IMG/VR virus record: IMGVR_UViG_3300032282_004353
Span: 1-49,681 of that record
From: a virus
Reading direction: 5' to 3' (one strand)
DNA length: 49,681 nt
Shown: positions 1-49,681 of the stretch, piece by piece
Position numbering within the stretch: the first letter of the stretch is position 1
Layout of the letters: the number at the start of each line of letters is the position of its first letter
Notes under the pieces: generated by a model
What the model was told of the DNA's origin: nothing
What the model saw: only the letters and a program-made list of their open reading frames with translations
Databases searched by the model: none
Position numbers and translations under genes: made by a program

Positions 1-1051
1 CTTCATCAATAAGTATTTCGGCGACTGTATTCTCCAAATTGAATTTATTTTCAATGAATTGTTTGAAGTCAGAATCATCAATAAGAGATTCATAAAAAAC
101 ATCAGGAATATTTTTTTCCTTATATTTTTCTTCTGATACCTCACCTGTTTCTCGATTGACAATAGAGAATCTAGTTCCTGCTTTAGCACCAGTCTTTGTA
201 ATATGTCCACTTTCTAGTGCAAGTTCTAGCATGGCAGACCACTTGTAAACACCATCCTTAAAGGAAACATAGAAAGGTAGTTTACTTTTTTCCTTGACAA
301 ATCTAGATTTTTCCACATTAATAGTAAATGTAAAACCTAGAAGGTTATTATCATTATCTTTATCTTGTGCTTTTGTAATAATAAAGATTTGATTTGCTGC
401 ATAAGTAACTGCAGTACCACCAGGAATTACATTCTTTGAATATAGTTCCATGGTTTTGTATACATGGTTCACTATAATACATGGTAAATCCTTCATTGTC
501 AAATGAGGAGTAATGATCCTGAGTAGAGAACGAATACTTTTTGCTCGACTCATATCAGCAACACTTTTTTCATCATTGGCATCTTCAACTTCTTTCTTTG
601 AAGCTAGATTGCCAAGTGAGTCAACAAAAATAAAGACTTTATCACCTCGGTTAATAGATTCAAGTCGTTTCACTAAATCAAATTTTAGTTGCTCGACATG
701 TTCAATTGGAATGTGAATAATTCTAGATGCATCAATACCAAAGTTTTTTACATAAGTAGGTGTTACACCAAATTCAGAATCATAAAATAGACATACTGCA
801 TCTTTATATTTGTCCATATATGCTTTAAGACAATATAAACCAAGCATAGTTTTGAATGATTTAGATTCACCTGCTAGAATAGTCAAACCAGGAATTAAAC
901 CACCATCTAGTTTGCCACTAAAAGCAACATTGAGAATCGGAAGTTCAGTTTTAATACTATCTTTTGTGGCAAAAAATGAAGAATTTGTTAATATAGAAGA
1001 ATTCTTAATAGAGCCAGTAGCCATCAGTTTATCTAGTAGTTTATTACTCAT
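1..1051 (-). CDS. uvsX: UvsX-type RecA-like recombinase (partial, C-terminus off the window)
   Basis: The frame is open from the ATG at 1051 to the left edge (350 codons, no stop), so the C-terminus is missing; T4 UvsX is about 390 residues. The protein begins MSNKLLDKLMATGSIKN and has a Walker A-like GESKSFKT near residue 66, a Walker B-like VFIFVDSLGNL, and a later IIVNHVYKT stretch, as in phage RecA-fold strand-exchange proteins. It catalyses homologous pairing in recombination-dependent replication with UvsY (44656-45096) and UvsW (43214-44656). The start overlaps the previous gene's stop by 8 bases, implying translational coupling. UvsX rather than host RecA because of the T4-type neighbours and divergent Walker A. 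Confidence 0.93.
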   Translation of the reverse strand, partial: MSNKLLDKLMATGSIKNSSILTNSSFFATKDSIKTELPILNVAFSGKLDGGLIPGLTILAGESKSFKTMLGLYCLKAYMDKYKDAVCLFYDSEFGVTPTYVKNFGIDASRIIHIPIEHVEQLKFDLVKRLESINRGDKVFIFVDSLGNLASKKEVEDANDEKSVADMSRAKSIRSLLRIITPHLTMKDLPCIIVNHVYKTMELYSKNVIPGGTAVTYAANQIFIITKAQDKDNDNNLLGFTFTINVEKSRFVKEKSKLPFYVSFKDGVYKWSAMLELALESGHITKTGAKAGTRFSIVNRETGEVSEEKYKEKNIPDVFYESLIDDSDFKQFIENKFNLENTVAEILIDE

Positions 1052-1394
1052 AATATACCTTATTTCCACTTTCAAGTTCTTGTTTAAGCCTCAAATATTG
1101 AGCCATTTTTTGGATTTTAATATTTTCATCATCAATATGGCGCCGAGATGCCTCTTCTTGAGTTTCTAGTCGATGTTTTACTAGTTGTAGTGTATAGGTT
1201 TTAGTCATTGGATTAATACGCCAAACTAAACGAAGATCAGTACCATACAACTGTAACCATTCTGAAAGTTTTTCAATTGCTGTATCAACTGGTCCTTCTA
1301 ACTCAAAATTAGCTTCTGGAATAATATTTTCCACAACAAGTAGTCTTTGTGATTGTGTATTGTGTTCAGTTAATGACTTTGGGGTTCTGGGCAT
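1044..1394 (-). CDS. Conserved hypothetical protein upstream of uvsX
   Basis: 116 residues, no recognised domain. The N-terminus is Pro/Ser/Thr-rich, the middle has a predicted alpha/beta stretch (DLRLVWRINPMTKTYTLQLV) and the C-terminal third is a charged helix (EEASRRHIDDENIKIQKM). It begins MPRTPKSLTEH after a TAACAGGAGATTAA-type Shine-Dalgarno and overlaps the uvsX start by 8 bases, so it is probably co-translated with uvsX. A sigma70-like promoter sits 60-90 bases upstream at 1454-1481. Its position suggests a recombination or replication accessory role, which is inference only. Confidence 0.7.
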   Translation of the reverse strand: MPRTPKSLTEHNTQSQRLLVVENIIPEANFELEGPVDTAIEKLSEWLQLYGTDLRLVWRINPMTKTYTLQLVKHRLETQEEASRRHIDDENIKIQKMAQYLRLKQELESGNKVYYE

Positions 1395-1453
1395 AATTTA
1401 ATCTCCTGTTACATAATTAAGTCCTCATTATTATATATAAGCAAATATTAATT

Positions 1454-1481
1454 ATTATACAATATTACTGTCAGTTGTCAA
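1454..1481 (-). promoter_or_regulatory. Sigma70-like early promoter for the 1394/uvsX pair
   Basis: On the minus strand TTGACA (1476-1481), 16 bases, TATAAT (1454-1459): a perfect consensus match on both hexamers. It overlaps the 3' end of the upstream gene and reads into 1044-1394 and uvsX. Confidence 0.8.
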
Positions 1482-1791
1482 CAAGTTGATTGATCCTCAC
1501 TATAAAGTCATCAATCTTCTTTACTCGATCAGAACCATTCCATTTAATCATATCTTTCTCTGGATTCTTTTTGAGATTATTCAGAAATGGTAGTATCATT
1601 GCTCGAAGTTTCTCAAGTTTTTCGGTAGCAGTATCTACTTCTGCTGATAGTTCGGTTGAATCTGCAAATGTAAAGCCAAAATCATCTTCTTGTTTCATTT
1701 TATTAAGCTCTCTATTGTAATATTCACAGCCAGGTTCACATTCTTTTTGTAGTCCACACGGGCATCCACCACCATAATCATATTTGGCCAT
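1471..1791 (-). CDS. Conserved small cysteine-containing phage protein
   Basis: 106 residues. The N-terminus MAKYDYGGGCPCGLQKEC has four cysteines in about 20 residues (CPC...C...C), suggesting a small metal site; the rest is acidic and helical. I recall very similar N-termini in hypothetical proteins of T4-like cyanophages, but no function is known to me. Its start codon overlaps the last base of the gp43 C-terminal gene stop, so it is translated with the polymerase. Confidence 0.7.
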   Translation of the reverse strand: MAKYDYGGGCPCGLQKECEPGCEYYNRELNKMKQEDDFGFTFADSTELSAEVDTATEKLEKLRAMILPFLNNLKKNPEKDMIKWNGSDRVKKIDDFIVRINQLVDN

Positions 1792-4061
1792 TAACTAAAA
1801 AACCCTTCAAGTGTTGAACGTTTTTCAGTATCCCATCCAATAACATCTAGAATAGCCTTGATAGGATCTAGAAATGTTTTTTGAAATTGTGTTTCATAAT
1901 CAATATATTTGTCGAAGTTAAGTTCTAGTGGTAATTCATCTGGCGCAGAAATAACATGTTCACGAATAGGATTTGGTAATGTCAAATAAGAAAACCGAAT
2001 CTTATCACCATCGCCAATCAACTGATATTTGTCCTGTAGACCTTTTTTAATTATTAGATCATTATAAAGTAAAGCACCACGAACATGAATTGGTGTTCCC
2101 TTTGTATAAATTGAATGACGATCTTTATATTTGTCCATACCTTTCATACCTCGTGGAAAAGCAACCTCCTCAAAACCAAGTTTCATAAATTCATGTTTAA
2201 AATCAGCAATAAACTTCTGAAGTGTTTCCTCATCTTTATTCATGATAATAGATAAAGACTTTTTAATATTTGATCGACACACTTTTGGTGTAGAAGATCG
2301 AACTGCCTCAATACCCTGAATCTTGAGTTGTGGTTCAGAGAACTGAACACCCTCAATATTCCAGGCATTCATAATATAGTTTTTAGCACCTTTCCAAATT
2401 GCTTTGTCTGCAATTGTTTCACGCTTCATAAACATCTTTTGATCATATGAATGCATATAGTTTGCTAAATCGGTAAATGCTTTTTTAATAACATTCTGAA
2501 CTTTTGTATCACAGAATTTATCTAGTGCATCAACAATCTTTAAAGGATCATCAATACCTAATTCAGTAACAAGCGGATCCATATTAATATAAAGTGAGTC
2601 TGTATCGGAAGCAACAATATAATCTTTACCATCAGTTTTTAGAAGCTTATTCATATAGGTATTGATATATCGTTCTGCCCATTGAATAGTAAGCTGGCCT
2701 GATGAAGTAATTGCTTCAGCCATATCAAAATCAAACCAACGGAAATATTGATTAGATAGAGCGCCGTAAAAAGAGTTTAATTGAATTTTCTTAGCAAGTT
2801 GTAGATTGTGATATCGTGCTACATCATTGATATATTGTTTACGATTTGGGTCATTCTCAGATAATGTTTCAAGTTTCTTTTTGGACTCAAGCATCTTTTT
2901 CTTGTATTCTGCACGATCATTAAACATACGTTCCATGAGTGCTGGTGCAAAGCCTTGACGATCTTTTGAAAACTTTACACCATTTGCAGCAGATGAATAA
3001 CCATCATCTTCTACAACTGCATATCCATCAATAAGTGACTTTAGTTGAGGCCAATTTTGTTCACGCCCGATTTTTGTTTCGGGTGAAATATTATAATGAA
3101 TAATAAGATGTGGATATAGTGAAGTCAAGTCAAATGAAACAACCCAACGATAAAGACCAGGTTTTACTTCCTTGACATAACCACCCATGAGTGCCTCGTC
3201 ATTGCTTTTCTTTTTAAATTGAGGAATTACAATACAACGATCAAGAAGATAGTTATGTACAATAATATCCCAAGGCTTCACAGTTGCCATAGTATCAGCA
3301 TAGTTTACCTTAGCATCATACGCAAATGCCATGACAAGTTCAATGAAACCTAGTTTTTCCTCAAACCGATCAATCAGTGCTACATCTTGCACGTTATAAT
3401 CAAAAAACATTTCAGGATTCCGTTGATATAGATCATCAAGCGATGCATATCCTTGAGCCTTATAATCAACCTTCTTTTCACCTAGAACTACTTCTGCAAT
3501 ATTATCTAGTTTATAGCTTTCCTCATTACTAAATGAAAATTTCTTGTATAGTTGTAGATAATCTAGTACATTAATACCAGCAGGAGTGTAAGTTGTATTT
3601 TCCCTACCATGGATTTCAATCTTGCGTTCCTCAAGAATACCCCATGGAGATAGTTTCTTGGCTTGTTCATTACCCAATACATTTTTGATACGATTCACAA
3701 TATAAGGAATATCAAAGAACTCAATATTCCAACCAGTCAATACATCTGGTAGAAAACGACCAGATTGCCAAACATGGAGGAATTTTTCTAGTAGTTCATA
3801 CTCATCTTTACAAAGAAGATAAGTGATATTGTCTTCTTTTGGCTTATATGGCTTTAGACCAAATACTACTTTTTCACCACGACGTGAAATAGTAATAGCA
3901 GTAATTTCTTTATCTGCCGTTTCAATATTTGGAAATCCGCCAGTTTGCATATAACAAGAAGAAGGAATACTAACCCATTTTTGCTTTTCCTCGTCAAATA
4001 CCTCACAGTCATCTTTATATGATGATAGATCGTTTAAATTAATTTCAAACACATCGTACAT
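1791..4061 (-). CDS. 43: DNA polymerase gp43, C-terminal fragment (most of exonuclease plus polymerase domain)
   Basis: 756 residues of family B DNA polymerase. Residues 41 onward (GGFPNIETADKEITAITI) continue T4 gp43 immediately after its exonuclease I motif. Visible motifs are exonuclease TGWNIEFFDIPY and YNVQDVALID, polymerase A SFDLTSLYPHLI, B KKIQLNSFYGAL and C ASDTDSLYINMD. The catalytic DIE of Exo I is not here but in the separate N-terminal protein at 4960-5376. The first 40 residues (MYDVFEINLNDL...) do not resemble gp43 and look like a new N-terminus. It has its own Shine-Dalgarno (AGGA, 7 bases before ATG) and overlaps the 3' end of the HNH gene. Two polypeptides would have to assemble to give a proofreading polymerase. 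Confidence 0.93.
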   Translation of the reverse strand: MYDVFEINLNDLSSYKDDCEVFDEEKQKWVSIPSSCYMQTGGFPNIETADKEITAITISRRGEKVVFGLKPYKPKEDNITYLLCKDEYELLEKFLHVWQSGRFLPDVLTGWNIEFFDIPYIVNRIKNVLGNEQAKKLSPWGILEERKIEIHGRENTTYTPAGINVLDYLQLYKKFSFSNEESYKLDNIAEVVLGEKKVDYKAQGYASLDDLYQRNPEMFFDYNVQDVALIDRFEEKLGFIELVMAFAYDAKVNYADTMATVKPWDIIVHNYLLDRCIVIPQFKKKSNDEALMGGYVKEVKPGLYRWVVSFDLTSLYPHLIIHYNISPETKIGREQNWPQLKSLIDGYAVVEDDGYSSAANGVKFSKDRQGFAPALMERMFNDRAEYKKKMLESKKKLETLSENDPNRKQYINDVARYHNLQLAKKIQLNSFYGALSNQYFRWFDFDMAEAITSSGQLTIQWAERYINTYMNKLLKTDGKDYIVASDTDSLYINMDPLVTELGIDDPLKIVDALDKFCDTKVQNVIKKAFTDLANYMHSYDQKMFMKRETIADKAIWKGAKNYIMNAWNIEGVQFSEPQLKIQGIEAVRSSTPKVCRSNIKKSLSIIMNKDEETLQKFIADFKHEFMKLGFEEVAFPRGMKGMDKYKDRHSIYTKGTPIHVRGALLYNDLIIKKGLQDKYQLIGDGDKIRFSYLTLPNPIREHVISAPDELPLELNFDKYIDYETQFQKTFLDPIKAILDVIGWDTEKRSTLEGFFS

Positions 4062-4896
4062 ACTTATTCCTAAGATTAATCATTCTAGTTTTAATATGAT
4101 TAGGTCTATCTTTTGAGTTTATAAAGGTATAAAACTCATCATCAGTCATTGTAGCATATTTCTCACCCATAATATTTTGTTGATTTGTTTTTTTATCTTT
4201 TTTACCTTTTGATATACTATTACCTCTTTTTTCCTGATCGCATGATAAACATGATTTTTTTAATCTTTCCTTTCGCTGTTGATCAGTTAATTTTAAAATA
4301 TTTTCTTTTGCTTTTTTTGATTGTTTATTTCTAGTTTCTTCAGTTACTTTAGGTGCATTTTCACTTTTTTGATAGTTATTATAATGTTTTCTATTAACAA
4401 ATTTTGGTATATTTTCTCCATAATAATCAATAATTGTATTACATCCGCATTTACATAACGTTTGCTTTACTTGTTCTTTTCTTTTATCAAGATAAGTATC
4501 TGATTGATAATATTGAATACTAGATTTTTTTATTTTTTCTACAACATCTTTATTTTTTGTCGGATGATTTTCTGAAAATATCTTTCTAGCTAATTCATAA
4601 TTAGCAGATTTTTTTCTTTCATCAGAGCCTTTAACAGGATCTACACACATCATAAAAAAAGCCCACATCATTTTCCTTTTGAGCGCTTCATCTATTGTTA
4701 TTTTTGTTAGTAAATAATGACATATAAAATGCTCTCTGGCGATTAAACTAACAAGATTATCTTTTTTGTTTGATCCACCAAATGATACAGGTATAATATG
4801 ATGATTTTCATAATATGCATTTGGTTCTTTAATACGTGTTTTTGCTTTTTCTATAATAGAATAATAGATATTAGTATAAAATCCAAGTTTAAACAT
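4045..4896 (-). CDS. HNH homing endonuclease inserted within gp43
   Basis: 283 residues from the ATG at 4896, chosen because GGAG lies 6 bases upstream; the ATG at 4908 would place that GGAG inside the gene. The HNH core is NHHIIPVSFGGSNKKDNLV followed by EHFICHYLL, the Mob-type HNH arrangement of T4-like phages. A zinc-finger-like CKCGC (with LCKCGCNTIID) and a CLSC motif follow, then Lys-rich DNA-binding sequence. It separates the two gp43 fragments, overlaps the start of the downstream one by 17 bases, and has a T4-type late promoter upstream at 4928-4935. It probably cleaves polymerase genes of related phages at the uninterrupted site to spread itself. Confidence 0.88.
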   Translation of the reverse strand: MFKLGFYTNIYYSIIEKAKTRIKEPNAYYENHHIIPVSFGGSNKKDNLVSLIAREHFICHYLLTKITIDEALKRKMMWAFFMMCVDPVKGSDERKKSANYELARKIFSENHPTKNKDVVEKIKKSSIQYYQSDTYLDKRKEQVKQTLCKCGCNTIIDYYGENIPKFVNRKHYNNYQKSENAPKVTEETRNKQSKKAKENILKLTDQQRKERLKKSCLSCDQEKRGNSISKGKKDKKTNQQNIMGEKYATMTDDEFYTFINSKDRPNHIKTRMINLRNKYVRCV

Positions 4897-4927
4897 TGAA
4901 CACTCCATTTATCTGTTTCAATGTCTA

Positions 4928-4935
4928 TATTTATA
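4928..4935 (-). promoter_or_regulatory. T4-type late promoter for the HNH homing gene
   Basis: TATAAATA on the minus strand, 31 bases before the likely start codon. An 11-base direct repeat (AAACAGATAAA) occurs on either side of it. Confidence 0.65.
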
Positions 4936-4959
4936 CTTTTATCTGTTTGAATATCCATA

Positions 4960-5376
4960 CTATGTTGATTTTTTACGTATTTTGACCATTTTATTATTTA
5001 ATACAGTATATTTGTTGCCAGTATTGGTTTCAATATCTAGCGAGATTACATTAATTTTACTTGAATCGTATTGTACTTCACCACGATAATTATCATAGAT
5101 ATACAGATAAGCAAAATTATTCAAGCCAAAGACTTCCATGTTATCAACGTCTTCATAACGTTGCATGAAGTCTTTGGCATCTTTAATAGAATCAAAAGAT
5201 AATTTTTCAACAGACCTACCGTCGAGTGTTCTAAATTCAGTTTTAGAATCTCGACGAGCAGGAATAAACATATATGGCTTATAGTTTACAATGTCTGAAA
5301 ACCGGCGCCCATCTTTATAACCACGAACAAATACTCTATCACCACGAACAAATACATTCGTGTAAAATGAAGACAT
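4960..5376 (-). CDS. 43: DNA polymerase gp43, N-terminal fragment ending just after Exo I
   Basis: 138 residues. It begins MSSFYTNVFVRGDRVFVRGY like the N-terminal domain of T4-like gp43 and runs to INVISLDIETNTG, which contains the exonuclease I acidic pair (D and E of DIET). The last 18 residues (NKYTVLNNKMVKIRKKST) are unlike gp43. The coding DNA at the point of divergence is ACTGGC, and the same six bases encode the TG at which homology resumes in the C-terminal fragment; joining there gives an uninterrupted SLDIETNTGGFPNIET. It has its own sigma70-like promoter at 5403-5431. Confidence 0.9.
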   Translation of the reverse strand: MSSFYTNVFVRGDRVFVRGYKDGRRFSDIVNYKPYMFIPARRDSKTEFRTLDGRSVEKLSFDSIKDAKDFMQRYEDVDNMEVFGLNNFAYLYIYDNYRGEVQYDSSKINVISLDIETNTGNKYTVLNNKMVKIRKKST

Positions 5377-5402
5377 AGATACTCTCCTGATTCAACTTAA
5401 TC

Positions 5403-5431
5403 ATAATATACTAGGATAGTAACTCTGTCAA
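5403..5431 (-). promoter_or_regulatory. Sigma70-like promoter for split gp43
   Basis: TTGACA (5426-5431), 17 bases, TATTAT (5403-5408) on the minus strand, overlapping the end of the endolysin gene and 27 bases before the gp43 N-terminal start. Confidence 0.75.
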
Positions 5432-6039
5432 CCAAGCAAATTCATACCTTGATGGAATAGATGTTCACGTTCTTGTAGACCATGTGTTCCACCATTAATC
5501 TTTTTTGTAACAGTAACAATATCAGAATTATCAGCCCATTGATTGAGATTGTTTTTATTCCAGAACCAACCAGCAGACATTGCAGCACCTTCTACTGTTT
5601 CCAAATAATCAACAGCTTCATCAATATCCATGCCCATATCATTTGCAAATGAAGAATAATTATTATGACCGGTTAATTGAATAAACCCACGCCCACGGAA
5701 ACGATAACCGTCACCAGAATCTTCATTACCATTACCCATACGATTAGCATAAACTCTATTTGCTATTGCTTCTTGATTATGTGCATAATCTGCTGGATTA
5801 ACATCACGGAAATATTTTGGAAATACTACTGCTAGTCTATCAGCACGATAATTTAGATTTTCTTTCATAACACTAAGACCAGCTGATTCATGCCCAATCT
5901 GAGCTAAAAACATAGCTACTCTTTCAGGTGTATTGATTTCAAATTTTTCACATGTGGTAACTAAAGCATCTACACAACTTTCTAGTACATTAACTTTTGT
6001 ACGTGGAAAGATAGACTGAAGTAATTCTAATGTAATCAT
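5428..6039 (-). CDS. Endolysin, glycoside hydrolase family 19 (chitinase-like)
   Basis: 203 residues. The catalytic region FLAQIGHESAGL (around residue 45-55) and the downstream GRGFIQLTGHNNY with a WFWNKNNLN segment are the signature of GH19-fold phage endolysins that cut the glycan strand of peptidoglycan. No signal peptide or transmembrane segment is seen, so export needs a holin; no holin gene was recognised here. A good Shine-Dalgarno (ACAGGAG) precedes ATG at 6039. A hairpin terminator at 6063-6082 separates it from the upstream small genes, so it may have its own transcription signals; no clear late promoter was found immediately upstream. The spanin pair is nearby at 7209-7855. Confidence 0.9.
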   Translation of the reverse strand: MITLELLQSIFPRTKVNVLESCVDALVTTCEKFEINTPERVAMFLAQIGHESAGLSVMKENLNYRADRLAVVFPKYFRDVNPADYAHNQEAIANRVYANRMGNGNEDSGDGYRFRGRGFIQLTGHNNYSSFANDMGMDIDEAVDYLETVEGAAMSAGWFWNKNNLNQWADNSDIVTVTKKINGGTHGLQEREHLFHQGMNLLG

Positions 6040-6062
6040 TGTATTCTCCTGTTAAAATAAAA

Positions 6063-6082
6063 AGAGAGCTTTCGCTCCCTCT
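6063..6082 (-). terminator. Hairpin terminator before the endolysin gene
   Basis: On the minus strand AGAGGGAGC, GAAA loop, GCTCTCT, then TTTTTATTTT. Ends the DUF1127-DUF3563 transcript and overlaps no coding sequence. Confidence 0.7.
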
Positions 6083-6084
6083 AT

Positions 6085-6225
6085 TTAAATCATGTGTGGT
6101 GTCTGTTTACTATCAATTTCTCTACGCATCTTTTTTGCTTCCATATGTGAAGCATGATCAAGATAGTTTAAATTAGATGTTGAAAGGACGTAAATATTTA
6201 GTAGTTCAAAAATACGATTAATCAT
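6085..6225 (-). CDS. Small DUF3563-like protein
   Basis: 46 residues starting MINRIFELLN at 6225, the second of two small genes coupled by TAATATG. The sequence YVLSTSNLNYLDHASHMEAKKMRREID resembles the short alphaproteobacterial DUF3563 family (aromatic-Leu-Asp followed by an Arg-rich helix). A longer upstream start in this frame would overlap the DUF1127 gene completely, so the short form is preferred. Function unknown. Confidence 0.6.
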   Translation of the reverse strand: MINRIFELLNIYVLSTSNLNYLDHASHMEAKKMRREIDSKQTPHMI

Positions 6226-6226
6226 A

Positions 6227-6403
6227 TTAGCCTTCTTTTGCTTTGATATATGCTTTTGTAGCATAGTATTCAATATCACTTCTTGATAAACCAATATCTG
6301 CTAATTGTCTATCAGATAGTTTCCCAAGATCATGATATACTGAAAAATATGCATCAATTGAAAGGAGCCACCTTTTTGGGTGGCTCCAGAGTTTATTAAA
6401 CAT
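6227..6403 (-). CDS. DUF1127 small protein
   Basis: 58 residues. The C-terminal half, LGKLSDRQLADIGLSRSDIE, is an almost perfect DUF1127 motif. In alphaproteobacteria such short proteins bind RNA or proteins and affect RNA turnover and stress or phosphate responses. The N-terminal codons (SHPKRWL) are written in a perfect 9-bp hairpin at 6364-6387 that also looks like the hsp20 terminator. It is followed after one base by the DUF3563-like gene. The start ATG at 6403 lacks a strong Shine-Dalgarno, so an internal start is possible. Confidence 0.75.
   Translation of the reverse strand: MFNKLWSHPKRWLLSIDAYFSVYHDLGKLSDRQLADIGLSRSDIEYYATKAYIKAKEG
6361..6387 (-). terminator. Hairpin downstream of hsp20, embedded in the DUF1127 gene
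   Basis: GGAGCCACC, short A-rich loop, GGTGGCTCC then TTTC on the minus strand; 9-bp perfect stem about 30 bases after the hsp20 stop. The U tract is short, so it may attenuate rather than stop transcription, or control translation of DUF1127. Confidence 0.5.
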
Positions 6404-6416
6404 AAATTATTCTTTC

Positions 6417-6887
6417 TTATTTTTGTGTAGTTGTTTCTTTATCTACAACTTCAATTTTCTTTACTTTCTTTTCTGGTACCATATGGTCCAAAATAATGCG
6501 TAACATTCCGTTGATTAATTCTGCATTTTTAATTTCAACGTTATCCGCAATTGTGAAAGCACGAGTAAAGTTTCGAGCAGCAATGCCTTGATATAAATAT
6601 TGTGCTTTTTCACTTTCTTCAGATTCTACCTTTGTATTACCCTTAATCAATAGTTTATTATCTTCAAGTGTAATTTCAATGTCTTGTTGACCAAAACCGG
6701 CAACAGCCATTTCGATAACATATTTGTTATCTTCTACTTTTTTAAGATTGTAAGGGGGAAAGTTTGACATGGCTGTGTTAGCAATAAATGCTGCACCTTC
6801 TGCCATTTGTTTCATAATCTTATCTGCACCGACAAAATAGCGGTCCATATTTGAAGTATCAAAATTATATGTTTTCCATAGAGTCAT
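6417..6887 (-). CDS. Small heat shock protein, Hsp20/IbpA family
   Basis: 156 residues with an alpha-crystallin domain: FPPYNLKKVEDNKYVIEMAVAGF, then DIEITLEDNKLLIKG, AARNFTRAFTIADNVEIKNAEL and a terminal hydrophobic GMLRIIL strand. This is an ATP-independent holdase that keeps unfolded proteins soluble; related sHSPs are common in T4-like cyanophages and rhizobial phages. Transcription is from a combined early/late promoter at 6949-6978. No catalytic residues are expected. Ends in a hairpin at 6361-6387. Confidence 0.93.
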   Translation of the reverse strand: MTLWKTYNFDTSNMDRYFVGADKIMKQMAEGAAFIANTAMSNFPPYNLKKVEDNKYVIEMAVAGFGQQDIEITLEDNKLLIKGNTKVESEESEKAQYLYQGIAARNFTRAFTIADNVEIKNAELINGMLRIILDHMVPEKKVKKIEVVDKETTTQK

Positions 6888-6948
6888 TATAGTTTTCCTT
6901 CTATTAAAGCAAGGTTCATAGTTTGAGTCCCGTAAGGCAACTCAAATA

Positions 6949-6978
6949 TATTTATATCACTGAATTATGATTTGTCAA
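6949..6978 (-). promoter_or_regulatory. Overlapping early (sigma70) and late (TATAAATA) promoter for hsp20
   Basis: TTGACA (6973-6978), 16 bases, then TATAAATA (6949-6956) on the minus strand. The -10 hexamer of the early promoter is also the complete T4 late promoter, so the gene could be read both before and after gp55 takes over. Confidence 0.7.
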
Positions 6979-6992
6979 TTACTATCCGCAAC

Positions 6993-7184
6993 TCAGTTAT
7001 ACTTATTATTCATTTTCTCTTCTGTAGTAATATATACACTGTTTTCTTCAGGGTCATAAATATAAACGGGTGTTAATCCTGATTCTTTATACTTTTCACC
7101 AACACTCAATAAATGAGCATAAGAGTTACCATATTCAAATTTTTCGGAAGCCATTCTGATAAATTCTTCTTCTAAAACATACAT
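6993..7184 (-). CDS. Small hypothetical protein
   Basis: 63 residues, unrecognised. N-terminal amphipathic helix (LEEEFIRMASEKFEYG), then two short strands (PVYIYDPEENSVYITTEEK). AAGGA lies 7 bases before ATG at 7184. It stands divergently to the spanin genes (24 bp gap). Confidence 0.55.
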   Translation of the reverse strand: MYVLEEEFIRMASEKFEYGNSYAHLLSVGEKYKESGLTPVYIYDPEENSVYITTEEKMNNKYN

Positions 7185-7208
7185 CTTTTAATCCTTGAGG
7201 TAAAATAA

Positions 7209-7574
7209 ATGTTTGGTTTACTAGGCGGAAGCAAGATAATGATGTATATGATTGTCGGATTAATGATATTTGGATCCGTTACTACAACTTATTATGTGTG
7301 GAAACGTTCTATTAAGCGTGAAGCTTTAATGGAATACAATCAACGACAATTAGAACAAACTATTAAAGATAAAGAAGACTTACTTAAAGCTCAAGAAGAT
7401 TTAAATAAATCTAGAGAACAAGCTTTAAAAGATTTGGAAGTTGAAAATCAAAAATTAAATGATCAACTTGGTACAATTTCTGATTATTTAGACTCTGCTG
7501 ATGCAAAAAAGTCTGATAGACCTAGTTCTTTAGTAATCAGAAAAACAATTGAACAACTGAAAGAACGCAGATGA
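7209..7574 (+). CDS. i-spanin (Rz-like inner-membrane lysis protein)
   Basis: 121 residues. One N-terminal transmembrane segment (MMYMIVGLMIFGSVTTTYYVW, about residues 11-31) is followed by a long charged periplasmic coiled coil (QLEQTIKDKEDLLKAQEDL). This is the Rz layout. Its last 4 bases overlap the next gene, which encodes a small lipoprotein, so the two form a two-component spanin that fuses inner and outer membranes in the last step of lysis. Shine-Dalgarno GAGG precedes the ATG. Confidence 0.82.
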   Translation: MFGLLGGSKIMMYMIVGLMIFGSVTTTYYVWKRSIKREALMEYNQRQLEQTIKDKEDLLKAQEDLNKSREQALKDLEVENQKLNDQLGTISDYLDSADAKKSDRPSSLVIRKTIEQLKERR

Positions 7575-7855
7575 AAAAGTTAATATTAGGTCTTCCTATA
7601 TTATTAATTGCTTGTGGCGATCCAGATGTTCAATTAGTTACAAAAGAAAAATTGGTCCCTGTAGTACCAGCCGAATCTATGTATGTTTGCCCAACTATCA
7701 GAAGTTTTCCAGATACAAAAACTTTGACAGATATACAAGTTGCTAGATTAATAGCTCAACTACATAGCAATAACATGACTTGTAAAAATAGCATCGAAGC
7801 CATAAAAAAATATGTCTCTCAAGCCAAAGAGAGACTTGAGAGACATAAAGAATAA
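7571..7855 (+). CDS. o-spanin (Rz1-like outer-membrane lipoprotein)
   Basis: 94 residues with a lipoprotein signal: MKKLILGLPILLIACG, lipobox LIAC with Cys15. The mature part is Pro/Val-rich near the N-terminus and helical at the C-terminus, fitting Rz1. ATGA overlap with the i-spanin gene. A tRNA-Gln on the opposite strand begins 2 bases after its stop codon. Confidence 0.78.
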   Translation: MKKLILGLPILLIACGDPDVQLVTKEKLVPVVPAESMYVCPTIRSFPDTKTLTDIQVARLIAQLHSNNMTCKNSIEAIKKYVSQAKERLERHKE

Positions 7856-7857
7856 AT

Positions 7858-7931
7858 TGGAAGAGGGTATAGGAATCGAACCTATATAACCAGATTCAAA
7901 GTCTAGTGTCCTACCGTTGAACGAACCCTCT
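7858..7931 (-). tRNA. tRNA-Gln (UUG)
   Basis: Acceptor AGAGGGT/ACCCTCT, anticodon loop CTTTGAA (anticodon UUG), T arm with GGTTCGATTCC, encoded CCA. Confidence 0.92.
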
Positions 7932-7934
7932 ATA

Positions 7935-8048
7935 TTAAGCAGCAGCACTCCATGTTGCTACAGTAACAAATGTCCATCCAGTATAGTATCCCATAACCCA
8001 CCGATTGGAACCAGTATCATACTTGGTAATCATCTTACGGTTAGACAT
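7935..8048 (-). CDS. Small hypothetical protein
   Basis: 37 residues (MSNRKMITKYDTGSNRWVMG...ATWSAAA). It starts at 8048, one base after the stop of the upstream 58-residue gene (TGATATG), so it is translationally coupled. Longer starts in this frame lie inside that gene and are rejected. The tRNA-Gln follows 3 bases after its stop. Function unknown. Confidence 0.55.
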   Translation of the reverse strand: MSNRKMITKYDTGSNRWVMGYYTGWTFVTVATWSAAA

Positions 8049-8049
8049 A

Positions 8050-8226
8050 TCAATTGTTCTCCTCAATAATGGGCTTGCCGAGTAGATTTGCACGATTGGT
8101 AATGGAGCGTGAAAACTCCACAGCATCTTTAAAGCTAGAAAACTTACGGCGCTTTTCAACTAGTCGACCATTAGCAGAACCAGTATCAGTTGGCTGAACT
8201 TCGTTATATGTACATGTGTAACTCAT
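8050..8226 (-). CDS. Small hypothetical protein
   Basis: 58 residues (MSYTCTYNEVQPTDTGSANG...), preceded by a strong AAGGAGG Shine-Dalgarno. The middle is basic (RLVEKRRKFSSFKDAVEFSR), and the sequence resembles short phage proteins with a single alpha/beta unit. No domain recognised. Forms a two-gene unit with 7935-8048. Confidence 0.65.
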   Translation of the reverse strand: MSYTCTYNEVQPTDTGSANGRLVEKRRKFSSFKDAVEFSRSITNRANLLGKPIIEENN

Positions 8227-8286
8227 AACAACCTCCTTTATCAGACTTATTTAAGGTAACACATATTTAGGTAAAAGTCAAGGGTT

Positions 8287-8664
8287 TTATAGACGTCGAG
8301 ATTTAGATCCAAGAATATTTCCATCAGAAGGGACCGCAACGCCATAACCACCCTTGTTGTAGAGTTGAGTAGTTCTAGCTACGTTGTTAAGAACACCACG
8401 CTTAGTTGCTTCTGACTCTTTATAAAGATTACCCATAATGGACTTATCTCTACCGCCATCTACAATAGTATTAGACAGTTGTGTAGTATCTTTCTTGAAC
8501 TTAGGTAGAGCAATCTTACTCTTAGGCTTATGCTTAAGTTGATCTGGATGAACACCATTCTTCTTAAGCCATGCCTCATGCTCTGCTTTTGCTTGTAGTT
8601 GTTTGGGCGAAGCTTTAGACTTATGAGAACCAATATTATTGATATAAGGCTTCAGAAGTTGCAT
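8287..8664 (-). CDS. Hypothetical basic protein
   Basis: 125 residues, strongly basic with a Lys-rich N-terminal half (HKSKASPKQLQAKAEHEAWLKKNG) and a C-terminal KSRRL. Overlaps the end of the upstream gene by 29 bases. The composition suggests a nucleic-acid-binding or virion-packaged protein, but nothing identifies it. Confidence 0.6.
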   Translation of the reverse strand: MQLLKPYINNIGSHKSKASPKQLQAKAEHEAWLKKNGVHPDQLKHKPKSKIALPKFKKDTTQLSNTIVDGGRDKSIMGNLYKESEATKRGVLNNVARTTQLYNKGGYGVAVPSDGNILGSKSRRL

Positions 8665-8977
8665 TAATATAAGTCCTCTTTACAGTAGATGACGAGTCAG
8701 GAACAATAAATGCTCTAAAGTCACGACCTTTAGTCACTTCTTTAGGACCATATATCATTTTCTCCTGACTGTCACCAAGCAAAAGTTGTGCATGAACAGC
8801 CTCAATAAGACTTGAATTATCAAATCCCAATACCATGAATTTATCTTTAACACCAGATACTTCAGCATTAAGATTATCAGTATATCGACCAGAAGTCTGA
8901 CCACAAATACATGTAGTCATTCCACTAGTCTTGAGACTAAACACATCACTACATTTTACACACAATAGCAACTTCAT
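8636..8977 (-). CDS. Hypothetical protein with an N-terminal zinc ribbon
   Basis: 113 residues. The N-terminus has two CxxC-type knuckles (LLCVKCSDVFSL and TTCICGQTSGR), the arrangement of a small zinc ribbon, followed by an alpha/beta domain of unknown type. A perfect sigma70-like promoter is at 9010-9037. It is the first gene of a short minus-strand unit. Confidence 0.65.
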   Translation of the reverse strand: MKLLLCVKCSDVFSLKTSGMTTCICGQTSGRYTDNLNAEVSGVKDKFMVLGFDNSSLIEAVHAQLLLGDSQEKMIYGPKEVTKGRDFRAFIVPDSSSTVKRTYINATSEALYQ

Positions 8978-9009
8978 AACCTATACCATTCCTTTTACCT
9001 CAATACCTG

Positions 9010-9037
9010 ATTATACATATATTTTAGCAAATGTCAA
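9010..9037 (-). promoter_or_regulatory. Sigma70-like early promoter
   Basis: TTGACA (9032-9037), 16 bases, TATAAT (9010-9015) on the minus strand, 33 bases before the start of the zinc-ribbon gene. Confidence 0.8.
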
Positions 9038-9040
9038 CCA

Positions 9041-9235
9041 TTAATAATGGCGACGATAGTAATAAGGACGATAAATCGGGCGGGGTGCGTAATAAACTGG
9101 AGGTGGTACATAAACAGGGCGAGGAACATAGATTGGTGCAGGCGAAACGTATGTCGAGCCGTAAACACCTGGCTGAACATCAACCGCACACGCAGACACT
9201 AGCAGTCCAGCAGCAAGAGTAAGAATCTTTTTCAT
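9041..9235 (-). CDS. Small Pro/Tyr-rich lipoprotein
   Basis: 64 residues. Lipoprotein signal MKKILTLAAGLLVSACA with a lipobox Cys at residue 16; the mature part is a run of PxYxP units (PAPIYVPRPVYVPPPVYY) ending RPYYYRRHY. Such short proline/tyrosine-rich outer-membrane lipoproteins occur in rhizobia. Shine-Dalgarno AAGGAAACC before ATG. Role in a phage is unclear; an altered cell surface or a role in lysis is possible. Confidence 0.65.
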   Translation of the reverse strand: MKKILTLAAGLLVSACAVDVQPGVYGSTYVSPAPIYVPRPVYVPPPVYYAPRPIYRPYYYRRHY

Positions 9236-9253
9236 AGTGGTTTCCTTATGGTT

Positions 9254-9451
9254 TTAAGTAGGGAGAAGCACGTTAGTCTCATTAATCGTGTCGACTATAT
9301 AAACTCGGTTGTAAAACGAGTTCCAATACTTATCTTCCAAGCGATCAAGCTCGAGCAATGCAGCAGATCGACTGTCATATCGCTTGATCTTGAAAGTTGG
9401 TCGCTTAGAGATATGGGTGGTCTCAACCACCACGGCATAGCGCTTAGTCAT
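9254..9451 (-). CDS. Small hypothetical early protein
   Basis: 65 residues (MTKRYAVVVETTHISKRPTF...), basic, no recognised domain. It is the first minus-strand gene after the repeat-rich control region and has its own promoter at 9475-9503. Shine-Dalgarno AAGGGAATG before the ATG. Confidence 0.6.
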   Translation of the reverse strand: MTKRYAVVVETTHISKRPTFKIKRYDSRSAALLELDRLEDKYWNSFYNRVYIVDTINETNVLLPT

Positions 9452-9474
9452 GTCATTCCCTTATCCATAATCAG

Positions 9475-9503
9475 AATATACCTCAACCAGTTTTAAAAGT
9501 CAA
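9475..9503 (-). promoter_or_regulatory. Sigma70-like leftward early promoter of repeat region A
   Basis: TTGACT (9498-9503), 17 bases, TATATT (9475-9480) on the minus strand, directed at 9254-9451. Confidence 0.7.
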
Positions 9504-9821
9504 TCCTAAGGAAATCAATGGGTTAGGCTTAATGTGTTGATTTAATTAGGTTTTTTTCTTAATTTTTTTTGAAATTTTTTATCTTAATCTTTTCAATGGG
9601 TTAGCCAAGAACGTCTCTTAGAATGGCTTAGACGGTCCTAGGCCGATGGTATACCCATCCAGATAGGCTTAGGACGACCAGGGACGTTAGCAGGACCTAA
9701 CCAATTGAAAAGATTAGGTTTTGATTTTGACCTAACCCATTGAAAAGATTAAATTTTTGGGTTTCTGGTTGGCTCAGGTCCACGTCACTCAAAAAAATTT
9801 GGATAGACCGAAAAAATGTGG
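9504..9821. repeat. Repeat-rich divergent control region A
   Basis: A 320-base gene-free stretch between divergent promoters. It holds four copies of a 13-base element TCAATGGGTTAGG (9515-9527, 9593-9605, and inverted at 9696-9708 and 9731-9743), usually flanked by AAAAGATT or AATC on one side. A palindromic GATGGTATACCCATC and several TAGGCTTAGGA-type words lie between them, plus an extreme A/T tract at 9551-9585. The same element recurs in region B at 17689-17841. Possible operator array, enhancer or replication origin. Confidence 0.75.
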
Positions 9822-9850
9822 TTGACATATTTTCCAATGTGGTATATATT
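9822..9850 (+). promoter_or_regulatory. Sigma70-like rightward early promoter of repeat region A
   Basis: TTGACA (9822-9827), 17 bases, TATATT (9845-9850). The context TGGTTGACAT is shared with the promoter at 17936-17964. Confidence 0.8.
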
Positions 9851-9890
9851 CTGATTATGAATGAGGCATGGGGCTTCAGAGGAGACTGAC

Positions 9891-10154
9891 ATGGGTCGCA
9901 AGACCTTCAGTGTGGATACATTCAAGGATCAGATTAACAATACCCTTGCATTCAGTGTGGTATCGGCTGATCAACGTGAAGGCATGATTGTAGTGCTTGA
10001 ATATGTGCTTCATGAAACTGGCAACTACCGTGGGTATCGGTATCTTCTGAGTTCAGAAGTACCTGAAAGTCATCAGCCGGGTATTCGGTTTGATATAAAT
10101 GGTGGTGTGCATTCATTTGATGACTGTGACTCCACTCGGCGTTCGTATCGGTAA
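9891..10154 (+). CDS. Hypothetical early protein
   Basis: 87 residues from MGRKTFSVDTF; this start has GAGGAGA 6 bases upstream, whereas the ORF's first ATG at 9861 has none. Mixed alpha/beta, with an aromatic-rich middle (YRGYRYLLSSEVPE). First gene of the rightward early unit; no domain recognised. Confidence 0.65.
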   Translation: MGRKTFSVDTFKDQINNTLAFSVVSADQREGMIVVLEYVLHETGNYRGYRYLLSSEVPESHQPGIRFDINGGVHSFDDCDSTRRSYR

Positions 10155-10165
10155 GGAGACTAAAA

Positions 10166-10264
10166 ATGCTTGCTCTTGGTCATAACCGTGCCGCTGCTCT
10201 CTTCACCGACCTCTTCATTGTCGGGTGCTTTGCTATTGCTCTAGTCTTTATTGTAGGAATCTAA
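10166..10264 (+). CDS. Very small membrane protein
   Basis: 32 residues: MLALGHNRAAALFTDLF then a hydrophobic segment (IVGCFAIALVFIVGI) to the end. AAGGAGAC Shine-Dalgarno 8 bases before ATG. TAATG overlap with the HAD phosphatase gene. A similar tiny membrane gene in the same relative position follows repeat region B at 18155-18247. Single-pass inner-membrane protein of unknown role. Confidence 0.6.
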   Translation: MLALGHNRAAALFTDLFIVGCFAIALVFIVGI

Positions 10265-10716
10265 TGGATTTTATTTTTGATATTGATGGAACGGTAGCTG
10301 ATATCAGCCATCGTCTCCATCTGTTAGATAACAAGCCAGTTGATTGGGAATCATTCTTTTCCAAGATGGATCAAGACAAGCCTATTCTTCCTAGCATCTT
10401 GATCATTCGATCACTCATTGAAGCAGGCCACACTGTTATTTTTTGTACTGGTCGATCTGATAAATACCGTAGAATGACTATTGATTGGATCTACGAATTT
10501 GTATATCCTTATTTTCGAGATAACATGCATCTCTATATGAGACAAGAAGGCGATAGACGATCCGATACTATTGTAAAAGCCGAACTTTTAGATGAGATCA
10601 GAAAGAATGGTTTAAATCCAGAAGCAGTCTTTGAAGATCGTGAGCGACTTTGTAAAATGTGGATTGAAAAGGGATTGTGGGTCTATGATTGTGGCATGGG
10701 TAAAGGTAACTTTTAA
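10264..10716 (+). CDS. HAD-family phosphatase, like the 3'-phosphatase domain of T4 polynucleotide kinase
   Basis: 150 residues from ATG 10264, which overlaps the stop of the small membrane gene. HAD motif I is FDIDGTVAD (nucleophile and acid/base Asp), motif II is FCTGRSD, and the C-terminal VFEDRERLCKMWIEKGLWVYDC matches the end of T4 PseT and related PNKP phosphatases. No kinase domain (P-loop) is present, so it corresponds to the phosphatase half only. Likely removes 3'-phosphates from nucleic acid or acts on a nucleotide; possibly part of tRNA repair. The longer upstream start (10225) overlaps the membrane gene and is rejected. Confidence 0.85.
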   Translation: MDFIFDIDGTVADISHRLHLLDNKPVDWESFFSKMDQDKPILPSILIIRSLIEAGHTVIFCTGRSDKYRRMTIDWIYEFVYPYFRDNMHLYMRQEGDRRSDTIVKAELLDEIRKNGLNPEAVFEDRERLCKMWIEKGLWVYDCGMGKGNF

Positions 10717-10730
10717 CTAGGAATTTATAT

Positions 10731-10976
10731 ATGGAACTTAATAAGGATGATTTTGATCCAGATGATCCAGTAGAATGGATACTAGTTGAACCAGGTATCT
10801 TAAATCTGATTACAACTGATGTCTGTATTGTTTATCGTCCTGACCATTCCATTTACTACATTCGATGGAATGGTAAACCTGTTGTTGCTAAAGGTATGTA
10901 CTATTCACTAGATGGTGCTAAATATGCCGCACTTTCTTATGTTCAAGAACTTCTTAATATGGGCTTAGAACCTTAA
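10731..10976 (+). CDS. Hypothetical protein
   Basis: 81 residues, acidic N-terminus (NKDDFDPDDPVEWILVEPG), then strands with aromatic residues (SIYYIRWNGKPVVAKGMYYSL). Unrecognised. Follows the phosphatase gene by 14 bases, with a weak Shine-Dalgarno (AGGAATTTAT). Confidence 0.6.
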   Translation: MELNKDDFDPDDPVEWILVEPGILNLITTDVCIVYRPDHSIYYIRWNGKPVVAKGMYYSLDGAKYAALSYVQELLNMGLEP

Positions 10977-10985
10977 CTTTTTTGG

Positions 10986-11014
10986 TTGACATATATCCTG
11001 GTTTGTGATATAAA
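10986..11014 (+). promoter_or_regulatory. Sigma70-like early promoter
   Basis: TTGACA (10986-10991), 17 bases, TATAAA (11009-11014). Drives 11040-11234 and perhaps the tRNAs. Confidence 0.75.
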
Positions 11015-11039
11015 GACTATACAAAATGGAGCTAAAATA

Positions 11040-11234
11040 ATGAGTGATGATATTATTGAAAATGCTGTGATCCTATACCAAGATTATAGCGGTAATTGGG
11101 AAAGTGTTGAACATCTTGGTAGGTCAACAAGTGGTGAAGTTACCCGATCAATGCAGTCTGTTCAAAATCGACTTAATGGTAAGCGTGTTCGTTGTATTGA
11201 TGGTGACTCTGGTCGATTGGTAGATATTCTTTGA
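11040..11234 (+). CDS. Small hypothetical early protein
   Basis: 64 residues from MSDDIIENAV, chosen because GGAGC lies 8 bases upstream and the promoter lies between this ATG and the ORF's first ATG. Beta-rich (VILYQDYSGNWESVEHLG, VRCIDGDSGRLVDIL). Unrecognised. Confidence 0.6.
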   Translation: MSDDIIENAVILYQDYSGNWESVEHLGRSTSGEVTRSMQSVQNRLNGKRVRCIDGDSGRLVDIL

Positions 11235-11243
11235 TATAAATAT

Positions 11244-11318
11244 GGATCACATCCACTCACTGGTGTGTGGCTCGGTCTTTTAAACCGAAGATGCTGAGTT
11301 CGATTCTCAGGTGATCCT
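11244..11318 (+). tRNA. tRNA-Lys (UUU)
   Basis: Acceptor GGATCAC/GTGATCC, anticodon stem TCGGT/ACCGA with loop CTTTTAA (UUU), T arm CTGAGTTCGATTCTCAG. CCA is not fully encoded. A TATAAATA sequence at 11235-11242 abuts its 5' end. Confidence 0.92.
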
Positions 11319-11326
11319 CATAAGCA

Positions 11327-11375
11327 CCTCTGTTGTATAAATAGCAATGTCAATAAGACTATTTCACAACAGAGG
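11327..11375 (+). promoter_or_regulatory. RBS-sequestering hairpin with a late promoter in its loop, before the GIY-YIG gene
   Basis: CCTCTGTTGT (11327-11336) pairs perfectly with ACAACAGAGG (11366-11375), extended by AAATAG/CTATTT (11339-11344 and 11359-11364). The right arm contains the GAGGG Shine-Dalgarno of the homing gene (ATG at 11386). TATAAATA at 11336-11343 sits between the arms, so a late transcript would start near 11349, lack the left arm and leave the site free. Confidence 0.75.
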
Positions 11376-11385
11376 GTTAGCACAT

Positions 11386-12045
11386 ATGATGTACTACACT
11401 ATTTATAAAATAACTAATAAGATTAATGGTAAGTTTTATATAGGAAAACATAAAACCAATAATCCTAATGATAGTTATATGGGTTCCGGTAAGCTTATAA
11501 AAGCAGCTATAAGAAAACATGGTATTGAAAACTTTGAGAAAGAAATACTTGAGACTTTCAATACTGAAGAAAAAATGAATGAAGCTGAAAAAAGATATGT
11601 GATTTTAGGTGAAAGTAGTTATAATCTTTGTCCTGGTGGTCAAGGTGGTTGGGGTTATATAAACACTAATAATCTTGGCGGTACTTTAGGCTTAAATCAT
11701 ACTGAAGAATATAAAATAACTCGCTCTATAAAAATGAAAAGTATTCATGAAAATAGAGATTTAGACACTAAACAAAACATATCTAAAAATATATCAAATA
11801 AACTTAAAGAAATAAATCATAATCCTAAACAGTTTCTAGGTAAAAAACATACTCAAGAAACAATAGAAAAAATGACTTTATTGAAAGAAGATCATGGTCT
11901 TGGAGAAACAAATAGTCAATATGGTACTACTTGGATATACCATGATCTTTTTGGTAGTAAAAAATGTAAAGCTTCTGATTTAAATGAATATATATATCAA
12001 GGTTGGTTTAAAACTAGAAAAATAAAAACTTTGGAACAAGCGTAG
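11386..12045 (+). CDS. GIY-YIG homing endonuclease (Seg-like) with NUMOD3 repeats
   Basis: 219 residues from ATG 11386 (GAGGG 10 bases upstream; a second ATG follows directly). The GIY-YIG core is YTIYKITNKINGKFYIGKHK with the later Arg/Glu positions (KAAIRKHGIENFEKEIL, NEAEKRYV). C-terminal NUMOD3-like DNA-binding motif FLGKKHTQETIEKM. It lies between tRNA-Lys and the tRNA cluster. It is expressed late if the hairpin/promoter arrangement at 11327-11375 works. Codon use is more A/T-rich than neighbours, as usual for mobile phage genes. Confidence 0.92.
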   Translation: MMYYTIYKITNKINGKFYIGKHKTNNPNDSYMGSGKLIKAAIRKHGIENFEKEILETFNTEEKMNEAEKRYVILGESSYNLCPGGQGGWGYINTNNLGGTLGLNHTEEYKITRSIKMKSIHENRDLDTKQNISKNISNKLKEINHNPKQFLGKKHTQETIEKMTLLKEDHGLGETNSQYGTTWIYHDLFGSKKCKASDLNEYIYQGWFKTRKIKTLEQA

Positions 12046-12113
12046 AATGCAGATATTTAGTTCTCTAGTCTGAGTCTAAATATCATTGCCGTGCGATACG
12101 GCTAGTTCCTCCA
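12030..12113 (+). ncRNA. Structured tRNA-like or terminator element after the GIY-YIG gene
   Basis: GGAAC (12032 region) can pair with GTTCC just before TCCA at about 12108-12113; inside are a perfect GATATTTAG/CTAAATATC inverted repeat and a GCCG-TGCGATA-CGGC stem-loop like a T arm. A T-run follows. It may be a decayed tRNA hit by the homing gene, or simply a terminator; no sound anticodon arm is seen. Confidence 0.35.
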
Positions 12114-12118
12114 TTTTT

Positions 12119-12194
12119 GCCGGTATAGCTCAGTTGATAGAGCGGTGGTTTTGTAAACCACATGTCGGGAGTTTGAATCTCTCTGCCGGCACCA
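12119..12194 (+). tRNA. tRNA-Thr (UGU)
   Basis: Acceptor GCCGGTA/TGCCGGC, anticodon stem GTGGT/ACCAC with loop TTTGTAA, D arm AGCTCAGTTGATAGAGC, encoded CCA. Confidence 0.93.
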
Positions 12195-12199
12195 GTTAA

Positions 12200-12274
12200 T
12201 GGTTAGTAGCTCAGCGGTAGAGCAGGAGATTGTTAATCTCTTGGTCCCAGGTTCGAATCCTGGCTAGCCAGCCA
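12200..12274 (+). tRNA. tRNA-Asn (GUU)
   Basis: Acceptor TGGTTAG/CTAGCCA, anticodon loop TTGTTAA (GUU), T arm CCAGGTTCGAATCCTGG, encoded CCA. Confidence 0.92.
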
Positions 12275-12285
12275 ACTATTTTTAT

Positions 12286-12380
12286 GGTCCTGTAGCTCAA
12301 TGGTAGAGCGGTGAGCTTATACCTCACGTATACACTAGATTGGTGTGCGGTTGGCGGTTCGAGCCCGTCCAGGACTACCA
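12286..12380 (+). tRNA. Unusual tRNA with UAU anticodon (Ile) and long variable arm
   Basis: Acceptor GGTCCTG/CAGGACT, D arm GCTCAATGGTAGAGC, anticodon stem GTGAG/CTCAC with loop CTTATAC (UAU), T arm GGCGGTTCGAGCCCGTC, discriminator A and encoded CCA. The variable region is about 25 nt and folds ACAC/GTGT, which is class II-like, although Ile tRNAs are class I. Confidence 0.75.
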
Positions 12381-12386
12381 ATATTT

Positions 12387-12463
12387 GTCACGGTCTTCTA
12401 ATTGGCTAGGAAACCAGACTTTCACTCTGGACAATGCGAGTTCGACTCTCGACCGTGATACCA
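12387..12463 (+). tRNA. tRNA-Glu (UUC)
   Basis: Acceptor GTCACGG/CCGTGAT, anticodon stem CCAGA/TCTGG with loop CTTTCAC (UUC), T arm GCGAGTTCGACTCTCG, encoded CCA. Confidence 0.9.
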
Positions 12464-12467
12464 AGTT

Positions 12468-12591
12468 TGTGGTAAGTAAAGTCTATCTAGCTCGGCCTGC
12501 AGGCGATACATGGTAGAGTGGATTTGATCAATCCATAAAAGGAGAGTGGGAACTTCCGGCGAGCCCCGGAAGAGATACCTCACCTGCCACA
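12468..12591 (+). ncRNA. tRNA-like structured element, 124 nt
   Basis: Ends TGTGGTA and TGCCACA pair as an acceptor stem. Inside are a D-arm-like TAGCTC...GGTAGAG split by a GCCTGCAGGC palindrome, an anticodon-arm-like TGGAT-TTGATCA-ATCCA (12519-12535, GAU in the loop) and a strong CTTCCGG/CCGGAAG hairpin in place of the T arm. No canonical T loop and no CCA, so probably not a working tRNA. It lies in a tRNA array, between Glu and Trp. Confidence 0.5.
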
Positions 12592-12603
12592 ATACTGATC
12601 TTT

Positions 12604-12677
12604 AAGGGTGTGATGTAAAGATAGCATAACGGTCTCCAAAACTGTTTGTCTAGGTTTGAATCCTAGCACCTTTGCCA
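12604..12677 (+). tRNA. tRNA-Trp (CCA)
   Basis: Acceptor AAGGGTG/CACCTTT, anticodon stem ACGGT/ACTGT with loop CTCCAAA (CCA), T arm CTAGGTTTGAATCCTAG, encoded CCA. Confidence 0.9.
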
Positions 12678-12682
12678 TTTTC

Positions 12683-12768
12683 GGGAGAGTATTCGGCTAA
12701 GGACGCCGACTGGTCTGTAAAACCATGGCCTTTGTGTTGATAGGGATCGTTACCCTGATCTCCCACCA
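12683..12768 (+). tRNA. tRNA-Tyr (GUA)
   Basis: Acceptor GGGAGA/TCTCCC, anticodon loop CTGTAAA (GUA), class II variable arm, T arm TAGGG-ATCGTTA-CCCTG with a slightly non-standard loop, encoded CCA. Confidence 0.87.
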
Positions 12769-12809
12769 AATATATTTTCTAAGTCAAATATAATGGAGAC
12801 CTTTTTGTT

Positions 12810-13376
12810 ATGTGCTATAACGTTCATGATGAATACAAGCACTTAGATGTTTCTGAACTAAAAGCCGTCTCTAAAGAATCTCGACTTCGTTATGATGTTT
12901 GTCTGATGAACCTAGAGCATGACCTGAATATTGGTAATTGTATTCGATCAGCACACATCTTTGGTGCTAATCGTGTTTTTATCTTTGGTCGACGTAGATA
13001 TGACCTTAGATCAACTGTTGGTGCTCATCATTATATTGATATTGTTAAGCATGATTTTGATGATATCACAGATTTAAATGCTATTTGTGAAGCATTTGAT
13101 GATATGATTAATAAACATGATCTTCTTCCTGTAGTCATTGAAAAGACTGAAGAATCGGTTAATATCAAACAAATGAATCAATGGTTATCCGATACAGATC
13201 CATTTGCAACACCTTGTCTAGTACTAGGTAATGAACAGAATGGTGTTCCAGAATGTATCGCTAATAAATATCAATGCTTCCATATTCCACAGCGTGGTGT
13301 CATTCGTTCACTAAATGTTTCGTCTGCTGCCGCTGTTGCTATGTATGAACTACAACAATATATCACTTATTCTTAA
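12810..13376 (+). CDS. SpoU/TrmH-family RNA 2'-O-methyltransferase
   Basis: 188 residues. SPOUT motifs: N-terminal LNIGNCIRSAHIFGANRVFIFG (motif 1), then LVLGNEQNGVPE (motif 2) and IPQRGVIRSLNVSSAAAVAMYEL (motif 3, the knotted SAM-binding region with catalytic Asn-Ser-Ser type residues). The enzyme would methylate a ribose 2'-OH of tRNA or rRNA. It starts 42 bases after a tRNA array, which makes a phage or host tRNA the natural substrate. The next gene follows 11 bases downstream. Confidence 0.9.
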   Translation: MCYNVHDEYKHLDVSELKAVSKESRLRYDVCLMNLEHDLNIGNCIRSAHIFGANRVFIFGRRRYDLRSTVGAHHYIDIVKHDFDDITDLNAICEAFDDMINKHDLLPVVIEKTEESVNIKQMNQWLSDTDPFATPCLVLGNEQNGVPECIANKYQCFHIPQRGVIRSLNVSSAAAVAMYELQQYITYS

Positions 13377-13387
13377 GGACTTATAGT

Positions 13388-14017
13388 ATGCTAGAGACTT
13401 GTTGTGATCTAATGGTTGAAGCCTATAATCGTGGTTTAATGACTTCACGTGATGGTAATGTATCACTACGTTATCGTGAACAACCATACTTTTATATCTC
13501 TCCTACTGATGTGCGTAAACATACACTCAATCCAGATCAGTTCAAAAAACTGTCAGTCAATCTTGGTGAAAATCGTACACCAGTAGAACTACCATATACA
13601 AATATTTCATCTAATCTTCGACCAAGCGGTGAGTTCCCTTTTCATTTTCTATTACAACAAGTTTTACCAGAAGATTGGGATACACGAGTAGTTATGCATG
13701 TGCATTCAACTTATACAGTTGCTGCAATGCGTGCTAATATTCCACTTCATGAACTTAGAAATGAATTTCCAGAAATTTCACGATATACAATGGTTGCTCC
13801 TAGTATTAGCAATACGCCACCAGTATCATGGAATCTAGGTGAAGCAGTTGCTAAACATCTAGAACTACAACCAGACGGAACAACTAAGTACAATATTGTT
13901 GGCATTGAAGGTCATGGTGTGGTTTCAGTCGATAAGACTCCATGGCGTGCCTATGAGCATCTGGAACGTCTTGAACATATTTGCAAGATCGTTCTAGAAT
14001 CTGGTATCTACGACTAA
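13388..14017 (+). CDS. Class II aldolase/adducin-family protein
   Basis: 209 residues. DGNVSLRYRE (residues 19-28) is the substrate-binding DGNxS motif, VMHVHSTYTVAAM carries the zinc HxH pair, and VGIEGHGVVSVDKTPWRAYEHLERLEH carries the third His of the family (L-fuculose-phosphate aldolase, ribulose-5-P epimerase, MtnB). Substrate cannot be told; a sugar phosphate or a methylthioribulose phosphate is typical. With rpiB (25742-26200) and Ino1-type synthase (34981-36162) it adds to sugar-phosphate metabolism encoded by the phage. Co-oriented with the methylase gene. Confidence 0.87.
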   Translation: MLETCCDLMVEAYNRGLMTSRDGNVSLRYREQPYFYISPTDVRKHTLNPDQFKKLSVNLGENRTPVELPYTNISSNLRPSGEFPFHFLLQQVLPEDWDTRVVMHVHSTYTVAAMRANIPLHELRNEFPEISRYTMVAPSISNTPPVSWNLGEAVAKHLELQPDGTTKYNIVGIEGHGVVSVDKTPWRAYEHLERLEHICKIVLESGIYD

Positions 14018-14025
14018 AAATTTTT

Positions 14026-14100
14026 GCTGGGTTAGTATAAAGTCTATTATGGTGGTCTTCCAAACCTCAGATACGAGTTCGAATCTCGTACCCAGCTCCA
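14026..14100 (+). tRNA. tRNA-Gly (UCC)
   Basis: Acceptor GCTGGGT/ACCCAGC, anticodon loop CTTCCAA (UCC), T arm ACGAGTTCGAATCTCGT, encoded CCA. Begins 9 bases after the aldolase stop. Confidence 0.92.
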
Positions 14101-14126
14101 CTATTTGCAAATAAAGGATAAATTAT

Positions 14127-14651
14127 ATGAATAAGATTCTACTTACTATGGCTGTACTATTTGGTATGACTACTGCAGCAATGGCACAAACCAAGCCTGT
14201 CGTTTCCACAAATGTAGATCAAGCTGGTCTTTATATTGGTGGTTTTGTTGGTTCTAGTATGGGCGAACGAGATCGTGTTACGGCAGGTGTAAATGCTGGT
14301 TATCAATTCAACCGATTTCTACGTGCTGAAGCAACGCTAGATCAAACTTGGAAGACTGGTGTTGGTGGTGGTACTCGACTAATGGCTAATGCAATTGGTC
14401 AGTATCGAATCCCAGGTACAACACTTACACCATATGTACTAGCCGGTATGGGTTATGGCTTTGATTCTCTAGGTTCAGTTCGTAAGGGTATTGGTGTTCC
14501 TCAATGGAATGTTGGTGCAGGTCTTCGAGTTGCAGTATCTGAACGAGTTGATCTAGATGCTCGATATCGTTTTATTGAAGGATTTAATTCTCGTACACCG
14601 CATGATCGAAGTACTAATCTAATTACAGTCGGTGCCGCTTATAAGTTCTGA
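14127..14651 (+). CDS. Outer-membrane beta-barrel protein
   Basis: 174 residues with a clear signal peptide (MNKILLTMAVLFGMTTAAMAQ, cut after AMA). The mature chain alternates polar and hydrophobic residues (GLYIGGFVGSSMG, AGVNAGYQFNRFLRAEATLD, DLDARYRFIEGF) and ends ITVGAAYKF, the C-terminal Phe signature needed for BAM insertion. Size and pattern fit an eight-stranded OmpA/OmpW/Omp25-like barrel, common in alphaproteobacteria. Followed by a strong terminator at 14671-14697. A phage-coded porin-like protein could mask a receptor or exclude superinfection (inference). Confidence 0.85.
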   Translation: MNKILLTMAVLFGMTTAAMAQTKPVVSTNVDQAGLYIGGFVGSSMGERDRVTAGVNAGYQFNRFLRAEATLDQTWKTGVGGGTRLMANAIGQYRIPGTTLTPYVLAGMGYGFDSLGSVRKGIGVPQWNVGAGLRVAVSERVDLDARYRFIEGFNSRTPHDRSTNLITVGAAYKF

Positions 14652-14670
14652 TAATAGAGCCTTATATTGA

Positions 14671-14697
14671 AAACCCACCCTAACCGGTGGGTTTTTT
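14671..14697 (+). terminator. Rho-independent terminator
   Basis: AAACCCACC, 6-nt loop, GGTGGGTTT followed by TTT; 20 bases after the barrel gene stop. Confidence 0.88.
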
Positions 14698-14698
14698 A

Positions 14699-14728
14699 TT
14701 GACTTATTATAGTATTGTGATATAAATA
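14699..14728 (+). promoter_or_regulatory. Overlapping early/late promoter for the tRNA-Ser unit
   Basis: TTGACT (14699-14704), 16 bases, TATAAATA (14721-14728). The -10 is also a full T4 late promoter. Confidence 0.7.
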
Positions 14729-14734
14729 TTTTAT

Positions 14735-14822
14735 GGAAGGGTGTCAGAGCGGCCGATTGAGCTGGTCTTGAAAACCAGAGGACTGAAAAGTTCCGTGGGT
14801 TCGAATCCCACCCCTTCCGCCA
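14735..14822 (+). tRNA. tRNA-Ser (UGA)
   Basis: Acceptor GGAAGGG/CCCTTCC, anticodon stem CTGGT/ACCAG with loop CTTGAAA (UGA), class II variable arm, T arm GTGGGTTCGAATCCCAC, encoded CCA. Confidence 0.94.
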
Positions 14823-14840
14823 TCATAAAAGGAATCAAAC

Positions 14841-14996
14841 ATGAGTGAGAGTTATTCTATTCGCATGCTAAAGAAATCAGCATTTGAACATGAAATCTTA
14901 AACTCAATAGATATACTTTCAATTGATCAAATTGATGAAGAATTAGTCATTGTAAGAAATTATTTGACAAAAAGAATTAAAGAACTTAAAAGCTAA
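14841..14996 (+). CDS. Small hypothetical protein between two tRNAs
   Basis: 51 residues (MSESYSIRMLKKSAFEHEIL...), all-helical in appearance with a basic C-terminus (YLTKRIKELKS). AAGGA lies 8 bases before ATG. Its stop codon TAA is immediately followed by the first base of tRNA-Pro. No domain recognised. Confidence 0.65.
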   Translation: MSESYSIRMLKKSAFEHEILNSIDILSIDQIDEELVIVRNYLTKRIKELKS

Positions 14997-15071
14997 CTGG
15001 GCGTAGCTCAGAGGAAGAGCGCTGGTTTTGGGAACCAGAGGCCGAGATTTCGATATTCTCCACCCGGACCA
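14997..15071 (+). tRNA. tRNA-Pro (UGG)
   Basis: Anticodon stem CTGGT/ACCAG with loop TTTGGGA (UGG), D arm GCTCAGAGGAAGAGC, T loop TTCGATA, acceptor CTGGGCG/CACCCGG with one C-A mismatch, encoded CCA. The mismatch and weak T stem suggest reduced stability. Confidence 0.85.
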
Positions 15072-15083
15072 AAATATCAAATA

Positions 15084-15091
15084 TATAAATA
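15084..15091 (+). promoter_or_regulatory. T4-type late promoter for speD
   Basis: TATAAATA, 27 bases before the speD start. Confidence 0.65.
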
Positions 15092-15117
15092 ACCCATCTT
15101 TTATTGGGAATGAAAAA

Positions 15118-15462
15118 ATGGAACGTATGGGTAGACATCTAATTTTAGATCTTTGGGGCGCTTCAGGCGCTCTTCCTTTTTGGAATATGGATGAAGCAGC
15201 AGAAGCACTTAAAAAAGCAGCAGGCGCAGCAGGCACTACCTTCATGACAGAACGATGGCATCATTTTGGTGATGGGCATGGATATACAGGTGTTATAGTT
15301 CTTGCCGAGTCTCATATTTCAGTACATACCTGGCCCGAGACCGGATATGCAGCCATTGATGCATTTTATTGTGGAGATTGCAATCCAATGGATAGTCTAC
15401 AAATAATTTTAGATTTCTATAAACCACATAGAAATAATTTCTCTTTGATTAATAGAGGTTAA
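15118..15462 (+). CDS. speD: S-adenosylmethionine decarboxylase proenzyme (bacterial type)
   Basis: 114 residues from ATG 15118; the upstream extension of the ORF reads through tRNA-Pro and is rejected. ESHISVHTWPE is the diagnostic self-cleavage site; the Ser becomes the pyruvoyl cofactor. GYAAIDAFYCGDC carries the catalytic Cys. The N-terminal GRHLILDLWGASG is also typical. The enzyme makes decarboxylated SAM, the aminopropyl donor for spermidine. No spermidine synthase is seen in the window, so it would work with the host enzyme. Expression is probably late (TATAAATA at 15084-15091); a bidirectional terminator follows. Confidence 0.93.
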   Translation: MERMGRHLILDLWGASGALPFWNMDEAAEALKKAAGAAGTTFMTERWHHFGDGHGYTGVIVLAESHISVHTWPETGYAAIDAFYCGDCNPMDSLQIILDFYKPHRNNFSLINRG

Positions 15463-15469
15463 AAATAAA

Positions 15470-15493
15470 AAAAGGAGCCAAACGGCTCCTTTT
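15470..15493. terminator. Bidirectional terminator between convergent genes
   Basis: AAAAGGAGCC, AAAC loop, GGCTCCTTTT; T-runs on both strands, between speD (+) and the gene at 15499-15798 (-). Confidence 0.85.
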
Positions 15494-15498
15494 CAGTA

Positions 15499-15798
15499 TC
15501 AAGTATGTTTCTCTCTAAGCATCTTAGCGGCTTGTTTTCCAATACATACTCCGGTTGACATAGACCAACCTTCTTGAGTTTTAATAAGTGTTTGTATATC
15601 AATCATTGGCTTAATATAAAATGATAAATCGTCCCACCGCTTTAGCGGAATATCATTAAACCATTCATCTACTGAATCCAAAATAGCATCTAGACCAAGC
15701 CGTCGCTCAACGAACGCCATAATACCATCAGTGATGAACTGTGAATAATACTGATCATGGTCGCATCTCTTATAAAGATAATCTCGTCGAGTATACAT
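15499..15798 (-). CDS. Hypothetical protein
   Basis: 99 residues, helical and rich in aromatic and charged residues (YTRRDYLYKRCDHDQYYSQF). No domain recognised. Last gene of a minus-strand unit that includes the deaminase and Lys-rich protein. AAGGAACC precedes ATG. Confidence 0.6.
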   Translation of the reverse strand: MYTRRDYLYKRCDHDQYYSQFITDGIMAFVERRLGLDAILDSVDEWFNDIPLKRWDDLSFYIKPMIDIQTLIKTQEGWSMSTGVCIGKQAAKMLREKHT

Positions 15799-15811
15799 TT
15801 AAGGTTCCTTA

Positions 15812-16093
15812 TTAAGGATAATATTGATGAATATAGATATCAAACCTAGTTGCGTGTTCAGGTTGGATATCAATTGATGATGGGCGCCAATATTTACCAC
15901 CACGCCGATAGTGCAGTGCATAAGGATTGTATGCACCAAGACGACCACGAACCATTACACGAAAACGTTTAGTACTTCCTTCAGCTTTAAGTTTCTTGTT
16001 GATCTTAGAAACCGTATTACGAACAATACGAAGTTCTAGACCACCTTCAGTATCAGGAAAAATAGTAGTTACATAAGAATCAGTACGAATCAT
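15812..16093 (-). CDS. Hypothetical basic protein
   Basis: 93 residues, basic (KINKKLKAEGSTKRFRVMVRGR), with an aromatic/Arg stretch (YALHYRRGGKYWRPSSIDI). Could bind nucleic acid; unrecognised. AAGGAGTG Shine-Dalgarno 5 bases before ATG. Confidence 0.6.
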   Translation of the reverse strand: MIRTDSYVTTIFPDTEGGLELRIVRNTVSKINKKLKAEGSTKRFRVMVRGRLGAYNPYALHYRRGGKYWRPSSIDIQPEHATRFDIYIHQYYP

Positions 16094-16116
16094 AGTTCAC
16101 TCCTTGTTTTCATATC

Positions 16117-16518
16117 TTATAGAGTTTTGAAGCATTCATCATCAGTATAAATCACGTTTCGTATATTGAATGTAGCAATTGCTCTGGTGCAACCCTCACA
16201 AGGCTTAGCCAGACCCCAACAAAACTTCTTATTAATCTTCTTGACTCGACAAATATACAGAGTCGACTTTTTCAAATCATCTACATCAACACACTTCAAT
16301 GCATTCAGAATAGCATCCGTTTCTGCATGTAGAAAAATAGCATCGGCGTTCTTACCAAACCGTTTTTGAAACGGATGAGATTTAAGTCGATTGAAACCAA
16401 AACTTACCACTTGATTTTTTGATACAATACATGCTGCTAGTTTAGCATTGGCTGCGCCCTCAGAAGCCATAGCAAGCTTTTCAAGGGTATTAAGATAATA
16501 CAAGTGGTCCTTGCTCAT
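16117..16518 (-). CDS. Cytidine/deoxycytidylate deaminase-fold protein
   Basis: 133 residues with the zinc site of the CDA superfamily: HAETDAIL (His ligand and catalytic Glu) and PCEGCTRAI (two Cys ligands). The order and spacing fit dCMP-deaminase-like or tRNA/nucleoside deaminases. A separate, T4-like dCMP deaminase is at 36268-36711, so this one may use another substrate (free nucleoside, tRNA or modified base). Adjacent to the Lys-rich gene by 2 bases. Confidence 0.82.
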   Translation of the reverse strand: MSKDHLYYLNTLEKLAMASEGAANAKLAACIVSKNQVVSFGFNRLKSHPFQKRFGKNADAIFLHAETDAILNALKCVDVDDLKKSTLYICRVKKINKKFCWGLAKPCEGCTRAIATFNIRNVIYTDDECFKTL

Positions 16519-16520
16519 GT

Positions 16521-17009
16521 TTACTTGCGCCTAGCCAACTTCGGCTCTTCATAAAAGAAGTAATACTTACCACCCTTATAAGTAGCCTTAGTAAACTTAG
16601 TAATACCGTACTTTCGGAACATCATACGGGCAAACTGAACCACGCCGTCTTCATGAAAAACCGATACCGATGCACGAAGTTCGGGTGTAATATCCTTAAG
16701 CTCGACCAATTCAATACCATCAGGATACGGAAGCGGTTGCAGCCAAGAACGAGTAACCTGAACCGGAAATGCTGGAATCTCCGAGACCTTATCCTCGGTC
16801 TTGGTTTCCTTCACCGACTTGATCTTAGGTTCCTTAATGATCTTAACCTTATCGGTCTTAGCAACCTTAACCTTAGGTTCCTTAACCTTCCTAACCTTAT
16901 CGGTCTTGCTGGTCTTAGCAACCTTGGTCTTTTTCACCTTGGTCGGCTTGACAACCTCTTTAGCGGTCTTGGGCTTCCGAGGCTTGCGTTCGTAAACTCC
17001 ACGGGGCAC
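16521..17009 (-). CDS. Lys-rich protein with histone H1-like N-terminal repeats
   Basis: 162 residues. After MPRGVYERKPRKP, residues 15-75 are repeats of K-x-x-K with Val/Pro/Thr (VKVAKTDKVKIIKEPKIK), the composition of histone H1 tails and bacterial Hc1/HctB-like proteins. The C-terminal half is a compact domain (FARMMFRKYGITKFTKATYKGGKYYFFYEE). Likely a DNA-binding protein. Own promoter at 17036-17063. Confidence 0.7.
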   Translation of the reverse strand: MPRGVYERKPRKPKTAKEVVKPTKVKKTKVAKTSKTDKVRKVKEPKVKVAKTDKVKIIKEPKIKSVKETKTEDKVSEIPAFPVQVTRSWLQPLPYPDGIELVELKDITPELRASVSVFHEDGVVQFARMMFRKYGITKFTKATYKGGKYYFFYEEPKLARRK

Positions 17010-17035
17010 TTGCAGTCTCCACAGATTATAAAGTC

Positions 17036-17063
17036 ATTATACCACAGATAGAAAAAAAGTCAA
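17036..17063 (-). promoter_or_regulatory. Sigma70-like early promoter
   Basis: TTGACT (17058-17063), 16 bases, TATAAT (17036-17041) on the minus strand; lies inside the last codons of the 50-residue gene and reads into the Lys-rich gene. Confidence 0.75.
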
Positions 17064-17189
17064 GGGTTTTTTTGTCACCTTGACTTTTTTTCGAGAATAG
17101 AACTTCTTGCTCTTAACCGTCTGTTTACGGTACTGAGGCTGAGCAAGAGCCCTAGCCATAGGGTTACGTTTTATAACCTTTCGTTTCAT
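17037..17189 (-). CDS. Small basic phage protein
   Basis: 50 residues (MKRKVIKRNPMARALAQPQY...). The pattern RNPMARALxxPxxRxxxVKSKKxYxRK is a recurrent short family in tailed phages, of unknown function, probably binding nucleic acid. AAGGAGAGC Shine-Dalgarno before ATG 17189. Its start lies inside the end of the SprT-like gene and its end overlaps the next promoter. Confidence 0.72.
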   Translation of the reverse strand: MKRKVIKRNPMARALAQPQYRKQTVKSKKFYSRKKVKVTKKPLTFFLSVV

Positions 17190-17619
17190 ATGTGCTCTCC
17201 TTAAACCTGGCATATAGGCCGAACTCTCGTCCGAATGCCTCTATCTCCCAGGGCCTGTCCCAGTAGTTGATCTTAGAATCGTCAACAATCTTACCCTGCC
17301 AACGATTCAGTGATGTAGACTTAACATAGTTACGCAATTCACCAGTGGCATATTGCTTGACATGAACCATCTCATGCGCAAGGGCAATAAGAGCCTTACG
17401 GATCTTATGCTTCTTATTCAGATAGATGGTAAAATCTCTTGGTCGATCAAACTCTTCTGCCAGACAGGACCCGTCGTGTTCTGTCTTTTCAAATTGAATT
17501 GACACAGTAAGATTTTTCACTAGCCTAGGTGACATAAGATTGCTAGCATAGAACCTAGCCGCCGCTGCAACCTCATGCCGATTTAGGCCTGGTGGTAGTC
17601 CGTGTACGCTGATCTGCAT
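17164..17619 (-). CDS. SprT-like zinc metallopeptidase
   Basis: 151 residues. ALIALAHEMVHVKQYATGEL contains the HExxH zinc site (HEMVH), and the downstream PWEIEAFGREFGL supplies a Glu like the third ligand region. This is the SprT/Spartan-like domain found in phage proteins; cellular relatives cut proteins crosslinked to DNA. First gene leftward from repeat region B, with promoter at 17649-17677. Confidence 0.8.
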   Translation of the reverse strand: MQISVHGLPPGLNRHEVAAAARFYASNLMSPRLVKNLTVSIQFEKTEHDGSCLAEEFDRPRDFTIYLNKKHKIRKALIALAHEMVHVKQYATGELRNYVKSTSLNRWQGKIVDDSKINYWDRPWEIEAFGREFGLYARFKESTYETKGYKT

Positions 17620-17648
17620 GAGTTCCTTCAGTCATTCATCATATGTCA

Positions 17649-17677
17649 TATATATCCCATGGTGGATAAAATGTCAA
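17649..17677 (-). promoter_or_regulatory. Sigma70-like leftward early promoter of repeat region B
   Basis: TTGACA (17672-17677), 17 bases, TATATA (17649-17654) on the minus strand. Confidence 0.75.
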
Positions 17678-17688
17678 CCCCAATGAAA

Positions 17689-17841
17689 TCAATAGGTTAG
17701 CGCTAACCTATTGAAAAGATTGAAAAATATTTTTTCAAGGTTCTAAAACTTTTTTGGGGATCAACCCCATCAGATCATCAAAACTTAATCATATCAATGG
17801 GTTAGGCTTACCCGACAACCTAATCATATCAATGGGTTAGG
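17689..17841. repeat. Repeat-rich divergent control region B
   Basis: Four copies of the 13-base element of region A: TCAATAGGTTAGC at 17689-17701 fused tail to tail with its exact inverse at 17702-17714 (a 26-bp perfect palindrome), then TCAATGGGTTAGG at 17794-17806 and 17829-17841 inside a 20-base direct repeat starting AATCATATCAATGG. GATGGGTATACC at 17879 echoes the GATGGTATACCCATC of region A. Lies between divergent promoters at 17649 and 17936. Confidence 0.78.
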
Positions 17842-17935
17842 TTAAAATGGTGGCTTCTCGTCGACCTAAGCCTTGCTTGATGGGTATACCTACCACTAGG
17901 TCAGCCTAGCATCGTCAGAGCGTTCAAAAAAGTGG

Positions 17936-17964
17936 TTGACATAATTTGCCATAGGGTATATGAT
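17936..17964 (+). promoter_or_regulatory. Sigma70-like rightward early promoter of repeat region B
   Basis: TTGACA (17936-17941), 17 bases, TATGAT (17959-17964). Confidence 0.78.
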
Positions 17965-17991
17965 CCGAATATCAACCAAGGGGAATATCCT

Positions 17992-18165
17992 ATGGGTGCG
18001 TATGCCATCTCCGCTCTAGACCTAGAGTGGGCTGAAACTGTTGCTGGTCACCGTCTAACCATCCCTGAAGCCAGGGATATCATTATGGAATATAATGATT
18101 ATCTGGATAAGCAGGAATATGATATGGCTGAAATGGAGCTTGTAAAGCATGTCTATGATTTCTAG
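17992..18165 (+). CDS. Small hypothetical early protein
   Basis: 57 residues from MGAYAISALD, chosen for the AAGGGGAA Shine-Dalgarno upstream and the promoter position (the ORF's first ATG at 17932 is upstream of the promoter). Acidic and helical (EARDIIMEYNDYLDKQEYDM). Unrecognised. Confidence 0.62.
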   Translation: MGAYAISALDLEWAETVAGHRLTIPEARDIIMEYNDYLDKQEYDMAEMELVKHVYDF

Positions 18166-18247
18166 TAAGAAAATTGCTAAGTTCATAGTTGATGCTATGA
18201 TCTTGCTAATTATTTTTGTAACTATCTATATCATGTTGGTAATCTAA
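18155..18247 (+). CDS. Very small membrane protein
   Basis: 30 residues: MISSKKIAKFIVDAM then a hydrophobic segment (ILLIIFVTIYIMLVI). It overlaps the previous gene's end and its stop overlaps the next ATG (TAATG). Same size, architecture and place as the membrane peptide at 10166-10264 after region A. No strong Shine-Dalgarno, so translation would be coupled. Confidence 0.5.
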   Translation: MISSKKIAKFIVDAMILLIIFVTIYIMLVI

Positions 18248-18609
18248 TGCGCTTAGTAGTGCGTAATCCCATGTACGATAAACGACACATCTATCAGTTT
18301 CATATAGATGAGTTTGATACATTTTATGGCGAGCAACTCCCGCTACCATCCTGGGTAGAACGGGACTCTATTTGTATCTCAGCACCGCATCTTCCATCCA
18401 AGATGCGTATTATCCCTAAGCATCAGATTACAATGATGGATGATAAACACGTAAACTTTGAGCGTCAAGTATCTGATACACCTAAAACCATTAAGATTGC
18501 TGGTTCAAAGGGTGCTTTCTATACAGTAACTGTTCATGGCGCCAAAAAAACATGTACGTGCGCTGGATTCTCTTTTCGGCGCAGCTGTAAACACATTATT
18601 AATATTTAA
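18247..18609 (+). CDS. SWIM zinc-finger protein
   Basis: 120 residues. The C-terminal CTCAGFSFRRSCKH matches the SWIM finger CxCxnCxH and is preceded by a beta hairpin (YTVTVHGAKKT), as usual. SWIM domains bind DNA or protein in recombination and transposase-linked proteins. The N-terminal 80 residues are unrecognised. Coupled to the membrane peptide upstream. Confidence 0.75.
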   Translation: MRLVVRNPMYDKRHIYQFHIDEFDTFYGEQLPLPSWVERDSICISAPHLPSKMRIIPKHQITMMDDKHVNFERQVSDTPKTIKIAGSKGAFYTVTVHGAKKTCTCAGFSFRRSCKHIINI

Positions 18610-18619
18610 GGAATAACAT

Positions 18620-18901
18620 ATGCTCAAACTTACACGTGAGGAATTGGAAGATATCTGGAATAATAAGTCGTATGGTTATTTTACACAACTTCGTAAGAAC
18701 TCTAAGAATTTAAAAAAGTTCAACGTAATTGCGTCACCATATAAGAAAACAAATCTTCCAAATATGAATATGATTGTATATGCATCTTCTGCTGATAGCA
18801 GTCAAATTGAAAACGCAAAAACTACTATGCGTAAGGAAATTCTTGCAAAATATCCCAACGATACAACAATTTCAATTCAGTTTTCTGTCTACAAAGAATA
18901 G
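18620..18901 (+). CDS. Hypothetical protein
   Basis: 93 residues, N-terminal helix (LTREELEDIWNNKSYGYF), basic middle, two C-terminal strands. Unrecognised. AAGGAATAAC precedes ATG 11 bases after the SWIM gene. Confidence 0.6.
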   Translation: MLKLTREELEDIWNNKSYGYFTQLRKNSKNLKKFNVIASPYKKTNLPNMNMIVYASSADSSQIENAKTTMRKEILAKYPNDTTISIQFSVYKE

Positions 18902-18983
18902 TAATAAATACAACACATCTTAGTGAATCTTGATTATATTATGTATAGGAGACCATCCATAAAAAAATAAAGAGGTCATTGAA

Positions 18984-19802
18984 GTGTTAAGAATCTTATT
19001 AACTGCTTTTCTAACAGTATTTTGTGTATCAGTATCAGCACAGACAGTTTACCCTCCAGAAATAGATGAGATAAAGAAAAGAGGTAAACTCATTGTAGCC
19101 CTGACAGCATTTGATACACCACCATTTTATGGTGGTTCTATTGATAATATGTCAGGCTTAGATGTTGAAATTGCTAAAAAAGTTGCAAAAATTTTGAGCG
19201 TCCCTGTTGTTTTTAACAGGGACGCTACATCGTTTGCAGGTGTTATTGATCAAGTTGTTGGTGGTAAAGCCGATATGGCTATAAGCAAACTATCAATAAC
19301 TGGTCCAAGAATGAACGTAGTTAAATTTTCAACACCGTATGTAAAATTACATCAAGCCATGATAGTGAATAGATTATGGCTTAGTCAAAATACTAAAAAT
19401 GGCGATCAAGAATCTGCTATTAAAAATTTTAATGGTTCCATATCATTTATAGCAAATTCAAGTTATGATACATTTGCTAGAACATTATTTCCCAGAGCAT
19501 TATATAAACCTGAAACAAGTTGGGATAACATAGTAAACGGTGTTATATCAGGTAGATATTCTTCAGGCTTTAGAGATGAATTTGAAATAAAACGACTTAT
19601 AATTGAAAAACCTACAGCATCTATTCATACTAAGACGGTGGTATTTGCTGATTCAGTTGATAATATAGCTGCTGCAGTACCACCAGGTAGTACTCATTTA
19701 TTGATGATTATAGATCATGTCATAAAAAATGAATATAACAATATAGATGTAAAAATGCTTATATCTATGTTGAAGAAATACTACGAAAATAATAAGGAAT
19801 AG
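18984..19802 (+). CDS. Periplasmic amino-acid-type solute-binding protein (SBP_bac_3)
   Basis: 272 residues with a GTG start (AGAGG upstream) and a signal peptide (MLRILLTAFLTVFCVSVSAQ). Family 3 binding-protein features: IKKRGKLIVALTAFDTPPF, MSGLDVEIAKKVAKIL and GKADMAISKLSITGPRMNVVKFSTPY. Binds an amino acid or dicarboxylate in the periplasm. No ABC permease or ATPase is present; instead a sodium/dicarboxylate symporter gene starts 4 bases downstream. A perfect 12-bp hairpin lies inside the gene at 19197-19226. No strong promoter was found upstream. Confidence 0.9.
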   Translation: MLRILLTAFLTVFCVSVSAQTVYPPEIDEIKKRGKLIVALTAFDTPPFYGGSIDNMSGLDVEIAKKVAKILSVPVVFNRDATSFAGVIDQVVGGKADMAISKLSITGPRMNVVKFSTPYVKLHQAMIVNRLWLSQNTKNGDQESAIKNFNGSISFIANSSYDTFARTLFPRALYKPETSWDNIVNGVISGRYSSGFRDEFEIKRLIIEKPTASIHTKTVVFADSVDNIAAAVPPGSTHLLMIIDHVIKNEYNNIDVKMLISMLKKYYENNKE

Positions 19803-19806
19803 TTCG

Positions 19807-21072
19807 GTGAAATTTTTAAAAAAGATATTAACTAATCCTTTTACTATATTAGCATCAATTATTGCTGGTGTTGCTTTTGGATTTTATTTTCCAGCCGAAA
19901 GTATTAGTCACGAAAATATTGGATTGATATACCTAAGTTTATTAAAAGTTGTAGTTCTACCATTTCTACTAGCAACAATACTTGTTGGCATTATCAGTCT
20001 ATTACAAAAAGACGATGCTGCAGGTATGATTAAACGAATTATAATAGGTTTTATACTATCAATGGTTTTAGCTGGTGCAGTTGGTGTTGGAACTGTTGTA
20101 TTTACTTCTTCTGAAATGACACCAGAGAGACACGCTAAAATGGGTGCTTTAGTTACAGATCGTGATCAAGGCGCCGTAGATTTAGAAGTATTACTTTTTA
20201 AAGACAAAGAAGAAAAGAAAGATGATGGTCCATCAATCTATACAAAATTTATTCCAGAAAATATATTTCAAAGCTTGAATACAGGTGAAAGCCTAAAAAT
20301 TGTTGTATTCTGTTTAATCTTTGGTATAGCACTTGGTCAACTAAAAAATGAAGGCATGAAAATAATAGTAAGTGCATTACAAGCTATACAAAATGCATCT
20401 ATTAGTATTTTTAAATTTTTAAATTATTTTCTACCTTTTGCTTTAATTGCCATGATTTCAAGCCAAGTTGGTAAGGTAGGACTGTCAATCTTTGAAACTT
20501 TATTTGAATTTATTTTACAACAAGCTCTTGGTGGTATAGTAATACTCATATTAGCAACAATTGTAATTATATTAAGATGTAGAGGTACATCTATCTTTAC
20601 AATATTAGCATCAGTTAAAGATACAATTATAGTTGCCGTATCATCTAGAAGTAGTTTAGCTTGTATTCCATATGCTCAAGAGGCTTTAACAAAATTAAAA
20701 TTTGAAAAAAGTTCTGTTGAACTAATGGTTCCATTAAGTTTTACAGTTAATAGAATAGGTTCTATTACATATTACGCTATAGCAACCTTATTCATAGCAA
20801 ATATCTATGCTATAAATTTAACTTGGGTTGCATTAGCAATGGTGTTATTTGGTGCTATATTAGCAGGTATAGCAAGTGCTGGTACAACAGGTGTATTGAC
20901 TGTTGCAACTGTTAGCATTGTATGTGATTTATTACAACTACCACATGAAGCTATTATAGTTCTTTTAATAGCCGTAGATCCAATTATGGATATGATTCGT
21001 ACTGCTAGTCATGTTTATGGGAATGTAGCCGTTACTGCATTTGTCTGTGATAAAGAAAAATTAGAGGCATAG
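19807..21072 (+). CDS. Dicarboxylate/amino-acid:cation symporter (DAACS/SDF family)
   Basis: 421 residues, GTG start with AAGGA 9 bases upstream. Many hydrophobic segments and the family's re-entrant motifs: SSRSSLACIP (HP1 serine-rich SSxxTLP), PLSFTVNRIGSITYYA (TM7; the usual NMDGT is NRIGS here), AGIASAGTTGVLT (HP2) and VDPIMDMIRTASHVYGN (TM8, DRxxDMxRTxxNVxGD). The TM7 and TM8 changes (D to R-I region, final GD to GN) may alter ion or substrate choice. Imports glutamate/aspartate or C4-dicarboxylates in cells. Placed between a binding protein and an anchored protein. Confidence 0.92.
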   Translation: MKFLKKILTNPFTILASIIAGVAFGFYFPAESISHENIGLIYLSLLKVVVLPFLLATILVGIISLLQKDDAAGMIKRIIIGFILSMVLAGAVGVGTVVFTSSEMTPERHAKMGALVTDRDQGAVDLEVLLFKDKEEKKDDGPSIYTKFIPENIFQSLNTGESLKIVVFCLIFGIALGQLKNEGMKIIVSALQAIQNASISIFKFLNYFLPFALIAMISSQVGKVGLSIFETLFEFILQQALGGIVILILATIVIILRCRGTSIFTILASVKDTIIVAVSSRSSLACIPYAQEALTKLKFEKSSVELMVPLSFTVNRIGSITYYAIATLFIANIYAINLTWVALAMVLFGAILAGIASAGTTGVLTVATVSIVCDLLQLPHEAIIVLLIAVDPIMDMIRTASHVYGNVAVTAFVCDKEKLEA

Positions 21073-21086
21073 AGAAAGAAAAAGTA

Positions 21087-21683
21087 ATGAAAGATACATT
21101 TGTAAAGATTTTGGAATGGGTAGGCGGAAGTCCTTTTAGACTTTTTGCATTATGTATTATATCAATATTAGGTGCTGGTGGTTGGTTTTTCTATACTGAA
21201 AAGGATGCCTTCATGGCATCCTACAGAGCACAACAAGCACTACCTAAAATGAATGGCAAATATGAGGAAGCTACAGCATTTATAATGAAAAGATCAAATG
21301 CGGATCTTGTAGCTATATTTGATGTTAATAGTCTACTAAATAGCAGAAAACTTGCATATCTATATGTAAGAGGTGAAGGTAGAATAAAAACATATGACGG
21401 ATATGATGTAAAGCTTTTTACAGCAAATCATTCAAATAATTCAGATGTAATAAGTCTTATGGCTGGAGATTTTCCTTGTTCAAGCTATAGCAGCCCTCAA
21501 AGTTTCTTAGGTTTTGTATATAAAGAAAAGGGTATTAATTTTATGTGCAGAATAAGTGTACCACCAGAGCCATCAAAATTCATAGGGCAAATATCAGTAG
21601 GTTGGAAAGAACAACCTGAAGATATTGATGGGTCTAAAACACTTATTAGAATAGCAGCAGAAATGCTGTTTACAGAAAAATAA
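21087..21683 (+). CDS. Membrane-anchored periplasmic protein of unknown function
   Basis: 198 residues. One N-terminal transmembrane helix (LFALCIISILGAGGWFFY, about residues 19-36), then a helix (ASYRAQQALPKMNGKYEEAT) and an alpha/beta domain, perhaps sensor-like (ADLVAIFDVNSLLNSRKLAYLY). Two cysteines (PCSSY, FMCRI) might form a disulfide. Third gene of the transport unit, 14 bases after the symporter. An 8-bp hairpin lies in its 5' part at 21202-21222. Confidence 0.75.
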   Translation: MKDTFVKILEWVGGSPFRLFALCIISILGAGGWFFYTEKDAFMASYRAQQALPKMNGKYEEATAFIMKRSNADLVAIFDVNSLLNSRKLAYLYVRGEGRIKTYDGYDVKLFTANHSNNSDVISLMAGDFPCSSYSSPQSFLGFVYKEKGINFMCRISVPPEPSKFIGQISVGWKEQPEDIDGSKTLIRIAAEMLFTEK

Positions 21684-21688
21684 ATAAA

Positions 21689-21764
21689 TGGAGTCCTTGG
21701 TGGGATTTGAACCCACATCTATCTGGTTTTGCAGACCAGCGCCTAGCCATTCGACCACAAGGAC
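21689..21764 (-). tRNA. tRNA-Cys (GCA)
   Basis: Acceptor GTCCTTG/CAAGGAC, anticodon loop CTGCAAA (GCA), T arm GTGGGTTCAAATCCCAC, encoded CCA. Confidence 0.93.
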
Positions 21765-21776
21765 AGGAGTATTTTT

Positions 21777-21992
21777 ATGCTAACATTATTAAGAAATTAT
21801 TTTAGACATAAAGAATTATATTCATATGAATTAAGGGTAGAATATAGAAAAGCAGGAAAGTATAAATCTGATTATTGCATTGTCACTGATGTTATTGCTG
21901 AATCGGCAAGTGATGTAATTACTAAAAGTCTATTAGATTATAATGAACCAAAAGATGATGAAACTATAATTTTTTATATAACCAAACTTTAA
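21777..21992 (+). CDS. Small hypothetical protein
   Basis: 71 residues (MLTLLRNYFRHKELYSYELRVEYRKAG...), basic N-terminus and a beta-rich centre (YCIVTDVIAESASDVITKSLL). AGGAG Shine-Dalgarno immediately follows the 5' end of the antisense tRNA-Cys. Convergent with, and overlapping by 4 bases, the VWA gene. Unrecognised. Confidence 0.6.
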   Translation: MLTLLRNYFRHKELYSYELRVEYRKAGKYKSDYCIVTDVIAESASDVITKSLLDYNEPKDDETIIFYITKL

Positions 21993-22591
21993 TTATTTTT
22001 TGCTATTTCCAAAATTATTTTTCTTCTTATTGCTTTTGCAAAATCTTCAAAATCAGTTGCTTCTACTAAAAAACCATTTGGTGTTATAACTCTATCTCTA
22101 TAATAATCAACAATTTCTGGATATACTATTGTTATAATAGGTAATCCATTGATGATAATGCCTTGTGCTATAGCTTTATTTCTTGGTTCATCTGGTTCTT
22201 CTTTTTCATTTGATGGACCATCACCAGAGATATCTATTATTTTTATGTCTGGCTCACATGGTGTTTGATTCATATAGTCTATAGCTTTATTTAAAGCATA
22301 ACCTAATGCTGTAAGATTAGATGTAGCTCTTGGTGCATTTAATATATTAGTTGCAAAATCATCAATATCAAATTTTGTTTTTAAAATTTTCCATGGTATA
22401 CTTATTTTTACATCACTAGACCATTCTATTAAAGAAAGTGCAATCCCACCAGGTTGCGCTTTAATAGTATCTTGTACTGATTTATCTTGAAATGCTTGTG
22501 CTATGCCCTTACGTTGTAATTCATAGTTATCTTCCGATATTGAACCAGAGACATCTATTAATAGTATTAGGGCTAAAGCACAAGATAACAT
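21989..22591 (-). CDS. DUF1194 / von Willebrand factor A-domain protein
   Basis: 200 residues. ILLIDVSGSISEDNYELQRKGIAQAF carries the MIDAS DxSxS motif, followed by GGIALSLIEWSSDVKI, ALGYALNKAIDYM and IKIIDISGDGPSNE, which match DUF1194 proteins of alphaproteobacteria. Those are secreted or periplasmic; here the N-terminus has only a short hydrophobic stretch (LSCALALILL) that merges into the first strand of the VWA fold. TAATG overlap with the upstream small gene. Role in infection unknown; surface adhesion or metal-dependent binding is possible. Confidence 0.82.
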   Translation of the reverse strand: MLSCALALILLIDVSGSISEDNYELQRKGIAQAFQDKSVQDTIKAQPGGIALSLIEWSSDVKISIPWKILKTKFDIDDFATNILNAPRATSNLTALGYALNKAIDYMNQTPCEPDIKIIDISGDGPSNEKEEPDEPRNKAIAQGIIINGLPIITIVYPEIVDYYRDRVITPNGFLVEATDFEDFAKAIRRKIILEIAKNN

Positions 22592-22776
22592 TATTCTGGT
22601 GTTGTACTACAAACGGCATTATACTTAAGAGTTGAACCAAGTTCTAAAAGACTCTTATTAATACCACGAATAGTTGCTAGTTCAGTGGTACATCCAGATT
22701 CAGATGCCTTGATTACAAATGGTGAACCAACCGGAATCCCATTTAGCATAATCATGACTAGTAACATGTTACCCAT
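22591..22776 (-). CDS. Small exported or membrane-anchored protein
   Basis: 61 residues from MGNMLLVMIMLNGIPVG, the start that avoids most of the overlap with the gene at 22769-23194; a longer form to 22902 would be almost fully out of frame within that gene. Hydrophobic N-terminus, then SESGCTTELATIRGINKS and a C-terminal Cys. Coupled to the VWA gene. Unrecognised. Confidence 0.5.
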   Translation of the reverse strand: MGNMLLVMIMLNGIPVGSPFVIKASESGCTTELATIRGINKSLLELGSTLKYNAVCSTTPE

Positions 22777-23194
22777 TATTTTCTTCTTTCTTAAGAAATT
22801 TGAAGTTAGAATGTTCATTACATGTCCAACGATAACCAGAATCTGATGGAGAACCACATGATGCTGTTTCAAAACAATCAGGCTCATCACACATACCAGC
22901 AAACTTCTTTAGTCTAGTATTCTCGATCTTTTCTTCTCGAATTACTTCTTTTAGATCATCACGAATATTTAGGTCAAACTCATTAGTAATATCCATACCA
23001 CCAGCATAATACATAGGCACATATGCTTCTGGTCCAAAACCCATAAGACCATAGATCAAATGTCTAAAGGATCCTGGGTTTTTACCGTGTTCAACAATTT
23101 TTGATACTGTCCAAGCTGCTACTGCTAGTTTAGTATCAGGATCGCATTTCTCTACTAATTCTTCATACTTAGGAAAATCATCTGAATCTGACAT
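22769..23194 (-). CDS. Conserved hypothetical phage protein with C-terminal Cys cluster
   Basis: 141 residues. Helical N-terminal region (PKYEELVEKCDPDTKLAVAAW) and a zinc-like C-terminal cluster (FAGMCDEPDCFETASCGSPS...WTCNEHSNF) with at least four cysteines and a His. Similar proteins occur in T4-like phages, function unknown. Shine-Dalgarno AGAGAAAAT is weak. Confidence 0.68.
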   Translation of the reverse strand: MSDSDDFPKYEELVEKCDPDTKLAVAAWTVSKIVEHGKNPGSFRHLIYGLMGFGPEAYVPMYYAGGMDITNEFDLNIRDDLKEVIREEKIENTRLKKFAGMCDEPDCFETASCGSPSDSGYRWTCNEHSNFKFLKKEENNG

Positions 23195-23195
23195 T

Positions 23196-23411
23196 TTATT
23201 TTCTCTTAGTTAATAGTTTAATTTTTTCATGGATAGATAGATTAGAATTATTTGCAATAACCAATGCTCTATATCTATTATCAATAAAGTTTCGGTGTAC
23301 TTCCTCAGTATAACCGATACTGTTTAAATGATTACGCCAACTATCAAGTACCCATTTTGAATAACCACCGTTTTTTCTTTTATTAAATGGTAAACTGGAA
23401 TCATCAATCAT
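23196..23411 (-). CDS. Small hypothetical basic protein
   Basis: 71 residues from MIDDSSLPFN, with AAGGA 8 bases upstream; the longer ORF reads through tRNA-Leu and is rejected. Basic and helical (KRKNGGYSKWVLDSWRNHLN), ends KIKLLTKRK. One base from the next gene's start. Unrecognised. Confidence 0.62.
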   Translation of the reverse strand: MIDDSSLPFNKRKNGGYSKWVLDSWRNHLNSIGYTEEVHRNFIDNRYRALVIANNSNLSIHEKIKLLTKRK

Positions 23412-23424
23412 AATAAAATCCTTT

Positions 23425-23509
23425 GGTGCGGGTGGTCGGACTCGAACCGACACGAAATTTCTTTCTCCAGATTTTAAGTCTGGTGCGGCTGCCATTACGC
23501 CACACCCGC
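23425..23509 (-). tRNA. tRNA-Leu (UAA)
   Basis: Acceptor GCGGGTG/CACCCGC, anticodon stem CCAGA/TCTGG with loop CTTAAAA (UAA), class II variable arm, T arm GTCGGTTCGAGTCCGAC, encoded CCA. Confidence 0.94.
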
Positions 23510-23511
23510 AT

Positions 23512-23597
23512 TGGTAGGAGCAGAGGGACTCGAACCCTCAAGCCACATGGGCAACGGTTTTTGAGACCGTCCTGTATACCAGTTCCAGCATACTCCC
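23512..23597 (-). tRNA. tRNA-Leu (CAA)
   Basis: Acceptor GGGAGTA/TGCTCCT, anticodon stem ACGGT/ACCGT with loop CTCAAAA (CAA), long variable arm, T arm GAGGGTTCGAGTCCCTC, encoded CCA. Its first base follows directly on the stop of the gene at 23598. Confidence 0.93.
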
Positions 23598-23822
23598 TTA
23601 TTTAATTTTAGCAAAAGCAGAGATAATCAAATCTCCATTGGCGGGATTTAAATCTACTTCTATGTCCTGAGAGTAACCAACATATTGAAACCGACGTTCA
23701 TCAAGTGGTTCAAATACATCTACGCAGATGACTGGTTCACCCATTGTCTCAAAATAGTCTTTATCTTTTGTAGCTTCATCATACTTAGATTGAAGTAGTT
23801 GGATAAAGTCTTTTAGTAACAT
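23598..23822 (-). CDS. Small hypothetical protein
   Basis: 74 residues (MLLKDFIQLLQSKYDEATKD...), N-terminal helix then three strands (EPVICVDVFEP, RRFQYVGYSQDIEVDL, DLIISAFAKIK). GGAG Shine-Dalgarno. Its stop codon abuts tRNA-Leu(CAA), so coding RNA and tRNA come from one transcript. Unrecognised. Confidence 0.62.
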   Translation of the reverse strand: MLLKDFIQLLQSKYDEATKDKDYFETMGEPVICVDVFEPLDERRFQYVGYSQDIEVDLNPANGDLIISAFAKIK

Positions 23823-23839
23823 AGAAATAACTCCAGGGT

Positions 23840-23883
23840 TGGTGCGCCCGCCCCGAGTTGAACGGGGGATCGGACTCTAAACA
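23840..23883 (-). pseudogene. 3' half of a tRNA (T arm and acceptor only)
   Basis: The minus strand carries a complete T arm CCCCG-TTCAACT-CGGGG, acceptor strand CGGGCGC, discriminator A and CCA, preceded by a 5-nt variable loop and GAGTC. No matching 5' half lies next to it. The acceptor strand pairs fully (one G-T) with GCGCCTG at 24722-24728, on the other side of the homing gene. Confidence 0.65.
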
Positions 23884-23892
23884 AGACAGTTT

Positions 23893-23900
23893 TATAAATA
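23893..23900 (+). promoter_or_regulatory. T4-type late promoter for the EDxHD homing gene
   Basis: TATAAATA, 69 bases before the ATG at 23969. The leader contains GTAGAT/ATCTAC and GGTGT/ACACC inverted repeats, the second just before the GGAG Shine-Dalgarno. Confidence 0.6.
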
Positions 23901-23968
23901 AAGGTGTAGATCACGGAACTGGCATTCCCATCTACTCTATGTCTATATTATAACACCGGAGACACAGC

Positions 23969-24625
23969 ATGTCAAATATATTATTAAAGTCTTGTCCTAA
24001 ATGTTCCACATCTCATTCAAGATCAGGCAAATTTTGTTCTAGATCTTGTGCTAATAGTAGAGGCCCAAGAACACAAGAATTTAAAGATAAAATTATTTTA
24101 AAACTTACAGGTAGAAAATATCCTGAAAGATGTGGTCCTAAAATAGAAAAATTGGAAAGTAATTGTTTTATATGTAATACAATTATTTATATTATGCCCA
24201 AAGATAAGGGCATCAATACCACATGTAAATCAAAAGAATGTAAGCATTTAGCATGTGTTAATGCTGGTAAAAAATCTGCCGCTAAACGAGTTTTAAGATC
24301 TAAAAATGAAATTAAATTATATGAATATTGTAAAAATCAATTTATTGATGTATTATCAAATTATATAATAATGGATGGTTGGGATGCTGATATTGTAATC
24401 CCTCATCTTAAATTTGCTGTAATGTGGCAAGGTCCGTGGCATTATAAAGATATGGGAATGACAAATCATTCTTTATTACAAGTACAAAATAGAGATAAAA
24501 TAAAAAGAAAATTATTTTCTCAAAATGGATGGAAAGTTTTAGAGTTTAAGGATTGTGATTATACACCAGAATCTGCATTTCAAGAAATATTGGTGGAAGC
24601 AGCAGGATTCGAACCTGCGAAATAG
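23969..24625 (+). CDS. EDxHD/Vsr-like homing endonuclease
   Basis: 218 residues. N-terminal zinc fingers (KSCPKCSTSHSRSGKFCSRSC; later NCFICNT and CKSKECKH). The C-terminal domain SKNEIKLYEYC, WDADIVIPHLKFAVMWQGPWHY and RDKIKRKLFSQNGWKVLEF follows the Vsr/PD-(D/E)xK-type EDxHD pattern of phage I-Bth0305I. The last codons (EAAGFEPAK) read antisense through tRNA-Met, so the 3' end overlaps that gene. Inserted, on the opposite strand, into a tRNA cluster between the two tRNA halves at 23840-23883 and 24682-24731. Confidence 0.83.
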   Translation: MSNILLKSCPKCSTSHSRSGKFCSRSCANSRGPRTQEFKDKIILKLTGRKYPERCGPKIEKLESNCFICNTIIYIMPKDKGINTTCKSKECKHLACVNAGKKSAAKRVLRSKNEIKLYEYCKNQFIDVLSNYIIMDGWDADIVIPHLKFAVMWQGPWHYKDMGMTNHSLLQVQNRDKIKRKLFSQNGWKVLEFKDCDYTPESAFQEILVEAAGFEPAK

Positions 24626-24668
24626 TCCAGTTATGAGCTGGCCGCCTTAACCGCTTGGCTATACTTCC
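24591..24668 (-). tRNA. tRNA-Met (CAU) (or Ile-CAU)
   Basis: Acceptor GGAAGTA/TGCTTCC, anticodon arm CCAG-CTCATAA-CTGG (CAU), T arm GCAGGTTCGAATCCTGC, encoded CCA. The long D loop is unusual for Met; CAU could be read as Ile2 if modified. Overlaps the 3' end of the homing gene on the other strand. Confidence 0.88.
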
Positions 24669-24681
24669 ATAGTAAGACTAG

Positions 24682-24731
24682 ATTGCGCCTGTAGTTTGAA
24701 GCCGGTTTTACCATTAAACTACAGGCGCAAT
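24682..24731 (-). pseudogene. 5' half of a tRNA within a perfect 16-bp inverted repeat
   Basis: Minus strand: acceptor GCGCCTG, TA, D arm GTTT-AATGGTA-AAAC, then C and GGCTT-C, as in a normal tRNA up to the anticodon stem; the sequence then turns into AAACTACAGGCGC, the exact inverse of its own 5' end. Arms are 24682-24697 and 24716-24731, loop 18 nt. A sigma70-like promoter reads into it. It forms an acceptor-plus-D-arm mini hairpin. Confidence 0.65.
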
Positions 24732-24741
24732 TGATATATTG

Positions 24742-24770
24742 TTTATATCATATATGTTAGTATGTGTCAA
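24742..24770 (-). promoter_or_regulatory. Sigma70-like promoter for the minus-strand tRNA group
   Basis: TTGACA (24765-24770), 17 bases, TATAAA (24742-24747) on the minus strand; overlaps the pstS stop. Confidence 0.78.
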
Positions 24771-25738
24771 TCGGTATTTAATGTCTTAAGTACTCGAGTC
24801 TTGACTTCTTGTGGTAGTGGAATGTATTCTAAAGAAATGGCTACTTCATCACCATGTTTATATCCCCATTCTAACCAAGAACTTACACTCTTGCGATTCT
24901 TACTATCCTTAGGAATCAAAATATATGTTGCAGACACAATGGGGTAACATGTATTACACGGTCTATTAATTACATCTGCTTCATTTGTATCAGACCAAGT
25001 AGCATGTGATGCTGCAGCATTAAAGGTTTCAGATTTTGCCGTCACCCAATGACCGGTTGCGGTTTTTAGTAATGCTGTAGGAATATTACCATTAGTTGCA
25101 AAAGCACTCTCTACATATCCGATAGAGCCGGTCATGCGCTTAACCGATGCAGCTACACCATCATTACCTCGAGCACCAGTTCCTACATTCCATTTAATAG
25201 ATACAGCTGGAGTAGAAAATGTCTTATCTTGTGAATGAAGATAATTTACAAATACGTAAGTAGTACCTGAACCATCAGCACGATAAATTGGTGCAATTGC
25301 TAGATTAGGTAGCTTTAAATCAGGATTATCAGAAACTAATCGTGAATCATTCCATTTTGTAATTTTACCGCTGTAAATATCAGCTAGATTCTGACCAGAA
25401 ATCTTTACAGTATTTGATTGAATACCTGGGATATTCACAACTACAACAACTGAGCCCATGACTGATGGGACTTGAATAAGATTATTTTGTGTTAGTCGTT
25501 CAATATTCATTGGAGCATCAGAAGCACCAAAGTCTACAGTACGATTAATAATTTGATTTTGTCCACCACCAGACCCAATAGCCTGATAGTTAACAATAAA
25601 GCCTGATGTTTTAGATAGTTCAGCCCATTTAGAATAGAGTGGTGCAGGAAAAGTAGCGCCCGCACCACTAATTGATTGAGCATGTACTGTTGTTGTTAGT
25701 ACTGTGGCTGTTAGAAGCCCATACATAATATTTTTCAT
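24767..25738 (-). CDS. pstS: Phosphate-binding protein PstS
   Basis: 323 residues with a signal peptide (MKNIMYGLLTATVLTTTVHAQ). The mature N-terminus SISGAGATFPAPLYSKWAEL is diagnostic for PstS, with the phosphate-binding GSGGGQNQI, DFGASDAPM and RADGSGTTYVF motifs. Periplasmic high-affinity phosphate binding feeds the host Pst ABC transporter; T4-like cyanophages carry pstS to help phosphate-starved hosts. No PstABC genes in the window. Starts 3 bases after rpiB ends, so the two are an operon read from the promoter at 26225-26253. Confidence 0.96.
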   Translation of the reverse strand: MKNIMYGLLTATVLTTTVHAQSISGAGATFPAPLYSKWAELSKTSGFIVNYQAIGSGGGQNQIINRTVDFGASDAPMNIERLTQNNLIQVPSVMGSVVVVVNIPGIQSNTVKISGQNLADIYSGKITKWNDSRLVSDNPDLKLPNLAIAPIYRADGSGTTYVFVNYLHSQDKTFSTPAVSIKWNVGTGARGNDGVAASVKRMTGSIGYVESAFATNGNIPTALLKTATGHWVTAKSETFNAAASHATWSDTNEADVINRPCNTCYPIVSATYILIPKDSKNRKSVSSWLEWGYKHGDEVAISLEYIPLPQEVKTRVLKTLNTD

Positions 25739-25741
25739 GTT

Positions 25742-26200
25742 TTAATCCTTAATTACATTAAATAGTTTCATAACTCGTTGTTCGTGTCGACCGCCTTCAT
25801 ATGCCGTATTCAGAAATGCTTCTACACAAGCAACAGCCATATCTGAACCGATAACCCTAGCACCTAATGCTAACATATTCACATCGTTATGCCGACGAGC
25901 CATTTCAACTACATACGGGTCAGATGCAAGAACACATCTGATTCCTTTAAAGCGATTAGCAGCAATAGACATACCAACCCCAGAACCACAAATAAGAATA
26001 CCACGAGAAATGGTATGTGATGCAAGTGTTACAGATGCAGATGTTTGATATGCATAATCAGGATAATCTACTTTAGTTTTTTCTGGTGGAAAAAACGTAT
26101 AGATTGTATGCCCGATGTCAAAAAGCCATACTGATAGTTCACGTGCTAAAGAAAGACCGGCATGATCACAACCAATAGAGATATCATATTGCTTAGTCAT
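25742..26200 (-). CDS. rpiB: Ribose-5-phosphate isomerase B
   Basis: 152 residues, the usual RpiB length. ISIGCDHAGLSLARELSVWL (start), TISRGILICGSGVGMSIAANRFKGIRCVLASDPY (catalytic Cys in ICGSGVG) and NDVNMLALGARVIGSDMA are RpiB/LacAB signatures. Interconverts ribose 5-phosphate and ribulose 5-phosphate, feeding nucleotide synthesis during infection. Operon with pstS. Confidence 0.94.
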   Translation of the reverse strand: MTKQYDISIGCDHAGLSLARELSVWLFDIGHTIYTFFPPEKTKVDYPDYAYQTSASVTLASHTISRGILICGSGVGMSIAANRFKGIRCVLASDPYVVEMARRHNDVNMLALGARVIGSDMAVACVEAFLNTAYEGGRHEQRVMKLFNVIKD

Positions 26201-26224
26201 ATTAGCTCCATAATGTATATGTAG

Positions 26225-26253
26225 TTTATATCACATCAAAGTAATACTGTCAA
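26225..26253 (-). promoter_or_regulatory. Sigma70-like promoter for rpiB-pstS
   Basis: TTGACA (26248-26253), 17 bases, TATAAA (26225-26230) on the minus strand, 25 bases before the rpiB ATG. Confidence 0.8.
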
Positions 26254-26254
26254 C

Positions 26255-26557
26255 CTAATCCGTGCTAACCATAAGCAGATTGCTTTCTTTACCGACTTTA
26301 CCTTGTTCGGCTTCCAAAAGTGCTCGAGCTTGTTTAAGTTTATCAAGGACAGCATTGATAGTATTATGAACTGCTTTATCATTGGTACCTTCTTGTAGAT
26401 CATAAAGAGCAGCAAACAGATTTGAGTCTACTGATCTATCCACATAATACTCACCGCCCTCATCTTTAGTAAGTTCAATAGGTGGGAATAGTAAGTCTAC
26501 TATTTCTTGTAGTACTGGATCACGTTCAATTTTTTTAGTTTTTAGCATACCAAACAT
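26255..26557 (-). CDS. Conserved hypothetical protein downstream of regA
   Basis: 100 residues, helical (VLQEIVDLLFPPIELT, KAVHNTINAVLDKLKQARALL). Starts 5 bases after the regA stop, so it belongs to the clamp-loader operon. Similar small genes follow regA in some T4-like phages of cyanobacteria; no function known. Last gene of the operon. Confidence 0.68.
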   Translation of the reverse strand: MFGMLKTKKIERDPVLQEIVDLLFPPIELTKDEGGEYYVDRSVDSNLFAALYDLQEGTNDKAVHNTINAVLDKLKQARALLEAEQGKVGKESNLLMVSTD

Positions 26558-26561
26558 TATA

Positions 26562-26954
26562 TTACCGTTTCTTTCCTATGCTGTATTTGGCTTCTAATAC
26601 CCAGTCATTTTTTTCTTTATATGACAGAATCTTTATCTGATTCAAAGGCGCTTTATCGAGCACTAAATCTTGATTTAGTATCTTAAATAATCCCCATTCT
26701 TCTAATAATATGGCAATAGTATTTCGTCGGGATTTGTCATCCAATGAAAAGTTAGTCTCTTTACCATCTAGGGCAAACATTTCTTTAAAATGTACTATAT
26801 AATATTTACCTTGCTTATGTAGTATATGGCAAGATTGAAATAGTGTCTTATCTTTCTTTGAAGCTATACCGATTCTAGTCAGAGTCTCCTTGATCTTAAG
26901 GAAATCTTGGTCCTCAGTTAGTGTCACCTCCAATAAATTTTCTACTATAGACAT
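26562..26954 (-). CDS. regA: RegA translational repressor
   Basis: 130 residues. FLKIKETLTRIGIASKKDKTLFQSCHILHKQGKYYIVHFKEMF follows T4 RegA almost residue for residue, as does RRNTIAILLEEWGL. RegA binds the initiation region of early mRNAs (including 44, 45, rIIB) and blocks translation. Position after 62 is as in T4. Confidence 0.95.
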   Translation of the reverse strand: MSIVENLLEVTLTEDQDFLKIKETLTRIGIASKKDKTLFQSCHILHKQGKYYIVHFKEMFALDGKETNFSLDDKSRRNTIAILLEEWGLFKILNQDLVLDKAPLNQIKILSYKEKNDWVLEAKYSIGKKR

Positions 26955-26984
26955 TATAATACTCCACGATATAATATCCTATAT

Positions 26985-27473
26985 TTATTTCTTTTTTAAC
27001 TTTAGCGTATTTTTCATATCAGGATATACATATCGAATTAAAAAGTCATCTTTTTGATCTGTAGAGAGAATATTCCAGAATTTTTTGGTTTGAACCACAT
27101 TTAGACCAGTTACAGTACCAATATCCTCATATAGTTTCTGTTCACGCTTTTCAGCATCTGATTTCTTTAGCCATGGCTTATAGCGCTTGGGATGAGCAGG
27201 TACAGAATAGAACATAAAATCATGTTGCATTCTTTTATCAATATGATGCATACGATTAGCAGCCTCAGCAGTAGCTAATGTATCAATATGTGATGAAAAT
27301 GATTTGTTAACAATCCATGGTTCATATGCTTTTGATGTATCATCCGAGAATAGATACTTTTTGGTCTTGGAGATATCAGAAATAAAGGTCCAAACATGGA
27401 CCTCATCTGTTTTTTTATCTGCTTGTTCTTCCTGGATTTGTTTAGTACCAAATAATGTACTTATTTCTGTCAT
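26985..27473 (-). CDS. 62: Clamp loader small subunit gp62
   Basis: 162 residues. WTFISDISKTKKYLF, then YEPWIVNKSFSSHIDTLATAEAANRMHHIDKRMQHDFM, resemble gp62. With four gp44 subunits it forms the clamp loader that opens gp45. ATGA overlap with gene 44 gives translational coupling, as in T4. Confidence 0.9.
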   Translation of the reverse strand: MTEISTLFGTKQIQEEQADKKTDEVHVWTFISDISKTKKYLFSDDTSKAYEPWIVNKSFSSHIDTLATAEAANRMHHIDKRMQHDFMFYSVPAHPKRYKPWLKKSDAEKREQKLYEDIGTVTGLNVVQTKKFWNILSTDQKDDFLIRYVYPDMKNTLKLKKK

Positions 27474-28408
27474 GTAAATTCACATTCCATAGTAACTTCA
27501 ATGAAGAATGCCATGAGATTAATTTCAGCATCAGCTACAAATGCAGCCTTATATTGATAATCTGAAATTTTTAGAATAAGTGCGGGGATGGATCGCTTGG
27601 TAAAAAAGTCACCAGCATTATCATAGATAGTTCTAAAAATAGTGACTGCATCAGAATCAGAATTTTCATGAATCCATTTACGAATACCTTCTAGATTCTT
27701 ATCTTTACAGAACTGTAGAACTTCCTTGACAGATACGGATTCAAAGTTAGTTAGAATACCAGAATCAATTTTACCATTGACTGAATAACGCTGTAGTTCA
27801 TTTAGGACTCGGCGCCAATCTGGAAAGAACTTTTGAATGACTGCTGCAACGGCTTGCTTATCATATTCAATGTTTTCGGTCTTTAGAATAACATCAACAC
27901 GCTTCATAAACTGAGCAGCAAGTTTAGGCATTTCTTTCTTGGGAATGGTAAAATCAATCACCATAGCACGAGATTGAAGTGCAGGAATGATCCTATTCTT
28001 GTAGTTACAAGTTAAAATAAAACCGCAATTCTTGGAGAACTCTTCCATAAAGTTACGGAGAGCTGGCTGTGTAGAATTAGGATTTAGATAATCTGCCTCA
28101 TCCAAAATAACGTATTTCCTACCACCTGTAAGAGATACTGAGGAAGCAAATTGTAGAATTTCATTACGAAGTGTATCAATGTTACCATTCATTGAACCAT
28201 TGATAACAATATAATCGCACCCCAGTTCTTCAAGCATGGCTCGAGCAATAGTTGTCTTACCTACACCAGCGCCGCCAGCAAGAGTTAGATTTTGAATATT
28301 GCCAGAATTAACAAAACCTTGAAATGTATTTTTCAGGTCACATGGTAGAATAGTATCAGCCACACGCTTTGGACGATACTTTTCTACAAACAGATAATCT
28401 TCTAGCAC
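27470..28408 (-). CDS. 44: Clamp loader ATPase gp44
   Basis: 312 residues of AAA+ ATPase. EKYRPKRVADTILP (RFC-type N-terminus), Walker A LAGGAGVGKTTIA, Walker B VILDEADYL, sensor 1 LTCNYKNRI and SRAM arginine-finger region. RFC-like clamp loader subunit acting with gp62 on gp45. Starts 12 bases after the 109-residue gene. Confidence 0.96.
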   Translation of the reverse strand: MLEDYLFVEKYRPKRVADTILPCDLKNTFQGFVNSGNIQNLTLAGGAGVGKTTIARAMLEELGCDYIVINGSMNGNIDTLRNEILQFASSVSLTGGRKYVILDEADYLNPNSTQPALRNFMEEFSKNCGFILTCNYKNRIIPALQSRAMVIDFTIPKKEMPKLAAQFMKRVDVILKTENIEYDKQAVAAVIQKFFPDWRRVLNELQRYSVNGKIDSGILTNFESVSVKEVLQFCKDKNLEGIRKWIHENSDSDAVTIFRTIYDNAGDFFTKRSIPALILKISDYQYKAAFVADAEINLMAFFIEVTMECEFT

Positions 28409-28420
28409 TTTATTGATCCT

Positions 28421-28750
28421 TTAGATCTTGAAGATACGATGACGTTGTAGAACAGTTGAGCCATATGGTGCACATTTTACCCGATCATATACTGTATGGG
28501 TGTAGATTTTACCATTATACATATATTCTGAGGTACGACCATTATCAACCATCTTGGTGTCTTTAATACCACTAATACGTGTGAATACTACTTCACCTTT
28601 TTCATTCTTAAAAACTCCATCAAAGTAACCTGTATTTTGATGCACTCTCCAACCATGGCTTACATATGCCACTCGGTCACCTGGATTGATTGTCTGACCA
28701 ATCTCATTGGTGAATGATTCATGCACTAAAGTAGTTTTTGTCTTTGCCAT
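28421..28750 (-). CDS. Hypothetical protein between clamp and clamp loader genes
   Basis: 109 residues, beta-rich with a KOW/SH3-like first half (INPGDRVAYVSHGWRVHQNTGYFDGVF). In T4 no gene lies between 45 and 44. It has its own promoter nested in the gp45 terminator (28774-28813). Possible RNA polymerase or nucleic-acid-binding protein; unproven. Confidence 0.65.
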   Translation of the reverse strand: MAKTKTTLVHESFTNEIGQTINPGDRVAYVSHGWRVHQNTGYFDGVFKNEKGEVVFTRISGIKDTKMVDNGRTSEYMYNGKIYTHTVYDRVKCAPYGSTVLQRHRIFKI

Positions 28751-28773
28751 TTTAGTTCTCCATGATAAAAAAT

Positions 28774-28813
28774 AACCACTCGGATACTATATCATATACC
28801 GAGTGGTTGTCAA
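28774..28813 (-). terminator. Terminator of gp45 with a nested sigma70 promoter
   Basis: AACCACTCGG/CCGAGTGGTT (10-bp perfect stem, 28774-28783 and 28799-28808) followed by ATTTTTTATC on the minus strand, 18 bases after the gp45 stop. The promoter TTGACA (28808-28813), 16 bases, TATAGT (28786-28791) lies within the same hairpin and drives the next gene. Confidence 0.78.
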
Positions 28814-28825
28814 CACAAACTAGAC

Positions 28826-29479
28826 TTAGAAAGTAGATGATGCTTCCACTGCAATCCAATAAGTGGCTTCAGTACCAACAAATTGTGAAATACCTTTGGA
28901 AGAAATCATCAGTTGATAATCGCCATCCATAAGCTTTAGATTCTCTGAACGGAATACTGCACGGAATACCTTATCGGTTTCTGCCACAACAATGCTATAT
29001 TCATCGGCTGATGGATTCTTAACATCAACAGCTTGAAGCATAATATTTGAACCATCACCAACAACTGCAAGTTCTGGTAGACCAAGAATATTCATAGCCT
29101 TAGTGACATCTTGAATATCCTTATTAGTTAGAAAACAATCTACATCTACTGATGGTAGCTTAATTTCCTTTTCAGGTGGTGCAAGGATAACAGATGGATC
29201 GGCATAATGATATGTATTGCTCTTTTTACCGGATGAAATACGCACCGCAGAAGTACCAAACTCTAAATCAGGATCATCAAATAGAGTCATAGTAGAAATA
29301 AATCGAGCAAGATTATAGATTGCAATTACATTTGTAAATTCATCTGGGCAAGTTGCCCGAGCCATAATGGTTTTGTTGGTTGAAATAGTAGCAATGGTAT
29401 TCCCAGGCTTCAGCACAATAGATGGATTAATTGTACTGAAATTCTTGAGAATATTGATAGTTCGTGCACTTAGTTTCAT
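28826..29479 (-). CDS. 45: Sliding clamp gp45
   Basis: 217 residues. The beginning (MKLSARTINILKNFSTINPSIVL) and the closing strands (LMISSKGISQFVGTEATYWIAVE) match T4 gp45; length is close to its 228. A trimeric ring that holds gp43 on DNA and, in T4, activates late transcription with gp33/gp55. Promoter at 29514-29542. Confidence 0.95.
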   Translation of the reverse strand: MKLSARTINILKNFSTINPSIVLKPGNTIATISTNKTIMARATCPDEFTNVIAIYNLARFISTMTLFDDPDLEFGTSAVRISSGKKSNTYHYADPSVILAPPEKEIKLPSVDVDCFLTNKDIQDVTKAMNILGLPELAVVGDGSNIMLQAVDVKNPSADEYSIVVAETDKVFRAVFRSENLKLMDGDYQLMISSKGISQFVGTEATYWIAVEASSTF

Positions 29480-29513
29480 AATATAAAATAGTCTCCTTAT
29501 TGTGTATTTGTGT

Positions 29514-29542
29514 ACTATATACGACGTTTAGTGATATGTCAA
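29514..29542 (-). promoter_or_regulatory. Sigma70-like promoter for gp45
   Basis: TTGACA (29537-29542), 17 bases, TATAGT (29514-29519) on the minus strand. Confidence 0.78.
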
Positions 29543-29545
29543 TAG

Positions 29546-29938
29546 AAATCTAAAGATTTAAAGACATATTGTTCTTGGCAGTATGAAATTGCTAAAAAAG
29601 CCGCAAAACATAGTATGATGGGTAAAAATAATAATTTCTACGGTAAAAAACATAGTGAAGAAAATTTAAATAAAATGAGAGCAGGTCAAAAAAGACATAT
29701 TGAAAAGAATGGTAGACCTAAACATACCAAAGAAACAAAAGAAAAATTACGAGTAAAACATACAGGCAAAAAAGCACCAGAAAGTTTTGCATATAATTTA
29801 AAAAAATATTATGAAGAAAACGATGTTAAATGGTATAATAATGGTACAGTTGCAAAAATGATTGCTAAAGGTCAACAAATACCGGAAGGATTTGTTAGAG
29901 GCAGATTAATGAAGAATAAGAAATTAGAGGGGAACTAG
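29546..29938 (+). pseudogene. Remnant of a NUMOD3-type homing endonuclease
   Basis: The frame is open from just after a TAG at 29543 with no start codon until ATGATG at 29615, yet the upstream codons (SKDLKTYCSWQYEIAKKAAKH) continue the same helical, Lys-rich style. The rest is two NUMOD3-like units (NNNFYGKKHSEENLNKM and RPKHTKETKEKLRVKHTGKKAPE) and a KWYNNG motif, the C-terminal DNA-binding part of GIY-YIG/HNH homing enzymes. The catalytic domain is missing. The 107-residue form from 29615 may still be translated. Confidence 0.7.
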
Positions 29939-29952
29939 TTCCCCTCTTTTTT
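29926..29952 (+). terminator. Rho-independent terminator
   Basis: Perfect 22-bp palindrome, half-site AGAGGGGAACT (29926-29936), followed by TTTTTTA on the plus strand. Stop codon of the homing remnant lies inside. Confidence 0.85.
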
Positions 29953-30796
29953 ATTTGTTCTTTTTTAACATTGCTGGATCAGCCGTGGCAGGTGCACCAA
30001 TAGATGCTAGATCCGCTAGTGATCCACCAAAAATATAGGTACCGACATGACTAAGTTTCATCCACGGGCAATACCAAATCTTTCCACCAGCTTTGATTAG
30101 CTTTTGACAGAACCAATAATCCTCAGAGAGATATCTCTTGGAGTCAGGATCAATTTCAGCTTGAAAATATTGCATAATCTCACGAGATCCGTCGAAATGT
30201 TCGGTTCGAACATGATCTGGTTTATAAGAATATCCGGGATAAGCCGTATTAAATTTTTCAAAAGCTGAACGGCGAGTCATCATAAAACCAGTACCAACTT
30301 CAGATACTTCTACTGGTTCATCAATACGAATAGTACCATTACCAGCTTTAGGATTGAATACATAATCACCAACATACTTTTCTAGTACATTAGCATCATC
30401 ATCTGCAATACCCTTGTCGACTGCCAGTTTGATCTTTTCCCAAGAGATAGTCTTCTTTGGATATGGACCTGCCAACACATCATATTCTGAGTCATCTGAT
30501 TGTAATGCCATCATAGCAACAATATCTCGTGGATCAAAACCAATATCGGAATCAATGAACATCATGTGAGTGCAATCAGAGCGCATAAATTCATCAACAC
30601 AATAGTTTCTAGCACGAGTAATAAGAGACTCGTTGAAAAGAAAATATGATCTTAGTTCTAGACCATTTGCAGCAAACATTGCTGTCAAATCAGCTACAGA
30701 CTTTGTAAAAAGACCAGCGCACATCCCGCCGTACATAGGAGCAGCAAGGAAGAGTTTACGCTTCCTTAGTACATCCATTTCAATTTTAATTTCCAT
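29951..30796 (-). CDS. GT-A-fold glycosyltransferase-like protein
   Basis: 281 residues (start at 30796; MDVLRKRK at residue 8 is an alternative). KLFLAAPMYGGMC, SLITRARNYCVDEFM, THMMFIDSDIGFDP (DxD metal/nucleotide-sugar motif, about residue 80), YDVLAGPYPKK, VGTGFMMTRRSAFEKF and YLSEDYWFCQK then LSHVGTYIFGG are the layout of phage GT-A glycosyltransferases. The acceptor is unknown. It is the first gene downstream of DUF3310 and the DNA-modification-like block, so transfer of a sugar to hydroxymethylated DNA is an option; virion or surface glycosylation is another. Confidence 0.78.
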   Translation of the reverse strand: MEIKIEMDVLRKRKLFLAAPMYGGMCAGLFTKSVADLTAMFAANGLELRSYFLFNESLITRARNYCVDEFMRSDCTHMMFIDSDIGFDPRDIVAMMALQSDDSEYDVLAGPYPKKTISWEKIKLAVDKGIADDDANVLEKYVGDYVFNPKAGNGTIRIDEPVEVSEVGTGFMMTRRSAFEKFNTAYPGYSYKPDHVRTEHFDGSREIMQYFQAEIDPDSKRYLSEDYWFCQKLIKAGGKIWYCPWMKLSHVGTYIFGGSLADLASIGAPATADPAMLKKNK

Positions 30797-31098
30797 TATG
30801 TATTCACCTTATTTTTATAATGTTCAATATAAAGACAAAGAAGAACGTAATGAAGTGTTTTCATTAAATCATCTTTATTTTTACCGTTCTTTTTGCCATA
30901 ACGCATGAGATATTTAATAGCAGTATCCCGAGAAGTAGTGGAAGCAGTACCCATGGCTTCCCAGACATCAAACGTCTCTAGGTCTTCAGCCTTGTAATGC
31001 TCACCATATGTCCTATCAATATAGGCTTTAAGATCAGCAATAATCTGATCCTCATTATATTTATACACTATTTTTTTACTTGTGTCAATCATCATCAC
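30796..31098 (-). CDS. DUF3310-like protein
   Basis: 100 residues. EHYKAEDLETFDVWEAMG followed by TAIKYLMRYGKKNGKNKDDLMKTLHYVLLCLYI matches DUF3310, a helical family often linked to nucleotide kinases in phages. A promoter with combined early and late elements lies inside its first codons. One base separates its stop from the glycosyltransferase start. Confidence 0.75.
   Translation of the reverse strand: MMMIDTSKKIVYKYNEDQIIADLKAYIDRTYGEHYKAEDLETFDVWEAMGTASTTSRDTAIKYLMRYGKKNGKNKDDLMKTLHYVLLCLYIEHYKNKVNT
31058..31088 (-). promoter_or_regulatory. Overlapping early/late promoter inside the DUF3310 gene
   Basis: TTGACA (31083-31088), 17 bases, TATAAATA (31058-31065) on the minus strand. It lies within codons 4-14, so it would serve an internally started product or the downstream glycosyltransferase. 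Confidence 0.55.
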
Positions 31099-31099
31099 C

Positions 31100-32329
31100 T
31101 CAATTCAAAAAGTCAATTAGAGTCTTTTGCCTAGTGTTTACTATTGGATACTCGATAGTATGATTGTAGTTCATTTGTAAAGAGTAGAACTGGTCTACCC
31201 ACTGGCGCCTATCTTCTAGAGCTTCAAATACTTCTTCTGCCATATCGCGGGCAGTGCTAAACGGAACGTTTTGACAAATATGATTTACGTTTTTCTTGGG
31301 ATTAAGAAGCTCAAAGTCTCCTGGAAGCCCCATGATAGACATAGCTTCTCGATAAGTTATGTATCGGTCTTCATCTGGATGAGTTAAACACCCGGGATAG
31401 TGACCTACAAATGCGCCGATATAGTTTTTCGGGATGATAGTTCCGCGCCGCATGATGTTCTGTCCAGCTTTAAGCTTAGCGTCTCTACGCTCACACTTTA
31501 CAGCCTCAGACTCATAGCCCTTTTTACGAAGCCAGTTGATTAACTGTGTGTATGTAATATTGTTGCGTTCTATAAATGATAACACATCATTGCTCCCAAT
31601 CCCCATGGCTTCCATCTTCTCATGACTGAATGTACGATGATCGATGCCGCCGTACAACTCTTCGAGGATATAGCGATAGTACGGGTCATGCGATGGAGTC
31701 TTATGATTGATTACTTCCATCTGGCTGTTGTGCTTAGCGGCGTCACGAATGACGTCTTCGATCTTTGGATGTCCGCGATTATACCAATCAAACACTGGAA
31801 CTTTTCCATTCTCCCAGAAGAAATAAAACGAGCGAGAGCGAACTTGAGCCGTTCCATGTAGAAGAGACTTAGTTCGATATATTGACATTGAGTAACCGTA
31901 CTTTTTACCAATTGCAATGAGCTGAGTACGAATATCAAATCCTATCTTGCTAGCAAATCCAGGAGCATTCTCACCCCAGAATACCTTTGGCTTAAGGTAA
32001 CCAAGCACATATTCAGCCGTCTTAATCATCCACTGGTTGTTCTTGTTGTCAGTGCCAAATCCATGAGAGAGCTGAGATAGTCCTGCGCATGGACAGGTAG
32101 TGTTGACGATGTCTACTTTAGAATGAGGGTTTTCGCCGCGATCAACGTAGTAATATGGAAGATTAACATCATACTTATACTTGTAGTAGTTAAGCAAGTG
32201 AGACTCGTTGTCTTGGAAGCCTTCATAAGTCAGAAGATACTCAGGCGGTGCTCCAGCATGGTCATGCTGGGCTAAAGTCATTCCCCCAATAAGAGGTACT
32301 ATAGAAGCATGTGTATACTTATTACCCAT
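31100..32329 (-). CDS. Cytosine-C5 DNA methyltransferase-like enzyme with divergent SAM motif
   Basis: 409 residues. C5-MTase motifs in order: IV NTTCPCAGLSQLSHG (Pro-Cys 80-81, nucleophile), VI FWGENAPGF (Glu-Asn 120-121), VIII AQVRSRSFYFFW (QxRxR 162-166), a target-recognition region about 180-310, IX ITYREAMSIMGLPGDF and X QNVPFSTARDM. Motif I, usually DLFAGIGG, is SIVPLIGGMTLA, losing the first Gly and aromatic. It may methylate cytosine, or use the covalent C6 adduct for another reaction at C5. TAATG-type overlap with the SGNH gene; probably one operon with 32329-36162. Confidence 0.85.
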   Translation of the reverse strand: MGNKYTHASIVPLIGGMTLAQHDHAGAPPEYLLTYEGFQDNESHLLNYYKYKYDVNLPYYYVDRGENPHSKVDIVNTTCPCAGLSQLSHGFGTDNKNNQWMIKTAEYVLGYLKPKVFWGENAPGFASKIGFDIRTQLIAIGKKYGYSMSIYRTKSLLHGTAQVRSRSFYFFWENGKVPVFDWYNRGHPKIEDVIRDAAKHNSQMEVINHKTPSHDPYYRYILEELYGGIDHRTFSHEKMEAMGIGSNDVLSFIERNNITYTQLINWLRKKGYESEAVKCERRDAKLKAGQNIMRRGTIIPKNYIGAFVGHYPGCLTHPDEDRYITYREAMSIMGLPGDFELLNPKKNVNHICQNVPFSTARDMAEEVFEALEDRRQWVDQFYSLQMNYNHTIEYPIVNTRQKTLIDFLN

Positions 32330-33435
32330 TACATAAACCTTTCTAGATTACTATTAGTTTTTTCTTTAGCAACTTTCTTTAAAAAAACTTCATTCCACTT
32401 TTTTCCAGTCCAGTGCGGATAGCTCATCCTAGATAAGTGAACAGACCTCTTATATTCCATATGGCTGAAGTCTAGTTGTCCTTTGTCGTTCAAGAGATAG
32501 TTAGTCCACTTTTTGAAGTAAAGTCCGTTAGAAGTGCAAAGCTTTTCGCATAGTTTTCCAAATTGTTCTCTAGCAGCATTACGATCAGACCAAGAGCCCC
32601 AAAAGCCGCGATTATTGTACATCCCAGTTTTAGGGATGATTCGAGACTCATCCTCGATAGGAAGGAGCTCGCAGATTGTGATCTTCTTGACTCTGGTTAG
32701 AGTCTTACGAAGCTCGATGGCTTGCTTAACATACTCGGTTACCAATTCTTCTAAAACTACTCGTTGGTCAGACTGGCGGCACAGATGGTGCCTGACGTCA
32801 ATGTTTCCAAAATAGAGTTCTATCTCCTCTGCCTCAATGCTAGTCCCGACATACGGCTCGGTAACGAAATTCAAGAGCCCTTTTTTGAGAGCTCCGAACA
32901 GAGTCTTAAATGGAATTGTATTTACTGACCATCCTGGACGATACATGCTTATATCATGGCTATCCCCAACCGTGATTTTGCTGGTAAGATACGGGTGCTT
33001 GACTATTTTTGCTTTCTTCTGTATAGAAAGTAAGTTATCAAAATCTATTCGAAGAAAATCTTCTAGTATAGAGCAATTAGCCTCGCGCGATAGTCTAATC
33101 TTCTTGCTAAGAAGATAATGATAGTCTGGAATATCGTGGCACAGAGAGATAACTTCTCCCTTGAAGAAAGAAATATTTTTAATGTTACTTGCGTAAGGAA
33201 ATTTATCCATACCACCATAGAGATTAAGAGAATTTGACCAATCATTTCCATGGTAGATGTATAGTCTATCAAACTCATTGAAGTCATCGATCATCTTAGC
33301 TCCAATGTCAATGACCACCTCTTCCTCTCCTTTCTCATGAATCATATCTCCATATATGACTCCCTGAGCTCCCCGGTGGCTGGAAAAGATAGAAGATATA
33401 GGAATAAATGGAGCAGCAACAGCAGATCTAATCAT
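32329..33435 (-). CDS. SGNH/GDSL-hydrolase-like protein in the modification block
   Basis: 368 residues. KITVGDSHDISMYRPG (GDSH, residues 157-160) and YFGNIDVRHHLC (residues 208-219) match blocks I and III of SGNH enzymes, and a late MEYKRSVHLSRMSYPHW could supply the Asp/Glu-His pair. The N-terminal 150 residues (AQGVIYGDMIHEKGEEEVVIDIGAKM) look like a separate alpha/beta domain of unknown family. SGNH proteins hydrolyse or transfer acyl groups on sugars. Overlaps the methyltransferase gene by 1 base and the next small gene by 4. Confidence 0.6.
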   Translation of the reverse strand: MIRSAVAAPFIPISSIFSSHRGAQGVIYGDMIHEKGEEEVVIDIGAKMIDDFNEFDRLYIYHGNDWSNSLNLYGGMDKFPYASNIKNISFFKGEVISLCHDIPDYHYLLSKKIRLSREANCSILEDFLRIDFDNLLSIQKKAKIVKHPYLTSKITVGDSHDISMYRPGWSVNTIPFKTLFGALKKGLLNFVTEPYVGTSIEAEEIELYFGNIDVRHHLCRQSDQRVVLEELVTEYVKQAIELRKTLTRVKKITICELLPIEDESRIIPKTGMYNNRGFWGSWSDRNAAREQFGKLCEKLCTSNGLYFKKWTNYLLNDKGQLDFSHMEYKRSVHLSRMSYPHWTGKKWNEVFLKKVAKEKTNSNLERFM

Positions 33436-33671
33436 GTTTGATTCTTTCTTCGATAGAAGAGATCAAAGCCGTAGAGCACAGAGTTGCTTTTAACATCAAA
33501 CATCTCCCTGTTGCTTCCTTTGTTAAAGAAGCCGTGATTTGGCTCAGCTCTAACTAGCTCAAACTGCTTCTCAATCTTCTTATTGTAGCTCTCGTCAAAC
33601 TTAAAGTTTACGTAGTTTTTTCGACACTCGTTAACCATTGGTTTTGTCAGCCGCATCGCCTGGGCGTACAT
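33432..33671 (-). CDS. Small basic hypothetical protein
   Basis: 79 residues (MYAQAMRLTKPMVNECRKNY...FYRRKNQT), 15 basic residues, no domain recognised. AAGGG lies 6 bases before ATG. Its first 41 bases overlap, in another frame, a 22-codon ORF at 33631-33699. If that ORF's start is the true one and a -1/+1 shift occurs near GTGTATGTACGCC, the product would be MDLKKFKGV joined to YAQAMRL. Confidence 0.55.
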   Translation of the reverse strand: MYAQAMRLTKPMVNECRKNYVNFKFDESYNKKIEKQFELVRAEPNHGFFNKGSNREMFDVKSNSVLYGFDLFYRRKNQT

Positions 33672-33699
33672 ACACGCCCTTAAACTTCTTTAGATCCAT
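33631..33699 (-). CDS. Overlapping 22-codon ORF (possible true start of the next gene)
   Basis: MDLKKFKGVYVRPGDAADKTNG, with AAGGTGTG 9 bases upstream and placed directly after the aGPT-PPlase-like gene. It has a better Shine-Dalgarno spacing than many genes here but is unusually short; it may be a leader peptide, or the 5' part of a frameshifted 33432 gene. Confidence 0.35.
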   Translation of the reverse strand: MDLKKFKGVYVRPGDAADKTNG

Positions 33700-33715
33700 G
33701 ATATAACACACCTTT

Positions 33716-34981
33716 TCAATGAAAAAAATTAATAAGTGACGATTGTGCAGAACTGCTAACTTCTGTAGAAATTGGAGCCTGAGCTCTGTTGGACGCCATG
33801 GGTAGAGAAGTTCTGACGCGGTCGAACACATCGTACTGGCAACACGCTATCTCTACTCCGAACGTAGTGAAGCAACCAAGCTCACTGGCCTCTGTTAGGT
33901 GCTTCACGTCTCTTTCTGAGTGTATCCCGAAAAAGTTTTGCTGGTCGTCTCTAATGGCGAGAATCATCTTCATGGTCGTTCTAGTATTTATGGGGAGCTC
34001 GGGCCATAGCCTGGCTAGAGTCCTGCACGCCCCTGGACCAGCAACCACGTAGTCAGCGTTCTCGTTAAGGTCACCGTGAGTCAATCTCGAGTCGGCTTTC
34101 TTGAGAAGACTCCATTGGTATCTAGTTGCCGGAGCCTCAATCAAGCCAGCGGCTCCGATACCAGGCATCCTGCACAGGTTGGACGAGAAGTGGTATCCGT
34201 AGTAGTTACCGATGCCTGGATAGGACGTCAGTTTCTCGAACGAGCCCCGCATGTCGGGCTTCTTAGAGTAGAAGGACACTAGGTCTTCGCGCATGCTAGC
34301 AACCCAGTGTATCATGTCAGAAGAGCGCATCTTCCCGGCGCGCGAAGACTGACCTGCTTCTACTACTCCCGGAACTCCTCGGCAGTCGATCGGCGACGGG
34401 TTAGACTTAGAATACCTAGAAGCGGCCGTCTGAAGGCTAGTTCTAAGCTCGGTAGTTCCCCAGATGCGAGCCTTGTGAAACTTAGCTAATTCAATATTCT
34501 TAGTAACTGTGTAAGCGTAGTTATCGTCGACATCGTATCTCTCAAAGTCTACATATGGCAAGTCTGTCTTAGAACTTCCTGGAACTCCGGCTCTACCAGT
34601 AATGATTTCCAGAGTCTTGGACGGTCCGTAAAACTTGACCAAAGCAGAGTTAAGAAGCTTGTTAACGAAAGACACGCTAGCATCATAGTAAAGATTAGCA
34701 TTAAGCCATATGATCTCGTCGTGAAAAGACCTGTTTGGGTGGAAGTATGGAACAGGCTTACCTTCGACTACAAAGCCGTAACCAAAGACGTCTCTGTGAG
34801 CTTCTTGGTAAAAGTCTTTGACGTACTGCTCAAACGTCGTACACTGACCACTAACACGAACTGTCCACTCACGACGATTGAACTCGCGGATGAACTTACC
34901 TAGGTCGAGGCAAACTTTCTTGTCAGCTTGAGCTAAAAGCTGACAAGAGGCAGCGGCAAGAACATCTTCGGTAGAACGCAT
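33716..34981 (-). CDS. aGPT-PPlase / HMUDK-helical-domain-like protein (DNA base hypermodification)
   Basis: 421 residues. The central-to-C-terminal signature is LTSYPGIGNYYGYHFSSNL, then NENADYVVAGPGACRTLARL and FGVEIACCQYDVFDRVR, the order seen in the helical DNA-glycosylase-like family named alpha-glutamyl/putrescinyl-thymine pyrophosphorylase (aGPT-PPlase) and the helical domain of 5-hmdU DNA kinases. No Walker A P-loop is present, so it is not a complete hmdU kinase. Family members act on hydroxymethylated, activated bases in DNA. GC content is visibly higher than elsewhere. Stop of the MIPS gene overlaps its start. Confidence 0.65.
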   Translation of the reverse strand: MRSTEDVLAAASCQLLAQADKKVCLDLGKFIREFNRREWTVRVSGQCTTFEQYVKDFYQEAHRDVFGYGFVVEGKPVPYFHPNRSFHDEIIWLNANLYYDASVSFVNKLLNSALVKFYGPSKTLEIITGRAGVPGSSKTDLPYVDFERYDVDDNYAYTVTKNIELAKFHKARIWGTTELRTSLQTAASRYSKSNPSPIDCRGVPGVVEAGQSSRAGKMRSSDMIHWVASMREDLVSFYSKKPDMRGSFEKLTSYPGIGNYYGYHFSSNLCRMPGIGAAGLIEAPATRYQWSLLKKADSRLTHGDLNENADYVVAGPGACRTLARLWPELPINTRTTMKMILAIRDDQQNFFGIHSERDVKHLTEASELGCFTTFGVEIACCQYDVFDRVRTSLPMASNRAQAPISTEVSSSAQSSLINFFH

Positions 34982-36162
34982 TATTCAGCCCAGCCGCAGC
35001 CGATTCGAAGACGATTGTTCTTTTCAGTTACTGAAGTCCACTGACGATTAGATAACGCCTTACACTCATTGTAAGCGTCATTAATCATCATCTGGCTAGG
35101 TGGAGTTTTTTGTGTTGCAGCAGATGGGCCATGCAAAGAACCTATCATCCCCATCTCATGGGCTACCTTAAGATAACGAATAGCATCAATAACTACACCA
35201 GCTGAATTAGGTGAGTCTTGAACGGACAAGCGAGCATCAAATACCACGGGAGCACCGCCAAAACCCTCAGCTTCAATTCGAAAGTGAGCAATCTTATTAT
35301 CGCCATGATAAGGAATATAGCTTGAAGGTCCTGCATAGATGCCATTCTTTGGCACAGGAATGTTGCGAATATCATTCTGTGAACGTATAACATTTTCCTT
35401 ACTGATTTTCTTAGACTTTAATCGAGACTGGTCCATCATATTCAGGAAGTCGGTGTTGCCGCCGTGGTTTGTCTGTTCATGAAATTTGACCTTCATGCCA
35501 CGATTGAAGAAAAGCTCTTGAAGAGCCTGGGACATGATCGATGCTCCAAGTTGAGAACGCATGTCATCGCCGATAGCTGGTATTCCAGCATTGCGTAGTC
35601 GCTTCTCCCAGTATGGGTCGGATACAATGAATACCGGAATACAGTTAACAAACGGAATCTTAGCTTCCAAACAAGCTTCTACATAAAAACGAGTTGCAGT
35701 CTCTGAACCGACTGGAAGGTAGTTAAGAAGGATGTCGACCTTGTATTTATGAAGATCATTGATCACGTCAGACATAGTTGGCTCAGGATCATGAGTAACT
35801 CGAAAGCTCTCATCTTCCGGCATTGTAAGCATATGTTGAGCTACGCCATCATAAAGAGCTCCTCGCTTTACAATGGCTTTACCAGCTCCTACATCATTTA
35901 GCCAATCAGCCGCAACTTTATTGTCAAGGATGTTCATGGCGCAGTTAGGCTTAGCGTAGATAGCCTCACTTAGATCGCGGCCAACCTTACGGGGGTCAAC
36001 ATCATAAGCCAGTACAAACTCAATGTCACTAGCAGTGTAGCTACCAATACTAGTAAAAGCTAGGCCATCGCAGCTATTAGAGTGAGAGTAGAGGGCAACA
36101 CCTTCTACGAGTGATTTTGCGCAGTTACCGACGCCAACAATTGCTACACGTATTTTTTTCAT
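34981..36162 (-). CDS. ino1: myo-Inositol-1-phosphate synthase (Ino1, actinobacterial/archaeal type)
   Basis: 393 residues. IRVAIVGVGNCAKSLVEGV (NAD site), DIEFVLAYDVDPRKVGRDLSEAI, DILLNYLPVGSETATRFYV, FVNCIPVFIVSDPYW, IPAIGDDMRSQLGAS, LKSKKISKENV (active-site lysines), and VQDSPNSAGVVIDAIRYLK follow Mycobacterium-type Ino1 throughout. Converts glucose 6-phosphate to inositol phosphate by an NAD-dependent oxidation/aldol/reduction. Uncommon in phages; embedded in the modification-like operon, overlapping the aGPT-PPlase-like gene by 1 base. Most likely supplies an inositol-type building block. Confidence 0.9.
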   Translation of the reverse strand: MKKIRVAIVGVGNCAKSLVEGVALYSHSNSCDGLAFTSIGSYTASDIEFVLAYDVDPRKVGRDLSEAIYAKPNCAMNILDNKVAADWLNDVGAGKAIVKRGALYDGVAQHMLTMPEDESFRVTHDPEPTMSDVINDLHKYKVDILLNYLPVGSETATRFYVEACLEAKIPFVNCIPVFIVSDPYWEKRLRNAGIPAIGDDMRSQLGASIMSQALQELFFNRGMKVKFHEQTNHGGNTDFLNMMDQSRLKSKKISKENVIRSQNDIRNIPVPKNGIYAGPSSYIPYHGDNKIAHFRIEAEGFGGAPVVFDARLSVQDSPNSAGVVIDAIRYLKVAHEMGMIGSLHGPSAATQKTPPSQMMINDAYNECKALSNRQWTSVTEKNNRLRIGCGWAE

Positions 36163-36267
36163 GGTTCGTGCCTTTCATATATTAGTTTAATATCTAGTAG
36201 TTGATTTAGATGATTGAGAAAATGTAAATTAACTTTTTAGAAGAATTCATGCTATCAATTAAAATTC

Positions 36268-36711
36268 TTATAAAGAGTAATACTCTACACCAGCTTCTGC
36301 AAACATCTCTTTAGTCTCTAGGCCCATGCCCAGCCATTTCTGAGAAACTTCATTGGGGTAACGCATGAATACACGCTTGATACCAACTTGGATGATACCT
36401 TTAGCGCACTCTGAACATACTGGCAGACCATGAACATATAAGTCAGCGCCATTAAGACTGACACCATTGAGAGTCGCATTATAAATACAATTCATCTCGC
36501 CATGGACCATGAACTTATACTTGGTCTCGCGAGTCTCAAGTCTGTCTTGATAGTCTTTAATACCACGTGGAAAGCCATTGTAGCCTGTAGCTAGTATTTG
36601 TCGACGATCACCAACTGCTACCGCTCCAATTTTTGAGGATGGATCTTTAGACCATCCGGCAATATGCTCAGCCATTTTTAAAAAGTTATCGTGCCACTTA
36701 TCACTCATCAT
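36268..36711 (-). CDS. cd: dCMP deaminase
   Basis: 147 residues. FMVHGEMNCIYNA (zinc His, catalytic Glu) and GLPVCSECAKGII (Cys pair) with KDPSSKIGAVAVGDRRQILATGYNGFPRGI are those of T4 Cd. Converts dCMP to dUMP for dTMP synthesis. ATGA overlap with the gp42 gene, so the two compete for dCMP and are made together. Confidence 0.92.
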   Translation of the reverse strand: MMSDKWHDNFLKMAEHIAGWSKDPSSKIGAVAVGDRRQILATGYNGFPRGIKDYQDRLETRETKYKFMVHGEMNCIYNATLNGVSLNGADLYVHGLPVCSECAKGIIQVGIKRVFMRYPNEVSQKWLGMGLETKEMFAEAGVEYYSL

Positions 36712-37364
36712 TTCACCAAGTTAAAGTTTCGTTCATAAACATGAAGAGACCCGACATTCCAATAAATGATACCGGGAGAGACATCTAAATCATATGATAG
36801 CATTTTTAGTACATATTCATTCCAAGCATAGTCATTTCTATAGCCATAAAAGACATCATTGCTGCGCATTTGAACAATAGCATGTAATGCTTGATCTCTT
36901 ATAACATATTGTACTGCATTTGTACACATAAAATCAGACATACCATCATGACAATAATCTACCCACATAGTTGGTCGTGTATAAATCATAGTAGCTCGCC
37001 TAGAAGTAGGCTTTTGCTTAAGCTCACGCAAGACATTGTTGTATTGGTCACCATTTTCATGTGACCAAATACACCATCCATAGTTAGAGTTAATACGTCC
37101 ATCTGGTGTAGCTACTTGTTTCCAGACAGCTGGTGTTTCACCTGGAATATCATTTACATTGAGAGACATTGATTTATACCACTCAATTTCACGCTCAATA
37201 TAAGAATGGTTAGGTTTACCAAAGATAGAAGGTTCGTCTGCCACAAAAGAAGCATTTACTATCTCTAGTAATTTAACACCAGATTTATCTTCTACATAAA
37301 ATTCATTTGCGAGGAGCCGCTTGAACTCCTCGCGAATCATATTTACGTTATTACAAACTATCAC
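36708..37364 (-). CDS. 42: dCMP hydroxymethylase gp42
   Basis: 218 residues with a GTG start at 37364; an ATG at 37340 (MIREEFKRLL) is an alternative. NASFVADEPSIFGKPNHSYI, REIEWYKSMSLNVNDIPGETP, INSNYGWCIWS, RRATMIYTRPTMW, GMSDFMCTNAVQYVIRD (catalytic Cys) and MRSNDVFYGYRNDYAW follow T4 gp42 closely. The Asp in RNDYAW replaces the Asn of thymidylate synthases and makes the enzyme dCMP-specific. It makes 5-hydroxymethyl-dCMP, so phage DNA is predicted to carry hmC or a derivative. Confidence 0.94.
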   Translation of the reverse strand: MIVCNNVNMIREEFKRLLANEFYVEDKSGVKLLEIVNASFVADEPSIFGKPNHSYIEREIEWYKSMSLNVNDIPGETPAVWKQVATPDGRINSNYGWCIWSHENGDQYNNVLRELKQKPTSRRATMIYTRPTMWVDYCHDGMSDFMCTNAVQYVIRDQALHAIVQMRSNDVFYGYRNDYAWNEYVLKMLSYDLDVSPGIIYWNVGSLHVYERNFNLVK

Positions 37365-37696
37365 ATTTCACCGGTTCGGTTAAATATATCTCTAGTCGTG
37401 TCTTGACCAGGAACACCGCCACGTAGCCAAGCTACAGCAAAAGAAGCATAATTGATCAGGTCTTTATATGTATCTTCAAGTGACTCAAAATTAGCTTGAC
37501 TATAAGTACCGGACTCAAGAAGAGACTGGGCTCGGAATAACTTTCCCTGTAAAGTGTCATGAATAGTATCTACACCGCGACGATAATGCATTGCCTGAGT
37601 AACATTTGAATTAGGATTCTGATAGTCCTGAGACTTCTTGAGTTGAAGTTCAATGCATTCTTTGAGAACTTTGACTGATTCTCTATCTTCGCTCAT
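37361..37696 (-). CDS. DUF1599/Nmad1-like protein
   Basis: 111 residues. LKKSQDYQNPNSNVTQAMHYRRGVDT, then GKLFRAQSLLESG and SLEDTYKDLINYASFAVAWL match the DUF1599 family (called nucleotide-modification-associated domain 1), an all-helical MazG/NTP-pyrophosphatase relative. Possibly hydrolyses a non-canonical or unmodified dNTP. Overlaps gp42 by 4 bases. Promoter at 37763-37791. Confidence 0.75.
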   Translation of the reverse strand: MSEDRESVKVLKECIELQLKKSQDYQNPNSNVTQAMHYRRGVDTIHDTLQGKLFRAQSLLESGTYSQANFESLEDTYKDLINYASFAVAWLRGGVPGQDTTRDIFNRTGEM

Positions 37697-38139
37697 AGTT
37701 TATTCCTCATGTATTTTGTTTTAGTTAAAGAACGCCAATATTCACCTAGCTTCTCATCATGTATAGTATCATACAGAGTAAGCTTTGTCAATCTAAAAAC
37801 ACGACAATTATCACCATTCATAAACACGTGTGTTGGCTGTCTATAACTCTTTGGGCATTCATAAATACGAATAGGTGCTTCTACTTCTGGGATACGAACA
37901 AAGAACAACCTATCAACATTTTCACATTTAGTCCATTGAGAAGAACCAAGTATGAAAGCGTGATAAGCGTAGTTCTCCATGAGTGTCTTAACTTCGTATT
38001 GCTTTGAGTCAACGACGCCGTCTTTCTGAGAGTCGTACCATACTGTCTCTTCTACTAAGTCATGCTTACTCAGTAAGACTCTACGTACTAGTTCTTCGCC
38101 GGACTTACCGAGAGCAGCACGCCAGTTATTCATAAACAT
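37693..38139 (-). CDS. Possible PD-(D/E)xK nuclease-fold protein
   Basis: 148 residues. LGKSGEELVRRVLL then KDGVVDSKQYEVKTLMENY gives the E...D...ExK order of the PD-(D/E)xK core (ExK = EVK). May be a nuclease or a substrate-binding relic. Overlaps neighbours by 4 and 1 bases. No precise family known. Confidence 0.5.
   Translation of the reverse strand: MFMNNWRAALGKSGEELVRRVLLSKHDLVEETVWYDSQKDGVVDSKQYEVKTLMENYAYHAFILGSSQWTKCENVDRLFFVRIPEVEAPIRIYECPKSYRQPTHVFMNGDNCRVFRLTKLTLYDTIHDEKLGEYWRSLTKTKYMRNKL
37763..37791 (-). promoter_or_regulatory. Sigma70-like promoter for Nmad1-gp42-dCMP deaminase
   Basis: TTGACA (37786-37791), 17 bases, TACTAT (37763-37768) on the minus strand, within the PD-(D/E)xK-like gene. 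Confidence 0.68.
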
Positions 38140-38537
38140 CAGAACACCTTAGTCAGTAGCCCATGGTTACTTTCGTGTGACGGCGCTTGCCATCCTTCTG
38201 GCTTAATCAGGTCAGGTAGTCCCATCGGGTTTGGTCGGGAAGTATTTACGCCAGTCTTCTTATTCATATTAGCTATTAGTACTTCATTCCATGCTTTATT
38301 AGCATCTACATCAAAAGCATCTAATGTACCGATAACTACCACGCATAAGTCGATGAGAGCATCAACTGCATCTTCAGCTGTCTCTGCAGTTACTAACTCA
38401 TCTAATTCTTCACGAATAAAGTCAATTCTAAACTCTAAGAATTTCTTGAGTTTCTCTGGACTCATAGTTTTAATGATTTGAGAAACACCGTAGTGTTTAT
38501 GCATTTTATTAATATCTTTTGACCAATTTGTACTCAT
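38139..38537 (-). CDS. MazG/PRA-PH-like nucleotide pyrophosphohydrolase
   Basis: 132 residues from MSTNWSKD, with AGGAG 7 bases upstream; the longer ORF overlaps the previous gene. FRIDFIREELDELVTAETAEDAVDALIDLCVVVIG is the EExxE...ExxD helical Mg site, and WNEVLIANMNKK closes the domain. Hydrolyses NTPs or dNTPs to NMP plus PPi; phage versions may cleanse unmodified dCTP/dNTP (T4 gp56-like role) or house-clean. Confidence 0.85.
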   Translation of the reverse strand: MSTNWSKDINKMHKHYGVSQIIKTMSPEKLKKFLEFRIDFIREELDELVTAETAEDAVDALIDLCVVVIGTLDAFDVDANKAWNEVLIANMNKKTGVNTSRPNPMGLPDLIKPEGWQAPSHESNHGLLTKVF

Positions 38538-38538
38538 A

Positions 38539-39087
38539 CTATACTCCTGAAAAAATCCAATTTGGTGGTTGCCTGTTTTTCCAGACATGCATACGTGCTT
38601 TTGCCACCTTATAATAATTACGATAGTTTGTCAATGGATCATCACTGATTTTATACTCTTCAGCCATTGCTGAAGGCATTTTAGTCCATTCATATTTACG
38701 AAGATTATTTGGAGGAGATAACAGCATATAAGCTAAGTCACCCTGAAAACACTTATGAACTTTACCATAACGATAAGTGTATTCTTGTCCAAGAGCATAA
38801 AAATGCTCTACTAGCCAATTGTAATTTTCGACTGAATTACGACACCATACAGCCGAAGGATGATTCACGTGAGTAGCAGTATAAATGACTGAATCTCGTG
38901 AATCATCAAGAATCCAACGCTTTACATTTCGACCAGTTTTTGATTTACCAGCAGTCTCAATACCATCAATAATCCGATGTGCAGTAGATAGCAATTGTGC
39001 TGATTCAAGAATCATTTTTACCACATGTTTATCAACCATCCATTGTGCTGCTTGAACTGGGTCATTCGAAATATAAAAGATATTCAA
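38539..39087 (-). CDS. Conserved phage protein of unknown function
   Basis: 182 residues. NDPVQAAQWMVDKHVVKMILESAQLLSTAHRI at the N-terminus and WCRNSVENYNWLVEHFYALGQEYTYRYGKVHK are well conserved in many tailed phages as I recall, without a known activity. Charged His/Lys positions suggest a nucleic-acid enzyme. Directly follows the PDF-like gene. Confidence 0.7.
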   Translation of the reverse strand: MNIFYISNDPVQAAQWMVDKHVVKMILESAQLLSTAHRIIDGIETAGKSKTGRNVKRWILDDSRDSVIYTATHVNHPSAVWCRNSVENYNWLVEHFYALGQEYTYRYGKVHKCFQGDLAYMLLSPPNNLRKYEWTKMPSAMAEEYKISDDPLTNYRNYYKVAKARMHVWKNRQPPNWIFSGV

Positions 39088-39088
39088 G

Positions 39089-39565
39089 TTACCGTTTCCA
39101 CTTCCTTAGAGCTTGCTCACGATGAATACGATTAGCGGTTGAATAGAATATTCTACCATCAAGAAAGTCAATGGACTGTTGAAATACACGAGCTGTCATT
39201 CCTGTAAATGTTTCTGTTCTGACTTCACCATTAGGTGTAGAAAAACGAACACGACAATGTTGATGTCGGTTTATCTTAACACACAAACCAGGATATGTCA
39301 ACGATGTTTCTTCAAGACGGATCATTTGTTGTGACGCTTGAACCACTCTTGGGTTAAAACATACAAAGTTTTCTGGTGCACCACGCATTGCAAAAATTCT
39401 ATAAGGAACACCTACTTGAATTGCAGATAAACAAATGCCATTATTCTCATACATTGTCTTAACAAGTTCTTGAGAGAACTCAATAGGATCAAATGGTGGC
39501 TCACGGAAGTCAAAGTTTTGACTGACTTCTTTTAAGATAGGATCAGTATACTTAAGAATAAACAT
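39089..39565 (-). CDS. Peptide-deformylase-like protein lacking metal ligands
   Basis: 158 residues of PDF fold: PFDPIEFSQELVKTMYENNGICLSAIQVGVPYRIF (motif I GxGLAAxQ is GICLSAIQ), EETSLTYPGLCVKI (motif II EGCLSxPG is EETSLTYPG, Cys replaced) and ARVFQQSIDFLDG (motif III HExDHLDG is QQSIDFLDG, both His lost). Normal PDFs remove the N-formyl group with Fe/Zn on Cys and two His; this one cannot hold the metal in the usual way. Possibly a binding protein that evolved from a phage PDF. Confidence 0.8.
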   Translation of the reverse strand: MFILKYTDPILKEVSQNFDFREPPFDPIEFSQELVKTMYENNGICLSAIQVGVPYRIFAMRGAPENFVCFNPRVVQASQQMIRLEETSLTYPGLCVKINRHQHCRVRFSTPNGEVRTETFTGMTARVFQQSIDFLDGRIFYSTANRIHREQALRKWKR

Positions 39566-39840
39566 TAGTTCATAGAGTTTTTATGGTTGATAAAATGTTC
39601 TTCTAATTCTTGTTTAAGTTCATCTTTAGTCCAACCAGCACCAAGAAGAACATGATATGTATTGATAAACATATTAAAACATGTTGCAACAACATCATAG
39701 TGTTTTAGAGTTTCATCATCTTCTGCTTCAAAGATCTTCATCATAATTTGATCAGCAACATCATTGCAAAGATCAAGATCAATCTTGAACTCAGTACCGT
39801 CTTCAAGCACTTCTGTAATGATATTAGGTTCTTCGGTCAT
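39565..39840 (-). CDS. Small acidic hypothetical protein
   Basis: 91 residues from MTEEPNIITEV, with AAGGA 8 bases upstream (an ATG at 39861 overlaps the end of gp46). Acidic N-terminus and two helices. One base overlap with the PDF-like gene. Unrecognised. Confidence 0.6.
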   Translation of the reverse strand: MTEEPNIITEVLEDGTEFKIDLDLCNDVADQIMMKIFEAEDDETLKHYDVVATCFNMFINTYHVLLGAGWTKDELKQELEEHFINHKNSMN

Positions 39841-39850
39841 TATATAATCC

Positions 39851-41560
39851 TTATGTTTCAATATGGCTAAAGTTTTTGTATTTTACAAACTTTATTATGT
39901 TGGGGAATTTTTCACTCATGTTTTCTCTATGTGAGATAACAAATAGTGATGTATTTTCTGATACTGATTCTAGAATAGTCATAAGCATGTCCAAAGCATT
40001 AGTATCCATTGAGCCGTCCATAATCTCGTCTAGAATCAGTAGATTTGTTGACATGGAATTACGAAGTTTAGCAACGGCTCTCCAAGTAAATAGTAGTGCT
40101 AAGTCAATCTTTTGTTTCTCACCTTCTGAGAAAGAAGCATAACTAAATTCATCTCTATGTCTTGATTTAATTGTTTCTTCAAACTGAGAGTTAAGTTGGA
40201 AATCAACAAAGAAATCCATAGAAGAGAGATATTTGTTGATTAATTTATTGATGATTGGTACATATTGATTGATAATTTTAGTCTTAATACCACCATCTTT
40301 TAGAAGTGATGCAGCAACCGATAGTGTCTTTTTAGTGTCTTGTAACTCATTATATTCTTCGATAAGTGTTAATTTCTTTTGTTCAAGATCAGCTACTTGC
40401 ATATCATTGGTAGATTCAACTTCTTCTTTTGCAGTATCAATATCTTTTTGTAAAGATTCAATTTGCTGCTCAATATGAAGTGTGACCTGATGATGACTTC
40501 TGTATTCCGTTAGAAGTCTATGTTTTTCATTTTCTTTAGTAAAGAACTCAGTTACTTTTTCTTCATGTTTGGTTAGACGTATTTGTAATTCTGAAATAGT
40601 TTGATTTAATTCTTCAAGTTTTAAAGTAGTATTAGAAACACTCTCACATCTTAAATCAGAACCAATTTCTCGTTTACATGTTGGGCAAGAATCATGCTGT
40701 TCAAAAAAATTAATTTCTTGTTCTAATAATGCTTTTCTTGTATTAAGTTCTGTTTTAAGTTCATTAAATTGTTGTGTTTTCTTTTTTAATTTCTTTTCAT
40801 CACACATACCTGACTGAATATTATCAATTTTCTTTTTAATATCTTCAATCAAATATATTGTATTATTTAATTTTGTGTTTAAATCTTCAATAGCAGTTTG
40901 TTTTTCAAAAATATAACGATCACTTTTAGACCTAGCTTGTTCAAGATGACTTTTAATCACTTGAATCATTTCATCGTTCATCCTCTTTTCATACTCATTA
41001 CGAGTAATGGAAGAAGAGTTATCAGCAATTTGTTCTTTTAGTAAAGTATTCATTGTTGTGAATACTTGCAAATCTAGTAAATCTTCAATAACTGCTCTAC
41101 GTTGTGCAGCAGGTAATTGCATAAAAGGAACAAATGATGCAGAACCTAGAATATCTACTTGACAAAATGTTTTGTAGTTAGATTTGAGAATTTGTTTCTC
41201 TAGAATCTCTTGATAGTCTCGCATATCGGCAGATTGATTGAGTAGAATATCATTACAATAAACTTCAAAGATATTTGGTTTCATACCACGTCGGATAAGA
41301 TATTCATTCTTACCTGAAGAAAACTCAATCTCTACTAGAAGTTCTTTTTTAGTGATGGTATTAAGTAATTGTGGTTTATTGATATTACGAAATGGCTTAC
41401 CATATAGAACAAATGTCAAAGCATCTAATAAAGATGACTTTCCTGAACCATTTTTTCCTACTATAAGTGTTGGATCAACATTATATAAATCAAGTTCTGT
41501 AAATTGATTACCAGTAGATAATAAATTCTTCCACCGAAGTTTTTTAAAATTTAGCATCAA
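39851..41560 (-). CDS. 46: Recombination exonuclease subunit gp46 (Rad50-like)
   Basis: 569 residues. Walker A LIVGKNGSGKSSLLDAL, two long coiled coils around a zinc hook (DSCPTCKREIG, about residue 295), ABC signature SFSEGEKQKIDLA and Walker B LLILDEIMD. An ATPase that works with gp47 to resect DNA ends for recombination-dependent replication. Starts 4 bases after gp47 stop. Confidence 0.96.
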   Translation of the reverse strand: MMLNFKKLRWKNLLSTGNQFTELDLYNVDPTLIVGKNGSGKSSLLDALTFVLYGKPFRNINKPQLLNTITKKELLVEIEFSSGKNEYLIRRGMKPNIFEVYCNDILLNQSADMRDYQEILEKQILKSNYKTFCQVDILGSASFVPFMQLPAAQRRAVIEDLLDLQVFTTMNTLLKEQIADNSSSITRNEYEKRMNDEMIQVIKSHLEQARSKSDRYIFEKQTAIEDLNTKLNNTIYLIEDIKKKIDNIQSGMCDEKKLKKKTQQFNELKTELNTRKALLEQEINFFEQHDSCPTCKREIGSDLRCESVSNTTLKLEELNQTISELQIRLTKHEEKVTEFFTKENEKHRLLTEYRSHHQVTLHIEQQIESLQKDIDTAKEEVESTNDMQVADLEQKKLTLIEEYNELQDTKKTLSVAASLLKDGGIKTKIINQYVPIINKLINKYLSSMDFFVDFQLNSQFEETIKSRHRDEFSYASFSEGEKQKIDLALLFTWRAVAKLRNSMSTNLLILDEIMDGSMDTNALDMLMTILESVSENTSLFVISHRENMSEKFPNIIKFVKYKNFSHIET

Positions 41561-41564
41561 TAAA

Positions 41565-42632
41565 TTACTCTACACCCATAGTCAAAGCTTTATTATAAAG
41601 ATCAGTAATTAGTCGTTCAAGTTTATCCTGATTGACCGAATCAAGTTGTTTAATATGAGTTTTAAAGATATCAAGAGTGGACTCAGCCTCATCAATAATA
41701 TCTTCATCATTTTCCGTATTTAGATTATGATGATCCTCAACAATAGAGATATCAATTGGTGTTGCTTTTTCAAGTTTCTCACAAAATAAGTCAAACCAAT
41801 AGGGATTGTTTTTATTTTGAACAATAATCTTTACAAAAGTATTAGTAAAAATTGATGTTTCAAAATCTAGTATACTTTCAATAGTATGTTTTGAATCATC
41901 ATACCATATCTTCTTGAACATATTATATGGATTTTGAATGAATGTCAACTCTAAAGTATCAGTATCTAGAATATGAAAACCTCTAGGGTCATTATAATCA
42001 GACCATGTAAATTCAGCGTGTGAACCTAGATATGTAATTGAACCATCACTAGACCTATGATGATAGTGCCCAGAGAGTGTTAGTTCAAATTTATCAAAGG
42101 TTGTTTTCTTTTCACCATGGGATGAAATAGACCCACGATACATCTCAAAACCTTCAATTTCAAGATGACCCATGCAAAGTCTAGCATTACTTTCTTGAAT
42201 TAGTTTCATTGATGCTTCTTGATTATCAGCACAAATCCATGGCAGAAGAAGCATCTTACAGTTATCAAGAATTAGTTCTACCGGATCTGTGTGTAGTGCA
42301 ATATTTGGATATTTTCCGTCGATGAGTTCTGTAAGTGCATTGATTTTGTTTGTGTTCTTGTAAAACGTATCATGATTACCGACAATAAAAGTACCACGAA
42401 TATCATACTCTTGAATCCTATCTAAAAAATCAGAACGTAACCGACTAGCAGTAAGAAAATTAACATGCTTACGACGGTCTACAACATCACCAAGATGAAT
42501 AATATGTTTGATATTATTTGTATTTAAAGTAGGAAAAAAGACGGTATCAAAAAAGTTTTTATTTGCATCTAGGAATGCAACATTATCATTTCTAATTCCA
42601 AAGTGGGTATCAGTTATAATAGCCAATTTCAT
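41565..42632 (-). CDS. 47: Recombination nuclease subunit gp47 (Mre11-like)
   Basis: 355 residues of metallophosphoesterase. Motifs ITDTHFGI, IHLGDVVDRR, FIVGNHDTFY and LSGHYHHRS carry the two-metal ligands. Nuclease partner of gp46. Starts 3 bases after the gp55 stop, as in T4. Confidence 0.96.
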   Translation of the reverse strand: MKLAIITDTHFGIRNDNVAFLDANKNFFDTVFFPTLNTNNIKHIIHLGDVVDRRKHVNFLTASRLRSDFLDRIQEYDIRGTFIVGNHDTFYKNTNKINALTELIDGKYPNIALHTDPVELILDNCKMLLLPWICADNQEASMKLIQESNARLCMGHLEIEGFEMYRGSISSHGEKKTTFDKFELTLSGHYHHRSSDGSITYLGSHAEFTWSDYNDPRGFHILDTDTLELTFIQNPYNMFKKIWYDDSKHTIESILDFETSIFTNTFVKIIVQNKNNPYWFDLFCEKLEKATPIDISIVEDHHNLNTENDEDIIDEAESTLDIFKTHIKQLDSVNQDKLERLITDLYNKALTMGVE

Positions 42633-42634
42633 GT

Positions 42635-43153
42635 TTATTCACCGTCAACAAATTTTTCTATCCCTACTATATCCTTCTTTTTTGATTTTGTCAATTTAAA
42701 TTCATAATCGGTAATGATTTGATCTGATACATGATTACCTGAGTCATGAATATCATCTTCAAAAATATTTAAATGTTGCATATTCTTATGTTTGATATAG
42801 GTTTGTTTTTTTTCTTTACCAATTCTACGAATAAATGCATTCCAGGCAATCCAAGAAAAATAACCAAATGCATTAACAGCACCTGATCTAGATCTTTCCA
42901 TAGATTTTTCTTGATCAAATTTATTTACAGCTTCCAGACAGTTTTCAATTGCGTCACCAACCATTTCCTCACGAAATGAATAACCAGAAAAATTTGGTCG
43001 GGTTGCCATTTTAGTACAAATTGCATGGATACAGACACCAATATAATCTGGAATCTTTGCTTCAGGATTTGTTTTTAGTTTTTCTTTATATTCATTAAGT
43101 GCCACAATAAAATCTTTATTATTCACATAATGTTTTTTTGTTGTAGTTTTCAT
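42635..43153 (-). CDS. 55: Late sigma factor gp55
   Basis: 172 residues. NAFGYFSWIAWNAFIRRIGKEKKQ is the conserved region 2-like segment of gp55, and DIHDSGNHVSDQIITDYEF follows. Replaces host sigma70 and directs RNA polymerase to TATAAATA promoters, which are seen here before gp22, gp23, speD and the homing genes. The Shine-Dalgarno is weak (GGATGTC). A plus-strand promoter starts 4 bases from its ATG. Confidence 0.92.
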   Translation of the reverse strand: MKTTTKKHYVNNKDFIVALNEYKEKLKTNPEAKIPDYIGVCIHAICTKMATRPNFSGYSFREEMVGDAIENCLEAVNKFDQEKSMERSRSGAVNAFGYFSWIAWNAFIRRIGKEKKQTYIKHKNMQHLNIFEDDIHDSGNHVSDQIITDYEFKLTKSKKKDIVGIEKFVDGE

Positions 43154-43156
43154 CTA

Positions 43157-43184
43157 TTGACATCCATAAAAAAGTGTATATAAT
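43157..43184 (+). promoter_or_regulatory. Consensus sigma70-like promoter, antisense to the local genes
   Basis: TTGACA (43157-43162), 16 bases, TATAAT (43179-43184) on the plus strand, in the 60-bp gap between gp55 and uvsW. It points into the 3' end of uvsW in antisense; only a 2-codon frame (AAGGAATGGTATAG) follows. Confidence 0.5.
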
Positions 43185-43213
43185 CAGGATTGAGGAAAAA
43201 GGAATGGTATAGG

Positions 43214-44656
43214 TTACTTTAAGTCTATTGGATATATCTTGTAATTGAATGATTCACTAGAGTATATCTTGATACGTTCAAGGAAATGAAGAATTGTATG
43301 ATTCTTTTTGGATTTCCAACTAAGGTCATCTGCAATATCATATAAAGTAGCCGAGACTTTGTCTTCAGACTTACGAAGTCCTCTACCAATTGATTGAAGA
43401 TTACGGATACGAGACTTGGAAGGACTTGTGAATATAATATTTTGTAGATTAATAATATTAGTACCTGTTGATGTAGTACCTGAACTAGCTAATATAATAC
43501 AATCAGTAGATGATTCAACAGCATGACGGATTGCTTCACGTTCATCTGCCGATACATCACCAGATATAAAGAATAGTGGTCTTGTTCCTACTTCTTGTTT
43601 CAACATCTCATGCATGACTTTACCATGTTTCTCAACAAAGTTGAAGAATACAATAGTATTACCAGTTAATGATAAAACTAGATTTTTAATAAATTTATTT
43701 CTGGCTTGATTAGTAACAATGAAGTCTAATTCACCTTGATAATCCATCTTAGAGACTTCTTTTCTAAGATCATCTGAATATTTTAGTACTAGTGCTTTAA
43801 TCTTTAATTCAGCAACAGTGCCTTTCTTCATAAGTTCTGAAGTGGTTGTAACTTTTCTAACAGGACCAAATAAACCTTCTAAAACCATCTTATTTGTTTG
43901 TGTGCCATCCAAAGTACCAGTAAATCCAAAACGATGTTGACAAGAAGACAAATTTGTCATAATAGTAGTCAGACTTTTACTTTTGAATAGATGTGATTCA
44001 TCTCCTATGACAAGATTAAATTTATCAAACCACGTTTTAGGTAGTTTATATAAAGACTGCCAAGTTGAGATTACAATAGGTTTATTAGTTTCTTTTTCAA
44101 TACCACCCATAATCTTATGAATGATATCACCCTTTAAACCATAATCAACAAAATCAGAAGCCATTTGATGAACTAGTGATGTAGTTGGTACAATAATAAG
44201 AGTATTAGTAGCATAATGTCTGGTTAACATATAGATGATAAGTGATTTACCAGATGCAGTAGGAGATAATAATAATGCTCTTCTTTTCCTTACAGCATGT
44301 ACATAAGCATCAATCTGATAATCTCTAGGTTCTTTTGTGATAGCCATCTTTTCAATTAGTTTTTTGGCTTCATGAATAGAAAATTCTTCATCATTTTCTA
44401 ATCCTTCAGTCTCATATTCATAATTTCTAGATTGACAAAATTTTTCTACATAATCATTTAAACCAGCATAGAGTAAACATGTCAATGGGTTAAGAAGACG
44501 TATTTTTCCATCCCAAACTTTATTTCTAACTGTAGGCATAAATTTAGCACCTGGAACTTCAAAGGTAAATTCCTGAGCCAATTCCATAGCAATTCCTGGT
44601 TCACAGTCTATTTTATTGTAGACTTCATTAACTTTTTTAACTATAATCTTATCCAT
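43214..44656 (-). CDS. uvsW: UvsW recombination helicase
   Basis: 480 residues of SF2 helicase: LSPTASGKSLIIYML (motif I), VPTTSLVHQMA (Ia), IGDESHLFKS (II, DEAH-like), GFTGTL (III), NTIVFFNFVEKHGKV (IV), SSGTTSTGTNIINL (V) and SIGRGLRKSE (VI). Remodels branched DNA and R-loops; shuts off origin replication in T4. Overlaps UvsY by 1 base. Confidence 0.95.
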   Translation of the reverse strand: MDKIIVKKVNEVYNKIDCEPGIAMELAQEFTFEVPGAKFMPTVRNKVWDGKIRLLNPLTCLLYAGLNDYVEKFCQSRNYEYETEGLENDEEFSIHEAKKLIEKMAITKEPRDYQIDAYVHAVRKRRALLLSPTASGKSLIIYMLTRHYATNTLIIVPTTSLVHQMASDFVDYGLKGDIIHKIMGGIEKETNKPIVISTWQSLYKLPKTWFDKFNLVIGDESHLFKSKSLTTIMTNLSSCQHRFGFTGTLDGTQTNKMVLEGLFGPVRKVTTTSELMKKGTVAELKIKALVLKYSDDLRKEVSKMDYQGELDFIVTNQARNKFIKNLVLSLTGNTIVFFNFVEKHGKVMHEMLKQEVGTRPLFFISGDVSADEREAIRHAVESSTDCIILASSGTTSTGTNIINLQNIIFTSPSKSRIRNLQSIGRGLRKSEDKVSATLYDIADDLSWKSKKNHTILHFLERIKIYSSESFNYKIYPIDLK

Positions 44657-45096
44657 TAGCCACCCATGGTAAATCGTATAAATTCTACAGCGGTTTTAAT
44701 AATATATCCACGATTATTGAGTGTCTTGATAATTGAATCTAGAAATTCAACTTTTTCTTGTTGAATGCCAATTTGTAATGATATATCAATTAAATCTTGA
44801 TCTGCATCCAAGTACATCGGAATATCTGATTTGATAATGATACCTTTAGCTGGTAATTTCCAACCTTTGGCTCTTGTTTCATCATCATGACCTTGTGTAA
44901 AGAACTCTGTTTTTTCTAATCTAAGTTTTTTATATTCAGATTCTAATTTTTTTAATCTTGATTTTTCTGTGACCAATAGTCGATAATATTTGTGATGTAA
45001 CTTTGGGATCTTAAGAGCTTCATTAGCTAAGTCTGTCTTATCTATATCAGCATCTTTTTCCCATTCAGAGAACAAAGATTCAAAATTCATATTCAA
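44656..45096 (-). CDS. uvsY: UvsY-like recombination mediator
   Basis: 146 residues, helical and charged (DKTDLANEALKIPKLHHKYYRLLVTEKSRLKKLESEYKKL). Length, N-terminal D-x-T-x-L pattern and position beside uvsW are as for T4 UvsY, which loads UvsX on gp32-coated ssDNA. Sequence identity is low by eye. Confidence 0.82.
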   Translation of the reverse strand: MNMNFESLFSEWEKDADIDKTDLANEALKIPKLHHKYYRLLVTEKSRLKKLESEYKKLRLEKTEFFTQGHDDETRAKGWKLPAKGIIIKSDIPMYLDADQDLIDISLQIGIQQEKVEFLDSIIKTLNNRGYIIKTAVEFIRFTMGG

Positions 45097-45120
45097 TATC
45101 CATAATTATAATGATATTAT

Positions 45121-45149
45121 ATAGTATCATAACTTATGTTAATTGTCAA
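45121..45149 (-). promoter_or_regulatory. Sigma70-like promoter for uvsY-uvsW
   Basis: TTGACA (45144-45149), 17 bases, TACTAT (45121-45126) on the minus strand, overlapping the end of the PAAR gene. Confidence 0.72.
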
Positions 45150-45466
45150 CCACCAATAAAAACATTTGAAGAACCTCTAGTTATAATATTATCAGTGCCA
45201 TATTCATCACCTATACGACCAACACCCTTTCCACCAATGAATACAGTGGATGAAAATGTTGTGAGAGTTGAGTTATCAGGACCGCACCCAGAAAATGCAT
45301 GCGAACCTACTTGATCACCCTGCGCAACAGCTTTAAATTTATTAATATAAACTTCGCCTGAACCAGGACCTGTAACAACATTAGGATTAGGAAATTTACA
45401 ATCTTTACCTAAACCTGTTTTTGAAAACACTATATCATTACCATCTGCTCTAGCTGCTGCAGGCAT
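45146..45466 (-). CDS. PAAR-repeat spike-tip protein
   Basis: 106 residues with Gly-rich repeats GPGSGEVYINKFKAVAQGD, GSHAFSGCGPD and FIGGKGVGRIGDE, the PAAR fold that caps the gp5/VgrG tail spike (T4 gp5.4). Overlaps the gene at 45466 by 1 base. Confidence 0.9.
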   Translation of the reverse strand: MPAAARADGNDIVFSKTGLGKDCKFPNPNVVTGPGSGEVYINKFKAVAQGDQVGSHAFSGCGPDNSTLTTFSSTVFIGGKGVGRIGDEYGTDNIITRGSSNVFIGG

Positions 45467-46110
45467 TATACTATTCCTTGTGATACCAATTGTTTAAATG
45501 CGACTATTGATGGATTATAATTCCAATAAACATGTTGAGTCATAGTTACAGTATCATTATTTTGACTAGGATTTGTAGTTGATTTTGCTGTAAATATATA
45601 CCCACCAGTACTTTGATTTGGACTTATAAGAAAATAACCAATAGGTATAAATGGTGGATACCATTGAACTATTGCCAAAAAATCATTTGGTACCTGTTGT
45701 GGTGTTGTAATAACTTGAGGATAAGTTTCTTGATCTAATACAAATCTATAATTTTCTGCTATGTTTATTGATCCACCAGATATTGAACCACTTACTCTAA
45801 CTCTAGGGTTTTCTATGGGTAATGAATCTAGAAGAGTAAATGTTATACCATTATAACCGCCAGTAAGTTGATAATCAAGTTCACCAATAGGTACTGCAGT
45901 TTTACTTAATGGATTAGCTTCATCAATTTGATAAAGTGTAAATTGTAAATCTATTGTAAATGATGTACTTGCATATACTGAGTATAATACAGTATTACCA
46001 GTGTCATCTGTAGGTCTATTATCACCATCAATATATGGCACATTAACTGGCGTCTGTGCAATTTCTAATTCATAGATATAAACTATAGGTCCGCCACCAC
46101 TCTCACTCAT
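45466..46110 (-). CDS. Probable virion protein (tail or baseplate)
   Basis: 214 residues, beta-rich and Ser/Thr/Asn-rich (FTIDLQFTLYQIDEANPLSKT, TGGYIFTAKSTTNPSQNNDTVTM). No recognised domain. Overlaps both neighbours (1 and 4 bases), which are structural, so a tail or baseplate role is likely. Confidence 0.65.
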   Translation of the reverse strand: MSESGGGPIVYIYELEIAQTPVNVPYIDGDNRPTDDTGNTVLYSVYASTSFTIDLQFTLYQIDEANPLSKTAVPIGELDYQLTGGYNGITFTLLDSLPIENPRVRVSGSISGGSINIAENYRFVLDQETYPQVITTPQQVPNDFLAIVQWYPPFIPIGYFLISPNQSTGGYIFTAKSTTNPSQNNDTVTMTQHVYWNYNPSIVAFKQLVSQGIV

Positions 46111-46616
46111 GTAACTTTCACAATATCAAAGATGGTGTATACAAATCTGGCAGATGCTTCAATGTAATTAACTGATTCATCAGTACTTTGAAAACTTATA
46201 GATGAAATGGATATAGGAAATGCGTCTTTAAAAATAAATTCATAGTTAGAATTTTTTTGACTAGTTAATACAGTAACTACTATATCTGACTTTAAACCCT
46301 CGCCAGTATATACTGCTTTATTAGCTAATGTTGCATATTCCTGAAATGATGGTTTACCTAGTGCTCTAACCCAATTATGTACTTCAAGATAATTCTGTAA
46401 ATTTTCATCTACCTTAAATGTAACATCTAATTCATCATATTCAAGATGATCACCTGATAGGGGTATTTTTATTAGAGGATTTGGTGTATCAACTTTAGGT
46501 AAAGCAACACCTGGTATGTTTATTCTTTGAACAAAGAAATTTAGATTTGGTGCTCTCTTTAGTGTAAATTTAAAATTAAGAGGAGAAAGCATATTAGGCA
46601 TAGTTTGAGTACTCAT
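46107..46616 (-). CDS. Tail-tube/baseplate-type structural protein (gp19/gp54-like fold)
   Basis: 169 residues. LNFKFTLKRAPNLNFFVQRINIPGVALP followed by GDHLEYDELDVTFKVDENLQNYLEVHNWVRAL is the pattern of T4-type tail tube and tube-initiator proteins. Exact paralogue not determined. A GATAAATA sequence at 46647-46654 may be its late promoter. Confidence 0.75.
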   Translation of the reverse strand: MSTQTMPNMLSPLNFKFTLKRAPNLNFFVQRINIPGVALPKVDTPNPLIKIPLSGDHLEYDELDVTFKVDENLQNYLEVHNWVRALGKPSFQEYATLANKAVYTGEGLKSDIVVTVLTSQKNSNYEFIFKDAFPISISSISFQSTDESVNYIEASARFVYTIFDIVKVT

Positions 46617-46646
46617 TGGACACTCACTGATATGAAATAACTATGC

Positions 46647-46654
46647 TATTTATC
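46647..46654 (-). promoter_or_regulatory. Late-promoter-like GATAAATA
   Basis: One mismatch from TATAAATA on the minus strand, 31 bases before the ATG at 46616 and just downstream of the gp23 terminator. Confidence 0.45.
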
Positions 46655-46663
46655 TTATATAAG

Positions 46664-46698
46664 AAAAAAACCCTGGAAGTTTCCCTCCAGGGTTTTTT
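46664..46698 (-). terminator. Terminator after the major capsid gene
   Basis: A-rich, CCCTGGA, 8-nt loop, TCCAGGG, TTTTTT; works on both strands, placed 35-69 bases after the gp23 stop on the minus strand. Confidence 0.88.
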
Positions 46699-46732
46699 AG
46701 TCAAATGATATTACTTTTTAAAAAGCAATACC

Positions 46733-48097
46733 TTAGAGAAGATTAGTTACAACCACTCTTCTATAATAAACGTTTGTATTGAAAGTTAGTGCACCAGAAC
46801 CTGCAGTTGCACCTTCGGCAAATGGATTTGCAACCATACCATATCGAGTCTTAAACCCAATTTTTGGTTGGAAGCTATCTTGGTCAACTGCACGGACCAT
46901 TTGTAGTGGTACATATGGGCAGTAGAATAGACCGGCATCAAATGCAGAAGAACCCTTATAACCAACGGTGAGATAGTTACCACCGATAGCATATGGATCA
47001 ATATAAACCTTTAGACGACCATTGAGAACACCAGCAAAAGTATTACCTGTGTCATCTACTTGTAGGTTATTTGAGTTAAGAGCAGGAGCATAGTCAAGTA
47101 CACCAGCCATTTGTAGAGCAGAAGCAACATCAGAAGAGCAGATTACGATGTTACCCTTACCACGGCGGGTTTGCTTGGCAATTTGATTTGCTTCACGTTC
47201 TAGTTGGAACATAAGACCCTTGAACTTTTCAACAGACCAACGGCCGCTTGAGTCAGTATCAAGGTCGAATACGCCAGCAGTTGTGGTATTTTCTTGAGCA
47301 CCAGCAACGGCAGTTACGTTAATTGTGCGAACAACTTCACGGTTGATTTCAGCAAGGATTTCAGCAGAGAGGATGTTAGCAAGTTCAGTTTCAGCGTCTA
47401 GACCATGAATAGCCTTAAGGTCTTGGGCTAGTTCCATGGTGTATTCAGCCTTGAGGGCACGTGACTTAGCAGTAACGGTTACCTTCTCAATTGAGAAAGC
47501 CATTTGAGCAAATGCAGAATTACCGTCAGTACCAAGAGCTTCGGCTTGGGCTGTTGACATACCAGAACCTGTGTTATAGGTATTTACGGCAGTCATTGGT
47601 GTGGTATTTGTTGCACCTGGGATTGTACCAACATGCTTCTGACCGAATGTGTTAGCGCCAGATGTAACAGAAGCAAACTGAGTATTTACTTCGTTGTAGA
47701 AAGTTTCAGTACCAGCTTGGTTGCTATAACGTGAGCGCATAGCAAAGATAAGTCCTGTTGGACCAGTCATTGGCTGTGTGCCGCAGATATCATAAGCAAT
47801 GAGGTTTGGCATTGCACGACGAACTAGTGAGATTAGCACTGGGTCGAAAGTGTCAATAGCGCCAGTTGTTGCATCAGAGCTAGAACCAGCCATAGCATTG
47901 ACTGGTAGTGATGAAGTCATGGCTTCATTTAGCATGGTTTGATATTGACCATGAGCAGAAGCTTCACGCATTGCACGAGCAGTATTTTCAAGCACAACGG
48001 CTGTTACTGAACGACGATGAGCATCTTTAATGGCTGGAAGGTCTTGGTGCTCCAGAATTGGAGCCCATTTACGTTGGATTTCTTCTTGTAGGTACAT
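46733..48097 (-). CDS. 23: Major capsid protein gp23
   Basis: 454 residues. MYLQEEIQRKWAPILEHQDLP is the gp23 N-terminal scaffold-binding segment removed by gp21. FDPVLISLVRRAMPNLIAYDICGTQPMTGPTGLIFAMR and the closing GFKTRYGMVANPFA are highly conserved in T4-like capsids. Late promoter at 48128-48135, terminator at 46664-46698. Confidence 0.97.
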   Translation of the reverse strand: MYLQEEIQRKWAPILEHQDLPAIKDAHRRSVTAVVLENTARAMREASAHGQYQTMLNEAMTSSLPVNAMAGSSSDATTGAIDTFDPVLISLVRRAMPNLIAYDICGTQPMTGPTGLIFAMRSRYSNQAGTETFYNEVNTQFASVTSGANTFGQKHVGTIPGATNTTPMTAVNTYNTGSGMSTAQAEALGTDGNSAFAQMAFSIEKVTVTAKSRALKAEYTMELAQDLKAIHGLDAETELANILSAEILAEINREVVRTINVTAVAGAQENTTTAGVFDLDTDSSGRWSVEKFKGLMFQLEREANQIAKQTRRGKGNIVICSSDVASALQMAGVLDYAPALNSNNLQVDDTGNTFAGVLNGRLKVYIDPYAIGGNYLTVGYKGSSAFDAGLFYCPYVPLQMVRAVDQDSFQPKIGFKTRYGMVANPFAEGATAGSGALTFNTNVYYRRVVVTNLL

Positions 48098-48127
48098 TAA
48101 TGTTCCCTTTCTATAGTTAGGTTGTAT

Positions 48128-48135
48128 TATTTATA
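48128..48135 (-). promoter_or_regulatory. T4-type late promoter for gp23
   Basis: TATAAATA on the minus strand, 30 bases before the gp23 ATG. Confidence 0.85.
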
Positions 48136-48140
48136 AAAAC

Positions 48141-49190
48141 TTAACGCTTGATTGTTCTTGCAATCGCCTGAGCGTATCTGTTGATTTCTGGATCCGCAGA
48201 GACGACTCTATCGCTCTCGGGTGCTTCGAAAGTCTCTTCTTCGATATTTGAGACACTTTTATTAGTCTTCTTGTTGAAGTAAGACTCTTTGACGTATGCT
48301 AGTTTCTTTCTATAAGTATCTAGATCACCGTCAAACTCGATGCCCTCGGCGAGAGCAGCGAACTTTTCAGACTCATTGAGAGTCAAATCTTCTGCCATTT
48401 CTCTAAGTGTTTCTGTTTTTTCAGAATCAAGTAGAGCTTCTTTTAATTGAACATTTTCAGTAATAGATTCATCAAGCTTTGTTTCTAATGCTTCTACTTT
48501 AGCAGCTAGTTCTTCAAGAACATCAACTTTATCTTCTGGAACTTCAATGTAATGTTCAGCAAATAGTCCACGTAGACCATCAATGAATTCTTCAGTAATT
48601 TCATTACGAAGAGTAGATGTAATAGCTACTTCATTTTCTTTCATCCAGTTTTCAGTAACATAATCCAGATAAGTGTCTAGTTTTGCTTCTAGAGCTTCTG
48701 TAATCTCTGCTACTTCTTCTGTAAGTTGTTCTTCATATTGCTCTTCTAGTTTAGTCATTTCAAGAGTAATACGAGCATTTACAGCGGCTTCAAATAGAGT
48801 TGTAGCTTTATCCTTGAATTCTTCGGAAAGATCTTGACCTTCAAACATTTCTTCAACATCTTCTTTGACAGAGATCTTTGGCATTGGGTCACGAGTCTTT
48901 GGACCCTTGCCTAGCTTGGTGTCAATTGTTGAAGCATTTGCGTCGGCATTAGCACCAGATGGTAGTGAATCGGCTTCTTTACCAATTAGATCCATTGCTT
49001 GTGTATACCATTTTGTAAGGTCATCCTTACGCATGGAATGCATAGCACCAATTACAGCTGTAATTGTTTCAATCTTTGATTTTGGATCAGCAACTGAACG
49101 TGAGCCAGGTTTTAGTGTATCAGAAGCAGCGGATTCAGTAACCTCCTCCATATGCTCTTCAATATTAATATCTTGTTCTTTCTCAGACAT
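48141..49190 (-). CDS. 22: Prohead core scaffold gp22
   Basis: 349 residues from MSEKEQDINIEE, with AAAGGAG 7 bases upstream. Very acidic and coiled-coil (EMTKLEEQYEEQLTEEVAEI, VLEELAAKVEALETKLDESI); the C-terminus ends RYAQAIARTIKR as in many phage gp22. Digested by gp21 after capsid assembly. Position 21-22-23 as in T4. Confidence 0.92.
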   Translation of the reverse strand: MSEKEQDINIEEHMEEVTESAASDTLKPGSRSVADPKSKIETITAVIGAMHSMRKDDLTKWYTQAMDLIGKEADSLPSGANADANASTIDTKLGKGPKTRDPMPKISVKEDVEEMFEGQDLSEEFKDKATTLFEAAVNARITLEMTKLEEQYEEQLTEEVAEITEALEAKLDTYLDYVTENWMKENEVAITSTLRNEITEEFIDGLRGLFAEHYIEVPEDKVDVLEELAAKVEALETKLDESITENVQLKEALLDSEKTETLREMAEDLTLNESEKFAALAEGIEFDGDLDTYRKKLAYVKESYFNKKTNKSVSNIEEETFEAPESDRVVSADPEINRYAQAIARTIKR

Positions 49191-49219
49191 TAAAGTCTCC
49201 TTTACCAAAAGTTTAATTA

Positions 49220-49227
49220 TATTTATA
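49220..49227 (-). promoter_or_regulatory. T4-type late promoter for gp22
   Basis: TATAAATA on the minus strand, 30 bases before the gp22 start, overlapping the gp21 stop codon. Confidence 0.8.
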
Positions 49228-49681
49228 ATTTATTATTTCTTGAAGATAGCTTTTGGATAAAGCTCTCAAAGATGCCTAATTTACTTTGCTCGATTTCGTC
49301 CATAGTCATTCTCTTGAGTGACTTACGTGTCTCATGTAATCTTTGTTGATACCAAGTATCTGCTGATGCATCATAAACCCAATCAACATTTTCCATTACA
49401 CCTTTTACAAAGGCATCTGGTGCAGATGGATCAGCAACAATATCAGCTGCAGTTGCTAATCTAAAATCATTCTGTACTTCCATGATATTTTGCTTATTTG
49501 GCTTTAATGTGCCCATACCACGAGAAGATACACCTAGATTAGCACCAGACTTTAATAAACCCTTGGCAATATTACCCATTGGTGTATCAGTTAATTTAGC
49601 TTTACCAATATAGTTATTACCATCTCTTTGAAGATTTGTAATCATATGAGAGACACGATCAAGATTGATCTGAGGACCAGC
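49223..49681 (-). CDS. 21: Prohead core protease gp21 (partial, N-terminus off the window)
   Basis: The frame is open to the right edge (153 codons visible: AGPQINLDRVSHMITNLQRD...). ANLGVSSRGMG contains the catalytic Ser of the herpesvirus-type prohead proteases, and FRLATAADIVADPSAPDAFV is typical of gp21. Cleaves gp22 and gp23 N-termini during head maturation. T4 gp21 is about 212 residues. Confidence 0.9.
   Translation of the reverse strand, partial: AGPQINLDRVSHMITNLQRDGNNYIGKAKLTDTPMGNIAKGLLKSGANLGVSSRGMGTLKPNKQNIMEVQNDFRLATAADIVADPSAPDAFVKGVMENVDWVYDASADTWYQQRLHETRKSLKRMTMDEIEQSKLGIFESFIQKLSSRNNKL

Follow-up and report, generated by a model that had tools for sequence, protein, structure and literature searches.

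An inositol-phosphate synthase gene in a DNA-modification cluster

The window, by which we mean the whole stretch of 49,681 nt analysed here (positions 1 to 49,681 of IMGVR_UViG_3300032282_004353), is a T4-like virus record. The features that concern us lie on its minus strand:

36708–37364 (minus): dCMP hydroxymethylase (HMase), T4 gp42 ortholog; 1b49 at 2.9e-81; dCMP-specific Asp (RNDYAW)
36268–36711 (minus): dCMP deaminase
34981–36162 (minus): myo-inositol-phosphate synthase (MIPS/Ino1), 393 aa; PF01658 at 1.4e-26; 1gr0 at 1.3e-81; catalytic lysines kept
33716–34981 (minus): K421, HMUDK-helical-domain protein, 421 aa; PF18723 and fold model; C-terminal tail SSLINFFH
33432–33831 (minus): remnant of an FkbM-family methyltransferase gene with a frameshift and a large internal deletion
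32329–33435 (minus): X368, SGNH-fold protein, 368 aa; invariant GDSH, GNIDxRHH and H333; Foldseek, re-alignment and conservation
31100–32329 (minus): C5-cytosine DNA methyltransferase homolog; PF00145 at 4.1e-16; C-terminal tail TLIDFLN
30796–31098 (minus): DUF3310 protein; PF11753 at 9.1e-9
29951–30796 (minus): glycosyltransferase-like protein; phrog_1574
28826–29479 (minus): gp45 sliding clamp; PF09116 at 1e-15; phrog_223
1791–4061 (minus): gp43-like DNA polymerase, C-terminus STLEGFFS; homology to the Moby DNA polymerase

The reading frame at 34981–36162 is complete, with an ATG start, 393 codons and zero internal stops. Its match to Pfam Inos-1-P_synth (PF01658) scores 93.2 bits against a curated cut-off of 27, and comparison with Ino1 structures returned Mycobacterium tuberculosis (Mtb) Ino1 (1gr0) as the closest solved structure, matched nearly full-length over residues 3–359 at about 44% identity. 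A preliminary description of this DNA had read an NAD site and intact KSKKISK lysines in the protein, and alignment with Mtb Ino1 bore this out. The GxGNC NAD motif is present, the SKKISK lysines K251/K252/K255 together with K290 and K352 correspond to K248/K249/K252, K284 and K346 of Mtb Ino1, and aspartates D200/D238/D288/D316 match as well. The NAD motif, lysines and aspartates are also conserved across diverse phage homologs, and none of the catalytic lysines was missing from the alignment. By sequence, the gene encodes a MIPS that has kept its catalytic residues, and the product is plausibly active; family membership and the intact active site imply that it would convert glucose 6-phosphate to myo-inositol 3-phosphate.

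The dCMP deaminase and gp42 ortholog genes lie immediately upstream of MIPS, and the MIPS stop codon overlaps the ATG of K421 by one base (TAATG). After K421, the cluster runs through X368, the C5-cytosine methyltransferase homolog, the DUF3310 gene and the glycosyltransferase-like gene, which is followed by a terminator-like hairpin (29926–29947). The upper part of the FkbM remnant overlaps the K421 gene; an intact 243-aa FkbM methyltransferase is encoded in L006, the closest relative. In the C5-methyltransferase homolog, the PC, ENA and QxRxR motifs are invariant across the family alignment. The CmoX carboxymethyltransferases are marked by an Arg at the HhaI Asn304 position (PMC12783734), and assignment to CmoX was rejected on our motif reading, which places N354, invariant in the family, at that position. 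The glycosyltransferase-like protein has a counterpart with 66% identity in Stenotrophomonas phage DLP6; relatives also occur in Cr30 and Sinorhizobium phages, many of which lack MIPS. Elsewhere in the window, 24767–25738 encodes a PstS-like phosphate-binding protein (PBP_like_2 4.7e-32, phrog_5385).

The protein at 36708–37364 matched dCMP hydroxymethylase 1b49 at 2.9e-81, compared to about 1e-9 for thymidylate synthases, and carries Asp at the base-selecting position. The far stronger gp42 match and the dCMP-specific Asp led us to reject thymidylate synthase and dUMP hydroxymethylase as assignments. The RNDYAW motif is kept in K421-type phages, and an ND motif with the base-selecting Asp is found in nearly all HMase sequences of the collected loci. 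Since the phage encodes a gp42 ortholog with the dCMP-specific Asp, its DNA should contain 5-hydroxymethylcytosine (hmC). Of 20 MIPS-phage records, 12 contained an HMase-family gene, and each of these was of the K421 type; the gene was not found in the types with TET and amino acid:DNA transferase (ADDT) or with deazaguanine enzymes, or in two K421-type fragments. TET can form the hydroxymethyl group on DNA itself.

All 31 of 31 K421 family members matched PF18723, the HMUDK helical domain (best 3.7e-15), with the window protein alone scoring 24.7 bits against a cut-off of 25; a kinase domain was not found among the Pfam matches of these 31 members. The K421 model is all-helical (pLDDT 91). 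After an Aeromonas phage homolog, the nearest viral models include the SP10 5-hmdU DNA kinase (2.8e-4) and aGPT-Pplase proteins. Re-alignment to solved structures placed helix-hairpin-helix (HhH) DNA glycosylases in the top nine positions, at middling Z scores of 4.7 to 7.1. Foldseek of K421 against the PDB returned zero significant matches, so the glycosylase-like match rests on the structural re-alignment and the viral models. K421 is a candidate for an enzyme that acts on hydroxymethylated bases in DNA. Homology to ADDT (PF18724) was not demonstrated, the similarity being below significance (hhalign probability 16.8%), and the two chemistries may therefore differ. The X368 model (pLDDT 92) has an SGNH fold by Foldseek (4.7e-8) and by structural re-alignment (Z 15.9). 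S159 and H333 are invariant in 39/39 members and N211 is present in 37/39; the usual SGNH DxxH aspartate is not at its usual place. Neither modelled fold by itself establishes the reaction of K421 or X368.

Gene context of MIPS in viruses and cells

Four queries (MIPS, K421, X368 and a HAD protein found beside MIPS in relatives) yielded about 320 viral loci, of which many overlap, and 80 cellular MIPS loci served as the control set. Viral loci were counted as the matches listed for each query, at most 80 per query, and many of the contigs are related. The K421-queried loci are biased by design, whereas the MIPS- and HAD-queried sets are unbiased towards any partner. Among the loci listed for MIPS queries, 85/88 contained DNA-hypermodification enzymes, compared to 0/80 for these families near cellular MIPS (Fisher p 5e-45, a value that overstates independence because the loci are partly related). 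The partners were of three types: K421 with X368 and dCMP hydroxymethylase chemistry (58/88), ADDT, usually with a TET dioxygenase (19/88), and the deazaguanine enzymes QueC/DpdA/QueE (8/88). These types are mutually exclusive and were never mixed in one viral locus. The remaining 3/88 loci showed no partner, and the contig ends near MIPS in 3/3 of them. MIPS in turn was present in 69/73 of the loci listed for K421 and in 76/80 of those listed for the HAD protein. DNA decoration had been one of several roles offered in the preliminary description, and gene context strongly favours it.

A HAD-phosphatase-like protein of roughly 130 aa accompanies viral MIPS nearly always. In the S126 family, to which the HAD proteins of relatives belong, motif residues D6/D8, T30, K72 and D92/D93 are invariant or nearly so. 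The family matched phrog_415 polynucleotide kinase (1.6e-6) and, weakly, Pfam HAD families, and a profile search of the PDB gave zero matches. A HAD phosphatase gene was not found anywhere in the 49.7-kb window, which is a partial record. A canonical IMPase was rejected as the phosphatase, because 20 MIPS-phage records held no IMPase-family gene. Taken together, the sequences suggest that MIPS and the HAD protein form a portable supply module common to three chemistries, with K421 as its partner in the hmC type.

Loci retrieved with X368 often lack MIPS and K421 yet encode HMase, which indicates that X368 is not specific to inositol and belongs more generally to hmC chemistry. Such hmC phages with X368 and without K421 or MIPS include L357:2230-5474, L363:2696-5788 and L401:3929-5976, where up to three recurrent families (about 400, 300 and 340 aa) lie between HMase and X368. 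A Pfam search assigned zero families to these intervening genes; they perhaps direct a different decoration of hmC. At L001:11207-15693, L024, L031, L041, L081 and L299, QueC/DpdA/QueE genes lie beside MIPS, which in most cases is accompanied by the HAD protein, and 7-deazaguanine in the DNA of these phages may be conjugated to inositol or a cyclitol.

In Aeromonas phages 44RR2.8t and AS4-type, X368 and K421 are fused into a protein of about 800 aa, and MIPS was not found anywhere in these genomes. Immediately upstream of the fusion lies a gene for a vSGLT-like Na+/solute symporter (L246:6307-7830 in 44RR2.8t; L248:4323-5882 in AS4). At what we take to be the sugar-contact positions of vSGLT, the 44RR-type symporter differs at three. 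Phage phiAS4 has X368 without K421 and no annotated symporter at that place. A simple reading of these sequences is that the 44RR-type phages would import a polyol instead of making it.

T4-family proteins bind the gp45 clamp by a C-terminal tail of the kind seen in the window DNA polymerase, and this STLEGFFS tail is of the same motif type as SSLINFFH of K421 and TLIDFLN of the C5-methyltransferase homolog. In nonredundant sets, clamp-type tails were present in 24/52 K421, 32/65 X368, 23/37 C5-methyltransferase and 11/21 TET proteins, seldom in ADDT (3/30), in 0–1 of 99 HAD proteins, and in none of the MIPS (0/54), HMase (0/57) or glycosyltransferase-like (0/29) proteins. The tails thus appear to sort the cluster, independently of annotation, into DNA-acting enzymes and metabolite makers, and we propose that K421, X368 and the C5-methyltransferase homolog dock on the gp45 clamp.

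Descent of the viral MIPS

The preliminary description had called this MIPS actinobacterial in type. As a statement of resemblance this stands; as a statement of lineage it does not. In a tree of 99 MIPS sequences (42 viral; midpoint rooted for drawing, with bootstrap values not fully settled), one viral clan with 100/100 support holds 41/42 viral sequences, and Mtb Ino1 and other actinobacterial Ino1 proteins fall in the cellular clan. The phylogeny proposed as a way to find the donor lineage thus gave no actinobacterial grouping, and the tree rules out a recent actinobacterial transfer. Moreover, the window MIPS scored 316.8 bits against the 638-bit cut-off of TIGR03450, the NCBIfam mycothiol_INO1 equivalog. 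Its top cellular matches are from Bacteroidota, at about 56% identity compared to 44% for Mtb. Mtb Ino1 shares fold family, NAD motif, and catalytic lysines and aspartates with the window MIPS and acts in lipid and mycothiol pathways, whereas the window protein belongs to a separate viral clan and sits in a DNA-modification cluster.

The only cellular members inside the viral clan are Bacteroidota (Pedobacter/Dyadobacter) and one MAG. The nesting of chromosomal Bacteroidota MIPS (L167-L175, Pedobacter, Dyadobacter) within this clan suggests phage-to-host transfer or the reverse. The MIPS and K421 genes are richer in GC (0.44–0.49) than the window on average (0.36), consistent with import. A human-gut phage record (L003:6310-7605) carries a distant MIPS that lies outside the usual context of the viral clan and is about 20% identical to the window protein. 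Partner type switches many times along the MIPS tree, which implies that the module is portable and argues for function instead of one frozen arrangement.

Orthologous viral MIPS occur in the Menderavirus phages (Moby, IME-SM1, Ps15) and in Caulobacter phage Cr30, at 54% and 45% identity, respectively, in both cases beside a HAD-phosphatase-like gene. Their partners differ from the K421 and X368 of the window, being deazaguanine/DpdA genes in Moby and TET, ADDT and TAGT in Cr30. In these phages, MIPS is annotated merely as an inositol-P synthase, and phage MIPS have been reported as bacteria-like acquired genes with no function given (PMC9025141).

A proposed route to inositol on phage DNA

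We consider it likely that MIPS acts as the supply enzyme for DNA hypermodification by the phage, in which inositol or inositol phosphate is attached to hmC by K421 and X368. From the gene identities, the conserved residues, the near-obligate linkage, the three exclusive chemistries and the confinement of clamp-type tails to DNA-acting proteins, we infer the substrate, linkage, product, order of steps and benefit as follows. MIPS would convert host glucose 6-phosphate to myo-inositol 3-phosphate, from which the neighbouring HAD phosphatase of most relatives would release free myo-inositol; in the window phage, dephosphorylation would depend on the host or on a gene lying beyond the 49.7 kb. 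Meanwhile, the gp42 ortholog would make 5-hydroxymethyl-dCMP, and hmC would be built into phage DNA. K421 with X368, both docked on the clamp by their C-terminal tails, would then couple inositol, or its phosphate, to hmC at the 5-hydroxymethyl group, through an ether or a phosphodiester. The FkbM methyltransferase of relatives, possibly by O-methylation, and glycosyltransferases may elaborate the inositol group further, and the modification would protect phage DNA from host nucleases. A wider version of this proposal, to which we give an even chance, is that the MIPS and HAD module places myo-inositol or its phosphate on phage DNA across hmC, the hydroxymethyl-pyrimidines of the ADDT/TET type, and 7-deazaguanine.

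The proposed pathway shares with the T4 glucosyl-hmC system (gp42 with AGT/BGT) a gp42 ortholog for hm-dCMP and a hexose-sized group on hmC. It differs in that T4 uses UDP-glucose transferases, whereas the window encodes de novo inositol synthesis with K421 and an SGNH protein. The proposed conjugate would be isobaric with glucosyl-hmC and might be taken for it, since inositol adds a hexose mass. With the thymine hypermodifications of SP10, ViI, M6 and PhiW-14, which employ a 5-hmdU DNA kinase and an amino acid:DNA transferase, the pathway would have in common that a hydroxymethyl pyrimidine is elaborated after replication; K421 is in the HMUDK-helical family, and ADDT occurs in sister MIPS clusters. 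In contrast, those phages modify hmU, where K421-type phages would modify hmC, the P-loop domain of the kinase was not found among Pfam matches of K421, and the nucleophile there is an amino acid or polyamine, where we propose a polyol. In PhiW-14, pyrophosphorylated hydroxymethyluracil in DNA is an intermediate from which putrescine displaces the pyrophosphate (PMC5977210). Phage TET/TAGT clusters bring TET, glycosyltransferases and MIPS together in one relative type; the window lacks TET, and its hydroxymethyl group would be added at the nucleotide stage.

K421 could instead link a different cyclitol, or inositol in phosphorylated form. It is unlikely, in our judgement, that a drifted synthase makes a different cyclitol phosphate, which is then put on DNA so that the group is not inositol. 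The MIPS family does include 6k96, a five-membered cyclitol phosphate synthase that uses another hexose phosphate and is the second-best solved match to the window MIPS (E 1.1e-47), and the viral clan is divergent; but the window protein is nearer to true Ino1 (278 compared to 166 bits), and its catalytic and NAD residues are as in Ino1.

We think it quite improbable that MIPS is an auxiliary metabolic gene, serving inositol lipids, an osmolyte or carbon supply, with DNA-modification neighbours by coincidence. The description of phage MIPS as bacteria-like acquired genes without function (PMC9025141) is in keeping with such a role. Against it, viral MIPS is linked near-invariantly to DNA-modification genes and cellular MIPS never (0/80), and the MIPS stop overlaps the K421 start. 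The 20 MIPS-phage records also contain no IMPase-family gene and no CDP-alcohol phosphatidyltransferase (0/20, compared to 14/14 control genomes positive). This lack of a PI-synthase-type enzyme in the 20 records led us to set aside an inositol-lipid role as unlikely, as the preliminary description had already judged it. Least probable is that inositol is destined for something other than DNA, such as the capsid, tRNA or a surface glycan, with a common precursor pathway accounting for the linkage. Glycosyltransferases and Que/TGT-type genes able to act on other targets do occur in the clusters, but the TET, ADDT, HMase, HMUDK-helical and C5-methyltransferase proteins come from families that work on nucleotides or DNA, and several of them carry the polymerase-type clamp tail.

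We know of no report of inositol attached to DNA. In the literature, phage MIPS is annotated and we found no link to DNA modification, with a prior proposal possible in papers on TET clusters or thymine hypermodification. If MIPS-derived inositol is attached to hmC, a gene that isolated phages carry under an annotation but without an explanation would gain a role, and a base conjugate in DNA derived from a polyol, and not from a sugar, amino acid or polyamine, is predicted. The proposal also points to a supply module and candidate transferases, in an arrangement where one metabolite module would fit three DNA chemistries, and isolated carriers include Cr30, Menderavirus and presumably phages of the Aeromonas 44RR group.
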